DNA of 49,706 nucleotides from Candidatus Poseidonia sp. GTDB taxonomy: Archaea > Thermoplasmatota > Poseidoniia > Poseidoniales > Poseidoniaceae. The notes beneath the pieces were generated by a model, which worked only from the letters and a program-made list of their open reading frames with translations, did no database searches and was not told the origin of the DNA. The translations under genes and the position numbers were made by a program. Positions 1 to 49,706 of the stretch are shown piece after piece. The stretch lies in contig JASLVM010000010.1 in assembly GCA_030741355.1 (NCBI GenBank), forward strand, positions 1 to 49,706. Reading direction: 5' to 3'. The number at the start of each line of letters is the position of its first letter. The first letter of the stretch is position 1.

Positions 1-28
1 CGCCACATTCATCGCATTTTAGTTCCAT
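1..28 (-). CDS. Partial zinc-ribbon-type protein (N-terminus only)
   Basis: Only the first nine codons lie in the window and read MELKCDECG. The CxxC with flanking charged residues looks like one knuckle of a zinc ribbon. A strong Shine-Dalgarno GGAGG (minus strand, 36-40) sits seven bases before the ATG. A TATA-like TTTATAAG lies further upstream, so the mRNA would have a short leader, unlike several leaderless genes in this window. The family cannot be named from nine residues. Confidence 0.5.
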
Positions 29-384
29 ATTTTTGCCTCCTGTGTTACTTGGCCGCTGACCCTTATAAACCTGCGCATCCAATTCATCCTTGTACCCTTC
101 ATGTTATGGGCTTTAGGACAAATTTTCAACATCAGTGCTCTCCGGGTTCGGTCAAGAACATTTCTTATTTGGTGGCTCCCCTATATAAACTTTGGGGTAA
201 AAACCCCGGTGAAACGGCCCGATAAGCGAGAAAAGGAGAGGAAACAACCCTCTCACATACGGGGACTTGAAACAAGATGCTTACCCTATTTGAACACCGC
301 GGTGATGTTCGAACTACCCACCAGACTCCCTCCCGCACATCTTGAAATAGGCTCGCATGTATTCTTGGAGACAGGCTGGTTTTC
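29..384. other. Non-coding stretch with hairpins and palindromes, no clear gene
   Basis: This 356-base gap separates two divergent genes. It holds a TATA-like TATATAAAC (182-190), a hairpin GGGGT-AAAA-ACCCC (194-207), a hairpin GAGAGG-loop-CCTCTC (236-254), a perfect palindrome CACCGCGGTG (295-304), and GTTCGAAC (307-314). I tested it by eye for a tRNA cloverleaf on both strands and found none. SRP RNA and RNase P core motifs were not seen. A 98-codon open frame from 101 has no ribosome site and runs into the next gene out of frame, so I do not call it. A small structured RNA is possible. Confidence 0.4.
61..69 (-). promoter_or_regulatory. TATA-like box for the partial zinc-ribbon gene
   Basis: On the minus strand this reads TTTATAAGG, close to the archaeal box A. 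It is about 33 bases upstream of the ATG at 28. That leaves room for a transcript start about 25 bases downstream, just before the GGAGG ribosome site. Assignment rests on sequence and spacing only. Confidence 0.4.
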
Positions 385-3300
385 ATGGATTCAATGACGT
401 CGGTGACCTCAGAATACGTTGCGGCTGGGGAAGGCCTCCCGCCGTGGCTGTTCACGATGTTGTGTGAGCCAACCGATCACGCCCCGATTTTGGTGCTTCA
501 CCCCACAGAACTCCATCGTCAACGGACCCTTGAACGTCTTCACCGCCAAGGGGTGTCGGTCTCTCCACAGCACCACTTAACACTCAATAGCCTCATCCGT
601 CTCCTCCATGTGGATCTCCGTCTGCCTGTGCTCCTCGATGATGAGGCCAGCATGTTCATGGCGCTCCACGGTAAATGTGTTGAAGCCGCCGAGGCAACAG
701 CTCTACCGTTTCTTTACACCCCGGGAGTGGGTGCGTGGACTTTGACCAAAACACGCCGGCTGCAACGGTTGCATGGAGAATTGATGCAGTTGCGAAACCC
801 GTTCAAGTGGGAAGGTGACCCAGGAGCGGAGGTGTTTCACCAACTCTGTCTGGAGGTTGAAGCTGCGGCTGGCGGAACCCTTCCATCCCTGATTACGCTG
901 CACGTGCTCGAAGCGTTGAACGAGGCAGAGGAAGCGCCGTTCCACCTCAGCGACATCGCCGGCATGGTGGTGTTGGACATGGCTCCTGATTTTACCGAGG
1001 TTCAACAGGACCTGTTGCTTGCTATCGCCTCGTTCTGTCCTGTCCATCAACTGCTCAATCCCGGCTCGTTTCGTTTGGGATTCCACGGGGCTTACCTCGT
1101 GGATGAACTGCCGTGCACGGCTGAAACCCTGCCTGCTTGGCTCCCTCCTCACGAACCATGGGCAGCCGATGCATCGTCATGGCAAACCGAGGTTGGGCAA
1201 CGAAACAAGACCGAAATCACTCGCCTCACCCTTGACGAACGTTCCCAAAGCATGGACGCTGCTCTGGCGTTCCTTCAAGCATACAAAGCGGAAGGAGAGG
1301 GAGAGGTTTTGGTGGTTGATGCCGCTGCGCGGGACCGTTCTCTTGAATGGTCATCGGCTCTCTCCACCATCGGCCTTTCTTGGCATCCCGGTTCCACGGC
1401 TTTGAATCAACAACCCCTTCATCACGCCATTGTGCGGGCTGCTTCCATGGCGCAAGGAATGAGTTCCTGGTCGCTTTTTTCGCTTCGCAGTGTCTTTTTT
1501 TCAGCGACGATTCCACTTCTTGACGACGTGTTCTCGCAACTCAACCACCCAACAGAAGGAACATGGAGACCTCGGCCCGATGCTGCGGTGCTCGAGGAAA
1601 TTGCGAGGAACTTCCACGTTCTTGGTGGCCCTGGAGCCATCGCACGTTGGTTGGGTGTGCTCTCATCGGCCGCCCCGTCTTTTGCGGAACGAAGGCCCGA
1701 AGAGAAAGCCCGTGCCCTTGAGGAAACACAGTGGTGGCTTGGGTGCTTGTTGCAAACTTGGGCCCCGCTGCTTTCCCCTGAAGACCGACATCTGCTCAAT
1801 CGTCCGGTGGAAGGTTGCACGACGGGCGCCTTGCTTCCTTTGCCCGAACCGACGCCCTCGGGCATGGCATGGCTCTCTTGGTTTGTTTCCGTCATCGATG
1901 TGGCCGCTTTGTCCAGCCGTCGAGCACCGTTTGATGCCGGCGTGGGCACCCTCCAGGTGCTGATTGAGTCCATGAATGATATCAAGCATCAACTTCAGTC
2001 CATGGGATTGTCCTTCGATGATGGCGGTTCACCCTTTGTTGACCTGCTCGAGCACGTCGGGGCCACCGTGAACATCACCCACCAATCCTCCCGCACCAAC
2101 CGCGTTCATGTCGTCTCACCGGAGGACGCCCTTGGTTGCACGGCCGACCTGATTTTGTTGGTGGGTATGGACGTTGATGCATGGTCAATGAAATCCTCCA
2201 CCGTCCCGTGGCTGGATGCTCCTTCTCGATTGGAACTCGGTTTATTCCATACCGACCTTGCCGTTCGTCGAGGGCGCCACCACCTTCGCCATTTGTTGAA
2301 TGCGGGGCGCCACCTCGTCGTTTTCGATTCTTCCCCGGAAGAAGGAGGCGGACCCAGTGCCCCACTTGCTGAATGGTTGAATGACCAGCAACGAAGCAAG
2401 GCTTGGGACGCCATGCGAGCACCGCCAAGTTTCCTTCCATCGAGGATGTACGAGGGCGATGAAGCTCCGAGAAGATTTACGTGGGTCCCGAGAGAAGAAG
2501 GCCATGGAAGTTGGCTGACCCCCGTCGTTTACGCATCGGTTGAAACCGAAGAGGGGTCGCACTTTGTTCGCCAAGGATTCAGCGGAAGAGATCGGCGTCA
2601 ACAACTGGGTTTGGACCTTCACGCCGGTCTTCATGGTTTGGAAGAACTCAACCATCCAACCGCAGTGCTTCATGCGTACGAGGGGGCCGTTCAAGCCGAC
2701 CGTCGCCGTCGCCAACCTTTGGCCAAGCGCATCGGGACCAGCGAGGTCTTCCCTTGGGAGCGACGGGAAGATCTGCTCAGTGTGGACGCCGTCACCCTTC
2801 GTCCAACGGCAGCGTCACTCAAGGTTGACTCGGTTGCCGCCGGTGTCTTCCCCCATCTTGGCTATCGGGGTGAGAAATCTGTTTCGTTAAGCGTCGACCC
2901 ACGCCCCCTCCCTCTCTATTCTGCCACCGGCACGGGTTTGGACCATCGATTTGGTCAACTTGAATCGCCGGTGGAGCGGGAGGTTTGGTCTCCCAGCCGA
3001 CTTGAAGGGTGGCTGAAATGTCCGCGCCAGGCATGGATGAAGCAAGTCCTAGGAGCGGATGACGAGGAGGGCGGCGTCACGGAAGACATCGACGTGAGGG
3101 TGCGTGGGCAAATCATCCACGAAACCGAGGCTGCGCTTATGCAAGGGCACGGCATCCCTCTTGGAGGAGAAACATCCGATGAACCCACTCCCTTGCATGC
3201 TGGGCCGATGGGTCAAGGAAATGCAGGATGGGACACCATTCTTGCCTTTTTAGAGGAAAAGGTGCATTGGTTGGGTCGGCAGAACGCCGTATCTGTTCAT

Positions 3301-4122
3301 CGAACCAAGGACCTCATTGATGCGACAGCAGAGGAATGGCTCGCTCACAAAGAAGGCGAAATTGAACTCCCTCCAGAAGGCCGACTTGCACGTCTCCTCG
3401 AGGCGGACCTGATGCTCCGGCATGCTGCACCGGTGGCCGTTGAGTGGTCCCCAACGACGGAAACTGAGCGATCGGTTTTGCTCGACCCAGACCCGGATGC
3501 CGATGCCTCTGGATTCCGTCTTTTCGGATACGCCGACCGTGTTGACGTTTTGGTGCTGCCAGCGAAGATTCGTGAAGCGTTGGTTGAGCAAGGCGTCCTT
3601 TCTGATGCCACGCACGACTCGCCCTTCCCCCTCCATGATGAACGACGCCCAGCGCAACGTTTGGTCGTTGTTCGAGACCTCAAAACCGTCGCGGGACCGA
3701 AGCCTGAAAATGTGGGTATGCGCCACATGCGCTGTTTGTTTGAGGACCTTCAACTTGCTCTGTATGCGCGGGCGTGGGAACGCCTTCACCCCAACGACCG
3801 AGTGATTGGCGTCGGCGCCAGTGAGGTGGGTGAATTCACCAAGCACTATGTTGAACTCGATGCCGACTTACTCCCGTATGCCGAATTCTTGGAACTCGGC
3901 GACATCACCGCTGTGTTCACGAATCATTTCCCCGCCCAGACCCGAACGGGCGCCCCAACCACGCCGTTTCGCCGATGGATGGCTGAACGCTTGGCCGTGG
4001 CGCAGCGTGCGGTGAGCACCGCCGCCCAAGGACGTGTAAACCCAACACCAGGCCGTCATTGCAGCTACTGTTCAATCGCTCATTCCTGCGCAGTATCCGA
4101 CCATACAGGGGGCGATTTCTAA
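385..4122 (+). CDS. addB: AddB-like helicase-fold/nuclease subunit with Fe-S-type cysteines
   Basis: This 1,245-residue protein is probably the AddB-like half of a double-strand-break processing helicase-nuclease. The N-terminal ~860 residues have the extent expected of an SF1-like scaffold, but I see no Walker A, so this half is probably not an ATPase. The C-terminal nuclease has a GYADRVD strand (1048-1054), D1098-x-K1100 in a DLK motif, and Q1123/Y1127 of the QxxxY motif, as in RecB-type PD-(D/E)XK domains. C879 and C1226-x2-C1229-x5-C1235 reproduce the spacing recalled for the Fe-S cluster of Bacillus AddB. The stop overlaps the next start (TAATGA). A TATA-like GCATGTATT ends 21 bases before the ATG, so the mRNA may be leaderless; ATG 394 is an alternative start. 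The family call is firm; the subunit name is by analogy. Confidence 0.8.
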   Translation: MDSMTSVTSEYVAAGEGLPPWLFTMLCEPTDHAPILVLHPTELHRQRTLERLHRQGVSVSPQHHLTLNSLIRLLHVDLRLPVLLDDEASMFMALHGKCVEAAEATALPFLYTPGVGAWTLTKTRRLQRLHGELMQLRNPFKWEGDPGAEVFHQLCLEVEAAAGGTLPSLITLHVLEALNEAEEAPFHLSDIAGMVVLDMAPDFTEVQQDLLLAIASFCPVHQLLNPGSFRLGFHGAYLVDELPCTAETLPAWLPPHEPWAADASSWQTEVGQRNKTEITRLTLDERSQSMDAALAFLQAYKAEGEGEVLVVDAAARDRSLEWSSALSTIGLSWHPGSTALNQQPLHHAIVRAASMAQGMSSWSLFSLRSVFFSATIPLLDDVFSQLNHPTEGTWRPRPDAAVLEEIARNFHVLGGPGAIARWLGVLSSAAPSFAERRPEEKARALEETQWWLGCLLQTWAPLLSPEDRHLLNRPVEGCTTGALLPLPEPTPSGMAWLSWFVSVIDVAALSSRRAPFDAGVGTLQVLIESMNDIKHQLQSMGLSFDDGGSPFVDLLEHVGATVNITHQSSRTNRVHVVSPEDALGCTADLILLVGMDVDAWSMKSSTVPWLDAPSRLELGLFHTDLAVRRGRHHLRHLLNAGRHLVVFDSSPEEGGGPSAPLAEWLNDQQRSKAWDAMRAPPSFLPSRMYEGDEAPRRFTWVPREEGHGSWLTPVVYASVETEEGSHFVRQGFSGRDRRQQLGLDLHAGLHGLEELNHPTAVLHAYEGAVQADRRRRQPLAKRIGTSEVFPWERREDLLSVDAVTLRPTAASLKVDSVAAGVFPHLGYRGEKSVSLSVDPRPLPLYSATGTGLDHRFGQLESPVEREVWSPSRLEGWLKCPRQAWMKQVLGADDEEGGVTEDIDVRVRGQIIHETEAALMQGHGIPLGGETSDEPTPLHAGPMGQGNAGWDTILAFLEEKVHWLGRQNAVSVHRTKDLIDATAEEWLAHKEGEIELPPEGRLARLLEADLMLRHAAPVAVEWSPTTETERSVLLDPDPDADASGFRLFGYADRVDVLVLPAKIREALVEQGVLSDATHDSPFPLHDERRPAQRLVVVRDLKTVAGPKPENVGMRHMRCLFEDLQLALYARAWERLHPNDRVIGVGASEVGEFTKHYVELDADLLPYAEFLELGDITAVFTNHFPAQTRTGAPTTPFRRWMAERLAVAQRAVSTAAQGRVNPTPGRHCSYCSIAHSCAVSDHTGGDF

Positions 4123-7100
4123 TGATCGAATTCAACAACAGTCAGCGGTTGGGGTTGGACCTTGACCGCCACATTGCGTTGGATGCAGGTGCGGGCACCG
4201 GGAAAACCACCGTGATGGCCGAACGCTATGTTCAGCATCTGATCGCCTCCGACCAACGGGCCACGCACCTGACCCCTTGCGGCCCGCGTACACCTCTTTC
4301 CGGCCACGGCTCTCTTCGGGCACCAAAACGTGAGCGGACTTCGATGGAAGCCTGGCCCGGCCTTCTCCCATCGGAAGTCGTCGCCATCACCTTCACGCGA
4401 AAATCAGCGGCGGAACTCAAAGCCAGAATTCGCCACCGAGTGGCCTTGACCCGCGCCCTCCCACCGGATGAAGAGGACGTGGACGGCGTGTTTGACCCCC
4501 GTCTTCGAAACGAAGGCGATGTGGAGATGTTGCTCTCGGGGCTTGATGAAGCGCCCATTTCCACCATCGACGCTTTCCTCAGTCAACTGGTTCAGCCTTA
4601 CATTGACCTTGTGGCCCTCTATCCTTCCAATCAACAAGTTTCCGAGGAACGAAAACCACTGATGGTCCAAGACACCCTTCACGCCGTTTGGCGCATTCGT
4701 TCGGTGGAAGACGCCCGAGAAGCCGGCGTCCTCAACCATCACCAAGCCTTCCTTGACGCTCGAAATCGCTTGGTGAGTCGTTTGGGGGGTCAGGATCAAG
4801 CCGAGATCGTGTTGGGTGGTCTTCTCGACCGCTCCCTCTTTGTCGAGCAATCCCACCGCTCAATGATTCAGCGGGCTGAAGCCATGAATTTGGGTTGGAG
4901 CGGTCGGGGCCCAGCACCTGTTGATGTCCTGCTCAACACCATCGCCGAACCGGTTGAAGGCCTCTTGGATGACTTCATCGTTCAATTCCATCAGCGACTG
5001 AATGCGTGGGTGCAGGAATTCCTCGTGTATCGGCCTCAATGCGTGGAACCAGCAGAGGCCGATACCGAACTGACCCGCTTCAATCACCTGACTCGGTTGT
5101 CGACCGGGGCTCTTCCACTCCAACCGGGTGAACGATTGGCCTGGTTTTGGAAAGCCCTGCTCGGCATCGCCACCGCTTCTGGCTTGGTCAAACCGGAATG
5201 CACCTTTTTCCCAAGAGATTTACTTCCAAACGGCGATGGCTGGCCCTCGGGGCTGCTTTCAAAATCAAGGGCCAAGGGAATCGGGAAGGACGACAAAGCC
5301 GCCCTTTACGACCGGGCGCTTGGCCACGTTTCTCAACTGCGTCGTATGTTGAATTCAGCCACTGGAAAATTGATTCGTTTGCTTGCACGTTCCGCCTTTT
5401 TGCTCAATCCGGGCGACGGTTTCGATGGCATGCCGCTCGACAGCGTCCTTCGCTTGGACCCGCTGGATGACCCCTTGCCGGCGGCACCAAGCGACCGGGG
5501 CATGTACGTCTCGGCCAATCTTCAAACCCAGGTGTTGAGCGACCTTTTGGTGATTCACACGGCTTGCAGCCAAATCCTTGCCCGTCGCAAATCCTTGGAC
5601 AACATGCATGACTTTGATGACATGCAACGCTTTGCTGCGGACTTATTGTTGGCCCGCTGTCCGGATATTTGTCGGCATCGCTACCCTCCCGAGGTCATTG
5701 ATGCCCTCGATGGATTGGGCGATGAACCGTGGAGCGACACGCATATCTCACGAGCCCTGACACTGTTGAACGACCGCCCGGCGCTGCAGGAAGACCTTCA
5801 TCGGCGATTCTCCATTTTGGGTGAACTCCGCCGTCAGTATCGAGCCTTCATCATCGACGAGTACCAGGACACGAACCCGTCCCACTACCGTCTCTTGGCG
5901 CGTCTTTGGGGGCGCCGACGACACCATCCCGATGACCCCTCAAGACCACAAGGCGCATGGGACCCGACGGTCTGCATTGTGGGCGACATGAAACAGAGCA
6001 TCTACCGTTTCCGTCAGGCCGAGGTCTCCGTCATGCGTCGAGCCGTTGAGGCCATTCGTCAATTCAACGTGGATGAAGCCAATGAACCCCGCCTTGCCCA
6101 TCTTCGAGAGCCGGGTTGTGGCCGTGACCCTCGTCCGGTTGGCGGGGGTGGTGAAACCGGTTCTTTCTCCAATGAACACACCGGTGAGACTTCCGTACCT
6201 CACACCTTTGTCCGGTTCGCTGATGAAGACCAAGACGGGCAACCCTCCATCACCGGAGAGCGATTGTTGCGTCGTACCGAAGGCCATGTAGACCTCACTT
6301 CCAATCATCGAACACGTCATGACTTGATGGAGACGATGAACGACCTGTTTGATGAGGTGTTTGACCCAAGGTATCACGACCTACCGGGAGACTGGCATGC
6401 AGAAGCACAACGCCTTCGGCCAGCGAGGAACACCACCGCCTCAGGAGGATTGGAGTGGTTGCTTCCGATTCCCGGGGCCATCGGCGAAGTTCCAAGGGAC
6501 CTTGATGTGGCGGTGAACACTTTCGAGGACCCCTCGGCCTCCATCGTTCATCTCGAACACGAACTGCTCGCCGACCGCCTCCATTCACTCTTGCATCAAA
6601 CCCCTACGAGGGTGTGGGACAGCCAAGCCACGCAATGGGTTGAGGTGGAAGAGCAGGAAGGCCCCCCCGTTCGCCCTCAGGACATCATGATCCTCATCAA
6701 TTCACGGAAACATCTCCCCGACCTCGTCGAGCGTTTGCGAGCTCGAAACATTCCGGTGATGGCCGACCGGCAAGGGCTTCTCTTGATGCAACCCGTCGTT
6801 CAGCCCTTGATGGCCGTCTTGGCACTGATGGCCCAGCCCACCATGCGAAGAGCAGCGGTCGAACTCGCTCGTTCGCCGGTTGTGGGAATGACCGAACAAC
6901 AGGTGCATGATCTCCTGACCTCGTTGCCAGAAGACGGCGATGCACTGCCACATCTCTTGGAACACGCTCCTACGGAACGTGTTGCTGCGTTGTTGAATCG
7001 CCTTCACCAATACATCGCATGGGGAGCGGTGTACGATGCTTTCGATTTGCTCTTGGATGAATCCGACCTTCTGGTCGCTTACCCCGACGATGCTCAACGG

Positions 7101-9062
7101 CAATTTGCTGAGGCGTGGTTAACCCTCGTCCATTCCATTGGGAAGGACGCTGGACACGACGCAGCGGCCATGTACAGACGGATGCAGGCGGTTCGCGACT
7201 TGGGCAATCAAGGACCACAGGCGATCACGCACCCGACCGCCTCCGCGGTTCAAATCATGACCATTCACGGCTCGAAAGGCCTTCAAGCACCGGTGGTTGT
7301 CGTCACGGGTTTGTTTTCAGCCGGAAAAGCCGATGCGAGCATGTCCGTTCAAGACAACATTCTGGTCACGCCTCAGGTGCTTGCTGGACGAATCCAACCC
7401 TGGCGGGCAAAAGACCGCCCCCAAGACGGTTTGTGGGCCTTTACCGCCGAGATGAACAAAGCACAAGACAAAGCGGAATTGCGTCGCAAATTCTACGTCG
7501 CTTTGACGCGTGTGAAAGACCGCCTCATCATCACCGGCTCACCCGGAAATAAATCCACGTTCGATGAAGCCAGTGGCGTGCTTTCCGTCCGTTTCGCTCC
7601 GGACCCTCGAACCATGGGGCGCATGTTGGTGGAGGGACTCAGGCGGGCGACATGGCGAACAGGAACCGCCGCCCCTTGGCTTTCTCAGGCCGAGGTTGAC
7701 GCAGAAATCCTTCCTCGCTTCAACCCTCTCAAAACGGAAACACCCGTCAATCCTTTCCTGCTTTTAGGGGCCACGCCTTTGGGCGAGGATGGCCTGCAAG
7801 GTCTTCGTTTGTACCACCACCCCAGCTGTTTTGTCACCACAAGCACCCGTTCAGCCCAAGCACGCGCAAGAGACCTTGCTCGTCATTTAGAGGACCTCAA
7901 GCCAACAACCCCTCCTTCGTCGGCTCCGCTTCTTTTGGAAGAGAACATCAAGGGCGCTGCGCACCATCTCGACGCTACGTATTCCTGTTCGCGCAAATAT
8001 TGGCTTGAGCACATCAAAGGGTGGCCGACCGAACCTTTCCGCTTGCCCAATACCGCTGTCGAACCGTCAGCGCCAAGTGTTTGGCCTGAGCCTACGACGT
8101 TTGGTTTGATGATGCACCGTGTTCTCGAAATCGGTTTGCGCAACCCGTGCCAATTCGGTGACACCACGCCCGCTCTCGATGCGTCGTGGCAACACGAGAG
8201 CGATGCCGACCTCGCCTCCTCGGACACCATTGGGCGGGTGATGAACGAATTTGGATACGGTCTTGAACAGGACGCCACCTCACGAGAGGCCGCTTGGCGA
8301 GACCGCCTGATGGTGCTGAGTTCGCTGGTCGATCAGGGTTTGCTTGGGCGTTGGGTCCAGGGTGAAGCCTTGAACGGTTGGAAGGTTGAGGCCGTCCGAA
8401 CCGAATTACCGTTCTACCATCGAGAGGTGTTGACGAAGCGTCCCACCACCGAAGCCGAAGGAAGGGTTTACGCGCAGAGCAACGGAGCTTCAGTGCAGCA
8501 GGTGAACATGGATTTCAACGGTCGGGCTGATTTGGTTTTGGCCTTGATGGACGAAGACGGCCAAGGGGCACTTCAGGTGGTTGACCTGAAAACTCGAGGT
8601 TGTCTGGGCGCCTTCAATCGAGATGAACCCGCCAAGGGCCATCCGCTTCAAGCGGTACCTCCCAGCGAGATTGACCCCGTTCCTCAAAGCGATGAGGAGG
8701 CCAACATCCTTTACGAACATCGGCTGCAACTGGCTTTGTATTCCATGGCTCTTGAGGCCATCGAAGCCAAAAAACCTGCAGCAGAGCAGCGACGCGTCCT
8801 CCCGCCTGCGCTTCTGCTTGGGGCAAACGGTCGCATGGTGCAATTGTCGCAAGGAGCGTTTGAGCAGGCGAAAGAGGACCTCAGGGCACACTTGAATTGG
8901 CGTGCTTCGGTGCATCTCAATCCACACATGGAGGAACCCCCTCGTCTCCCGAGCGGCGCTGAGACGTGTCGTCAATGCCCGTTCTATCGAGGAGACTTGC
9001 GCCGATGTGGGCCGGAGGGCGAGCCGTTGGGCTTCATTCATCAAATGGACGATGAGCCGTGA
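4122..9062 (+). CDS. addA: AddA-like UvrD/RecB helicase-nuclease subunit
   Basis: This 1,646-residue superfamily 1A helicase has a C-terminal nuclease. In order: Q-motif Q8, Walker A AGAGTGKT (K28), motif Ia TFTRKSAAEL, motif II DEYQDT (579-584), motif III GDMKQSIYRFR (from 621), motif V IHGSKGL (H1049), motif VI YVALTR (R1130). The nuclease has D1470, D1488-x-K1490 and Q1536/Y1540. It is longer than bacterial AddA (about 1,230 residues), with extra segments between motifs I and Ia and after motif III. C1289, C1616, C1619 and C1629 could form an Fe-S cluster, which canonical AddA lacks. The ATG at 4122 overlaps the addB-like stop by one base and follows GGGGG at 4108-4112, so I prefer it to the in-frame ATG at 4059. 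The pair should unwind and resect DNA ends. Confidence 0.85.
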   Translation: MIEFNNSQRLGLDLDRHIALDAGAGTGKTTVMAERYVQHLIASDQRATHLTPCGPRTPLSGHGSLRAPKRERTSMEAWPGLLPSEVVAITFTRKSAAELKARIRHRVALTRALPPDEEDVDGVFDPRLRNEGDVEMLLSGLDEAPISTIDAFLSQLVQPYIDLVALYPSNQQVSEERKPLMVQDTLHAVWRIRSVEDAREAGVLNHHQAFLDARNRLVSRLGGQDQAEIVLGGLLDRSLFVEQSHRSMIQRAEAMNLGWSGRGPAPVDVLLNTIAEPVEGLLDDFIVQFHQRLNAWVQEFLVYRPQCVEPAEADTELTRFNHLTRLSTGALPLQPGERLAWFWKALLGIATASGLVKPECTFFPRDLLPNGDGWPSGLLSKSRAKGIGKDDKAALYDRALGHVSQLRRMLNSATGKLIRLLARSAFLLNPGDGFDGMPLDSVLRLDPLDDPLPAAPSDRGMYVSANLQTQVLSDLLVIHTACSQILARRKSLDNMHDFDDMQRFAADLLLARCPDICRHRYPPEVIDALDGLGDEPWSDTHISRALTLLNDRPALQEDLHRRFSILGELRRQYRAFIIDEYQDTNPSHYRLLARLWGRRRHHPDDPSRPQGAWDPTVCIVGDMKQSIYRFRQAEVSVMRRAVEAIRQFNVDEANEPRLAHLREPGCGRDPRPVGGGGETGSFSNEHTGETSVPHTFVRFADEDQDGQPSITGERLLRRTEGHVDLTSNHRTRHDLMETMNDLFDEVFDPRYHDLPGDWHAEAQRLRPARNTTASGGLEWLLPIPGAIGEVPRDLDVAVNTFEDPSASIVHLEHELLADRLHSLLHQTPTRVWDSQATQWVEVEEQEGPPVRPQDIMILINSRKHLPDLVERLRARNIPVMADRQGLLLMQPVVQPLMAVLALMAQPTMRRAAVELARSPVVGMTEQQVHDLLTSLPEDGDALPHLLEHAPTERVAALLNRLHQYIAWGAVYDAFDLLLDESDLLVAYPDDAQRQFAEAWLTLVHSIGKDAGHDAAAMYRRMQAVRDLGNQGPQAITHPTASAVQIMTIHGSKGLQAPVVVVTGLFSAGKADASMSVQDNILVTPQVLAGRIQPWRAKDRPQDGLWAFTAEMNKAQDKAELRRKFYVALTRVKDRLIITGSPGNKSTFDEASGVLSVRFAPDPRTMGRMLVEGLRRATWRTGTAAPWLSQAEVDAEILPRFNPLKTETPVNPFLLLGATPLGEDGLQGLRLYHHPSCFVTTSTRSAQARARDLARHLEDLKPTTPPSSAPLLLEENIKGAAHHLDATYSCSRKYWLEHIKGWPTEPFRLPNTAVEPSAPSVWPEPTTFGLMMHRVLEIGLRNPCQFGDTTPALDASWQHESDADLASSDTIGRVMNEFGYGLEQDATSREAAWRDRLMVLSSLVDQGLLGRWVQGEALNGWKVEAVRTELPFYHREVLTKRPTTEAEGRVYAQSNGASVQQVNMDFNGRADLVLALMDEDGQGALQVVDLKTRGCLGAFNRDEPAKGHPLQAVPPSEIDPVPQSDEEANILYEHRLQLALYSMALEAIEAKKPAAEQRRVLPPALLLGANGRMVQLSQGAFEQAKEDLRAHLNWRASVHLNPHMEEPPRLPSGAETCRQCPFYRGDLRRCGPEGEPLGFIHQMDDEP

Positions 9063-9699
9063 GCACCAGCGTTCCACTCCACCCTTCTTTGGCTCCGACC
9101 TGCGTGGACACGATGTCGGTAAATCCAGCCTTTTGCAGACCTTCCGTCCACTCTTCGATGGAGAGAAGAGCCATGTGGACGTTCAATGAAGGCCCCCAAT
9201 CATGGCTGGAGGGGTTTTCCACATAGTGGTCAACCCCAATGACGAGTCTTCCTCCTGGTTTCATCCACGTGTCGTGAAGCGTCTTCAGGAACGGAAGCGG
9301 TTCTGAAAGGTAGTACAGACATTCCATGGTGTGAATCAAGTCAACCGGCTCTTCAGGCGTCCAGTCTGGAAGCATGGCTTCAACGTAATCTCCATCGGGG
9401 TCCACTTCCTTGGCTTTCGCAATCATCGAAGGTGCACCGTCAACACCTGAGGCGTGCGTGCACAACGGGTGGCCACTTAATCGACGAACCACCCACCCGT
9501 TCCCGCACCCGATGTCAAGGGCAGTGAACGGCTTTTCACGTCCTTCAAGAAGCCGTTCGAGCATGATGTCGACACTGGCCGTGTGACCTTTCTCCATGCC
9601 TTCATCTCGTCCATTGTCCGCCCATTCGCTGAACAGATCGGTTGCACTACGGAGTCCCATAGCCGGTCTGGTTTCACGGCGTTCAATGAAGATGTCCAT
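9034..9699 (-). CDS. SAM-dependent methyltransferase (class I)
   Basis: A 221-residue Rossmann methyltransferase. ALDIGCGNGWVVRRL is motif I (E/DxGxGxG type). SGVDGAP gives the acidic ribose-binding position, and GGRLVIGVDHY is the post-motif III strand. The substrate is not evident; HTMECLYYL and a missing extra domain suggest a small-molecule or generic Methyltransf_11 enzyme. Its 3' end overlaps the 3' end of the convergent addA-like gene by 29 bases. Divergent from the proline iminopeptidase 38 bases away. No Shine-Dalgarno is visible; ATG 9660 is an alternative start. Confidence 0.75.
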   Translation of the reverse strand: MDIFIERRETRPAMGLRSATDLFSEWADNGRDEGMEKGHTASVDIMLERLLEGREKPFTALDIGCGNGWVVRRLSGHPLCTHASGVDGAPSMIAKAKEVDPDGDYVEAMLPDWTPEEPVDLIHTMECLYYLSEPLPFLKTLHDTWMKPGGRLVIGVDHYVENPSSHDWGPSLNVHMALLSIEEWTEGLQKAGFTDIVSTQVGAKEGWSGTLVLTAHRPFDE

Positions 9700-9737
9700 G
9701 GCGAAAGGAAGATGCAGGCGGTCGCCTTCGAACGTTC

Positions 9738-10700
9738 ATGCTTGACACCACCACCACCCTCGCTGATGTCCTTTATCCTCCCATTGAACCTCACAACGAA
9801 GGCATGTTGGAGGTGTCTTCCCTTCACACCATTGCCTGGGAACAAAGCGGTAACCCGGACGGGCTTCCCGTTGTCGTGATTCACGGCGGACCGGGCGGAG
9901 GAGGCCAACCTTCCTACCGTCAGTATTTCGACCCCGAAGCGTTCAACATCGTCCAGTTCGACCAGCGGGGGTGTGGAAAGTCAACGCCGTATGCAGAACT
10001 GGAAGGCAACAACACGCACGCTTCTGTTTCGGACATTGAAGCCTTGCGTGAGCACTTGGGGATTGAAACCTGGCATGTGTTTGGCGGTTCGTGGGGCTCA
10101 ACCCTCGCACTGATCTACGCTCAACACCATCCAGGCCGCGTGCGCAGCCTTGTACTGCGTGGCATTTTCATGTGTCGCAAATCCGAACTCCACTGGTTCT
10201 ATCAGGACGGTGCAAGCCACATTTTCCCCGACGCCTTCGCACCCTACAGGGACCACATTCCAGAGAATGAACGCTCGGATTTGATCAAAGCCTACTACCG
10301 TCGTTTGACCAGTGAGGACGTCAACATCCGCCGAGCCGCCGCCAAGGAGTGGACGCGTTGGGAGATGGCGACCAGTCGATTATTTCCCGACCCTGAATAC
10401 TTGGACAAGGCCGAGGACTTGGATTTCGCCGTCGCCTTTGCTCGCATTGAATGCCATTACTTCATCAACGCCATTTTCGTTGAAGAGGCCTACATTCTCA
10501 ACCACGTGGACCTGATTCAACACTTGCCCACCGTGATCGTCCAAGGTCGATACGATGTGGTCTGTCCACCTCGCAGCGCCTGGGAATTGCATCAGGCCAT
10601 GCCAAACAGTCGCTTGGTCATGGTTGCTGATGCCGGCCATTCGATGGGTGAGGTGAGCATTGCCCGAGAATTGGTGGCCGCAACCAATGCGCTTCGTTGA
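9738..10700 (+). CDS. pip: Proline iminopeptidase (alpha/beta hydrolase, S33)
   Basis: A 320-residue cytosolic hydrolase that removes N-terminal proline from peptides. Oxyanion-hole motif HGGPGGG (49-55) and nucleophile elbow GGSWGS (S118) are the family signature. GRYDVVCPP carries the catalytic Asp and DAGHS the His. Length matches bacterial Pip (about 315). WALIY-type cap residues are replaced but the FDQRGCGKS strand is intact. It fits a peptide-scavenging heterotroph. No ribosome site or TATA box is obvious in the 38-base divergent gap. Confidence 0.88.
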   Translation: MLDTTTTLADVLYPPIEPHNEGMLEVSSLHTIAWEQSGNPDGLPVVVIHGGPGGGGQPSYRQYFDPEAFNIVQFDQRGCGKSTPYAELEGNNTHASVSDIEALREHLGIETWHVFGGSWGSTLALIYAQHHPGRVRSLVLRGIFMCRKSELHWFYQDGASHIFPDAFAPYRDHIPENERSDLIKAYYRRLTSEDVNIRRAAAKEWTRWEMATSRLFPDPEYLDKAEDLDFAVAFARIECHYFINAIFVEEAYILNHVDLIQHLPTVIVQGRYDVVCPPRSAWELHQAMPNSRLVMVADAGHSMGEVSIARELVAATNALR

Positions 10701-10739
10701 AGTCAAAACTCGGTCAAGGCAAGCCTCAAGCGTGCTCTT

Positions 10740-10755
10740 TCAAGCGTCGGCTTGA
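10740..10755 (+). other. Perfect stem-loop between pip and the coiled-coil gene
   Basis: TCAAGC-GTCG-GCTTGA forms a six-pair stem with a tetraloop, and a second copy of TCAAGCGT starts at 10726. There is no T-run after it, so a simple terminator is unlikely; mRNA processing or stability is possible. Confidence 0.35.
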
Positions 10756-10781
10756 TAGGGAGGAATGGACTCGCCATGGAT

Positions 10782-10796
10782 GGAGGCTTGACCTCC
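10782..10796 (+). promoter_or_regulatory. Hairpin that hides a GGAGG upstream of the coiled-coil gene
   Basis: GGAGG-CTTGA-CCTCC is a five-pair stem ending ten bases before the ATG at 10807. The 5' arm is a perfect Shine-Dalgarno, which would be sequestered if the stem forms. A second weak site, GGGTGAAG, lies between it and the start. Confidence 0.3.
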
Positions 10797-10806
10797 GGGT
10801 GAAGAC

Positions 10807-11571
10807 ATGACGGAAGGAACCATCACGCCTGAGGTCCAAATCAAAGAGCTCCAAGAGGCGCTCGCCACCGAAACAGACCGCTTGCAGAAGTTGTTTGCAG
10901 CCTACGAAACTCAAGAAAAAGAACTCGTTGATGCCAAAGCGGAAATTGAAGTTCTTGAGAAGGAGATCATCGACCGAGAAATCGAAAAAGAATCGCTGGA
11001 ATCCATCATTGCAGAGAAAGACGTACGCGTTCGTGAATTGGAAATGAAAGCCACCAAGAACTCCAAGCGGGTTGAACATCTTGAACCCGAATTGGAGAAG
11101 ATGGAAGAGAAGTACTCCCGTGAAAAGGATCGACTCGGCAAGGTCTTCGGCATCGCAGAAGAATTGGACAATGACTTGCGTTTGGCCGTCACCGAAATGA
11201 AGGCACGAGACGACTGGTACGTTGACCACATGCAAATCTTCGAAGACTTGAACAAGGCCATCAAGGAACGCTATGAGATGATCGAGCGAGCCGTCGAATC
11301 CGAACGCAAGTCGCAACACATGTCCCGTGCTTTCACCGAGCGTGTTGAAGAAATGGTTCAAGCACGCAGCGAAGAAATGGCTGAAGAAGAAGCCGAGACC
11401 GCTGAAGCTGAAGAGGCTACTGCGGCTGTCGAAGTGGTTGAAGAGACCGTTGCTGAGGAAGCACCGGCTGAAGAGGAGTCCGAGGTCGAGGAAACACCTT
11501 CCGAAGAAGAACCAACGGAAAGTGCCCCCGCTGAATGGGGAGACGCACAAGACCCTTGGGCCGCGGAGTAA
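10807..11571 (+). CDS. Coiled-coil protein with acidic tail, function unknown
   Basis: A 254-residue soluble protein with no signal peptide or membrane segment. Residues ~5-110 form a long heptad coiled coil rich in Glu, Lys and Leu (for example IKELQEALATETDRLQKLF). A second helical part (110-195) follows. From ~200 on it is low-complexity Glu/Ala/Val with Pro (EEEPTESAPAEWGD). A structural or scaffold role is likely, but nothing identifies a family. It lies eight bases before the decarboxylase gene and may be co-transcribed. The opposite strand is also open for 274 codons, an effect of the repetitive GAA/GAG codons. Confidence 0.8.
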   Translation: MTEGTITPEVQIKELQEALATETDRLQKLFAAYETQEKELVDAKAEIEVLEKEIIDREIEKESLESIIAEKDVRVRELEMKATKNSKRVEHLEPELEKMEEKYSREKDRLGKVFGIAEELDNDLRLAVTEMKARDDWYVDHMQIFEDLNKAIKERYEMIERAVESERKSQHMSRAFTERVEEMVQARSEEMAEEEAETAEAEEATAAVEVVEETVAEEAPAEEESEVEETPSEEEPTESAPAEWGDAQDPWAAE

Positions 11572-11579
11572 GTGGTTGA

Positions 11580-12440
11580 ATGGCCGGATTGGCCCCCGGC
11601 GGCCACGGCCCCGTACTCACGATGTCAATGATGGGCGTGAGCGCTCTTATCATCGGGACCCTCATCGACCCGCTGGCAGGATTGGTCCCTCTTTTTGGCA
11701 TGGGCTGTTTGATGACAGCGGTGTTTTTTGGCTATTTTTGGCGAGACCCCGACCGGCCGATTCCCCGAACACCAGGTGTCTTGGTTTCCCCTGCCGACGG
11801 ACACGCCATGTTTCTGCGAAGAGAGCGCGCCACGGGGCGACGCCCTACCAAAGAACACGTATCGCAAGGGCGTGTTGAGTCCGATGCGTTGACAGGCGAC
11901 TGGTATCCAGAACCGCTTGAGGATCCGCTCTCATTTGAAACCGAACAGCGCTACGTAGCCGTTGAACAAGGCGATGAGCAACCAAACGATGTTTGGCGCT
12001 TGGCCATTTTCATGTCCCCCCTCGATGTTCATGTGAATCGAGCCCCTTCCGCAGGAAGCGTGGAGCGAATTGAACGCCGAACGGGCAAAGGGCTACGTCG
12101 CGGGCCGTTTCGCCCGGCTTACAAAAAAGAGAGCGAGCACAACGAAAGGGTGCGTTCTGTCCATCTTCTCGAGAGCGGACACCGCATTGAGATCACTCAA
12201 ATTTCAGGGGCTTTGGCTCGAACGGTTGTGCCTTATGCTTACGATGGCGACCACCTGAGGCGTGGTCAACGCATCGGCATGATACGACTGGGTTCAAGAG
12301 TGGACCTTCGCGTTCCCGCTGATGCATACATTTCTTCAATCATTACTGCAGAGGACCGGAAGAAGGAACATCCGAAAGGGATGCATTTGATGGCAGGTAC
12401 CAGCGTGGTGTTCGAATCGATTTTGGAGGAAGAAGCATGA
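11580..12440 (+). CDS. psd: Phosphatidylserine/archaetidylserine decarboxylase
   Basis: A 286-residue proenzyme that decarboxylates phospholipid-serine to phospholipid-ethanolamine; in an archaeon the substrate is expected to be archaetidylserine. Two N-terminal membrane helices (about 14-50) precede FWRDPDR and VSPADG. FMSPLDVHVNRAP is the family core. The short-type processing site is LGSR: cleavage between G238 and S239 would create the pyruvoyl group. An insert of ~50 residues after SPADG (about 80-130) is larger than in bacterial short Psd. The next gene starts inside its stop codon (ATGA), so translation is probably coupled. Confidence 0.85.
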   Translation: MAGLAPGGHGPVLTMSMMGVSALIIGTLIDPLAGLVPLFGMGCLMTAVFFGYFWRDPDRPIPRTPGVLVSPADGHAMFLRRERATGRRPTKEHVSQGRVESDALTGDWYPEPLEDPLSFETEQRYVAVEQGDEQPNDVWRLAIFMSPLDVHVNRAPSAGSVERIERRTGKGLRRGPFRPAYKKESEHNERVRSVHLLESGHRIEITQISGALARTVVPYAYDGDHLRRGQRIGMIRLGSRVDLRVPADAYISSIITAEDRKKEHPKGMHLMAGTSVVFESILEEEA

Positions 12441-13510
12441 GTGGATGGCGACGAACCGTGCCGGCGGTGTTGATTTTTTTGATAGCCAGCCTTCCCTTTG
12501 TTTACTTTCAAGTTGGCAACCTCGTCTACACGCAAGCTGCAGCCAGCAGCCCGGATTGTTCAGGACATGCCGCCCGCAACTCACCCGACGAGTTTAGCGT
12601 CGAACTGTGGCACGAAGACGTGACCACGGTCACCCACCAAAAGAACGAGACACTGGCCGCAGATCTCGAGCCGTTGTGGTTTGACCAGTGGGACAACGTC
12701 ACCATCGACATGCCCGATGAGGCCATCACGTTGGCGGCATGGGTGATGGAACACGATGCAGAACAGCCCTGGGTGATCATCGTTCACGGCATTCGATCCT
12801 GCAAGGCCAATCATGAGGTGCTCATTCCCGCAGCATGGCTTCACGATGCAGGATTCAACATCATCTTGTTTGACATGAGGGACCATGGCGAGAGCACGAC
12901 CGAGGACGGTTTGGTTTCCGCAGGTCAGCGAGAGTATCGCGATTTCCTCGCAGTGTGGCAGTGGATTCAGGATGAAAAGGGGACGTCGCCGGAGAACATT
13001 GGCGCAGTTGGTATCTCCATGGGCGCCGGAGCGGTGACCATCGCTTTCGAGCAGGAACCTGCGTTGCAATCCATTTTCCTTGAATCGCCCTTCTCATCGA
13101 TGGGCACCATCATTCACGAAGAATTGGAGTTTGCAGGCTTCCCACCGTTCCTTAAGGACGCCGCCATCTTTGCTGGAAAAGTCTCCTCGGGTGATGATTT
13201 GGTCAAGTACGAACCCATCAACGCCATGGCCGAGGTGGGGAACCGTTCGGTGTTCATCACCCAATCTTTGGAGGATGTTCGCATCAATATCCATCACGGA
13301 GAATCCATGTGCGAAGCCGCTCAGGCGGGCGTGAACGAAGAGGGGTCTGTTGACTGTTGGTTTGCATCTTCGGGCGTGGCTCATAACGACGGCGACAAAG
13401 AAGGCATTCTTTCCCATGTTACTTTGATGCTGACGCAACCCGACCAGTATCGAGACCGAATGGTTGGTTTCTTTGAAACCAGCATCGGTAAGCCGGATGC
13501 GGTGGTTTGA
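12437..13510 (+). CDS. Membrane-anchored alpha/beta hydrolase (S9/DUF-type serine hydrolase)
   Basis: A 357-residue protein with an N-terminal signal-anchor (9-28), so the hydrolase domain is extracytoplasmic. VHGIRSC gives the oxyanion region, FDMRDHGES the second strand, and GISMGAG the nucleophile elbow (S194). Four or more cysteines (for example SPDCSG, MCEAA, VDCWFA) are consistent with disulfides outside the cell. An acidic residue after FITQSLEDVR and the His in SGVAHNDG would complete the triad. Related to peptidase or esterase families; the substrate is unknown. The start overlaps psd by four bases, suggesting a common operon with lipid headgroup synthesis. Confidence 0.8.
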   Translation: MSGWRRTVPAVLIFLIASLPFVYFQVGNLVYTQAAASSPDCSGHAARNSPDEFSVELWHEDVTTVTHQKNETLAADLEPLWFDQWDNVTIDMPDEAITLAAWVMEHDAEQPWVIIVHGIRSCKANHEVLIPAAWLHDAGFNIILFDMRDHGESTTEDGLVSAGQREYRDFLAVWQWIQDEKGTSPENIGAVGISMGAGAVTIAFEQEPALQSIFLESPFSSMGTIIHEELEFAGFPPFLKDAAIFAGKVSSGDDLVKYEPINAMAEVGNRSVFITQSLEDVRINIHHGESMCEAAQAGVNEEGSVDCWFASSGVAHNDGDKEGILSHVTLMLTQPDQYRDRMVGFFETSIGKPDAVV

Positions 13511-13540
13511 AGCGGGAGACGCTGACGGCCACCTGCGGTG

Positions 13541-14713
13541 ATGCCCATGACCGACACCAGTCCCCTTCCATTGCTCGGTCAAGGGAAGAAGGGTTTACGA
13601 ATCCACGATTTGGTCAAAGCCCCTGCCAACACACCGTGGGCGAAAGCCAAGCAACAATCATGGGACGCCAGTGAGCCTGCTACCGTTTACACCACACCCG
13701 AGGTGTTGGCGGACGGTACGCCGTGCAGTGCGGTTACGGTGATTTTGCGAACCAAAGGATGTCACTGGTGGTGGTCTTCCGGGTGCACGTTTTGTGGCTA
13801 TTTCAACGATACACGGGACGACGTCACCAACGAAGACCTTCACGCTCAATGGGAAGCAGCGAAGGAAAAGTTTGACGATTTCAAGGACCAAGCCATGGTC
13901 AAGGTCTACACCTCGGGCAGTTTGCTCGAAGACCGAGAAATACCCGTTGCCTTCCAAGAAACGGTGCTTCGAGATTGTGCAGAACTGGGTAAGGAATTGA
14001 TCGTTGAGAGCCGTTGTGAGCAGTTGACTGAAGAGAAGCTTGCTTGGGCCACCTCCATCAACGACACCTTCACCGTCGCCATTGGCCTTGAGGCCTACGA
14101 CGACGAAGTTCTTCGATTCCACGTCAACAAGGGCTTCAGCACCGCTTCCTGGGACCGCGCGGTGGCGAACCTGCAGAAGTTTAACCTCCGCATCAAGACC
14201 TATCTGATGTTCAAACCGCCTTTCATGAACGAGGCGGACGCCCTGGACCATTGCGTGAAATGGATCGGCGCGGTGGCTGAACAATCGGATGAGATCTCGG
14301 TGAACCCCATGAACATCCAGCGGGGGACCGTCATCGACCGCCTCCACCGCCATAACGAATACCGGCCGCCATGGCTTTGGTCGCTCGTGGACATGATTCG
14401 GCGTGCTCACCCTCTGATTCATCCACGGGGCGGGGTCAACGGCGACGATGACCAAGTGTCTCGCCTCATCGTGCATCCGACGGCTGGAGGGAAAATCCGA
14501 GGGTCTCACAACTGCGGCTCCTGCGATGCAGAAGTCGTCGCTGCCATCGAGCGGTATGCTGTTTCCGGCAGTTTACTCGAATTTGAGGGCCTCTCGTGTG
14601 CCTGTGAAGACGTGTGGCGAAACGAAGTGAAACTCGAGCGCCAACTTCCCGTTCCCCTCGGCCTCTCCAAACCTCGAAGAGGCTCGGCTGTTGACCGACT
14701 GCGCTCGCCCTAA
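13541..14713 (+). CDS. Radical SAM protein, RaSEA-like (archaeosine synthase subunit)
   Basis: About 391 residues. The cluster motif is C74-x7-C82-x2-C85 (TKGCHWWWSSGCTFCGYF), in the Elp3-like radical SAM group rather than the classical CxxxCxxC. GLEAYDDEVLRFHVNKGF and KTYLMFKPPFMNEADA follow the TIM-barrel order of the TIGR01210 family. This family includes RaSEA, which with ArcS makes archaeosine at tRNA position 15. A C-terminal CGSCD plus CACED give four more cysteines that could bind zinc or a second cluster. GTG 13538, ATG 13541 and ATG 13547 are all possible starts; none has a well-spaced ribosome site. No arcS is in this window, so the role is by family resemblance. Confidence 0.7.
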   Translation: MPMTDTSPLPLLGQGKKGLRIHDLVKAPANTPWAKAKQQSWDASEPATVYTTPEVLADGTPCSAVTVILRTKGCHWWWSSGCTFCGYFNDTRDDVTNEDLHAQWEAAKEKFDDFKDQAMVKVYTSGSLLEDREIPVAFQETVLRDCAELGKELIVESRCEQLTEEKLAWATSINDTFTVAIGLEAYDDEVLRFHVNKGFSTASWDRAVANLQKFNLRIKTYLMFKPPFMNEADALDHCVKWIGAVAEQSDEISVNPMNIQRGTVIDRLHRHNEYRPPWLWSLVDMIRRAHPLIHPRGGVNGDDDQVSRLIVHPTAGGKIRGSHNCGSCDAEVVAAIERYAVSGSLLEFEGLSCACEDVWRNEVKLERQLPVPLGLSKPRRGSAVDRLRSP

Positions 14714-14738
14714 GTGCGGCTCGCAGGCCGTGCTTTTT
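14714..14738 (+). terminator. Stem-loop plus T-run after the radical SAM gene
   Basis: GTGCGGC-TCGCAG-GCCGTGC forms a seven-pair stem (two G-U pairs) followed by TTTTT, directly after the stop codon at 14711-14713. Archaeal termination mainly needs the T-run; the stem is extra support. Confidence 0.45.
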
Positions 14739-14788
14739 CGTTCGAACAAGTGGTGAATGTTTATCACCGCCCATCAAGTCGCAGGTTT

Positions 14789-14803
14789 GACCCCTATGGG
14801 GTC
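14789..14803 (+). promoter_or_regulatory. Perfect inverted repeat upstream of the small membrane gene
   Basis: GACCCC-TAT-GGGGTC, followed by ATTTT, lies 17 bases before the ATG at 14821. It may be an operator, a 5'-leader stem, or a terminator for upstream transcripts. Confidence 0.35.
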
Positions 14804-14820
14804 ATTTTGAGGTGAACTGC

Positions 14821-15093
14821 ATGACAAACTCTCGAGCCCTCCCCGATACGACGGTCGGAACAGGCGAACCAGCCGCTAGCCGAATTGTCCTAACCCTGTT
14901 CTTTGTGGGCCTTCTCGGTCTGTATTCTCTCTTCTCAAACGTGTTCGGTTGGGATAACCTCCCACTTCTCGGTGAACTTGTTCCCTTGGTTCAGAACCTC
15001 GGTGGGAGCGGCATCTGGTACTACTTGATTGGCTTCTTGGTCGGCATCGGCGCGATTGTAGCAACCCTGGTGGGCGAGGTTATCGCTGAATGA
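14821..15093 (+). CDS. Small two-helix membrane protein
   Basis: About 90 residues with two predicted membrane helices (IVLTLFFVGLLGLYSLF and YYLIGFLVGIGAIVATLVG) joined by a ~30-residue loop. The start is set by GAGGTGA six bases before the ATG; a GTG at 14812 is less likely because it would overlap that site. The stop is 14 bases before the next gene, so it is probably a partner or assembly subunit of the large membrane protein that follows. No family is recognised. Confidence 0.7.
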   Translation: MTNSRALPDTTVGTGEPAASRIVLTLFFVGLLGLYSLFSNVFGWDNLPLLGELVPLVQNLGGSGIWYYLIGFLVGIGAIVATLVGEVIAE

Positions 15094-15107
15094 TGGAGGT
15101 GTGATGC

Positions 15108-17093
15108 ATGGAAACGATTTTCATCACCGGCGGCTTCTTGGTTGCGCTTCTCTTTCTCCTCTCTCAATCCCTTGTGAAGGGCGTTGGCTCCGTTGGAGGG
15201 GCATTGAAACAAATTGGTCTTTTCATCCTGCAAAAGAACCCTCCCGGCCTGGTTGACATTTTCGACGACCGAGACGGGAGCGGCTCCCGAACGTGGATGA
15301 ACTTCGCCATGCTGTGGCTCGTCTTTGCTACGCTGCTCGGTTTCCTCAGTGGCTGGCATAAGTACGACCCCACGGCGCTCGATTCGCTCGCCAGCGTTGG
15401 ATGGTCCTACGACGACGGCTCCGCATTGACCGATGCGACCCTCAGCATTCTGACCATTGCTCTGCTCTACGGCATGATCGGAAGCGGTATGGTCGCCACC
15501 GCTCGAAACAGCAACGGACGCATGGCCAGTGAAGCCAACGCCTCCATGGTCGCTGTGTTGCTTTCCGCCGTTTTCTTGGCCAGCTACCTGTTGCCGTTCA
15601 TCTTCGGGTTCCTCGACATCGACACCGAATCCGGAAGCGTAGCCACCGCTCTCTACAGCCTCGAAACCTTGGCCATCGGTCTGCTGCTCGTGCCGGTGTT
15701 CATCAACGTCCTGATCACGGCCGCAAACCGAGGCGAGCAGGAGCTCCAGACCAGTGTTTGGTTCCTCATCATGGGTCTTGCTGCTTACATTCTCTCGATG
15801 GTCTACATGTTCTTCGGAGAACTCGCTGATTCCACCCAAACCGTTTGGTTTGCAGAACGTGTGGCTCACGGCTGGGTTCCGCTTGCATTGATGTTCTCCA
15901 TCGGCTACCACGTCATCCCGATGACGGCCAAGCAACCGATTTGGTCGGGTTCAATGCGCACGGCCAGCATGATGTTGCTCTTCATCACCATTCCTCCGTT
16001 TTTCATGACGGACGCCTCCGCCAGCAACTTCGTCACCAACCTGGGAGCCATCTTGCTCACTTTGGGCGTTCTGCCCATCTTCGCCGCTTCCATCAACCTC
16101 TTGATGACGGCGAGTTCAGGTTTGAGCGCCATCGTCAAGCAACCGGGTGCTGTAGCGGCCACCATGGCTTTCCTCGTTCTTCCTTTCTTTGCTGTGGGCG
16201 GTTATTTCACCGCCATGGACACCTTCGTCGGTACCGGTGAACTTGGCTCCATGGCCGAGATCGTGAACATGGGCATGTTGTTCACCGTCGGCGGACTTCT
16301 GGTCTTGGCTGGCGTGTTCACCAACTATCCCAACGCCATTGGAAAACCTCTCTCTTCACCGTCCACTGCCACACTGGCCACTTGGATGGTGCTGGTTGGC
16401 GGCGTGGCTTCCACGCTCACCTACTTGACCGGTGAATTCACCGCCAACGCCGTCGCAACCTCAGAGATTGAGGACGTTGTTGCCAACAATGGCAGCTTCT
16501 ACTTGACGGGAGCAGCCTTGTTCTATCTTGCCTCCATCGGCACCATCCTCTCGACGATGGTGGTCATTCGTACAGGCATTTCTGCTACGGGCCGTTCCAA
16601 GGCCGTTGAAGAGGCCTCAGACATGGTCGCTTACACTTTGACCTCCGGTTCCTCCACCACCATTCGCGACCTCATTGGCCGTGGCGTGGGCGTTGACACC
16701 ACCCTTGTCGTGAGCGAGACCGAAGCCAACGAAGGCGGTTCAACCATCATCGGCGTCGATTCGGCCCTTCACAACGACGAGATCAAGGAATTCCCCACCA
16801 CCACCGCCACGGTCATGGTTGACTTCGTCCAATACCTCGTGAACACCAAGCAATCCGTGTTTGACTTGTTCCGTAGCATGGACTTGGACGACTCAGGCAA
16901 AATTGACAGCCGGGAATTCCTCGCTGCCCTTGAGTCTTCAAACATCGATGCTTTGTCATCCATTGACGCCAGCGAACTCGTTGAAAGCATGGACTTGGAC
17001 GGAGACGGTGAACTCAACCTCCCTGAACTTGACATCGCTATCGCACAGATCAAGCGAGACCACGACCTTGTCGCCTCTGAAGAAGAGGAGTGA
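15108..17093 (+). CDS. Ligand-depleted CcoN-like membrane protein with C-terminal EF-hands
   Basis: A 661-residue protein with about 12-14 membrane helices (1-515), then a soluble tail. AHGWVPL...YHVIPMTAKQPIWS resembles the TM6-TM7 region of cbb3 oxidase subunit I, where GHN is followed by YY.IPK...RPVYS. The single His in AHGWV would match a CuB ligand. The HFW in the next helix reads ASM here, and almost no other intramembrane His remains, so heme and copper binding looks lost. The tail has two canonical EF-hand loops, 592-603 (DLDDSGKIDSRE) and 629-640 (DLDGDGELNLPE), each with the 1-3-5-9-12 oxygen ligands. A calcium-sensing or regulatory membrane protein is possible. The CcoN relation is by eye. 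Confidence 0.6.
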   Translation: METIFITGGFLVALLFLLSQSLVKGVGSVGGALKQIGLFILQKNPPGLVDIFDDRDGSGSRTWMNFAMLWLVFATLLGFLSGWHKYDPTALDSLASVGWSYDDGSALTDATLSILTIALLYGMIGSGMVATARNSNGRMASEANASMVAVLLSAVFLASYLLPFIFGFLDIDTESGSVATALYSLETLAIGLLLVPVFINVLITAANRGEQELQTSVWFLIMGLAAYILSMVYMFFGELADSTQTVWFAERVAHGWVPLALMFSIGYHVIPMTAKQPIWSGSMRTASMMLLFITIPPFFMTDASASNFVTNLGAILLTLGVLPIFAASINLLMTASSGLSAIVKQPGAVAATMAFLVLPFFAVGGYFTAMDTFVGTGELGSMAEIVNMGMLFTVGGLLVLAGVFTNYPNAIGKPLSSPSTATLATWMVLVGGVASTLTYLTGEFTANAVATSEIEDVVANNGSFYLTGAALFYLASIGTILSTMVVIRTGISATGRSKAVEEASDMVAYTLTSGSSTTIRDLIGRGVGVDTTLVVSETEANEGGSTIIGVDSALHNDEIKEFPTTTATVMVDFVQYLVNTKQSVFDLFRSMDLDDSGKIDSREFLAALESSNIDALSSIDASELVESMDLDGDGELNLPELDIAIAQIKRDHDLVASEEEE

Positions 17094-17114
17094 ATCAGTA
17101 GAGGGCGTGCTTTC

Positions 17115-18395
17115 GTGCGCATCGGTTTGGTCGGAAAACCCAATGTGGGCAAATCCACGTTCTTCAGCGCTGCAACGCTGGCACAGGTTGACATTGCCAA
17201 CTATCCCTTTTGCACCATTGACCCCAACGTAGGCGTTGCTTTTGTCGAAGCCCGTCTTGCTTGCCCTTGCCAAGACCTTCGTAAGAAATTGGAAGCCGAC
17301 GGCCGTCTTGAACCTCCACGAGATGACGACCCACGTGAAGGGAGTTTGTGTGAGCCGCGAACAGGAACCTGCATCGGTCATCGACGTTCAGTGCCCATCG
17401 CTTTGGTTGATGTGGCCGGTCTCGTGCCCGGTGCCAGCGAGGGACGTGGTCGTGGCAATGCCTTCCTTGCCGACTTGGCCAACTGCGACGTGCTGATTCA
17501 AGTGGTTGATGCTGCGGGTTCAACCGACATCGAAGGCCAGTTCATCGGAGCGACCCCTTCCACCGAATCAGCCGTTGAAGCCGTTGAAGCCGAAATTGAG
17601 TTCCTTGAACAGGAACTCGACGCATGGATTGGAGGGCTGTTGGAAGACGGTTGGAACCGGGGTGTTCGACGGGTCCAGGCCGAGGGTGAGAAGGGATTGA
17701 CCGCCTTCGTTCAAGAACGCTTGAGTGGATTGGGAGCGACCTCTCCGCTCGTCGCTCAAGGAATGATGAACTTCAATGAAATCCATTCCTCAGACGCTCA
17801 GCCTTGGGACTGGGACCGAACATCGCTCCATCTTCTCGGGCGATGCATGCGAGAACAATTGTTCCCCATCGTTTACGCTGCCAACAAAATGGACATCGCC
17901 CCTCAAGGCGTTGTCGAGGCGTTTTCCAATCGTTCGATGTACGCTTGCATGGCCGACATGGAGCTGGCGCTTCGACGCGCGACATCGGCTGGGCTCATCG
18001 ATTACCGCACCGGGCAATCCACCTTCCAGACCGTATCGGACGCCACTCTCAACGACGCACAGGAAAAAGCGCTGAACCACATGCAAGAGCGCTTGCAAGC
18101 CGCTGGAGGGACGGGCCTTGCCAGTTTGATGGACGAGGTGTTGTTCGAACAATTGAACCATATGGTGGTCTATCCAGTGCAGGACGAAACGCATTGGGTC
18201 GATGGGGACGGGCGGGTTCTTCCTGATGCCCTTGTTGTTCCATCCGGTCTTCATGCCAAAGCACTTGCAGGACGGGTTCACAGTGATTTGGAATCAGGTT
18301 TCATCCGTGGTGTGGATGGACGCACTCGTCGAGTGGTTGGCGCTGACCATGAACTGGCTGACGGCGACGTGTTGAAGATTCACGCCAAAACTTGA
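17115..18395 (+). CDS. ychF: YchF/OLA1-family GTPase/ATPase
   Basis: A 426-residue Obg-family P-loop protein. G1 is GLVGKPNVGKST at the N-terminus, G3 is DVAGLVPGASEGRGRGNAFL, and G4 is ANKMD. Between G2 and G3 is the Cys-rich insert (CPC and CEPRTGTC) typical of archaeal members. A TGS domain ends the protein. These proteins bind ribosomes and usually prefer ATP. Starts at GTG 17115, 21 bases after the membrane gene stop; the plus-strand operon probably continues from there. Its 3' end stops seven bases before a convergent gene. Confidence 0.88.
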   Translation: MRIGLVGKPNVGKSTFFSAATLAQVDIANYPFCTIDPNVGVAFVEARLACPCQDLRKKLEADGRLEPPRDDDPREGSLCEPRTGTCIGHRRSVPIALVDVAGLVPGASEGRGRGNAFLADLANCDVLIQVVDAAGSTDIEGQFIGATPSTESAVEAVEAEIEFLEQELDAWIGGLLEDGWNRGVRRVQAEGEKGLTAFVQERLSGLGATSPLVAQGMMNFNEIHSSDAQPWDWDRTSLHLLGRCMREQLFPIVYAANKMDIAPQGVVEAFSNRSMYACMADMELALRRATSAGLIDYRTGQSTFQTVSDATLNDAQEKALNHMQERLQAAGGTGLASLMDEVLFEQLNHMVVYPVQDETHWVDGDGRVLPDALVVPSGLHAKALAGRVHSDLESGFIRGVDGRTRRVVGADHELADGDVLKIHAKT

Positions 18396-18402
18396 GCGAA
18401 CT

Positions 18403-18789
18403 TCAGTGGCCTTTGGGGCGATCGTAGGCCGGTGAGAGTCGAGCCATGTCTCCAGAGTACTGTCCACCTCGGTAGATGAAAAGAACCGGAGCGGCGAGGG
18501 TAAGGAGAATCAAGATGAGCAGGAAAAACAAGCCCCACGGTTTGACACCTGACAGGGTAGAGGCCCACAAAATCCACAAGAACGGGAGGTAAAGGAAGAT
18601 GCTGTACCGTCGTGCGATGGTGGAGAACCGTGCGCTTGACGTGCTCTTCTCAAAGAGGACCGGGACGTCCTCCTTGTTCACCAAGCCCTTGTCCACACCG
18701 CAGCGAACGCAAACCTGTGTGTACTGGCCGTTTCCGTGAATAAAGAACTCACGAGGATAGGTGCTTGCACAGAGTCGGCAGGTCGGCAT
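18403..18789 (-). CDS. Zinc-ribbon membrane protein, function unknown
   Basis: A 128-residue protein. C4-x2-C7 and C27-x2-C30 form a small N-terminal zinc ribbon. Two membrane helices follow (IFLYLPFLWILWAS and LFFLLILILLTLAAPVLFIY). The start has AGGGAA eight bases upstream. It lies 36 bases after the fused pabB-pabA-like gene and may be the last gene of that minus-strand operon. A tethered zinc ribbon on the cytoplasmic side is likely; no function is recognised. Confidence 0.7.
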   Translation of the reverse strand: MPTCRLCASTYPREFFIHGNGQYTQVCVRCGVDKGLVNKEDVPVLFEKSTSSARFSTIARRYSIFLYLPFLWILWASTLSGVKPWGLFFLLILILLTLAAPVLFIYRGGQYSGDMARLSPAYDRPKGH

Positions 18790-18825
18790 GGCTGTTCCCT
18801 GTTCAGTCCAGCGGCAAGGGATTCT

Positions 18826-21066
18826 TCAACCATCCGATTGAATGGCAAGGAATTGGGCAATGATGTGCTGTCCGTCTCGTGAACCAATGGATTCGGGATG
18901 GAACTGCACCCCGTGAATTGGCAGGTCTGGATGACGCAAACCCATGATGAGCCCAGATGACGCCTCTGTAGCATTGACCATCAGCTGATGTTCACCGTCC
19001 TCAATGGCAACCAGGGAATTGTATCGCGTGAATTTCAGACCGTGGCTTTGGTGGATGAATACGCCCGTTCCATCGTGGTCGACCTCAACCGGTACGCCGT
19101 GGACCGGCCCGAAAGGCGAGGACACGACGTGCCGCCCATCGGCAAGGGCCAGGGCTTGGTGGCCAAGACAAACACCCAACACGGGCATGGCGAGTTGGCC
19201 GTCGAGAGCGAGGTGAGCCAAAGCCATCGTCAGCAAGGCATCTTGGGGGCGCCCAGGGCCCGGGCCGAGGATGAGATGGGTTGGTTCCAGGCGTTCCAAC
19301 AAATCGTGGAGCGCCACCGGGTCGAGCCACGCCTCGCTTGATGGTGAGCGGCCCTCAAGAACGACCACGTTCCGTCCCGTTTGGGCGATAGCGTCAGCGA
19401 TGTTGAGTGAGAAGGAATCGAGGTTGTCAATGAAAAGAACGCTTGGGGGGCCTTCGTCCTCAAGCGCTTCGTGGAGCGTACGGACTTGACCGCAGTCTTC
19501 CGGGGAGGAACTTTGTCGTGGAGGCTGAAGTGGATGAATGCCCAATTTTCCCGTTGGTAGCCTGGTTTGTTCTTCCTTCATCCATCCGGCAGCAACCCGC
19601 AGAGCGGCCCCTTTCCAAGCGGCTTCTTCGACTTCTTTCTTTGGTTGAGAGGCGATGGTGATGCCACCGCCAGCACCGACCGAAGCGTGCCATCGACCGG
19701 CTTGGTTGTGCGCTTCCAAGGTGCGAATCAGGATGTTCCAAGCCGACTGTCCCGAATGGACGTCAATGTAGCCAATGGACCCGGTCCAAAAGGAACGGGG
19801 CATCTCTTCCAGACGGTCAATCACTGCGCAGACCACGGTGCGAGGGCAGCCCGTGATGGACCCTCCAGGAAACACCGCTTGCAGCGCACTGGCTCCCGTT
19901 TCGGTGCTGCGGAGTTGCGCCGTCACATGGCTGACCAAGTGCTGAACATTGGCGTAAGCCTCCACGTCAAACCGATCAACATCGATGGTTCCAGGGATGG
20001 CCACCTGCGTCAAATCATGACGCATCAAATCGACGAGCATTCGGTGTTCCGCACGTTCCTTTTCATCGCCGATCATCGATTCTCGATACCGAGCGGCCTC
20101 TTCTGCCGTTGAACCTTGAGGGCAGGTGCCCTTGATGGGGGATGTTTGGAGGCGTCCACCATCGCACATCAACAGGGATTCGGGCGAAGAACTGGAGAGG
20201 GCAAAACCGAGGTCTTGGGCTTCAACATAGGCCGAAAACGGCGAGGGATTTCGCCTCAAGAGCCGTTGGAACACGGTGTACGGATGGTCAATTTCACCCT
20301 GCCAATGTTTGCCAATGTTCACCTGATACACCTGACCGTTCACGATGCCTTGGCGCACCGCCTCCACGTTGTCTTCGTGCGTTTCATCGGTGTGAGTAAC
20401 CGCTTCACGGTGCGGTTGCGGTGGCAAAACGACCACGGGCTCACCGTCCCACGAAGTGTGGGTTTTCGCCGATTGACACCATTTCTCGTCACTGCCAAAC
20501 ACCTCCACCTTTCCGATGTGATGGTCGACAATCACGCCACCGGTGACCAGCCACAACACGGCCAGCAGAGCCCCTTCGGCCGGAGGATGTTGAAGACGCA
20601 AAGGCTGGGTCCACTGCACAAGATCGTAAGCGAGGGCGCCCGACCAAAAGGCGCCTTGAGGGAGGGAAGTGGTGTGAGGTTGCAGAAACGGGGCTTCCGG
20701 GGTTTCTGCACGCAATTTCGTGAAGAGGTCCTCCACGTTTTTTGCACGCAGCGTGACGCTGTGATACCATGAGCCGTGCTTCCATTCCTCAACTTCTGCT
20801 TGAAGCAACGGGCGGTCCTCCGTGAGGTGAAGTTCGCCCAACAGCGGGTCGTGATGAGGTGCAGCAGGCAAGGAGGTGCGTGGCGGTTGGCGCAGAATCG
20901 CTCGCTTGGTCGGCGGCGCTGCCATCAAGGAATGCTTCGCAAGGTGGGAGGCCGGACCTCCTGATACCAAGATCACCCGGTCCGGTGCACCAAAGCGGAA
21001 AGCGCCCTCGCCAAGGAGTTCGTTGGCTTCGAGTTGGTGCACAATGGCCATCACGTGCTCAGACAT
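18826..21066 (-). CDS. pabBA: Fused aminodeoxychorismate synthase PabB-PabA
   Basis: About 746 residues: a chorismate-binding synthase domain (1-490) joined to a class I glutamine amidotransferase (about 535-746). PIKGT at K312 is the PabB form; TrpE has Ala at that position, which favours p-aminobenzoate over anthranilate. The amidotransferase has DNLDSF, GPGPGRP, nucleophile C633 in GVCLGHQ, and H723/E725 in HPES. It makes 4-amino-4-deoxychorismate from chorismate and glutamine. I use ATG 21066, which overlaps the upstream pabC-like stop by eight bases (ATGTCTGA); a TTG at 21081 is weaker. Fused PabBA next to PabC is a complete pAB module. Confidence 0.85.
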   Translation of the reverse strand: MSEHVMAIVHQLEANELLGEGAFRFGAPDRVILVSGGPASHLAKHSLMAAPPTKRAILRQPPRTSLPAAPHHDPLLGELHLTEDRPLLQAEVEEWKHGSWYHSVTLRAKNVEDLFTKLRAETPEAPFLQPHTTSLPQGAFWSGALAYDLVQWTQPLRLQHPPAEGALLAVLWLVTGGVIVDHHIGKVEVFGSDEKWCQSAKTHTSWDGEPVVVLPPQPHREAVTHTDETHEDNVEAVRQGIVNGQVYQVNIGKHWQGEIDHPYTVFQRLLRRNPSPFSAYVEAQDLGFALSSSSPESLLMCDGGRLQTSPIKGTCPQGSTAEEAARYRESMIGDEKERAEHRMLVDLMRHDLTQVAIPGTIDVDRFDVEAYANVQHLVSHVTAQLRSTETGASALQAVFPGGSITGCPRTVVCAVIDRLEEMPRSFWTGSIGYIDVHSGQSAWNILIRTLEAHNQAGRWHASVGAGGGITIASQPKKEVEEAAWKGAALRVAAGWMKEEQTRLPTGKLGIHPLQPPRQSSSPEDCGQVRTLHEALEDEGPPSVLFIDNLDSFSLNIADAIAQTGRNVVVLEGRSPSSEAWLDPVALHDLLERLEPTHLILGPGPGRPQDALLTMALAHLALDGQLAMPVLGVCLGHQALALADGRHVVSSPFGPVHGVPVEVDHDGTGVFIHQSHGLKFTRYNSLVAIEDGEHQLMVNATEASSGLIMGLRHPDLPIHGVQFHPESIGSRDGQHIIAQFLAIQSDG

Positions 21067-21808
21067 CGCGTGGCCCCACAACAGACCACGTGCTCTCCTC
21101 GGTAAAATGTTGGGCCATCAGTCGTTGGCATGTGGACGAGAGTGCTTCAGAGGAACCGATGGATTCACCGTCTAAATCATTGATTCGGCACACTCCCATG
21201 CCGGTTCCAACCACAATGAATTCAGCACATCTCGCGACCGTTCGTTCGTTCAATTTGCTTTTGATAACGGGCAACCCTGCTTCGGGGAGAAGCGCTTCAA
21301 GAACGGCCGCCGTGATGCCGTCCACGCCCCCCTCACTCGAGGGAGCCATCCACACCGTACCGTCGTCGTCCAACAGCATCGGTGTGCCGCGGTCAGCATC
21401 CACGATGGCGTATTCATGCACCAGGAGCGCCGCATCACAACCAGCATCCTCCGCCGCTTGAGTGGCTGTTTGGTAGGCGGTCCAATCGCCGTGTTTCGTG
21501 CCGTTGGTACGTTCGTTCCAGCGTGGTGCGGGTACCGTGACGGCGTCGATGCCTTCGTTCCGAAAGGAAATGGTTCGCTGTTCTACGTTCCAGGTCGTTT
21601 CCGTCGCCGAACATGAAACACGCGCAAGCCACCATCCGGATTGCTCGGGGTGGGCCGAGATCACCGGAGGCTGCTTTGGCAACGCAATCCTCAATCTCTT
21701 GGCGTGCTCTGTCAACCGTTGCTGATGCGCTGGCCAATCGGCAACGGCTCCTTGCTCATTGACGAGAACCGTGGTGAACACTTCGGAGCGTGGGCCGCTG
21801 GTCGCCAT
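21059..21808 (-). CDS. pabC: Aminodeoxychorismate lyase-like (class IV aminotransferase)
   Basis: A 249-residue PLP enzyme of the BCAT/PabC fold. TNGTKHGDW carries the expected PLP Lys, followed by the AALLVHEY segment and a loop (SSEGGVDGIT) in place of the usual EG.SSN. C-terminal FIVVGTGMGV closes the cofactor site. The adjacent fused pabB-pabA-like gene strongly suggests that it releases p-aminobenzoate and pyruvate, although D-amino acid transaminases share the fold. GAGGG is eight bases before the ATG, and the gene begins nine bases after the giant surface protein stop, so all three are probably co-transcribed. Confidence 0.75.
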   Translation of the reverse strand: MATSGPRSEVFTTVLVNEQGAVADWPAHQQRLTEHAKRLRIALPKQPPVISAHPEQSGWWLARVSCSATETTWNVEQRTISFRNEGIDAVTVPAPRWNERTNGTKHGDWTAYQTATQAAEDAGCDAALLVHEYAIVDADRGTPMLLDDDGTVWMAPSSEGGVDGITAAVLEALLPEAGLPVIKSKLNERTVARCAEFIVVGTGMGVCRINDLDGESIGSSEALSSTCQRLMAQHFTEESTWSVVGPRDV

Positions 21809-21817
21809 GGTGCGCCC

Positions 21818-24800
21818 TCACAACAAATCGTCGAGGAAAGACGTGTCAATTTGCGGGCTCTTTTGAGCCGGTTCGGGCGCGTCCAGCAAGCCGTCCAACA
21901 GTGAGGGGTCCACTCGAGGCTGGAGGACGGGTTGGGTGGCCTGATAGGCAGGTCGACCGTAATCGGGGGATTGGATTTGGTTGGCGGCAGCGTAGATGTC
22001 GTTGGCTTGCTGGGTGGTGATGCCAGGCGGTGGTGCAGGGGCTGCGGCTGGCGTTGTTGCGGCTGGCGCTGCTTGGCTTGGCGTATCCCAATTTGAGTCT
22101 TGAATGCCCCACGTGGCTTCTTGCAATTCCCATGATTTCGAGCGCTGCTTGGAGGTGCTTCGACCCCTTACCACTATGACCAGCAGCAAGACGACGATGA
22201 GGAACATACCGGCGGCGATGAGGTTCGGTGCGGTGAGGAGGGCCTCAAGCGAGAAGGGACTCTCCGACCCGCTGTTGCCGTCGTCTCCACCGGTAGCGCC
22301 AAGGGCGTCAAGTTTCACTGCTTCAACCGTTGACTTGGCCACGGTGTCGTCGTAAGGAACGACGGCCACGTAGTAAGCTGTAGCGTTGTTCAAGCCGTCA
22401 AAGACATCCGATGTGATGAGGAAGGAATTGGCTGAGACCGTCTCGCCCACCATGGTTGCGTCATCGGTGCTCGTGAACATCTCGTCGCTGATGTAGATGT
22501 GATAGCCTCGAACATTGGCGTTTACTGAATGCTGCCATTCAACAAAGATGGTGTTCTCTTCAAACCACTCGGCTTCGACGTCCTCAATGTCTGGGAGGTA
22601 GACTCCGGGGTCAGTGATGCCTTCGTCGGTGGCGGCTGTGGAAACCACGGTGAGCATGTCAACATGGGCGTTCATCGACGAGTCGACCACCACCACGGCT
22701 ACCCAGACTTCTTGGCCGGGGATGACGGGTACATCGCCTGCGACCACGTCGATGACCAGCGGCAGGCTGGGTGCGCGGTCAAGGGTTGCGATGGGGTTGA
22801 GCGCCATCTGCGTGCCCTGTTGTCCCACCTTGCCTTCGAAGTTGTAGGTCTCGGCGTAGACGAGGTATTCCCAGACATCATCGGCGTCTGAGAGGTCAAA
22901 GGAGAGCAACAAGGCGCTTCCGTCGTCGTTGGGACGGTCGGTCAGGGTGAGGTCGGTGAGTCGGTCCGGAGCCGTCTTGTCGTTGATGTTGTCAATCGGT
23001 GTGACGCTGACCTGCGTGAGGTCGGTCAGGTGGACATTGCCCTTCAGGTCGTGAACCGTCACGGCCACGTAGAGTTCCACATCGGCCTTGATCAAGTCTG
23101 GGCTTCCTTGAGAGAGGTCGTTTCCATCGTCGACGTAAAGAGCCGTTGAGATGGTGAGTTCAATCGGGTTGGTTCGCTCGTCAATCCACTGTTTGTTGAA
23201 AGAGAAACAACCGCAGACGTTTGGGTTGTTGCCGAAGGCAGCGTAAGCGAGAGACAAATCCTCCACCGGTGCGTTGGCAACCCAAACGGTGTAGGATGCA
23301 AAGTCGTTCACGGTCGAAGGTTCCCAGACCACATCGATGGCCGTACCGTCGTCGTTGGCGTGGTCAAAAGCCATCAAAGACGTGATTCGGGGAGGCGTGG
23401 CTCCCTGACCGATGATGTTCTGCAGCGGTGTGACGGTTACCAACTTCACTTCGTCAACGTTCCCGTTGAGCCAAACATCGTAAGCGACCACACCAACCGT
23501 GTAGACCTGTCCATCGATGAGAGGGACGCCGTCCAAAGAGGAGACAATGGTTTGGTTCTCGTCGCACGGATTGATGACAGCTGCTTGGGAGAAACCGTCC
23601 ACGCTGGCCATGTCATCTTGTGCATGCTCGCCCTGCTTGACGAACACGGTGTAGAAGGCACAGTCTTCAGCGGTGCTGATGTTCCACTCCACCATGATGC
23701 GACCGCCTTCATCGTCCGGCACATCGCTGGCTTCTGTTCCCATTACAGGGTCTGGAGCGTCGTTGTCGTTCAGTTCACCGGTTGGGACCACTGGGCCAAC
23801 CACGGTCACGTTGGAGAGATTCTCCTGTCCTGCGGTGTCAACGCAGGTGAAACCGATCCACACCGGCACGCCGGGAGTCTGGGAGATAACCGACTGATTG
23901 CCTTCGTTGGGAGCATAAGAGGTGTACGGCGTTCGCCCGAGGGCGTCCACCATCGGTGTGGTGGAGACGTACACGTTGGTGCTGGCAAGGTCAAGCGCCG
24001 TGCATCGTGCCCATTCGAGTTCAATGTCGCCATCGTCCCCGCTGCTGCCCATGGCGTTGGCGGCTGCCCACAGGGGTGCGCCAGGAATTTCATCACTGGG
24101 CGTCGTTGGACCGAACGGTGCAGACACCTTACCCCATCGTCCGTCGGTGTATTCTGCAACCACAACACCGTAGTAATCCGTGCCGTCTTTGAGCGCCACG
24201 CCGTTCGCTGTCTCAATGTCGGCTGCCAAACGGCTGTGGAGGGAAATGGCCTTGTCTGGTGTTTGACCAAGTAACTCCAGTTCCGTTGGTGCAGTGGCCC
24301 ACGGGCCTTCGTTGAGGAACACGAGGTAGCGTGCAAAGTCCTCATCGTGAACCAACGACCACGAAGCGGTCAACACGCCGCCGCCATCATCCGGACGGTC
24401 TTCCAACCCGACCATGCTGACGGGCGTGTCGGTTCGGACATAATCGTAGGTCAAGCGCGCTTCCAGCGAGCCGTTTGCAGGCGAGAAGAGTCGCAACGTG
24501 ACGTGCCGGGTGTTGTTGTACAACATCCCGTTATCCACCGCATCTTGCAGATTCAATTCAAGCGTAGGGTCTTGACTGAGGTCCAGAAGAACGTTGTATT
24601 CCAAAGCCACTGATTTGGCCCAAACAGCCGCTCCGGTGACCGGCGAGGTCAGTACGATGGGGACGTTTTGGAACAAAAGGCCGTGAACGCCGGGCGTGCC
24701 TAACGTACTGTCAAGCGCGTGCGGGTTGGCTGGGTCTACGAGGTCGATCGGCATGCCGGGGTGGGTCATGGTGGTGATGTTCATTCCGCCGCTACCGAAG

Positions 24801-27800
24801 CCCCTCACGGTCAACGGCAAGGCTCGCCGCATCGATGTGGATTCCAACGGAGTGAATTGGCCGGTTCTGTCCCATCCTTGCAATCCTTCTTCGGTGATGG
24901 CCCAGAGATGGTTCGCACCCAATGCTCCCGCTTTCACGTTCGTGGCGCTGAGCGTGGCCTTGAAGGGATGACCGTCTGTGCGGGCCTCAGAAAGCATCAT
25001 GTTGTTCTGCGAACCGACTGAAAGGACGTCCTCACCATCGCTCATCATTTGGAGGATGGGGTACTGGAATTGGAACGCTGTCGTCCCGTCTTCGAAATCA
25101 CCGCTTGAGGCGTTCCAGTGGGTCAATGGACCCACATCGGTGGCCATATGGATGCCCCACCAGTCCGCTGCGAGCGCCGTCACGGTGTTCGAGGGCAACT
25201 GGTCAAAGCGGTGGGTGGAACTGACTTGGAGGGTGCTGGGGTCGACCAGCGACACACCGGGGCGGTCCACTGCACCTCGCCCGTCGTGACTGACGATGAG
25301 GGTCGAGATACCGACGTTGTTGGTGTTCACGGCGAGGCCCCAGGCAGATTGACCCATCAATCCGTTTGTTTTGGTCAACGTGGTGCCGCTTTGCGTGGAT
25401 GGATCCCAAACGAAGACGCCCGAAGGTGTGGCCATGTAAACTTTGGAGGCGACGACCACAACGTCCTCAACAACATTTGTGGGCAAGCCTTTGGAAACCG
25501 TGATGGAATCCATCCAACCGTTGGTGGTGTAGTTCCAGCGCCCAATGCCACCGTCTGTAGCGATGTAGAGCACGCCCGTACTGTCAGCAAAGCCGTTCAC
25601 GATGTTGGAAGGCAAACCGGCAATGAGACGCCCATTCCCAAACTGGTCGGTGTTTGGATTGAACATCTGTACGCCGGGCGGGCTTCCTCCTTCACCAGCG
25701 AGGCCAATCACAAGTTGGCTGTTGTAGGTGTGCATCGTGTCGAATTTTGTGTGGAGTGAACCGCCGATGTTGGAGATGACCTTGGTAAGGGTGTCAAGCT
25801 TGAGCATGCCACCGGGGGATGAAGCGATGTACAAATCCGTCCCGTGAAGATGAAGGTCGCTGGCCACCGTGTTGCCAGGGAGGGTCCAGCCGTATTGCCA
25901 TTCAATCGTTCCGTTGGGTAGGAAGGTACCTTGGAGCAAGCCGGTTCCTGTGCCACCAAAGTTTCCAGAGGTGGCGGATGTTCCCGTCGAAGCCCATAGG
26001 TGGGTGGCGTTGGCCACCATCGTGGACACTTGGCCGCTGACAAGGCCGGGAAGGTCCACGACCGTTTGCCGTCCCGATGAGGAGAGGGTGGCGACTTCGC
26101 TGTAGCCGGAAGAGCCACCTGCACGTCCAATCAACCATTCCGAGGAGCGGGTGAGCCACTGCAGGGAAGTTACCGGTGAACCTGCACCTTGGATCTGCGC
26201 CTGCAGAGCGGTGGCGCCGTTGGCCACCAAGGTCGAGTACCCTCCTGCGATGAGGTTTGGACCAAAGTTTCCAACGGCATGGCCGACGATGAGTTGCGTG
26301 CCTGAGTGTGAGAGTGCATCGTACCACACTCGGTCGCTGGGCAGGTTGTGACTGGAGGTGGTGAGGCTGGAGAGGAAGGCCGAGGTGGCGTAGCTGTAGC
26401 GGCTGATGGGTTGGTTGTCGTTGTAGTAGCCGATGTAGAGGGTGTCTTGGCTGTCGCAGGTGACCGAGGCGGGGGCGGTCCCGTCGAGTTGACTGCTGTC
26501 AAGGCCTGAATTGACCGTGGCGTTTGGCAAATCAAGGCGAGCGATCCCTCCGTTGTTGTTGTACATGGCGATGTTGAGCACACCACCGCACATTTCCATT
26601 GAAATTGGATAGCCGTTGGGGATGTTGGTGTAGGAATCAGCGGGGTAGGAAGTCCATGCACCGGCGCCGTTGCGGTGAGAGATGATACCTTCCTCGAACT
26701 GACCGAAGCGGTTGAAGTCTGCTCCACCGACCACCAAGTGCGTACCGTCGGTCCAGAGTTCGTAGAAGATGTCTCCGGCGTTACTCGGTAGGCCGTTCCC
26801 GGCTTCCCATGTGGTGTTCCATGTGTTCGTGATTTCGTTGTAGCGCGCAACGCCGTCTTCGGTGGCGAACAAGGTCTCACCGTTGTGCTCAACGATGCCC
26901 CGGATGGGGAATTCAAAGTTCGTCCATGCGTTCACGAGGTTTTGGTTGCTGTCATAAAGTTCCAGTTTCAATTCGCCCCATGAAACCCACGTGTTGCCGT
27001 TGGAGGATTCGTACGCAGTGACACGGTCGATGGAGCCGGTTGGCAGGATGTTGGCTTCCCATGAGGAGATGGTGGTGTTCCATCGGGCGATGCCACCGGA
27101 GCCGTCCGAGTTCCACCATTGGCCAGACACGACGCTGACCATGAGCGTATCACCTGACATTTCCATGTTGACGATGTCGCCACCGTTCTCACCGACTTGG
27201 GCGCCGATGTCAAGATTGCTGAGGGCGGTCAAATTAGCGACGTCAAGTCGGCTGACTTCATCGCTTGTTGTTCTGGCGTGGTAGTAGAGGATGTTGTTGT
27301 GAATCAGCATGTCGTGAGGTGCGCTGGCGGCGTTGTACAGGCTACTTGAACGTTCGATGTCGTAAGCTTCGCCCCCGGTTGTGACGTTGATGAGTTGGAA
27401 CCCGTCATCACCGCCAACCCACAGAAGGTTTGGGCGGATGTCTGCGACCAGTCCCGTGACATCGTCGTTCCCACCGTCCAGCACACCGTTGTCTTCGGTG
27501 AACGGCGTGAGCCACTGGTTGTTGGCGATGTCGTAGCGCAACACGCCCAAGCCTTCCGTTCCGATGTAGGCGGTGTTGCCCATGACTTCCACCACGGCGT
27601 TACCGGTTTGGGTGTCTTGGCCCCAGTTCTGATCGTGCTGGAAATTGGATTTCGTGATGAGGCCTACGCCAGAAGTGGTACCGCCGTAGACGTAGGTGTT
27701 GTCGTAGCCCACACTGTAGGTGGCCCAGTTGGGCATACCGTCGTAGACGTTTTGACAGTCGTTGATGCCCATGGTGGCGATGGTGTATTTGCAGACGCCG

Positions 27801-30151
27801 ATGTTGGTGCCTGCGTAGAGGCTGCCACCGTTGATACCGGATTCGATAGCGAAGTCAAAGAATTGCTGAGGGCGCGTCTGCCAAGAAGAGCCTTGACCGA
27901 AACTTGTCAGTTGGTTGCCGTCCCACCTGCGAGCACCTTGTTGCGTTCCGATGTAGAGATTGAACCCGTCGGTATCCAACGCGTAGATTTGGTCGGAAGG
28001 GAGCAGACCACCACGGTTGCCTGCGGTCAAGGGTGAGAGAATTTCACCGGTGCTGAGATCCTTTCGCACCACACCGTAGCCTTGCAAGCCGAGGTGGAGG
28101 ATGTCGCCGACCATGGCGACCGGCGCATTGTTGACGCCGTTGATGCCGGTGGAGCCCCAAGGTTCGAGCCAGGTGTCGTTGGTGATGTCATAGCGGAGCA
28201 GGCCTTTGTTTTCCGTGGCCATGTAAGCGGTGGTGTCAAAGAGCGCAACGTCCCCGACGAAGGATGTAGGCAAGCCGTTCGTTGTGTCATAAGCGATGCA
28301 ACCAGCAGTGGCACGGTCAAAGTGGACGAAGACACCGCTCTCCAAGGAAAACACAACGCTGTCCGCATTCACCGCTATATCGAGAACCGTGGTGGAAGAG
28401 GGATAGCATCCGGATGTTCCGTCGTAGGATTGGATGGTGTTGCCGTTGGTGTCAATCTCAGCCACCGATGGCGTGCCTTCCATGGCCACGAATAACGAGG
28501 AGGTGCCTTGTTGAGCGCTTGGGCCAACCACCATGTCCAGCACATTATCGCTGAGCGTCCACGGGGCCATCCACGCTGACTGAGCGATGTCGTACCGCAA
28601 GAGTTTCATCGAGTTGTCGGCTGTACCCACGTAGAGCATGTTGTCAAGTTCAACAAGCGCTGTCATGTCATCGGTTGATGGAGCGCTGGCCAGCAGCATG
28701 TTTCCTTCGATGAACGGGACTTGGTTGGGTGAGAGATGGATCAAGTTCCCGCTTCCATCGTCAACCAAAAGGGCCTCAACAGCGGGTGAAGCAAGGCCGT
28801 TTGATGGCCAGTGAAGAAGGGATGCACCATCGTCAGCGAGTCCAAGCGTCGTGAGGGCGTAGGTTGTGGAGAAGACCCCGTTGGTCGTGTTGTAAGTGTG
28901 CAATGAATCGCCGTTGAGGATGAAAAGGGTGGGGCCAACACGAGCAAGGCCTGCAATGAAATCGCTGGCGAGCCAATTCCCTGAATTCCATGTTGACAAC
29001 CAAAAGCCGGCCACATAGTCAAACCGCCCAAGTCCGTTGTCAGGAGAGCCAAGGAGAAGTTGATTTCCGGATGTGGCCATGTGCGTGATGGTGTCGGAGT
29101 GAAGGTTGTTGGCCGAACTCCACGCAGCAAGGGGACTTCCTGTGTTGGCGTTGTATCGGAGGACACCAACGCCGTCAAACGCAGCATAGACCACGCCACC
29201 AACTTCGATCATGGCGAGGGGCTGTGCGCCTTCGGTGGTGGCGATACTTGAAACGGTACTCCATGCTGCTCCATTCCATTCTGAAAGCCCCTGTTGACTG
29301 GACGCATAGACTTCGCCTGCGCTGGTCATGAGGAACCGTTCAAAATCACCATCCGCCAGCGGTGTGATGAAACTGCTGTCGGCGGTCTGTAGGGCGCGGA
29401 ACGTGCCATCGCCCATCAAGAGGTGAAGGACGCCAGTGCTGCTGTCCATGACCATGTCAAGAACGCCGCCTTCGGTCTCGTAATCGTAAACATCGATCAC
29501 CGGGGGGTTGTTGTTGGCGTTGAGCACGAGAAGTTGATCGTTTACGGCGAGGTAAAGCAAGCCCGTTTCCGGGTTGACGGCCTGACTGCGAACTTCAAAA
29601 TCAAAAGGCGTGAGCGACACCAAGGGGTCGGCTGGCGAGAGCGCCTCAATGACCATCTTGGTGATTTCGGCGTCCGATGGCAAATCCCACCCTGCTCCTG
29701 AATTGCTGTTGGGGTTGAGGCGGCCGGCGTAGGTTTCACCGGTGGTGAAGGCGTTGGCTTCTCCGAGGACACCAAGGCCCCTCCAGTCAAGCAGGGAGGT
29801 CCCCAATCCGTCGATGACGAGTTGCGGCTCTTGGATGGTCATCCCGTCTTGTCCGCTGGCGCGAATTTCCAGCGTGACGTTGGACAATTCAGCGCCGGGT
29901 GCAAACGCCAAATCCCAGTCGGCACTCGCTCGTTGACCGGTTTCTGGGACGGCACCGAGGGCGTCCAAGGTGACCCAACCCGTGTCATTACTTCCTTCCA
30001 GTGGCCATGTGACGCCGCTTGGTTCAGCGTGTGCTGAAACGACCGGGGTTGTGAGGAGTGGACCCATTGACATGAGGACCATCAGGATGACCATGGAAAG
30101 GGCTCGTTGGCGACGAGCCCCAAGACGGTCACCTTGATGGCCGAGTTTCAT
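21818..30151 (-). CDS. Giant secreted, membrane-anchored beta-propeller/Fn3 protein
   Basis: About 2,777 residues. Residues 1-40 form a signal peptide (basic GARRQR, hydrophobic core, cut near SAHA). To ~1900 there are many propeller-type repeats (GLLRYDITNDTW, GVLRYDIANNQW, LYVGTADN), like two-component-regulator or Kelch propellers, probably several propellers in series. From ~1910 to ~2610 come about six Fn3-like modules, several of which open with a DDG motif. A single membrane helix (~2640-2660) is followed by KQRSKS and a ~110-residue cytoplasmic tail with Pro/Ala/Gln repeats and the LLDGLL/FLDDLL motifs. It should display a long stalk and head outside the cell, for adhesion or glycan binding. 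ATG 30151 is chosen because a TATA-like box lies 22 bases upstream; a GTG at 30172 is less likely. The coding frame is intact. Confidence 0.85.
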   Translation of the reverse strand: MKLGHQGDRLGARRQRALSMVILMVLMSMGPLLTTPVVSAHAEPSGVTWPLEGSNDTGWVTLDALGAVPETGQRASADWDLAFAPGAELSNVTLEIRASGQDGMTIQEPQLVIDGLGTSLLDWRGLGVLGEANAFTTGETYAGRLNPNSNSGAGWDLPSDAEITKMVIEALSPADPLVSLTPFDFEVRSQAVNPETGLLYLAVNDQLLVLNANNNPPVIDVYDYETEGGVLDMVMDSSTGVLHLLMGDGTFRALQTADSSFITPLADGDFERFLMTSAGEVYASSQQGLSEWNGAAWSTVSSIATTEGAQPLAMIEVGGVVYAAFDGVGVLRYNANTGSPLAAWSSANNLHSDTITHMATSGNQLLLGSPDNGLGRFDYVAGFWLSTWNSGNWLASDFIAGLARVGPTLFILNGDSLHTYNTTNGVFSTTYALTTLGLADDGASLLHWPSNGLASPAVEALLVDDGSGNLIHLSPNQVPFIEGNMLLASAPSTDDMTALVELDNMLYVGTADNSMKLLRYDIAQSAWMAPWTLSDNVLDMVVGPSAQQGTSSLFVAMEGTPSVAEIDTNGNTIQSYDGTSGCYPSSTTVLDIAVNADSVVFSLESGVFVHFDRATAGCIAYDTTNGLPTSFVGDVALFDTTAYMATENKGLLRYDITNDTWLEPWGSTGINGVNNAPVAMVGDILHLGLQGYGVVRKDLSTGEILSPLTAGNRGGLLPSDQIYALDTDGFNLYIGTQQGARRWDGNQLTSFGQGSSWQTRPQQFFDFAIESGINGGSLYAGTNIGVCKYTIATMGINDCQNVYDGMPNWATYSVGYDNTYVYGGTTSGVGLITKSNFQHDQNWGQDTQTGNAVVEVMGNTAYIGTEGLGVLRYDIANNQWLTPFTEDNGVLDGGNDDVTGLVADIRPNLLWVGGDDGFQLINVTTGGEAYDIERSSSLYNAASAPHDMLIHNNILYYHARTTSDEVSRLDVANLTALSNLDIGAQVGENGGDIVNMEMSGDTLMVSVVSGQWWNSDGSGGIARWNTTISSWEANILPTGSIDRVTAYESSNGNTWVSWGELKLELYDSNQNLVNAWTNFEFPIRGIVEHNGETLFATEDGVARYNEITNTWNTTWEAGNGLPSNAGDIFYELWTDGTHLVVGGADFNRFGQFEEGIISHRNGAGAWTSYPADSYTNIPNGYPISMEMCGGVLNIAMYNNNGGIARLDLPNATVNSGLDSSQLDGTAPASVTCDSQDTLYIGYYNDNQPISRYSYATSAFLSSLTTSSHNLPSDRVWYDALSHSGTQLIVGHAVGNFGPNLIAGGYSTLVANGATALQAQIQGAGSPVTSLQWLTRSSEWLIGRAGGSSGYSEVATLSSSGRQTVVDLPGLVSGQVSTMVANATHLWASTGTSATSGNFGGTGTGLLQGTFLPNGTIEWQYGWTLPGNTVASDLHLHGTDLYIASSPGGMLKLDTLTKVISNIGGSLHTKFDTMHTYNSQLVIGLAGEGGSPPGVQMFNPNTDQFGNGRLIAGLPSNIVNGFADSTGVLYIATDGGIGRWNYTTNGWMDSITVSKGLPTNVVEDVVVVASKVYMATPSGVFVWDPSTQSGTTLTKTNGLMGQSAWGLAVNTNNVGISTLIVSHDGRGAVDRPGVSLVDPSTLQVSSTHRFDQLPSNTVTALAADWWGIHMATDVGPLTHWNASSGDFEDGTTAFQFQYPILQMMSDGEDVLSVGSQNNMMLSEARTDGHPFKATLSATNVKAGALGANHLWAITEEGLQGWDRTGQFTPLESTSMRRALPLTVRGFGSGGMNITTMTHPGMPIDLVDPANPHALDSTLGTPGVHGLLFQNVPIVLTSPVTGAAVWAKSVALEYNVLLDLSQDPTLELNLQDAVDNGMLYNNTRHVTLRLFSPANGSLEARLTYDYVRTDTPVSMVGLEDRPDDGGGVLTASWSLVHDEDFARYLVFLNEGPWATAPTELELLGQTPDKAISLHSRLAADIETANGVALKDGTDYYGVVVAEYTDGRWGKVSAPFGPTTPSDEIPGAPLWAAANAMGSSGDDGDIELEWARCTALDLASTNVYVSTTPMVDALGRTPYTSYAPNEGNQSVISQTPGVPVWIGFTCVDTAGQENLSNVTVVGPVVPTGELNDNDAPDPVMGTEASDVPDDEGGRIMVEWNISTAEDCAFYTVFVKQGEHAQDDMASVDGFSQAAVINPCDENQTIVSSLDGVPLIDGQVYTVGVVAYDVWLNGNVDEVKLVTVTPLQNIIGQGATPPRITSLMAFDHANDDGTAIDVVWEPSTVNDFASYTVWVANAPVEDLSLAYAAFGNNPNVCGCFSFNKQWIDERTNPIELTISTALYVDDGNDLSQGSPDLIKADVELYVAVTVHDLKGNVHLTDLTQVSVTPIDNINDKTAPDRLTDLTLTDRPNDDGSALLLSFDLSDADDVWEYLVYAETYNFEGKVGQQGTQMALNPIATLDRAPSLPLVIDVVAGDVPVIPGQEVWVAVVVVDSSMNAHVDMLTVVSTAATDEGITDPGVYLPDIEDVEAEWFEENTIFVEWQHSVNANVRGYHIYISDEMFTSTDDATMVGETVSANSFLITSDVFDGLNNATAYYVAVVPYDDTVAKSTVEAVKLDALGATGGDDGNSGSESPFSLEALLTAPNLIAAGMFLIVVLLLVIVVRGRSTSKQRSKSWELQEATWGIQDSNWDTPSQAAPAATTPAAAPAPPPGITTQQANDIYAAANQIQSPDYGRPAYQATQPVLQPRVDPSLLDGLLDAPEPAQKSPQIDTSFLDDLL

Positions 30152-30495
30152 GGGTTGGGGTGTATTTTTCACTTATTTGAAAGGAAGCCTTCGCTGTCTG
30201 TACAATTCTCAACGAAAATCCAACCCGCAACAGGAGAATATCGGGGGAATCTTTTCGTTCTATGGCCCTTCTTTTCAAACATGGAAGAAGCGTTTTGGAC
30301 GGCACGACCGTCGCCTCATCAGATGCCGCCAAGAACACCTATTTTCTAAAGCGAATCAAGCAATATCTCGACCAACTCCAATGAACACAGCCCTACGTGC
30401 TCGCACGGTGTTGATGTGCTGAAACAGCGTCACGACCGCTTCAACTTCGCACAACAATCAAACCCTGCCTTCCCGCCCTTTTTTTGGGGAAGCCC
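30152..30495. other. Divergent intergenic region between giant surface gene and malic enzyme gene
   Basis: This gap of 344 bases holds the minus-strand TATA-like box (30174-30181), a hairpin GACGG-CACGA-CCGTC (30298-30312), and a T7 run flanked by CCC and GGGG (30476-30489) just before the malic enzyme start. I found no tRNA, convincing small ORF or repeat. No TATA box is obvious for the plus-strand gene. Confidence 0.4.
30174..30181 (-). promoter_or_regulatory. TATA-like box TTCAAATA of the giant surface gene (leaderless)
   Basis: TTCAAATA on the minus strand ends exactly 22 bases before the ATG at 30151, so transcription would start at or near the start codon. No Shine-Dalgarno is present. 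The same box occurs before the MMPL gene at 41842-41849. Confidence 0.55.
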
Positions 30496-32820
30496 ATGTC
30501 CATGAGCAAAAAAGACCGGATGCTGCGCAAAGAAGCGCTTGAGTATCACGAGGCAGAACCGCAAGGAAAAATCAAGGTGGTCCCAACCAAACCTCATTCA
30601 ACCGCTCACGAGTTGAGTTTGGCCTACTCCCCTGGCGTGGCCTATCCTTGTTTGGAGATTGAGAAGCGACCAGAAGACGCTTATCGCTACACTTCCAAAG
30701 GCAACTTGGTCGCTGTGATTTCCAACGGTACGGCCGTGCTCGGCTTGGGCAACATCGGTGCTCTGGCCAGCAAACCCGTCATGGAAGGCAAGGGATTGCT
30801 GCTCAAGACCTTCGCCGGTATTGATGTGTTTGACATCGAAGTGGACACCGAAGACCCCGAGGAATTCATCAACACCGTCGTGAACATTTCCAAAACCTTC
30901 GGAGGCATCAACCTGGAGGACATCAAAGCCCCTGAGTGCTTTGAAATCGAACGCCGCATCGCTGAAGCGACCGACATTCCGGTCATGCACGACGACCAGC
31001 ACGGCACGGCCATCATCTCCGCAGCGGCCCTCCTCAACGCCGCCGAACTCCAAGGCAAGGCGCTCGCCGACCTCTCGGTGGTCGTCATCGGCGCCGGCGC
31101 ATCGGCCATCGCCTGTGCGAATCACTACGTTGCCGTGGGTGTGAGCATGGACAACATCACCCTTGTGGACAGCCAAGGCATCATCACCAAGGCTCGTTTG
31201 GATGCGGGTGAATTGAACGAATACAAAGCGCCCTTTGCACAAGACCGACCCGCTGGCGACCTGGCGGACGCTCTGAAGGGTGCCGACGTCATGTTGGGCC
31301 TGTCTCGAGGCGGCTTGGTCACCAAGGACATGGTGGCCAGCATGGCGGAGAAACCGATCATCTTCGCCTTGGCCAACCCAACACCTGAAATCCTCCCCGA
31401 AGAGGTTCTTCAAGTGCGCAAAGACGCCATCATCGCCACGGGACGTTCCGACTACCCCAATCAGGTGAACAACGTCCTCGGTTTCCCTTACATTTTCCGA
31501 GGCGCTCTTGATGTCCGAGCACGAGACATCACGCAGAACATGAAGATGGCCGCCACCAAAGCCCTCGCAGCCCTTGCCAAAGAACCCGTGCCGGATTACA
31601 TCTCGGCCGCCTACGACGGCGTGGTCATGCAATACGGTCCCGAGTACATCATCCCCAAACCCTTCGACCGACGGGTGCTCCTTTGGGAGGCCGCTGCAGT
31701 TGCGCAAGCCGCCATCGACGAGGGCATTGCCGGTGTTTCGGCTGAGGAATTCAGCATTGACCGCTACAGAGAAGAGCTCGAGGCTCGTTTGGGTGAATCG
31801 TATTCGGTCATGCGCCAGATGATCAATCAGGTCAAAGGCAAAGGGAAACGGATTGTGTTCCCCGAAGGCGATAAAGAACCCGTGCTTCGTGCAGCCGCTC
31901 AACTGGTGGAGCAAAACATCTGCCACCCCATCCTCTTGGGTCCAGTTGATCGCATCGACCGAATGGTGGAGGATTTGGGTTTGAATTTCGAATACGAAGC
32001 CTTCGACCCTCGCTACGACGAGCGTCGGAAAACGGAGTATGCCAACGCTTTCTTCAAGCGGCGACAGCGAAAAGGCACCACGTGGCCGGACGCCGCTCGC
32101 CTGCTCAAAAGCCGGCCCTACTTTGCTGCCCAGATGGTTCACGCAGGCGATGCAGACGGCTTTGTTGGTGGGGTCAGCCGAAATTATGCTGACGTCCTCA
32201 AGCCAACGCTCGAACTCATTGGCAAGGCCGACGATGCCCACTGTGTCATCGGATGTTACATGATGAACATCAAAGGACGAACGATTTTCCTCGCTGACGC
32301 CACGGTGAACGTCTATCCTGACAGCCGAACGCTGGCTGAAATTGCCGTTCAAACCGCCAAGGTGGCTCGCCGGTTCGGCGTGGCGCCCCGTGTCGCCATG
32401 CTTTCGTTCTCCAATTTCGGCTCCACGCGTGCTCAGCGCTCCGAACGCATTGAAGAAGCGGTCATCATGGCCAGGACATTGGACCCGACCTTGATGATCG
32501 ACGGGCCGATGCAAAGCGACACCGCCCTCAATCCATTGATTCAGGAAGAATACCCGTTCATGAAACTCGTTGGCCCGGCCAACGTGCTGATTCTGCCCAA
32601 CCTGGCGTCGGCCAACATCGCCTACAAACTCCTTGAGGAACTTGGCGACGCAGAGATGACGGGGCCTATCCTCGAAGGCATGGCACACCCTGTGCAATTG
32701 GTTGCTCGCCAAGACGGTGTGCGCCACATTGTGAACATGGCTACGATTTGTACGGCTGATGCCATTCGAAAGGACACTTATTGGGCGACGCTCATCGACG
32801 AAGACTCGACATCATCGTAG
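30496..32820 (+). CDS. maeB: NADP-dependent malic enzyme fused to phosphotransacetylase domain
   Basis: About 774 residues, as in bacterial MaeB (759). The malic domain has YSPGVAYPC, a DDQHGTA metal-binding loop and IGAGASAIA dinucleotide-binding motif (residues ~1-410). The C-terminal domain (~425-774) is phosphotransacetylase-like, with FPEGDKEPV, VGGVSRNYADVLKP and PANVLILPN. In MaeB this domain is regulatory and binds acetyl-CoA rather than acting as an enzyme. It converts malate to pyruvate, producing NADPH. ATG 30496 follows GGGGA by five bases; ATG 30502 and TTG 30484 are alternatives. It ends 43 bases inside the convergent FGE-like gene. Confidence 0.88.
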   Translation: MSMSKKDRMLRKEALEYHEAEPQGKIKVVPTKPHSTAHELSLAYSPGVAYPCLEIEKRPEDAYRYTSKGNLVAVISNGTAVLGLGNIGALASKPVMEGKGLLLKTFAGIDVFDIEVDTEDPEEFINTVVNISKTFGGINLEDIKAPECFEIERRIAEATDIPVMHDDQHGTAIISAAALLNAAELQGKALADLSVVVIGAGASAIACANHYVAVGVSMDNITLVDSQGIITKARLDAGELNEYKAPFAQDRPAGDLADALKGADVMLGLSRGGLVTKDMVASMAEKPIIFALANPTPEILPEEVLQVRKDAIIATGRSDYPNQVNNVLGFPYIFRGALDVRARDITQNMKMAATKALAALAKEPVPDYISAAYDGVVMQYGPEYIIPKPFDRRVLLWEAAAVAQAAIDEGIAGVSAEEFSIDRYREELEARLGESYSVMRQMINQVKGKGKRIVFPEGDKEPVLRAAAQLVEQNICHPILLGPVDRIDRMVEDLGLNFEYEAFDPRYDERRKTEYANAFFKRRQRKGTTWPDAARLLKSRPYFAAQMVHAGDADGFVGGVSRNYADVLKPTLELIGKADDAHCVIGCYMMNIKGRTIFLADATVNVYPDSRTLAEIAVQTAKVARRFGVAPRVAMLSFSNFGSTRAQRSERIEEAVIMARTLDPTLMIDGPMQSDTALNPLIQEEYPFMKLVGPANVLILPNLASANIAYKLLEELGDAEMTGPILEGMAHPVQLVARQDGVRHIVNMATICTADAIRKDTYWATLIDEDSTSS

Positions 32821-33644
32821 CGGAGAACAGGCCGACGTGGTCGCCAGATGGCTCCGGTGAAGAAACCGGCGCACAGACCTCCAAACAGGAGGTTCACCCA
32901 TCCCTCGGTCGCGTAATCGCCCATGCCTCTGAGGACCGGAATAAGGAAGGAAGGCACGATGCCCAATACGGTCGTCCACAGGAGTTCTGACCGCACGTTC
33001 TTCCATCGGTCGGTGTGCTCGGGAACGCGCTTGGGTTCGCTCGTGCGCACCGGTGTGAGGGCCAATCTGGCCACGACCTTGGGGAGTGGACGGTCAAACG
33101 GTACGCTGGTGATGGCGGTGATGGTCTCGTTTCGGGGGTGGACGGCGATGGCAGCTTTCTGTGTCGATGCAGGGCCGAGGAGTTCGTTGGGTCGAGGGCG
33201 GCCGTCCATCATCGCCCCTCGATTGTTGGAGGAAGGTGCATCCGCCAAGCGTTCCGTGAATCCGTTTTGGAGGGTTAAGATGCGCTGGTCTCGAGCGGCC
33301 TGCCATTCGGCTTGTGTGAGGGCGCGTAGTTCCCATGCACCGTCCAAGTTTTTGGTCGCCTCGTCGAATTCTGGCGTGTTCATCATGTGGTGAGCCAATT
33401 CCCCTAATTCGCTGGAAGTGAGGGCTTCGGTTGGTTGTTGGGAGGACGCTCCTTCTGCTTTGACCCCCATGGCGTTGGCCACCTCTTCCTCGGTGAGGGG
33501 TGAAGGCAAGACGTAGAAGTTCGGCGTCTTGGCTTCATAGCACGGTCGTTGACCGGCGTAGACCCAGCCGCCTTTTGTGGTGCCAAGGACCGTGGTGGCT
33601 TCGTTCACCGCAACGAATTCGAGACCGCAGAGGCTGATGCTCAC
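32778..33644 (-). CDS. FGE/sulfatase-modifying-factor-like protein with two C-terminal membrane helices
   Basis: A 288-residue protein. CGLEFVAVNEATTVLG, PNFYVLPSPLTEEEVANAMG and ELRALTQAEWQAARD match, in order, the FGE pattern of an opening strand with MG, FYI..(Y)EVT..(E), and RLPTEAEWEYA. The rest of the FGE domain (GN..D, SWNDA, GFR) is missing, so this is a short, probably non-catalytic derivative. Two membrane helices lie near the C-terminus (~218-262). Starts at GTG with GAGGGG upstream, nine bases after the PTGES2-like gene stop. The FGE relation is my pattern match and needs a profile search; an unknown membrane protein is the fallback. Confidence 0.55.
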   Translation of the reverse strand: MSISLCGLEFVAVNEATTVLGTTKGGWVYAGQRPCYEAKTPNFYVLPSPLTEEEVANAMGVKAEGASSQQPTEALTSSELGELAHHMMNTPEFDEATKNLDGAWELRALTQAEWQAARDQRILTLQNGFTERLADAPSSNNRGAMMDGRPRPNELLGPASTQKAAIAVHPRNETITAITSVPFDRPLPKVVARLALTPVRTSEPKRVPEHTDRWKNVRSELLWTTVLGIVPSFLIPVLRGMGDYATEGWVNLLFGGLCAGFFTGAIWRPRRPVLRYDDVESSSMSVAQ

Positions 33645-33653
33645 GTCAACCCC

Positions 33654-34346
33654 TCAATTCAACGATGCTTCCATGCGCTTGTACCACGCCATACCGTTGG
33701 CGTGGTCGGAGAGTTGTTCGAATTGTGGATAAGGCGAAATCGACCGCACATAACCAAAGGCAGCGAAGTCCACCAGGTCCGGTGAATCGCCTCCGAAGAA
33801 GGGCTGTTGCTCGTGGGCTTCGGTGAATTCCGTGAGCAAATCGTGCCAGAGTTGCTTGGGTTTCCGTCCGTCTTTCTTGACGCGTTTCTTGGCGATGATG
33901 CCCCACATGATGGGGAAGCCGGCCCATGCGTAGAGGCGCTTGGAAAAGAAACCGAAGTTCTCGATCTTCGAGATGCGCGTGGTGGTTTTCAGGGCTGAAC
34001 CAAGACTGCCGTAGAGGATGGGAACGGTGGCTTTGGACATGTGCGTGTCCACCCATTCCATCCACGTGTCTTGCCGGGCTTTGTCACCTTGGTTGGCCAT
34101 TTTTCCACCGTTGTACTTCTCATCGATGATGCGGAGAATGGGGGTGGAATCAACGTGATGTTGGCCTTCTTCATCGGTGAAGACCGGCACTTTCCCCCAA
34201 TCTCCCGTGAAGGCCACTGCTTTCTTGATGCGCATCCCGTTCACGGGCACATGTTCGGTCTCCACCTTGAGGTGCTCAAGCAGACCACGCACTTTCCAAC
34301 AGAACGGGCACGAGTAGAGGAGGTGCAAGGTTGGGGTTTGACCCAT
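33654..34346 (-). CDS. PTGES2-like thioredoxin/GST-fold protein
   Basis: About 230 residues: an N-terminal glutaredoxin/GST thioredoxin domain with C13-P-F-C16 (YSCPFCWKVRGLLEHL), cis-Pro segment GKVPVF, and DSTPILRIIDEKY, then a helical GST C-terminal domain ending WYKRMEASL. The CPFC motif, HVPVN loop and KVP.....E resemble prostaglandin E synthase 2 and its bacterial homologues rather than glutaredoxin alone. A glutathione-independent thiol or heme-binding role is possible. Start: ATG 34346 has AGGTGA four bases before it, better than ATG 34364 or TTG 34376. Possibly an operon with the small gene upstream and the FGE-like gene downstream. Confidence 0.7.
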   Translation of the reverse strand: MGQTPTLHLLYSCPFCWKVRGLLEHLKVETEHVPVNGMRIKKAVAFTGDWGKVPVFTDEEGQHHVDSTPILRIIDEKYNGGKMANQGDKARQDTWMEWVDTHMSKATVPILYGSLGSALKTTTRISKIENFGFFSKRLYAWAGFPIMWGIIAKKRVKKDGRKPKQLWHDLLTEFTEAHEQQPFFGGDSPDLVDFAAFGYVRSISPYPQFEQLSDHANGMAWYKRMEASLN

Positions 34347-34372
34347 GAAGTCACCTGTGGGCATGACCTTCT

Positions 34373-34738
34373 TCAAGCCTCGTTCCCTTCATCCAGGCCG
34401 GGCTTCCATCCAGCCTTCCAAAAGTTGAGGTCATCCAACCAGTTCATCCATTCTTTGTCGGTGGAGTTCAGCAACCGAAAGGCGCGTCCTTCCAAACCCT
34501 CGCGAAGCGAGGGCGACATGTCGCCTCTGTCCATGGCTTCTTTCCACTCCACCTGCATGTATCGGATTTGACGGCGTGCTTCCTCTGGTTGGTCAAAATT
34601 CATCTCACAGGCGTCGCGCAACTCCGCCAACCACGTTCGCGTGTCTTTCAAAATAGGGTCGTTGCTGTTGGAGGTTTGTTTGGCCTTCTTTCCAAACGGC
34701 CACCAGCCCATGATGTACCGTCGTTCATGTTGGTTCAT
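34373..34738 (-). CDS. Small basic/acidic cytosolic protein, function unknown
   Basis: About 121 residues with no signal or membrane helix; N-terminus [11 protein letters not shown] is basic with aromatic residues, followed by helical acidic sequence ([27 protein letters not shown]). Starts at ATG 34738; ATG 34711 (MGWWPFGKK) and ATG 34750 are alternatives and none has a convincing ribosome site. It overlaps or abuts the PTGES2-like gene depending on that gene's start. A weak box, TTGAATT, lies 21 bases before 34738. No family recognised. Confidence 0.6.
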
Positions 34739-34790
34739 GGTCTTGTCCATTCGCCAACGAATTCAAGAGGCGAGTTCACAAGAGGTGGCC

Positions 34791-35225
34791 ATGGGCCGCC
34801 TGACCGTTCACACGCACGGTGTTCCCAAAGAAAAAGCGATGAAGCAACTCATCGAGATGTACGGGGAGCGCCTCAAAGGACGCGGGGTGTCTGTTGAACA
34901 CCACCCCTCGAAGTTGGATGCGACGACGTATGTGGAACGTCTGCTCTCCAAGAGCGGGCGTTTGATTTTGCTCGATGAAGCCGGCGCCCAAGAATCGTCG
35001 TTAGCGTTCGCGGCTCGCTACGAGGCATGGCAATTGGGCAGCGACAGCGTCCATCTCGCTCTGGGGCCCGCCGAAGGCTGGCCGATTCATGGGGGCTTGG
35101 ACGGGTTGGAACGCCTCTCGCTTTCAGAGATGACCTTCCCCCACGAACTGGCGGCGGTCATGCTGGTCGAGCAACTCTACAGAGCAAGTGAACTCCAACG
35201 CGGTTCAGGTTATCACAAAGCATGA
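34791..35225 (+). CDS. rlmH: RlmH-like 23S rRNA methyltransferase (SPOUT)
   Basis: A 144-residue SPOUT methyltransferase. [17 protein letters not shown] (58-74), ALGPAEGW (90-97), the [20 protein letters not shown] helix (109-128) and the final YHK follow RlmH (E. coli, 155 residues) closely. RlmH methylates N3 of pseudouridine 1915 in 23S rRNA at the ribosomal A site. The N-terminal strand and its loop are shorter here. GAGGTG precedes ATG 34791, so I place the start there and ignore the open frame that runs back to 34641 on the other side of the divergent gap. RlmH is mainly bacterial, which points to transfer. Confidence 0.8.
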
Positions 35226-35251
35226 TATCGGTCGGCGCTTAGGAGGCCACC

Positions 35252-36025
35252 ATGGACACGATGTTTCTTGACGAGACTTCGGGAAAGTGGTTGGCTTTGG
35301 CCGTGCTCACGGTGGTTTCCGTCTCCTTGGTTGCAGGGAGCCGTCACCAACCGTTCCCGGAAATCTCTGGGCGATTTGGTTGGGTCCTCGCCAGCATCAC
35401 GGGGCTTCTTGCCTTGGGCGAATCCGCTCCTCGTCCGATGTCCTTGACCGTTCTTCTCGCCGTGGTTCTGGGCCTCGGAAGCTACGGGGTCTTGGTCGGT
35501 GTCCATCACATGGTTCGCACCCGGCGGGACGTGTTCATCGCCCCCATGTCCGGCTTCGTGTTCTGCACCGGCGCGGGCGGCCTGATGGTTTTGACCTGGC
35601 CTGACCTCAACACTCTCGAGCAGTGGGCGGGTTTTCTTTTGCTCGTTCTCTTGGCCGGTGGCCAGACGTGGATGGTGTTCCGAGGCCTCCTCATTGGGCG
35701 ACTCCCCCTCGCTTGGAGTCAAGCGGGGATGGTGGCTTTGCAACGACGCCAACTCCACGGCCCGCACGGGGCCATCTCCTGCTTTGAGCGAGGCTGGGAC
35801 GCCGATGAAGAACACCTCAATCCCATGGCCTATGTCGCTCTCCATCGAATCCATGTTTTTCTCGACCAGCCAAAGGTGGCGCGTCGATGGTTGGAAGCGT
35901 TCGAAGACGCCGGTGGAGAGGCTGCTGTTGCCCCCGAATGGATCGGCGCCATCCACACCGCATTGGCCGATATGGGGGCTGATTTGACCATCTTGAATCC
36001 AGTTTCGAGTACGGAAGAGGGTTGA
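35252..36025 (+). CDS. Polytopic membrane protein with soluble C-terminal part, function unknown
   Basis: A 257-residue protein with about five membrane helices in the first 150 residues (LALAVLTVVSVSLVAG, LASITGLLALGE, LTVLLAVVLGLGSYGVLVGV, MSGFVFCTGAGGLMVLTW, WAGFLLLVLLAGGQTWMVF). A cytosolic helical domain follows, with PHGAISCFERGWDADEEHLNP and ARRWLEAFEDAGG, which looks TPR-like. GGAGG is six bases before the ATG. It follows rlmH by 26 bases and may be in the same operon. No family recognised. Confidence 0.7.
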   Translation: MDTMFLDETSGKWLALAVLTVVSVSLVAGSRHQPFPEISGRFGWVLASITGLLALGESAPRPMSLTVLLAVVLGLGSYGVLVGVHHMVRTRRDVFIAPMSGFVFCTGAGGLMVLTWPDLNTLEQWAGFLLLVLLAGGQTWMVFRGLLIGRLPLAWSQAGMVALQRRQLHGPHGAISCFERGWDADEEHLNPMAYVALHRIHVFLDQPKVARRWLEAFEDAGGEAAVAPEWIGAIHTALADMGADLTILNPVSSTEEG

Positions 36026-36069
36026 AATTGCACTTTTCCGGCGAAAACCGGCACATCACAAACGAGGAC

Positions 36070-36075
36070 TTATAT
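36070..36075 (+). promoter_or_regulatory. TATA box TTATAT of the small membrane gene (leaderless)
   Basis: TTATAT ends 22 bases before the ATG at 36098, the same spacing as for the giant surface gene and the acidic protein at 48234. No Shine-Dalgarno is present. Confidence 0.6.
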
Positions 36076-36097
36076 CCCTCGAGGTTGATGTAGTAAC

Positions 36098-36379
36098 ATG
36101 AAAAAGATTCAACAGGCCCCAGATGACTGGCCATTAGGGAACATCCTTTGGTTCGCTGTCCTCGTGTGGTTCTCGTCGAGTTTGCTCTCCCAATCGGCGT
36201 ACATGGCCATTCACGGTTTACCCTACGATGCGGTCGCCATGCTCAAATCACTCGGGCCGTTTTACTACCTGATCATCGCCCTTGAACTCGCCATGTGGGG
36301 GGGCCTTCTGGTCATGGGATGGCTCAAACTCAGCAGGGCGCGTCAACCCAAATCGACACCTCCGGTCATCCCCGCGTGA
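36098..36379 (+). CDS. Small two-helix membrane protein
   Basis: A 93-residue protein with two membrane helices (ILWFAVLVWFSSSLLSQ and FYYLIIALELAMWGGLLVMGWL) and a basic, Pro-rich C-terminus. A TATA-like box 22 bases upstream implies a leaderless mRNA starting at this ATG. It has no recognised family and no close operon partner: 95 bases separate it from the next gene. Confidence 0.65.
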   Translation: MKKIQQAPDDWPLGNILWFAVLVWFSSSLLSQSAYMAIHGLPYDAVAMLKSLGPFYYLIIALELAMWGGLLVMGWLKLSRARQPKSTPPVIPA

Positions 36380-36474
36380 ATGCGAAGGTCGGAAGTTGAT
36401 TTTTCGTCCAAAAATGCAGATTCTCCATTTTCATCTTCCGATGAGTTGATGAATCGTCAAGTAAAGGAGCAGCC

Positions 36475-36960
36475 GTGTCTACACCTTCCGATGAACCTCT
36501 CTATTCGGGACTACCGATGGAGTTGGACGAACTTTCTCCCGAGGCAGCGCTCCCGTATCCGCTGCCCGACGGGGCCCTTGTGGTCACCATTGAGGAGGCT
36601 CGAGCATCGCTGCCAGAAGCCAGCAACGTGCTCATGGTTCTGCAAGCCATGAGCGACGAGGCGCATGATTTGACCAATGAACTTGAACTCTTACTCGACC
36701 AGTACACCATGACCCATCCGCACGTGATGGAAGTGGCTGAACACCTTGGACAATTGGTCACCCAGTGGCAAGCCAGCGTGGCTCGTTTGGAGAGCATCGG
36801 TGCCCGAATCGTCTCCATGGACCCGGGACGTTTGGAATGGTACGGTGTGGTAGACCGCCGCATGGCGCTGTTTTCATGGGCGGTTGGTGAGGCCGACATC
36901 GAGTGGTATTATCGAATGGAGGAAGGTTTCCCTTCCCGCAAACCCCTCATAGAGGCATGA
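36475..36960 (+). CDS. DUF2203-like protein
   Basis: A 161-residue helical protein. TIEEARASLPEASNVLMVLQAM and a C-terminal DRRMALFSWAVGEADIEWYYRMEEGF match the DUF2203 pattern of an EA..LP opening and an acidic, Trp-rich end before a final FPSRKPL. GTG start with AAGGAG six bases upstream. The family's biochemical role is unknown. It sits 23 bases before the cobalamin adenosyltransferase gene, probably an operon. Confidence 0.7.
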   Translation: MSTPSDEPLYSGLPMELDELSPEAALPYPLPDGALVVTIEEARASLPEASNVLMVLQAMSDEAHDLTNELELLLDQYTMTHPHVMEVAEHLGQLVTQWQASVARLESIGARIVSMDPGRLEWYGVVDRRMALFSWAVGEADIEWYYRMEEGFPSRKPLIEA

Positions 36961-36983
36961 TGTCGCAGGGCTGAGGTCGGTCC

Positions 36984-37679
36984 ATGGTCAAGATCAATCG
37001 GGTGTACACCGGTGGCGGTGACAAAGGCGAATCCTCACTGGTTGACGGGTCACGTCGCAAGAAATCCGACCCCCGCTTCAGCGTGGTGGGAACCTGCGAT
37101 GAAGCCAACAGCTGGCTGGGTATGGTGCTGGCTGAAATCAACCGTCTCCCGCGCCACGAAGACGGTGGAGAGCGAACCAATGTCCAACGCGTCCAAACCG
37201 TCCTGAACGAAGCGATCGTTCGTGTCCAAAACGAATTGTTTGACCTCGGTGCAGAACTGGCCTGCCCCCCAGAAACCTTGCCTGAATACATGGTGCTCCT
37301 CTCTCAAGGCCAAACAGATGTGTTGATGGCTGAAATGGATGCTTGGTTGGAGGCGCTTCCTGAATTGACGAGTTTCATCCTTCCCGCAGGCTCGCCGCCG
37401 GTGGCTTGCATGCAGGTTGCTCGCACGGTCGTGCGTAGATTGGAGCGAGACATCGTGCAACTCCAGGACCACGAAGGGGCGGCCTCGGTTCGTCCGCTGG
37501 TGAAGGTCTACGTGAACCGACTCTCCGACTGGTTATTTGTCATGGGACGCTGGGTCAGCACGATGTTGAACGAAGAAGAAGCGCTTTGGGTGCCGTTGGG
37601 CAAGCGACCCGCCGAGAAGGGAGTTGCTCATCGGGTGAAACAGATGCAAGCCAACGACGAGGATTTTTCCTCGCTGTGA
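36984..37679 (+). CDS. pduO: ATP:cob(I)alamin adenosyltransferase, PduO type
   Basis: A 231-residue enzyme that transfers the 5'-deoxyadenosyl group of ATP to cob(I)alamin. VYTGGGDKGESSLVDG (8-23) and RFSVVGTCDEANSWLG are the nucleotide and corrinoid site motifs. VARTVVRRLERDI carries the conserved Arg residues, and VKVYVNRLSDWLFVMGRW is the family end. An extra ~30-residue tail follows. It would supply coenzyme B12 to mutases or class II ribonucleotide reductase elsewhere in the genome. GAGGT precedes the ATG. Confidence 0.88.
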   Translation: MVKINRVYTGGGDKGESSLVDGSRRKKSDPRFSVVGTCDEANSWLGMVLAEINRLPRHEDGGERTNVQRVQTVLNEAIVRVQNELFDLGAELACPPETLPEYMVLLSQGQTDVLMAEMDAWLEALPELTSFILPAGSPPVACMQVARTVVRRLERDIVQLQDHEGAASVRPLVKVYVNRLSDWLFVMGRWVSTMLNEEEALWVPLGKRPAEKGVAHRVKQMQANDEDFSSL

Positions 37680-37681
37680 AC

Positions 37682-38092
37682 CTATTGCGTTCCGTGCAAC
37701 TGGACGAATTGCTGCGCCAATCGAACCACAGCTCTCGTCTCATCATGCGTGATGGTGTCCAACGCCTGCTCCCAATCCAGCCAAAGGTAGCCCCGATGCT
37801 CGTGGGAAAGTTTGACCTCCATTTCATCGGTTTCGGCGATGTACCAGTAGACTTCTTTTGACTGACGTTTCCCTTTGTGGCGGAAGGTGTATTCGGTCCG
37901 CTCTTCAAAACCATCCAACACCACCGCATCGTGAATGCCGGTTTCTTCGGCGAGTTCCCGTCGCATGGTGGCGTGCCGGTCGGGGTCACTTGGTTCGACA
38001 TGCCCCTTGGGCAGGTCCCAGTGCCCCTGGGGGTATTGCAGCAAAAGCACCGTGCCGTAATTGACCAGCACCACCCCGCAAGAGGTTTCCAT
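37682..38092 (-). CDS. Nudix hydrolase (Ap4A-type)
   Basis: About 136 residues. The Nudix box GHVEPSDPDRHATMRREL..EETG keeps RE..EE but has a one-residue insertion and Asp in place of the first Glu. WDLPKGH precedes it, as in diadenosine tetraphosphatases. VYWYIAETDEMEVKLSHEH is the substrate-side loop. A nucleotide house-cleaning role is likely. ATG 38092 follows GAGGA by eight bases; ATG 38116 is an alternative start. Its stop is two bases from the convergent pduO stop. Confidence 0.8.
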   Translation of the reverse strand: METSCGVVLVNYGTVLLLQYPQGHWDLPKGHVEPSDPDRHATMRRELAEETGIHDAVVLDGFEERTEYTFRHKGKRQSKEVYWYIAETDEMEVKLSHEHRGYLWLDWEQALDTITHDETRAVVRLAQQFVQLHGTQ

Positions 38093-38178
38093 GTAGGGGT
38101 CCTCAACGCTTCTCATTCATGGTCATAACGGGTGAACACCACCCAACCTTGATGGACATGGGCGAGAGGCGGTGATGC

Positions 38179-39168
38179 ATGAGCATCGTTCCGTTGAGCG
38201 TCGAAGAGGTGCCCGAGTATCGCCGTATCGTGGCCGATTCCGACATGGACGGTTTGTTTGGTGCGGCCGTTCTCAAGGCCTTTCGACCCGAGGCCAGCGT
38301 GGTTTTTACGCATGCTGCGGCCTTACGGGCTGGACTGGTGGACGATGTAATCGGTCGGGACACGGTTCTGGTGGATTTGCCCTTTCACCCTGCATGTGGG
38401 TGGTTTGTCGACCACCATTTGACCAATCGGCCGAACGATGACGAAGCGTCAAGATTCGAGGCTGATGGGGGCACACAACACTGGGAGGCCACCCCTTCTG
38501 CGGCCCGTTTGGCCTATGAATTGCTTGCGAACATCACGGACATGGATCATTTGGCGCCCATGATGCCTGTGGTGGATGCGCTGGATTCGGGCGGCATCAG
38601 CAAAGAAGAATTTCTGGCGGACGGCCCTTTGTTGCAACTTTCACGAACCTGCACTTCGCGGGACCCGGATTACATGATGCACTTGGTGAATTTGCTGTCC
38701 AACGGTGCTTCCTTTGAGGTCCTGCTCGCTGACCCTGTCGTGGAAGCCAGGTGTCGTGAGGCCGCCGAAGAGCGGTCCGCTGCCCAGCGTCATGTGGAAG
38801 AGAACACCACGGTGCATGACCGCCTCGCCGTATGTCGGATGGATGAAAGCCCGCTTCGAAGTAACGGCTACTTGGTCACCGCTTGGGTCGGCGATGCCGC
38901 CGATGCTTGTTGCATCGTTCACGGTTATGCCGACGGACACCTGGAGACGCCAGAGCGCCCGCCACTCGGTGCCAGTTTCTACGCCAATTCCTTCCTCCCC
39001 AACGGACAAGGTCGGTACGATCTTTCCCGCATGGCCACCTCGTTGGACCCCACGGGGGGCGGCCATGCCAACGCTTGCGGTTGTCGAATACAACCTCCGG
39101 GGCTCGAAGCGAACATGGAGCATTGGCTGTCGATGTGGGCCAACCGAGACGTTGTGCTGAAGCTCTGA
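38179..39168 (+). CDS. DHH-superfamily phosphoesterase-like protein
   Basis: A 329-residue protein. DSDMDG (D20, D22, D24) and DHH (78-80, in VDHHLTN) are metal-binding motifs of the DHH family, and GGGHANACGC near residue 293 is the DHHA1 end. The usual DHH-family His in the AHxNPDGD motif is replaced. Members act on pyrophosphate, cyclic dinucleotides or nanoRNA; which one is not clear. GAGAGGCGGTGA precedes the ATG. Confidence 0.75.
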   Translation: MSIVPLSVEEVPEYRRIVADSDMDGLFGAAVLKAFRPEASVVFTHAAALRAGLVDDVIGRDTVLVDLPFHPACGWFVDHHLTNRPNDDEASRFEADGGTQHWEATPSAARLAYELLANITDMDHLAPMMPVVDALDSGGISKEEFLADGPLLQLSRTCTSRDPDYMMHLVNLLSNGASFEVLLADPVVEARCREAAEERSAAQRHVEENTTVHDRLAVCRMDESPLRSNGYLVTAWVGDAADACCIVHGYADGHLETPERPPLGASFYANSFLPNGQGRYDLSRMATSLDPTGGGHANACGCRIQPPGLEANMEHWLSMWANRDVVLKL

Positions 39169-39169
39169 A

Positions 39170-39406
39170 TCAGAACTTTCGAGTGACCGTGATGTTTGAG
39201 GAGTTCTCGATGTCGATTTCCTCGTCAACATCCTCGACCGGTTCTTCGGTTTGAACCGAGGCCGCCTTCAATCGCTTGACGGTGGCTTTGAGGACCTCAA
39301 ATTCGATTTCAAGGTCTTCCAGGGCGTCCCGAGTCTGGTCGATGTGCTTCTCAACACGGGCCAACACTTTGTTGACTTTCTTGAGGGTACGGGCCTCTCG
39401 TGCCAT
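39170..39406 (-). CDS. Small coiled-coil protein
   Basis: About 78 residues, one long helix with heptad leucines (LKKVNKVLARVEKHIDQTRDALEDL) then acidic EEPVEDVDEEIDIEN. ATG 39406 or 39412. It lies 50 bases after the MMPL-type transporter gene on the same strand and ends two bases from the convergent DHH gene. Probably an accessory subunit; function unknown. Confidence 0.6.
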   Translation of the reverse strand: MAREARTLKKVNKVLARVEKHIDQTRDALEDLEIEFEVLKATVKRLKAASVQTEEPVEDVDEEIDIENSSNITVTRKF

Positions 39407-39457
39407 GACCATCCGTCAAGTCGCCTTGATTTGAAGGTTCTCCACTGGAAAAGGGGG

Positions 39458-41818
39458 TTATTCTTGCTCGTTTTCGACCGATGTTGCAGTGTGGTTGCTG
39501 GTTTCAAAAGCGGTCGGAGAGGGCGACCCAGAACCTCGCAAGAAGGCCGGCGCCCACCAGTTCCACTTCCCCATCAAACGCATCGTGGATGGGACGACCA
39601 GGGCCCTGACCAACGTCGCATCAATGAAGATGGCCAACGCCAATCCAAGCCCGATTTGCTTGAGAATGATGACCGATGAGAGGCCAAAGGCGCTGAAAAC
39701 AACGACCATGATGGCTGCTGCTCCCGTGATCAGGCCGCCGGTTTTCTGCAACCCACTGGCCACTGCAAGGGTGTTATCGCCCGTGCGTTCCCATTCTTCG
39801 TGAATACGAGAGAGCATCAGAACTTCGTAGTCCATGGACAAGCCAAAGACGATGCAGAACATGATGACGGGGTTCCCTGAATCGATGGGCTGCGGGGTGA
39901 AGTTGAGTAACTCGGCGCCGTAGCCCCATTGGAACACCCACACCAACATGCCGAAGGAGGCCGAAATGGAGAGGATGTTCATGGCGATGGCCTTGATGGG
40001 GATGACCACGGACTTGACCTGCATGAAAATCAAGAAGGTCGTAGCGATGAGGATGAACGCAAGGGCGCGTGGGAGGTTGTCTGCAATGGCCTTGAGGTTG
40101 TCAGCGTTGTAGGCTGCAAATCCTGCAACAAGAAGTCGGTCGTTTTCTCCCGTGAGGTCATCCAAGAAGGCGTCCCGTTCGTTTCTGATGTCTTCAACCA
40201 CTTCACGGGAATCCACGTTGGTCTGGGCGCCGACCAGTTGCAGCGAAATCATCGTGGCATCGTTGCCAACAAAGGCTCCGCGAAGGCTTTCTCGCATCGC
40301 AACTTGTTCTGCCGTCAAGAATTCGTCGGGGGTGTTCCAGTACTGCACCACTTCGTCCGCCGTCATGCCCGGTGAAGGTAGGCCCACACCGATGCCTCCT
40401 GACACCCGCTCATCGTCCAGAAGTTCGGTCAAGTAGGCGTGTTGTGCCCGAAGGTTCACCTCGCTGAGCGGGTCAGCCCCGTCCGTATCGATGACGAGGA
40501 AAATTGAGTTGGCGGCTTGGTCGGGCCATTGTTCGTCGATGAGTTCCATACCGAGTCGTGATTCATCGTCTGGCGGCAACGCCTTCCAAGAGGAGAGTGA
40601 GAATTCGGCGTAGGCAAAGGGCAAACCTGCTCCAATGAGCAAGACCAACGTTGGAATGAGCACCGCCCACGGGCGGTCCATCACCCTCTTGGCGATGCGA
40701 GCCCACATGCCGTCGTCCCTGGCCGACATATCAAGGGCGTAGGGAATTTTCAAACTGTTCACCCGAGGTCCGAGCCAAGCCATGACGGCGGGCAATACGA
40801 TGGTCGAATAGACCATGGCGATGGTCACCGCAATGGTGCCACCGATGCCCAAGGAAGGAAGCGAGGTGTTGGTGAAGAACAGCATCCCCATCAAGCCGAT
40901 GGCCACGGTGATGCCCGAGTAAAACACGGCCTTCCCAGCGGTAGCGCAACTCATCGCCGTTGCCGTTCTCACATCATGCCCTCGGTCCAATTCCTCACGG
41001 AAACGATTCACCAGGAAGAGGGAATAATCGATGGAGACGCCGATGCCGATCAGCGAGATGATGTTGGTCGCATAGACCGTGACATCGGTCACGTTTGACA
41101 ACCAAATCGTCATGCCAATGGCGGCCAGAACGGTGCCGACACCCACGCCCACCGGGAGGAGTGCGGCAATGAGGGAGCCGAACACGATGCCCAAAATCAA
41201 CAAGGAAAGAGGGCCAGAAACCAATTCGGCTTTGATGAGGTCGTTTTTGATGCGGTCGTCAAAGGTCCAGTCAACGGCGATTCCGTCGGTCATCCATCCG
41301 TCAAAGCCACGTTCCAAATCCACGCTGTCGTGAAGGTCGTTCATGATGGACTTGGCTTCTTTTCGGTTGGTGTTGAAGACGACCTTGTTGAGGGCGTATT
41401 GTCCGTCTTCGTCGCTCGCCACCACGTCATCGCGGTCCACTTCTTCAGCGTCCCAGGAATATTCAATCGACACGTCAGGATGATTTTCAAAACCAGCGAG
41501 GGCGGCCCGCACCGCTTCTTGCCATGCCTCACTGGTGTCGTTCAGTTCACTGTGGAATACCAGGTACCGAAACGAAGGTCCCCCGCTCTCGTCTTCGCTT
41601 GAGAAACGGTCGGAAATAAGGCGGCCTGCGTTCACAGACTCAACGTCGTCCTCTCCAAAGCCTTCGGCCCAATCTGCCCCCATCCCAATGAGGCCGGTCA
41701 TGAGAATACAGGAGACCAAGCCGAACGCCATCATGGCCTTTTTTTGGTCGTGGATGAACAAACCGAGTTTGTAGAAGGCCCTGTCTTTGAGCATCGCAGG
41801 GTCGGTGGCGCCTTCCAT
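39458..41818 (-). CDS. MMPL/RND-superfamily membrane transporter
   Basis: A 786-residue transporter with the two-fold RND plan: a helix at ~30-50, a periplasm-facing loop, then two blocks of five to six helices. GIGVSIDYSLFLVNRFREEL and FGLSMDYEVLMLSRIHEEW are the paired intramembrane motifs of MMPL. The extracytoplasmic loops are acidic. Members export lipids or hopanoids, or bind sterol-like molecules; in this archaeon the substrate could be a lipid. A TATA-like TTCAAATA lies 23 bases before the ATG, giving a leaderless mRNA. The small coiled-coil gene follows. Confidence 0.85.
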   Translation of the reverse strand: MEGATDPAMLKDRAFYKLGLFIHDQKKAMMAFGLVSCILMTGLIGMGADWAEGFGEDDVESVNAGRLISDRFSSEDESGGPSFRYLVFHSELNDTSEAWQEAVRAALAGFENHPDVSIEYSWDAEEVDRDDVVASDEDGQYALNKVVFNTNRKEAKSIMNDLHDSVDLERGFDGWMTDGIAVDWTFDDRIKNDLIKAELVSGPLSLLILGIVFGSLIAALLPVGVGVGTVLAAIGMTIWLSNVTDVTVYATNIISLIGIGVSIDYSLFLVNRFREELDRGHDVRTATAMSCATAGKAVFYSGITVAIGLMGMLFFTNTSLPSLGIGGTIAVTIAMVYSTIVLPAVMAWLGPRVNSLKIPYALDMSARDDGMWARIAKRVMDRPWAVLIPTLVLLIGAGLPFAYAEFSLSSWKALPPDDESRLGMELIDEQWPDQAANSIFLVIDTDGADPLSEVNLRAQHAYLTELLDDERVSGGIGVGLPSPGMTADEVVQYWNTPDEFLTAEQVAMRESLRGAFVGNDATMISLQLVGAQTNVDSREVVEDIRNERDAFLDDLTGENDRLLVAGFAAYNADNLKAIADNLPRALAFILIATTFLIFMQVKSVVIPIKAIAMNILSISASFGMLVWVFQWGYGAELLNFTPQPIDSGNPVIMFCIVFGLSMDYEVLMLSRIHEEWERTGDNTLAVASGLQKTGGLITGAAAIMVVVFSAFGLSSVIILKQIGLGLALAIFIDATLVRALVVPSTMRLMGKWNWWAPAFLRGSGSPSPTAFETSNHTATSVENEQE

Positions 41819-41841
41819 GATTGGGAGCCAAAAAAAAGGTG

Positions 41842-41849
41842 TATTTGAA
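41842..41849 (-). promoter_or_regulatory. TATA-like box TTCAAATA of the MMPL gene (leaderless)
   Basis: TTCAAATA ends 23 bases before the ATG at 41818, with a T8 run and no Shine-Dalgarno in between. It is identical to the box of the giant surface gene (30174-30181). Confidence 0.6.
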
Positions 41850-41935
41850 TCGGCGTCTCAATACCCAACATCAAGTGTAGCCCAAATCACCTCTTTTGGA
41901 GGGGGGCCCTCTTCGAAGTCTCGCTCTTGATACCA

Positions 41936-42406
41936 TCAACTCAGGACGTCAAAGGTGTAGATGAAGCCCAAAAAGGCGTGAATGAACACCAAGTAAATGA
42001 TCAAGTCAGCCGCTCGACCGTGTTTGAGTTTGGAGACCGCAAAGGATTCTCCTGCTTGTCGCTGCGCCCGAGCTTGTTTTCCCAGTCGCGTCATGAACAC
42101 CATGAGGCCGAAACCAACGGGGCCCATGAAACCGTGAAGGGATTGCGGAACGAGCGAAGACACCACGCTTTCCCCAGCGTACCATCCGTTAAAGCCGCGT
42201 GCAAGGAAAGCCACGAGGATGACCACGCCCGTTGCCCAAAGAAGCCGCTCTCCGTTGGTCTCATGGCGCGCCAAGTGAAGCGCTCGCTCTTCGCCTTTGA
42301 GTTCGTAGGACTTCTTCCGCCAAGCATACTGCCACCACATCCACACCACCAAAGTACTCGCGAGAAGCGGGTGCAAAAGCAAGACAACGGTGGGGACAAG
42401 TTCCAT
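41936..42406 (-). CDS. DUF4079-like four-helix membrane protein, probably heme-binding
   Basis: A 156-residue protein with four membrane helices. Histidines H12 (LHPLLA), H44, H48 (LARHETNGE), H91 (LHGFMGP), H129 (KHGRAA) and H143 (FIHAFLGF) sit at helix ends in the manner of cytochrome b561 or DUF4079 proteins, so a di-heme b-type role is plausible. It lies between the MMPL gene and the divergent PIN-domain gene. Family assignment is by pattern; heme is inference. Confidence 0.5.
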   Translation of the reverse strand: MELVPTVVLLLHPLLASTLVVWMWWQYAWRKKSYELKGEERALHLARHETNGERLLWATGVVILVAFLARGFNGWYAGESVVSSLVPQSLHGFMGPVGFGLMVFMTRLGKQARAQRQAGESFAVSKLKHGRAADLIIYLVFIHAFLGFIYTFDVLS

Positions 42407-42533
42407 ACAGACTCAAGAAGGACGAAAGGTCTCGGGTTCATGGAAGTATGCCTCTCGCCCTCCATTTGGGCAAAACATCCCATCGGTGGGTTGAAAGGGC
42501 TCTCGTCGTGGGGGAAAGTGAGGGGATGCGGGG

Positions 42534-45500
42534 TTGGACGAACAGTACATGGAAACCTGTCTCAAGGCAGCGTTTTCTAAACCCAAGTCGGGTGCTGTTC
42601 GCGTCTCCATCATGAACCGAGAATCTGCTTGGAAGATGTTGGACAAACCTCTCCGTGCGCATTTGGTCATCGCTGCCCATGAACAGGAACCTCCTGCATC
42701 GGAAGACGATGAGGACGCCTCACCGCGCCGCCCCACCATGAATCGGCCCCGTGGGCGGATGCGCCGTTCTGGGCGACAAACGGGCCCAGCCCACATGTCA
42801 TGGCTTCACAAACCGAAGGAGATCATCGACGATTCGCCCTACACCACGGCGTACCAGTTGGCCACGCTCCTGGTCCACAAGCAACTGGACGAAGATAACT
42901 GGGACGAGGCTTGGAACAGCCATGAAAACCTGCTTCGGGAAACCTGCATGGTTGAGGGCGTCCATCCCGTTTGGCACACCATCGGTGAAAAAACGCCCCT
43001 CCTGGGTCAATTCCTCGCCTTTCCCAAAGCCAAGGTTGTCAAAGCAAAAGAAACCACCACGATGGGAACGGATTTCTTTTGGATCGACCCACGAAACAAC
43101 GACGCCATCATCACCGTGCTCAAGCTTGCCAGCGCTGGTGTGAACGACCCCGACATCAAAGTCGCCATGCAAAAGGCCACCAGCCAAATTTCCGGGGGCC
43201 GAACTTTGGATTTGGCCTCGCCCTTGGACAGCCTTGATGGCTCCATGGCTTTCATCAGCGTGTTGCTGGCGCTTCATGCGGGCTACGACGTTCCCACGGC
43301 TGCCAGAAAGGCCTGCAAAAAGGCAGACAGCGACTTGGCCGAGGCGTTGGAGGATTTTGAGCGCCTCACTACGGGAACCGTCAACGATTGGCCAAGCCTC
43401 CTTTCGTTGAGCCGAGAAGATTCACTTTCGGTGGCTCGTCGTACGCTCGGATGGCAACACGCCCCTTCCGATGCCGAAGCCTGTTCCTCCGCCGAACTCG
43501 AATCGGGACTTGCCTTGCTTGAACAAGCCGGCATTCACGAAGGCCGAGACCGTTTGACATGGTGGCGATTGAACGCCCTCCTGCGAGAAGGTAAATCGGA
43601 CGAAGCAGTTGAGGTGTTGGCAGAACGTCGGTTGGATGCCTCTTCAGATGTTTCCGAACTGCTCCCGCTGTTGGTTTCACTCAACAGCGAGCAAGCCAAC
43701 GAATGGCTGATGCGTTTCATGGATGAATTGGACGAACACGCCCTCTATCATGTGCTTCACGAAACGGCTTTGAGTGCCCCTCTTCGTCGAAAGGCGGCCC
43801 AACGGTTGTGCGATGAACAAGGCGCCATGTGGGACGAAAGCCGCTCAGTTGCGCTGACCATGCTGCTGGAAGACCTTGACGTGAACCGTTTGGCCCGAGT
43901 CTTCGCCAGTGACAGCATGCTCTCGCTCTCCCATCCTTACATGTCCTTGCTCGTGAGCCATTTGGCCCCAGCGAACATCGACGCCTCACTCCGGCCTCAC
44001 ATCTACGCCTGTCGAACGCAGGCCATGCAGGCCATTCACGGTGCAGAAGTGCCCGATGTGCTCAGCCCCATGGCCGAACACCTCCTCTTGTTGATGGAGG
44101 GGATTTACAAGGAAACGCCTGAAGTGGCCGAAGTCCTCAACGCCAAGGCCCTGAAAGCGTTCTCGCCAATCGGTCGAGCGTTGGCTGGAGACGGCGTGGT
44201 CAGTGCGACCCAAGTGCGTAACATGGGGGCCAGTTTGGACGATCTTGACCTCTCGCTCATCGAACGACGCTTGTTTGACGTGATGTTGCTCACGTTGACG
44301 ATGAATCGGCATCTGCAGGCCTTCAACATCGGCATGGCCAAGTCGAAGGATACGGAGGAATTGAACCAACTCCTCGCCGACGCTGTTCTTCCGCTTCGTT
44401 TGATTCAATCCTTCTCGGTGTTGATGGTCGAACACGACTTGGGTCTACCAAACATGGTTGCTTGGTACCAAAAGAACGACCCGCTTTCGCCATGGGCGCC
44501 GTTGGCCAGAGCCGCCCATTTTGCAGCCGATGGTGATGAATTGAATTCTGCCCGTGAGTATTCAAGGGCGGCTGAACTTTTCACCAAGCAGCGAAAGAGC
44601 GGCGGTGCTTCGGCCGATTGGGCCTCCAGTACCGAAGACAACGATTTCGTTCTCTCGCTTCCGTTGATGCTCTATCGCAAATCGCTCATTCACTACGCCC
44701 ACGCCACTTCCTGGGCTGAAGCCGTCGACCTGCTCGACCGTGTCCCTTCGCTCAAGACGGCCATCACGGAACGGTTCAAGCTCTACCTACGTGTATGTCA
44801 TACGGCAGGAAAGGACACGAACGCTGCCTCACGTTTGATTCGAAAACACGTCCAACAACGGAAAACCGTGCTTGAAGAAGACGTTGAGGGCAACATGGTG
44901 GAGAAGACGCGCACCTCGTACAACGAAGAGGAACTCGACCTGCTGCGTAATTATCCGTTTGAACAAGCCCACCTTCTGCCGCCCGAACCTTTCCTTGGGC
45001 GAGTAACGGCGGCATCCACGCACATCAGTCGGGACCTCCGTCGTTCAAGAACGCAATATGAGCACCAGTTCAGGCAAGCCATGCAAGGTTCATCGCCGTC
45101 CATGGAAGAGATTTACGAGATTGCCAAGAACGCCGCTGAAGAAGGCGCCTTTGAGGGATTGATGTACCTTGAGCGGGCACAGAATTCCTCCAAATTCTCA
45201 ATCACGGCGCGAAACCGATTGGCGGGCGTAGAGCAATCCCTCTTCTCGCAATACAAAGATGACATTCCAACATCAAAGCGCCGCTTTTTGCACAACCTCT
45301 CCCTGACACCACTGGTCATCGTTGACACCAACGTGCTCGTTGATGCCCTCGTTGAGCGAATGTACCAGCGCATGGATTTGGTGTTGGAAACCAACGTGAA
45401 CATCATTGGCGCCAATCAATTCCATCGTATTCTCCATCACCATGCTCAAGCCAAGCGTTTGGTGATGATGATCCCCGAAGACGTTCGCGGTGAACTCAAG

Positions 45501-45992
45501 CAGTTTGCCAAAGACCAACGCTTGCTCTCACGCTTCAAGGGCGCCATGGTGGACGCGTCCACCCTTGAGAAGACGTTGAACGAGAAAGCCATGATGAAAC
45601 TCGTGGAAGAAGTCCTCACGGAATACAACACTTGGAGCCCCAGTTCCGAGATGTTGGCCGGTGTACCAGAGACTTCAGAGGACCTCAACACCTTCTTGAT
45701 TCGACACAGCGATGTGTTTGAAGAACTCACCGAGCTCAAAGGCTACCGAGGCATCACGTACCGAACAGAACTCGAAGGACGGGAAATTTATCCAGAATCC
45801 ACCGACCTCGATGTTTACCGCTTGGCAACGCACCTCGCATCCCTCCCGCTTCCAAACATTGGAGCGGTGTTGGTGGCCACCATGGACGGTGATTTCACTT
45901 TGGTTGACCGTGCTATCGAGGAACGTTTTGGTTTCAGCGTGGCCAAGAACCACCGTTCGCTCAAACCGTGGTTGAAACGTCAATCCAATTGA
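42534..45992 (+). CDS. Large helical-repeat protein with C-terminal PIN nuclease domain
   Basis: A 1,152-residue cytosolic protein. After a basic, Ser/Pro-rich linker (residues ~60-90), residues ~90-900 form helices and look like solenoid repeats. The C-terminus is a PIN domain: VDTNVLVD with D931 and D938, TDLDVYRLA, and D1118/D1120 in TMDGDFTLVD. It has the full acidic set for a single-strand ribonuclease. The size is far above toxin PIN proteins (130 residues) and no antitoxin gene is adjacent. Starts at TTG 42534 with GAGGGG eight bases upstream; ATG 42549 is the alternative. An RNA decay or quality-control nuclease with its own scaffold is my inference. Confidence 0.75.
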   Translation: MDEQYMETCLKAAFSKPKSGAVRVSIMNRESAWKMLDKPLRAHLVIAAHEQEPPASEDDEDASPRRPTMNRPRGRMRRSGRQTGPAHMSWLHKPKEIIDDSPYTTAYQLATLLVHKQLDEDNWDEAWNSHENLLRETCMVEGVHPVWHTIGEKTPLLGQFLAFPKAKVVKAKETTTMGTDFFWIDPRNNDAIITVLKLASAGVNDPDIKVAMQKATSQISGGRTLDLASPLDSLDGSMAFISVLLALHAGYDVPTAARKACKKADSDLAEALEDFERLTTGTVNDWPSLLSLSREDSLSVARRTLGWQHAPSDAEACSSAELESGLALLEQAGIHEGRDRLTWWRLNALLREGKSDEAVEVLAERRLDASSDVSELLPLLVSLNSEQANEWLMRFMDELDEHALYHVLHETALSAPLRRKAAQRLCDEQGAMWDESRSVALTMLLEDLDVNRLARVFASDSMLSLSHPYMSLLVSHLAPANIDASLRPHIYACRTQAMQAIHGAEVPDVLSPMAEHLLLLMEGIYKETPEVAEVLNAKALKAFSPIGRALAGDGVVSATQVRNMGASLDDLDLSLIERRLFDVMLLTLTMNRHLQAFNIGMAKSKDTEELNQLLADAVLPLRLIQSFSVLMVEHDLGLPNMVAWYQKNDPLSPWAPLARAAHFAADGDELNSAREYSRAAELFTKQRKSGGASADWASSTEDNDFVLSLPLMLYRKSLIHYAHATSWAEAVDLLDRVPSLKTAITERFKLYLRVCHTAGKDTNAASRLIRKHVQQRKTVLEEDVEGNMVEKTRTSYNEEELDLLRNYPFEQAHLLPPEPFLGRVTAASTHISRDLRRSRTQYEHQFRQAMQGSSPSMEEIYEIAKNAAEEGAFEGLMYLERAQNSSKFSITARNRLAGVEQSLFSQYKDDIPTSKRRFLHNLSLTPLVIVDTNVLVDALVERMYQRMDLVLETNVNIIGANQFHRILHHHAQAKRLVMMIPEDVRGELKQFAKDQRLLSRFKGAMVDASTLEKTLNEKAMMKLVEEVLTEYNTWSPSSEMLAGVPETSEDLNTFLIRHSDVFEELTELKGYRGITYRTELEGREIYPESTDLDVYRLATHLASLPLPNIGAVLVATMDGDFTLVDRAIEERFGFSVAKNHRSLKPWLKRQSN

Positions 45993-46008
45993 GCAGCAAC
46001 ATCCAATT

Positions 46009-46024
46009 CGCTGAGGTTTCAGCG
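46009..46024. terminator. Stem-loop between convergent PIN and icd genes
   Basis: CGCTGA-GGTT-TCAGCG is a perfect six-pair stem with a tetraloop in the 54-base gap between two convergent stops. It could serve both strands. No T-run of note. Confidence 0.35.
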
Positions 46025-46046
46025 GTCTCCAAGTTCACCTTTCGGC

Positions 46047-47285
46047 TCACATGTGTTGGATCATGGCCTCGCCGAAGGCGCTGCAGGAAAGCAGCGTGGC
46101 GTCGTCCATCAACCGTTCAAAGTCGTAGGTGACCGTCTTGTTGGAAATCGCGCCTTCCATGCCCTTGACGATGAGGTCAGCGGCTTCTTTCCACCCCATG
46201 TGTCGGAGCATCATCTCCGCAGAGAGAATGAGCGAACCGGGGTTGACCTTGTTCTGTCCAGCGTACTTGGGTGCGGTGCCGTGGGTGGCCTCGAAGATGG
46301 AAATGCCCGTGTCGTAGTTGATGTTGGCGCCCGGGGCGATGCCGATGCCGCCCACCTGCGCTGCCAATGCGTCGGAGATGTAATCGCCGTTCAGGTTCAT
46401 GGTGGTCAGCACGCTGTATTCTGCTGGACGGGTGATGATCTGTTGAAGCATGGCGTCGGCGATGACGTCTTTGATGACGATCTCGTTGCCGGTGTTCGGG
46501 TTGGTGAGCGTGCACCAGGGGCCGCCGTCGAGTTCCTTTGCACCGAATTCTTCCTGAGCGAGGGTGTATCCCCAGTCTCGGAATCCGCCTTCGGTGAACT
46601 TCATGATGTTGCCTTTGTGGACGAGGGTGACGCTTGGTTGGTCGTTGTCGATGGCGTACTGGATGGCCGCACGAACGATACGAGCCGTGCCTTCTTTGGA
46701 AACGGGCTTGATGCCGATACCGGAGGTGTTGGGGAATCGAATCTTGTCGACGCCCATCTCGTTTTGAAGGAAATCAATGACGCGCTTCACTTCATCGCTT
46801 TCGGCTTCCCATTCAATGCCCGCATAGACGTCTTCGCTGTTTTCTCGGAAGATGATCATGTCCACATCTTGGGGTGCACGGACCGGAGACGGTGTTCCGT
46901 CGTACCAGCGAACGGGTCGAACGCAGGCGTACAGGTCGAGCTTTTGTCGGAGGGCGACGTTGAGCGAGCGAATGCCGCCGCCCACGGGCGTGGTGAGGGG
47001 TCCTTTGATGGAGACCAATCCGGACTTCATGGCGTCAAGGGTCGCTTGTGGAAGCCATTCGCCGGTGGCGTTGAAGGCTTTCTCGCCAGCGAGTACTTCA
47101 GACCAGACAATCTCTTTTTCACCGCCGTAGGCTTTCTCCACAGCAGCGTTGACCACACCGATCATGACGGGCGTGATGTCCACGCCGATGCCGTCGCCCT
47201 CAATGTAGTGAATCACGGGGTTGTTGGGGACCTTGAGTTGGCCGTCTTCCATGGTTACCGGTGTACCTGTCATGTCTCTCATCAT
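46047..47285 (-). CDS. icd: NADP-dependent isocitrate dehydrogenase
   Basis: A 412-residue enzyme that oxidises isocitrate to 2-oxoglutarate in the citric acid cycle. S107 (SLNVALRQ), R123 and the K/D residues match the E. coli substrate site with an offset of six. [17 protein letters not shown] and [10 protein letters not shown] keep the Lys, Tyr, Val, Tyr and Arg that select NADP in E. coli. The resemblance to E. coli Icd is strikingly close for an archaeon. Starts at ATG 47285 or 47282 behind GGAGAGG; the divergent OsmC gene is 46 bases away. Confidence 0.92.
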
Positions 47286-47331
47286 CGCCCACCAACCTCT
47301 CCTTCAAGAATGAACCGCCCCTGCCCTGTGC

Positions 47332-47727
47332 ATGCAAGGACGCGTGGAATGGCGAGGCGGAAGTTCGGCTGTGGGCGAAACGGCTACGGGCCAACAGATT
47401 GAATTGGATTGGGACAACGGGCCCACGCCAATGCAACTCGCCCTTCAGATGGTTGGTGCATGCGCTTTGGCCGATGTGGTGATCGGTCTGAAAGAACGCC
47501 CTTTCTCAGAAGCATGGGTTGAACTCGATTCCACTCGGGCTTCGGAAACTCCTCGGCGCTTCCTCTCGATCACGATGGAGTTTCATGTGGTGGGCGATGT
47601 CCCCGTCAAGTTGCTTGAGCGGGTCGTTGACAAGACCTTGGAGAAGTATTGCAGCGTTTCGAGTTCACTTCACCCGGACATCCCCATCGAATGGAAGGTC
47701 GTTCTTCACGAACCTTCAGAGGCTTGA
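47332..47727 (+). CDS. OsmC-family protein
   Basis: A 131-residue protein with redox cysteines C44 (GACALADVV) and C107 (KYCSVSSSL), as in OsmC/YhfA-type peroxidases. MQLALQMVGACALAD is the central helix. It would reduce organic peroxides or act on a related thiol substrate. A weak TTCAAGAA box lies 21 bases before the ATG; divergent from icd. The last 12 bases overlap the end of the convergent gene at 47716. Confidence 0.8.
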   Translation: MQGRVEWRGGSSAVGETATGQQIELDWDNGPTPMQLALQMVGACALADVVIGLKERPFSEAWVELDSTRASETPRRFLSITMEFHVVGDVPVKLLERVVDKTLEKYCSVSSSLHPDIPIEWKVVLHEPSEA

Positions 47728-48234
47728 AGGCCGTCCTTGTTGCGAAAGGGCATCGGTCAAGGCCTTGCACAGGGAATCGTAGACGGGTTTCCATCGTGCA
47801 TGCAAGCTACGAGGTGCAGCCATCGGTTTCCAAGCGTCCTCAACCGCCAAAACGGTGGCAAAGGGTTTGATCTGTTCGCCACCCATGTCAACAATTAGCG
47901 AGAGGTGGTATGCATCCCGGTCGCGCTGGACTTTGAGGCTCGTCATGTCAACCCGGCCGCCCAAAAGGGAGGCAGAGAGACGCTCATGGTCGAGCAAGTC
48001 TCGAGCGAGGGTGGCCAGAAGTGATTCAACCGTTTCGTTGGAGACGACCGACGAGGTTGGGAACATGCCTTGGACGTCTTCGTCCTCTTCCTCATCATCG
48101 TCCATGAAGGCAGCCAGCGGGTCGTAGGCTTGAACCGTTTCCTGAGTGTCGGAAACCGGGGTATTGAGGCCAAGTGCAGCGTAAATGTCAATCTCTTCAT
48201 CGTCGACTTCAGGGAGGGCAAAATCGTCAATCAT
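47716..48234 (-). CDS. Acidic cytosolic protein, function unknown
   Basis: About 172 residues. The N-terminal half is very acidic (FMDDDEEEDEDVQGMF) and intrinsically disordered; the C-terminal half is compact (VDMTSLKVQRDRDAYHLSLIVDMGG). ATG 48234 is set by a TATA-like box exactly 22 bases upstream; the earlier ATG 48258 overlaps that box. No family recognised. Confidence 0.65.
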   Translation of the reverse strand: MIDDFALPEVDDEEIDIYAALGLNTPVSDTQETVQAYDPLAAFMDDDEEEDEDVQGMFPTSSVVSNETVESLLATLARDLLDHERLSASLLGGRVDMTSLKVQRDRDAYHLSLIVDMGGEQIKPFATVLAVEDAWKPMAAPRSLHARWKPVYDSLCKALTDALSQQGRPSSL

Positions 48235-48256
48235 GAAGTAACATGGCAACCTCTTC

Positions 48257-48264
48257 ATACTTAA
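48257..48264 (-). promoter_or_regulatory. TATA-like box TTAAGTAT (leaderless)
   Basis: TTAAGTAT ends 22 bases before ATG 48234. Same spacing as the boxes at 30174, 36070 and 41842. Confidence 0.5.
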
Positions 48265-48310
48265 TGCATGGTTTCTGCTGAGCCTTCATGCATCACGTTT
48301 CGTGGCGCCT

Positions 48311-49045
48311 TCATGCCTCTTTGGACCAGGGTCGCCAGCGAACGAATTCCTCCATGAATGCATGAGATTGCTGTGCCGCCTTACGAGAGACGGAGGGGAA
48401 CATCATGTCAAAGGGGTCGTCGTGGAGCGCCCAACAAATGTACTTCGCCCAATCATGTTGCTTGTACATCTCAGCGGGATATTTCCCGAGGTCGTTGCAA
48501 ACGTAGTTGACCAGCGTGCTTTGACTTCCCTCGTAGTCGGTGAGGACGTTCTCGGGAATGCCGAGAAGTGAGCCAAGCAGCCTTTCTGCCTCTGCCTGAC
48601 GCCGGGGGAACTTCATGGCATCCGGTTCAAACATACGCCCCCTCGACCCTCTTGCGTGGTAATAGGCATCAGCAAGGAAGCCAAGGTTCTGTTCTTGGCC
48701 AGCGATAAAGACAACAAAACGAGGCACTAAGATGGCAGGAAGGCTCTTTTTCTTTCCATAAATGGTTCTCCCTTTCTTGAGGGTTGGTCGTCGACGAAGG
48801 TATACACCCGGCTCCACCACGATCTCCAACGGTAACAAGGCCAAACGAAGTTCCTCAACCCAACGAAGAAACGTGATTTCATCCAAACCTTGACGGTTGA
48901 AGCTGAAAAACCACCCCTCCCTCACTCCGGCTTTGATGGTGTTGATGACTTCCACGCCCGCCTCGTTTATCCCCCACCCTTGTTCGTTGCAGTAGTCTAT
49001 TTTTGCATTCATTATCGTCTTGAAACATCCCTCAATTTTCCACAT
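48311..49045 (-). CDS. Unknown protein, probably recently acquired
   Basis: A 244-residue soluble protein with no recognised domain. It has YYHARGSRGRMFEPD and several Trp/Cys (KYICWALHDDPFDMMF). Codons are unlike the rest of the window: two ATA isoleucines fall in the first 16 codons. Its upstream region is AT-rich (TTTTTAATAATTAAAT) and is followed by a 12-base palindrome. This suggests a transferred gene with its own promoter. It starts at ATG 49045, without a ribosome site; ATG 49012 is an alternative. Confidence 0.55.
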   Translation of the reverse strand: MWKIEGCFKTIMNAKIDYCNEQGWGINEAGVEVINTIKAGVREGWFFSFNRQGLDEITFLRWVEELRLALLPLEIVVEPGVYLRRRPTLKKGRTIYGKKKSLPAILVPRFVVFIAGQEQNLGFLADAYYHARGSRGRMFEPDAMKFPRRQAEAERLLGSLLGIPENVLTDYEGSQSTLVNYVCNDLGKYPAEMYKQHDWAKYICWALHDDPFDMMFPSVSRKAAQQSHAFMEEFVRWRPWSKEA

Positions 49046-49097
49046 GTTATCGCCAACTTTTCACTAATGGTAACGGCATTTAATTATTAAAAACTTT

Positions 49098-49109
49098 CTA
49101 CACGTGTAG
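49098..49109. promoter_or_regulatory. Perfect 12-base palindrome CTACACGTGTAG
   Basis: CTACACGTGTAG sits in the 118-base divergent gap between the foreign-looking gene and the secreted protein gene, next to an AT-rich tract. Its position and perfect dyad suggest an operator. Confidence 0.4.
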
Positions 49110-49163
49110 TCCCGCCTTCGGAAGGAAAGCAAGCCTCATACCAACCCGCGTTCTGCAAACGCC

Positions 49164-49706
49164 ATGGTCCGCCGACGCACACTGTTCGTGGCGGTCCTGC
49201 TCCTCGCATTGTGCTCAAATCAATTCGCCGTGGCTTCCCCGAACGGCCTTGGCTCAGAAGCCAACGAGGGGTGCCTCTGCCACACGCCCCAATCCGAGAC
49301 CAACGTGGGTCTTTCCGGACTGCCTGAGGCCTACGAAGCCAACACCACCTACAACCTAACGCTGGAGGTCATCAGTGCCATCGAGGCGGTGGATAACCGG
49401 TCCCAAGGCGGTTTCAGAATGCTTGTCACAGCGGGCACCATCGTCCACGATAACTCAACCATGCAGGAACTCGACAACGGATGGACGCACACCTACAACG
49501 GCTCTTCTCAGCGCACCTGGACGTTTGCTTGGACCTCACCGGCGGCCAACGACAGCGCAACCACGTTCACGGTTCATGGAAATGCCGTCAACGGCAACAA
49601 CGCCCAAACGGGTGACGCATGGTCAACCATGGAAATCGTGCTCCCGGGTGTCATGTACGAAGGGGACCTTCTCCCGGGCGAGGGTATTGATGGCGTGAGT
49701 CAAACC
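49164..49706 (+). CDS. Secreted Reeler-like protein (partial, 3' end outside the window)
   Basis: 181 codons to the window edge. A basic MVRRR plus a hydrophobic stretch to ASPNG form a signal peptide. The mature start has ANEGCLCHTP, a CxCH rather than heme-type CxxCH. Then GLPEAYEANTTYNLTLEV, GFRMLVTAG, WTFAWTSPAAND and FTVHGNAVNGNNAQTGD follow, in order, the pattern of Reeler-type extracellular domains that accompany multiheme or CxxCH proteins. No Shine-Dalgarno. The full domain set cannot be seen because the gene is cut. Confidence 0.6.
   Translation, partial: MVRRRTLFVAVLLLALCSNQFAVASPNGLGSEANEGCLCHTPQSETNVGLSGLPEAYEANTTYNLTLEVISAIEAVDNRSQGGFRMLVTAGTIVHDNSTMQELDNGWTHTYNGSSQRTWTFAWTSPAANDSATTFTVHGNAVNGNNAQTGDAWSTMEIVLPGVMYEGDLLPGEGIDGVSQT

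Follow-up and report, generated by a model that had tools for sequence, protein, structure and literature searches.

The 661-residue protein encoded in the window (the whole stretch of 49,706 nucleotides that we analysed) appears to be a former heme-copper oxidase subunit I that no longer carries the metal ligands of its relatives. Judged from sequence profiles and structure models, its membrane domain is a member of the heme-copper superfamily by fold and inferred descent, not a heme-copper oxidase. The 12-helix fold of subunit I was recovered by Foldseek with two models, and sequence homology is detectable. We do not class the protein as an oxidase because the heme and copper ligands that define such an enzyme were looked for and are missing. 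The explanation we favour, at a probability of roughly 55%, is that this former subunit I is non-catalytic, is probably complexed with a small two-helix protein, and in the family Poseidoniaceae carries a tail that most likely binds calcium and acts as a switch.

The host is a Poseidoniales (Marine Group II) archaeon with a draft genome of 1.97 Mb. Following PMC9258230, we read the two families of the order, f1 and f2, as Poseidoniaceae, which contains the window, and Thalassarchaeaceae, the other named family. The features of the locus are listed in Table 1. A sequence resembling a ribosome-binding site, GGAGGTG, lies just 5' of the large gene, and the stop of the two-helix gene falls 14 bases before its start. 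The membrane domain comprises 13 helices, an extra N-terminal helix followed by a 12-helix core that has the fold of CcoN. Elsewhere in the window (21818-30172, minus strand), a 2784-residue ORF with a signal-like N-terminal stretch and a hydrophobic helix at its C-terminus looks like a large surface protein.

Table 1. Positions in the window of the large gene, its parts and the gene upstream
Feature	Position	Strand	Detail or basis
Large membrane protein with EF-hand tail, heme-copper-oxidase fold	15108..17093	+	661 aa, ATG start
Small two-helix membrane protein	14821..15093	+	90 aa from ATG 14821; 93 aa if GTG 14812
Membrane domain, residues 1-491	15108..16580	+	AF2 model, Foldseek, hhalign
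Arg251, column of first CuB ligand His of CcoN	15858..15860	+	hhalign column, 68 family members
EF-hand pair cassette, residues 571-650, predicted cytosolic	16818..17057	+	Pfam, cassette alignment, charge bias
EF-hand loop 1, D592-E603, DLDDSGKIDSRE	16881..16916	+	loop motif
EF-hand loop 2, D629-E640, DLDGDGELNLPE	16992..17027	+	loop motif

The first-pass annotation had pointed to a CcoN-like stretch in the membrane domain. In single-sequence searches against Pfam and the PDB, the window protein matches EF-hands only, and Pfam COX1 is not among its matches. The relation is therefore visible only with profiles or folds. Because a full-length family profile was swamped by calmodulins, we removed the tail (profile A2). 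When A2 was compared with all PDB chains, two matches were obtained at E<10, CcoN and NorB. The match to CcoN of R. capsulatus (E 5.5e-4) aligns profile positions 113-441 colinearly with chain positions 117-462, about 330 residues; the match to NorB has an E value of 0.41. Pfam COX1 was matched unaided by two of 32 family members (best 3.8e-9). Partial COX1 matches of other members were short and in a shifted register, as is permitted by the internal threefold repeat of the heme-copper subunit I fold. Using hhalign, we aligned the family with seven CcoN proteins over 407 columns (P 4.7e-13) and with A-type COX1 (P 8e-4), against P 0.41 for a control comparison with NuoL, another large membrane protein. 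The stretch W247 to P277 is paired with the corresponding CcoN segment, in agreement with the annotation.

Structure models gave the same relation. The AF2 model of the window protein (pLDDT 80.5, pTM 0.73) and that of an f2 member only 22-23% identical to it (pLDDT 82, pTM 0.85) were built on 34 and 25 sequences, respectively. In the Foldseek comparison of the window model with the PDB, the top match was cbb3 CcoN (3mk7_A; E 1.9e-8, TM 0.75 on the target) and ranks 1 to 46 were all heme-copper subunit I chains. The next match was a MATE transporter (E 0.048, TM 0.15). The f2-member model likewise had cbb3 CcoN on top (E 1.7e-11), and each of the 50 matches listed lies within the heme-copper superfamily. 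These computed comparisons of profiles and models show a relation to heme-copper subunit I in both fold and sequence, closest to CcoN and NorB.

We then compared the positions of the redox ligands. The low-spin heme histidine H122 of CcoN aligns with A110 of the window protein and the first CuB histidine, H271, with R251, while the H321/H322 pair and the H409/H411 (HxH) segment stand opposite gaps in the family alignment. Among the 68 family members, none of the six heme and copper ligand positions has a conserved histidine, and no column of conserved His, Met or Cys was found. The alignments thus show that the ligands of heme and copper have been lost. The comparison with COX1 and CcoN by profile and fold that the first-pass annotation had proposed, a significant match with residues other than histidine at the ligand columns, came out as it had anticipated. 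Its claim of ligand loss holds. Its implication that the first histidine was kept does not: the probable candidate, H254, lies three residues off the CuB column, where R251 is found, and relatives have L or N at that position.

Column 251 is occupied by R in 41 of the 68 members, H in 11, K in five and Q in four, so that 57 of 68 have a basic residue there. Six of the members with histidine belong to f2, in a context like 'WLxYHxxGGxFFF' that can be set against the CcoN segment; the other five are Poseidoniaceae, with WMAEHVLTGWVPL. The histidine of the f2 members looks like a fossil ligand. Since five of the 11 cases are Poseidoniaceae, reversal to histidine is also possible from the alignment.

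The genome that encodes the window protein also has a distinct, canonical COX1 that retains its histidines, and COX1 scored above the Pfam cut-off in 38 of 40 genomes tested, which indicates that the window protein is not the cell's oxidase. The mature protein probably contains neither heme nor copper. A divergent 558-residue heme-copper protein in genome G019 was considered as an intermediate and rejected as a separate COX1-family protein. In one sister-family genome, L087:394-2070 (-) encodes a divergent heme-copper subunit I (PF00115, 3.6e-36), possibly NO-reductase-like, beside two cupredoxin-like proteins (ORFs 2087-2632 and 2655-3215).

Comparison with known systems places the window family nearest to CcoN, subunit I of the C-type cbb3 oxidases. 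Both have the 12-helix core, the same helix order and a colinear sequence, including the QW(x)3-[His column]-x(3)-G and INxLMT stretches. Unlike CcoN, the window family has no conserved histidine at the six ligand positions, has the extra N-terminal helix and, in Poseidoniaceae, the EF-hand tail, and CcoO and CcoP genes are not beside the window gene. NorB, of the cytochrome c-dependent NO reductases, is the second-best kind of match in fold and sequence, but the ligands of heme b, heme b3 and FeB are absent from the window family. As described in the available part of PMC9258230, the halobacterial family fam02696 is likewise archaeal, lineage-specific and distantly homologous to heme-copper subunit I. 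By that description, on which our comparison is based, it belongs to a different lineage and often lies beside genuine cbb3- or NorB-type subunits.

The membrane domain is conserved across the order. With the window protein as query, we found matches in 115 of 116 Poseidoniales genomes; because the match in G020 is restricted to the EF-hand part, the membrane domain was counted in 114. In a profile search of 293 genomes of the phylum, the domain was present in Poseidoniales and was not found in the six genomes listed for the class's other family. Nowhere outside the order did these sequence searches give a convincing instance. Candidate relatives in two other Thermoplasmatota (G189 and G276) were rejected as short stretches of 240-residue frames with E values of about 0.001-0.003.

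The two-helix protein, which the first-pass annotation had suggested as a partner, is real and co-conserved with the large gene. A homologue lies directly upstream of the large gene at all loci with flanking sequence, in both families of the order, and a Pfam search with the two-helix protein gave no match. The order across Poseidoniales is a radical-SAM gene, the two-helix gene, the large gene and a YGR210-like GTPase gene (Pfam names). These data suggest that the two-helix protein is a partner of the large protein. The large gene has no respiratory genes beside it, and genes for redox partners (CuA subunit II, CcoO/CcoP, NorC) are absent nearby, the conserved neighbours being the radical-SAM, two-helix and GTPase genes. 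No description of an oxidase-fold EF-hand protein was found in the literature searched.

The tail carries the paired canonical 12-residue Ca2+ loops that had been noted at first sight, as judged by loop motif and Pfam (EF-hand_7, E 9e-7). Positive charges lie on one side of the membrane in 68 of 68 members, with a mean of 12.0 K+R inside and 0.7 outside, and the tail is therefore predicted to be cytosolic. Of the 68 members, 51 have at least two EF-hand loops; the 15 without any correspond to the shorter f2 type. The tail is thus typical of Poseidoniaceae and mostly absent from members of Thalassarchaeaceae. Since most sister-family members do without it, the core function cannot depend on Ca2+ sensing by the tail. 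From its loops, the two-EF-hand module most likely binds Ca2+, and the tail may have a regulatory role. Like a calmodulin-type pair, which it matches in Pfam and the PDB, it has two canonical 12-residue loops. Unlike such a pair, it is covalently attached to a membrane protein as its tail and has a conserved LPPWE/D linker that is shared with cassettes on NuoL and ATP-synthase subunit I of Poseidoniales. In some relatives (L045, L057, L058, L061 and L063) a SAP-like domain ends the protein, after or in place of the EF-hands, and in another (L059) the EF-hand pair is duplicated.

Cassette alignment revealed that this unit of about 80 residues, in most copies with the LPPWE/D linker, recurs on other proteins, an observation that goes beyond the first-pass annotation. 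NuoL carries it in the window's own genus and in the f2 genus g18, inserted after 'MAKGMLFMASG', a loop that should be cytosolic judging from NuoL topology. In genera g5 and g18 the cassette is fused to the C-terminal half of a split NuoJ (PF00499). In genus g2 it is inserted before the membrane domain of the A-type ATP-synthase subunit I (PF01496); because a one-contig genome also carries this insertion, it is not an assembly artefact. NuoL proteins of the window's own genus with a cassette homologous to the window protein's tail were recorded at L092:4951-7560 (+) (G000:C38) and L097-L107, NuoJ-half fusions at L125:578-1153 (+), L182:752-1348 (+) and L186:1020-1604 (+), and subunit I with the cassette at L134:2480-4888 (+) and L140-L149. 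These alignments show that, depending on the genus, one cassette is common to the oxidase-fold protein, NuoL, NuoJ and ATP-synthase subunit I. To our knowledge, there is no known case of calcium-binding modules within archaeal complex I and ATP synthase, and none in either complex was found in the literature searched.

The idea that the cassette is on complex I or ATP synthase in all Poseidoniaceae genera failed, as it was not seen there in several genera. In g3 and g4, for example, the cassette is on the oxidase-fold protein and none was seen on complex I or ATP-synthase subunits. In a tree of cassettes, the hosts are intermingled, and for the most part they branch away from the EF-hand proteins with a zinc ribbon found in the same genomes. 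Support is weak at most deep nodes, and we therefore do not claim a direction of transfer. Widespread in Poseidoniales are membrane proteins that combine a zinc ribbon with one to three EF-hand pairs, for example at L093:1184-3097 (+), L184:2163-4634 (-) and L187:1981-4530 (-). In the available parts of two earlier studies, these archaea are described as having a canonical complex I and an A1AO ATP synthase that is putatively Na+-driven (Tully 2019, PMC6336850), and each family of the order is noted to have its own typical calcium-binding families (Meheust 2022, PMC9258230). Those parts mention neither the oxidase-fold protein nor the cassette insertions.

What does a subunit I without metals do? 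The protein might be a membrane scaffold or assembly factor of the respiratory chain, with the cassette as a docking module for a common cytosolic partner and Ca2+ in a structural role. This would account for the way different genera have the cassette on NuoL, NuoJ and ATP-synthase subunit I, and for a linker between the hands that is conserved beyond the Ca2+ loops. We nevertheless consider it unlikely, as both loops are kept in the 51 members, which include nearly all that bear a tail, as expected of a Ca2+ sensor. It is also rather doubtful that the protein is a Ca2+-gated conduit, in which the empty heme/CuB cavity and the old proton channels pass ions or protons and the EF-hand tail gates the leak. 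The retained oxidase fold, the basic residue at the CuB column, the cytosolic side of the tail and the nearly invariant polar residues N330/T334 (aligned to CcoN 'INGLMTLSG'), N200/T204 and S280 are consistent with conduction. However, the membrane core lacks a conserved Asp, Glu or Lys, and most of the invariant polar residues are found at the ends of helices.

We regard it as improbable that a redox or other cofactor is still bound through different residues: histidine often occupies columns 84, 268 and 555 in Poseidoniaceae members, but these columns are not conserved family-wide and there is no conserved Met or Cys column. Least credible of all is a generic polytopic protein with EF-hands whose oxidase likeness is an artefact of fold prediction, since the lack of COX1 in the single-sequence Pfam search and the modest PDB profile score are outweighed by the agreement of the sequence profile, the controlled profile-profile comparison and the models of two proteins 22% identical, none of which indicates another membrane fold; the first-pass annotation had named the lack of any relation to the heme-copper family as the finding that would overturn it, and homology was detected by both profiles and folds.

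According to our preferred explanation, a former subunit I turned calcium-responsive, the ancestor would have been a subunit I of the heme-copper oxidases, nearest to CcoN/NorB, and its redox centres would have been lost before Poseidoniales diversified. The protein would then have been retained as a non-redox membrane subunit that probably forms a complex with the product of the two-helix gene upstream. Within Poseidoniaceae, the cytosolic C-terminal two-EF-hand module, most likely with Ca2+ bound, would act as a switch on the membrane part or on the contacts it makes with other complexes of energy coupling. Against this explanation, a common cassette need not mean common regulation, the gene has no respiratory neighbours, most Thalassarchaeaceae members do without the EF tail, and the two models draw on 34 and 25 sequences.

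If the reading is right, a respiratory enzyme has turned into a non-redox subunit, and a superfamily defined by hemes and copper has a member that lost both. This ligand-less member would have been kept for another job throughout an entire order of archaea that are abundant in the ocean. Ca2+-binding modules within archaeal complex I and ATP synthase would be unexpected, and the sharing of the cassette hints at calcium control of energy conversion. More tentatively, Poseidoniales may have a calcium control layer over the energy-converting membrane, in which the cassette moved among the oxidase-fold protein, two complex I subunits and ATP-synthase subunit I, cytosolic Ca2+ tunes the ion circuit, and the dead oxidase is the most widely kept sensor.
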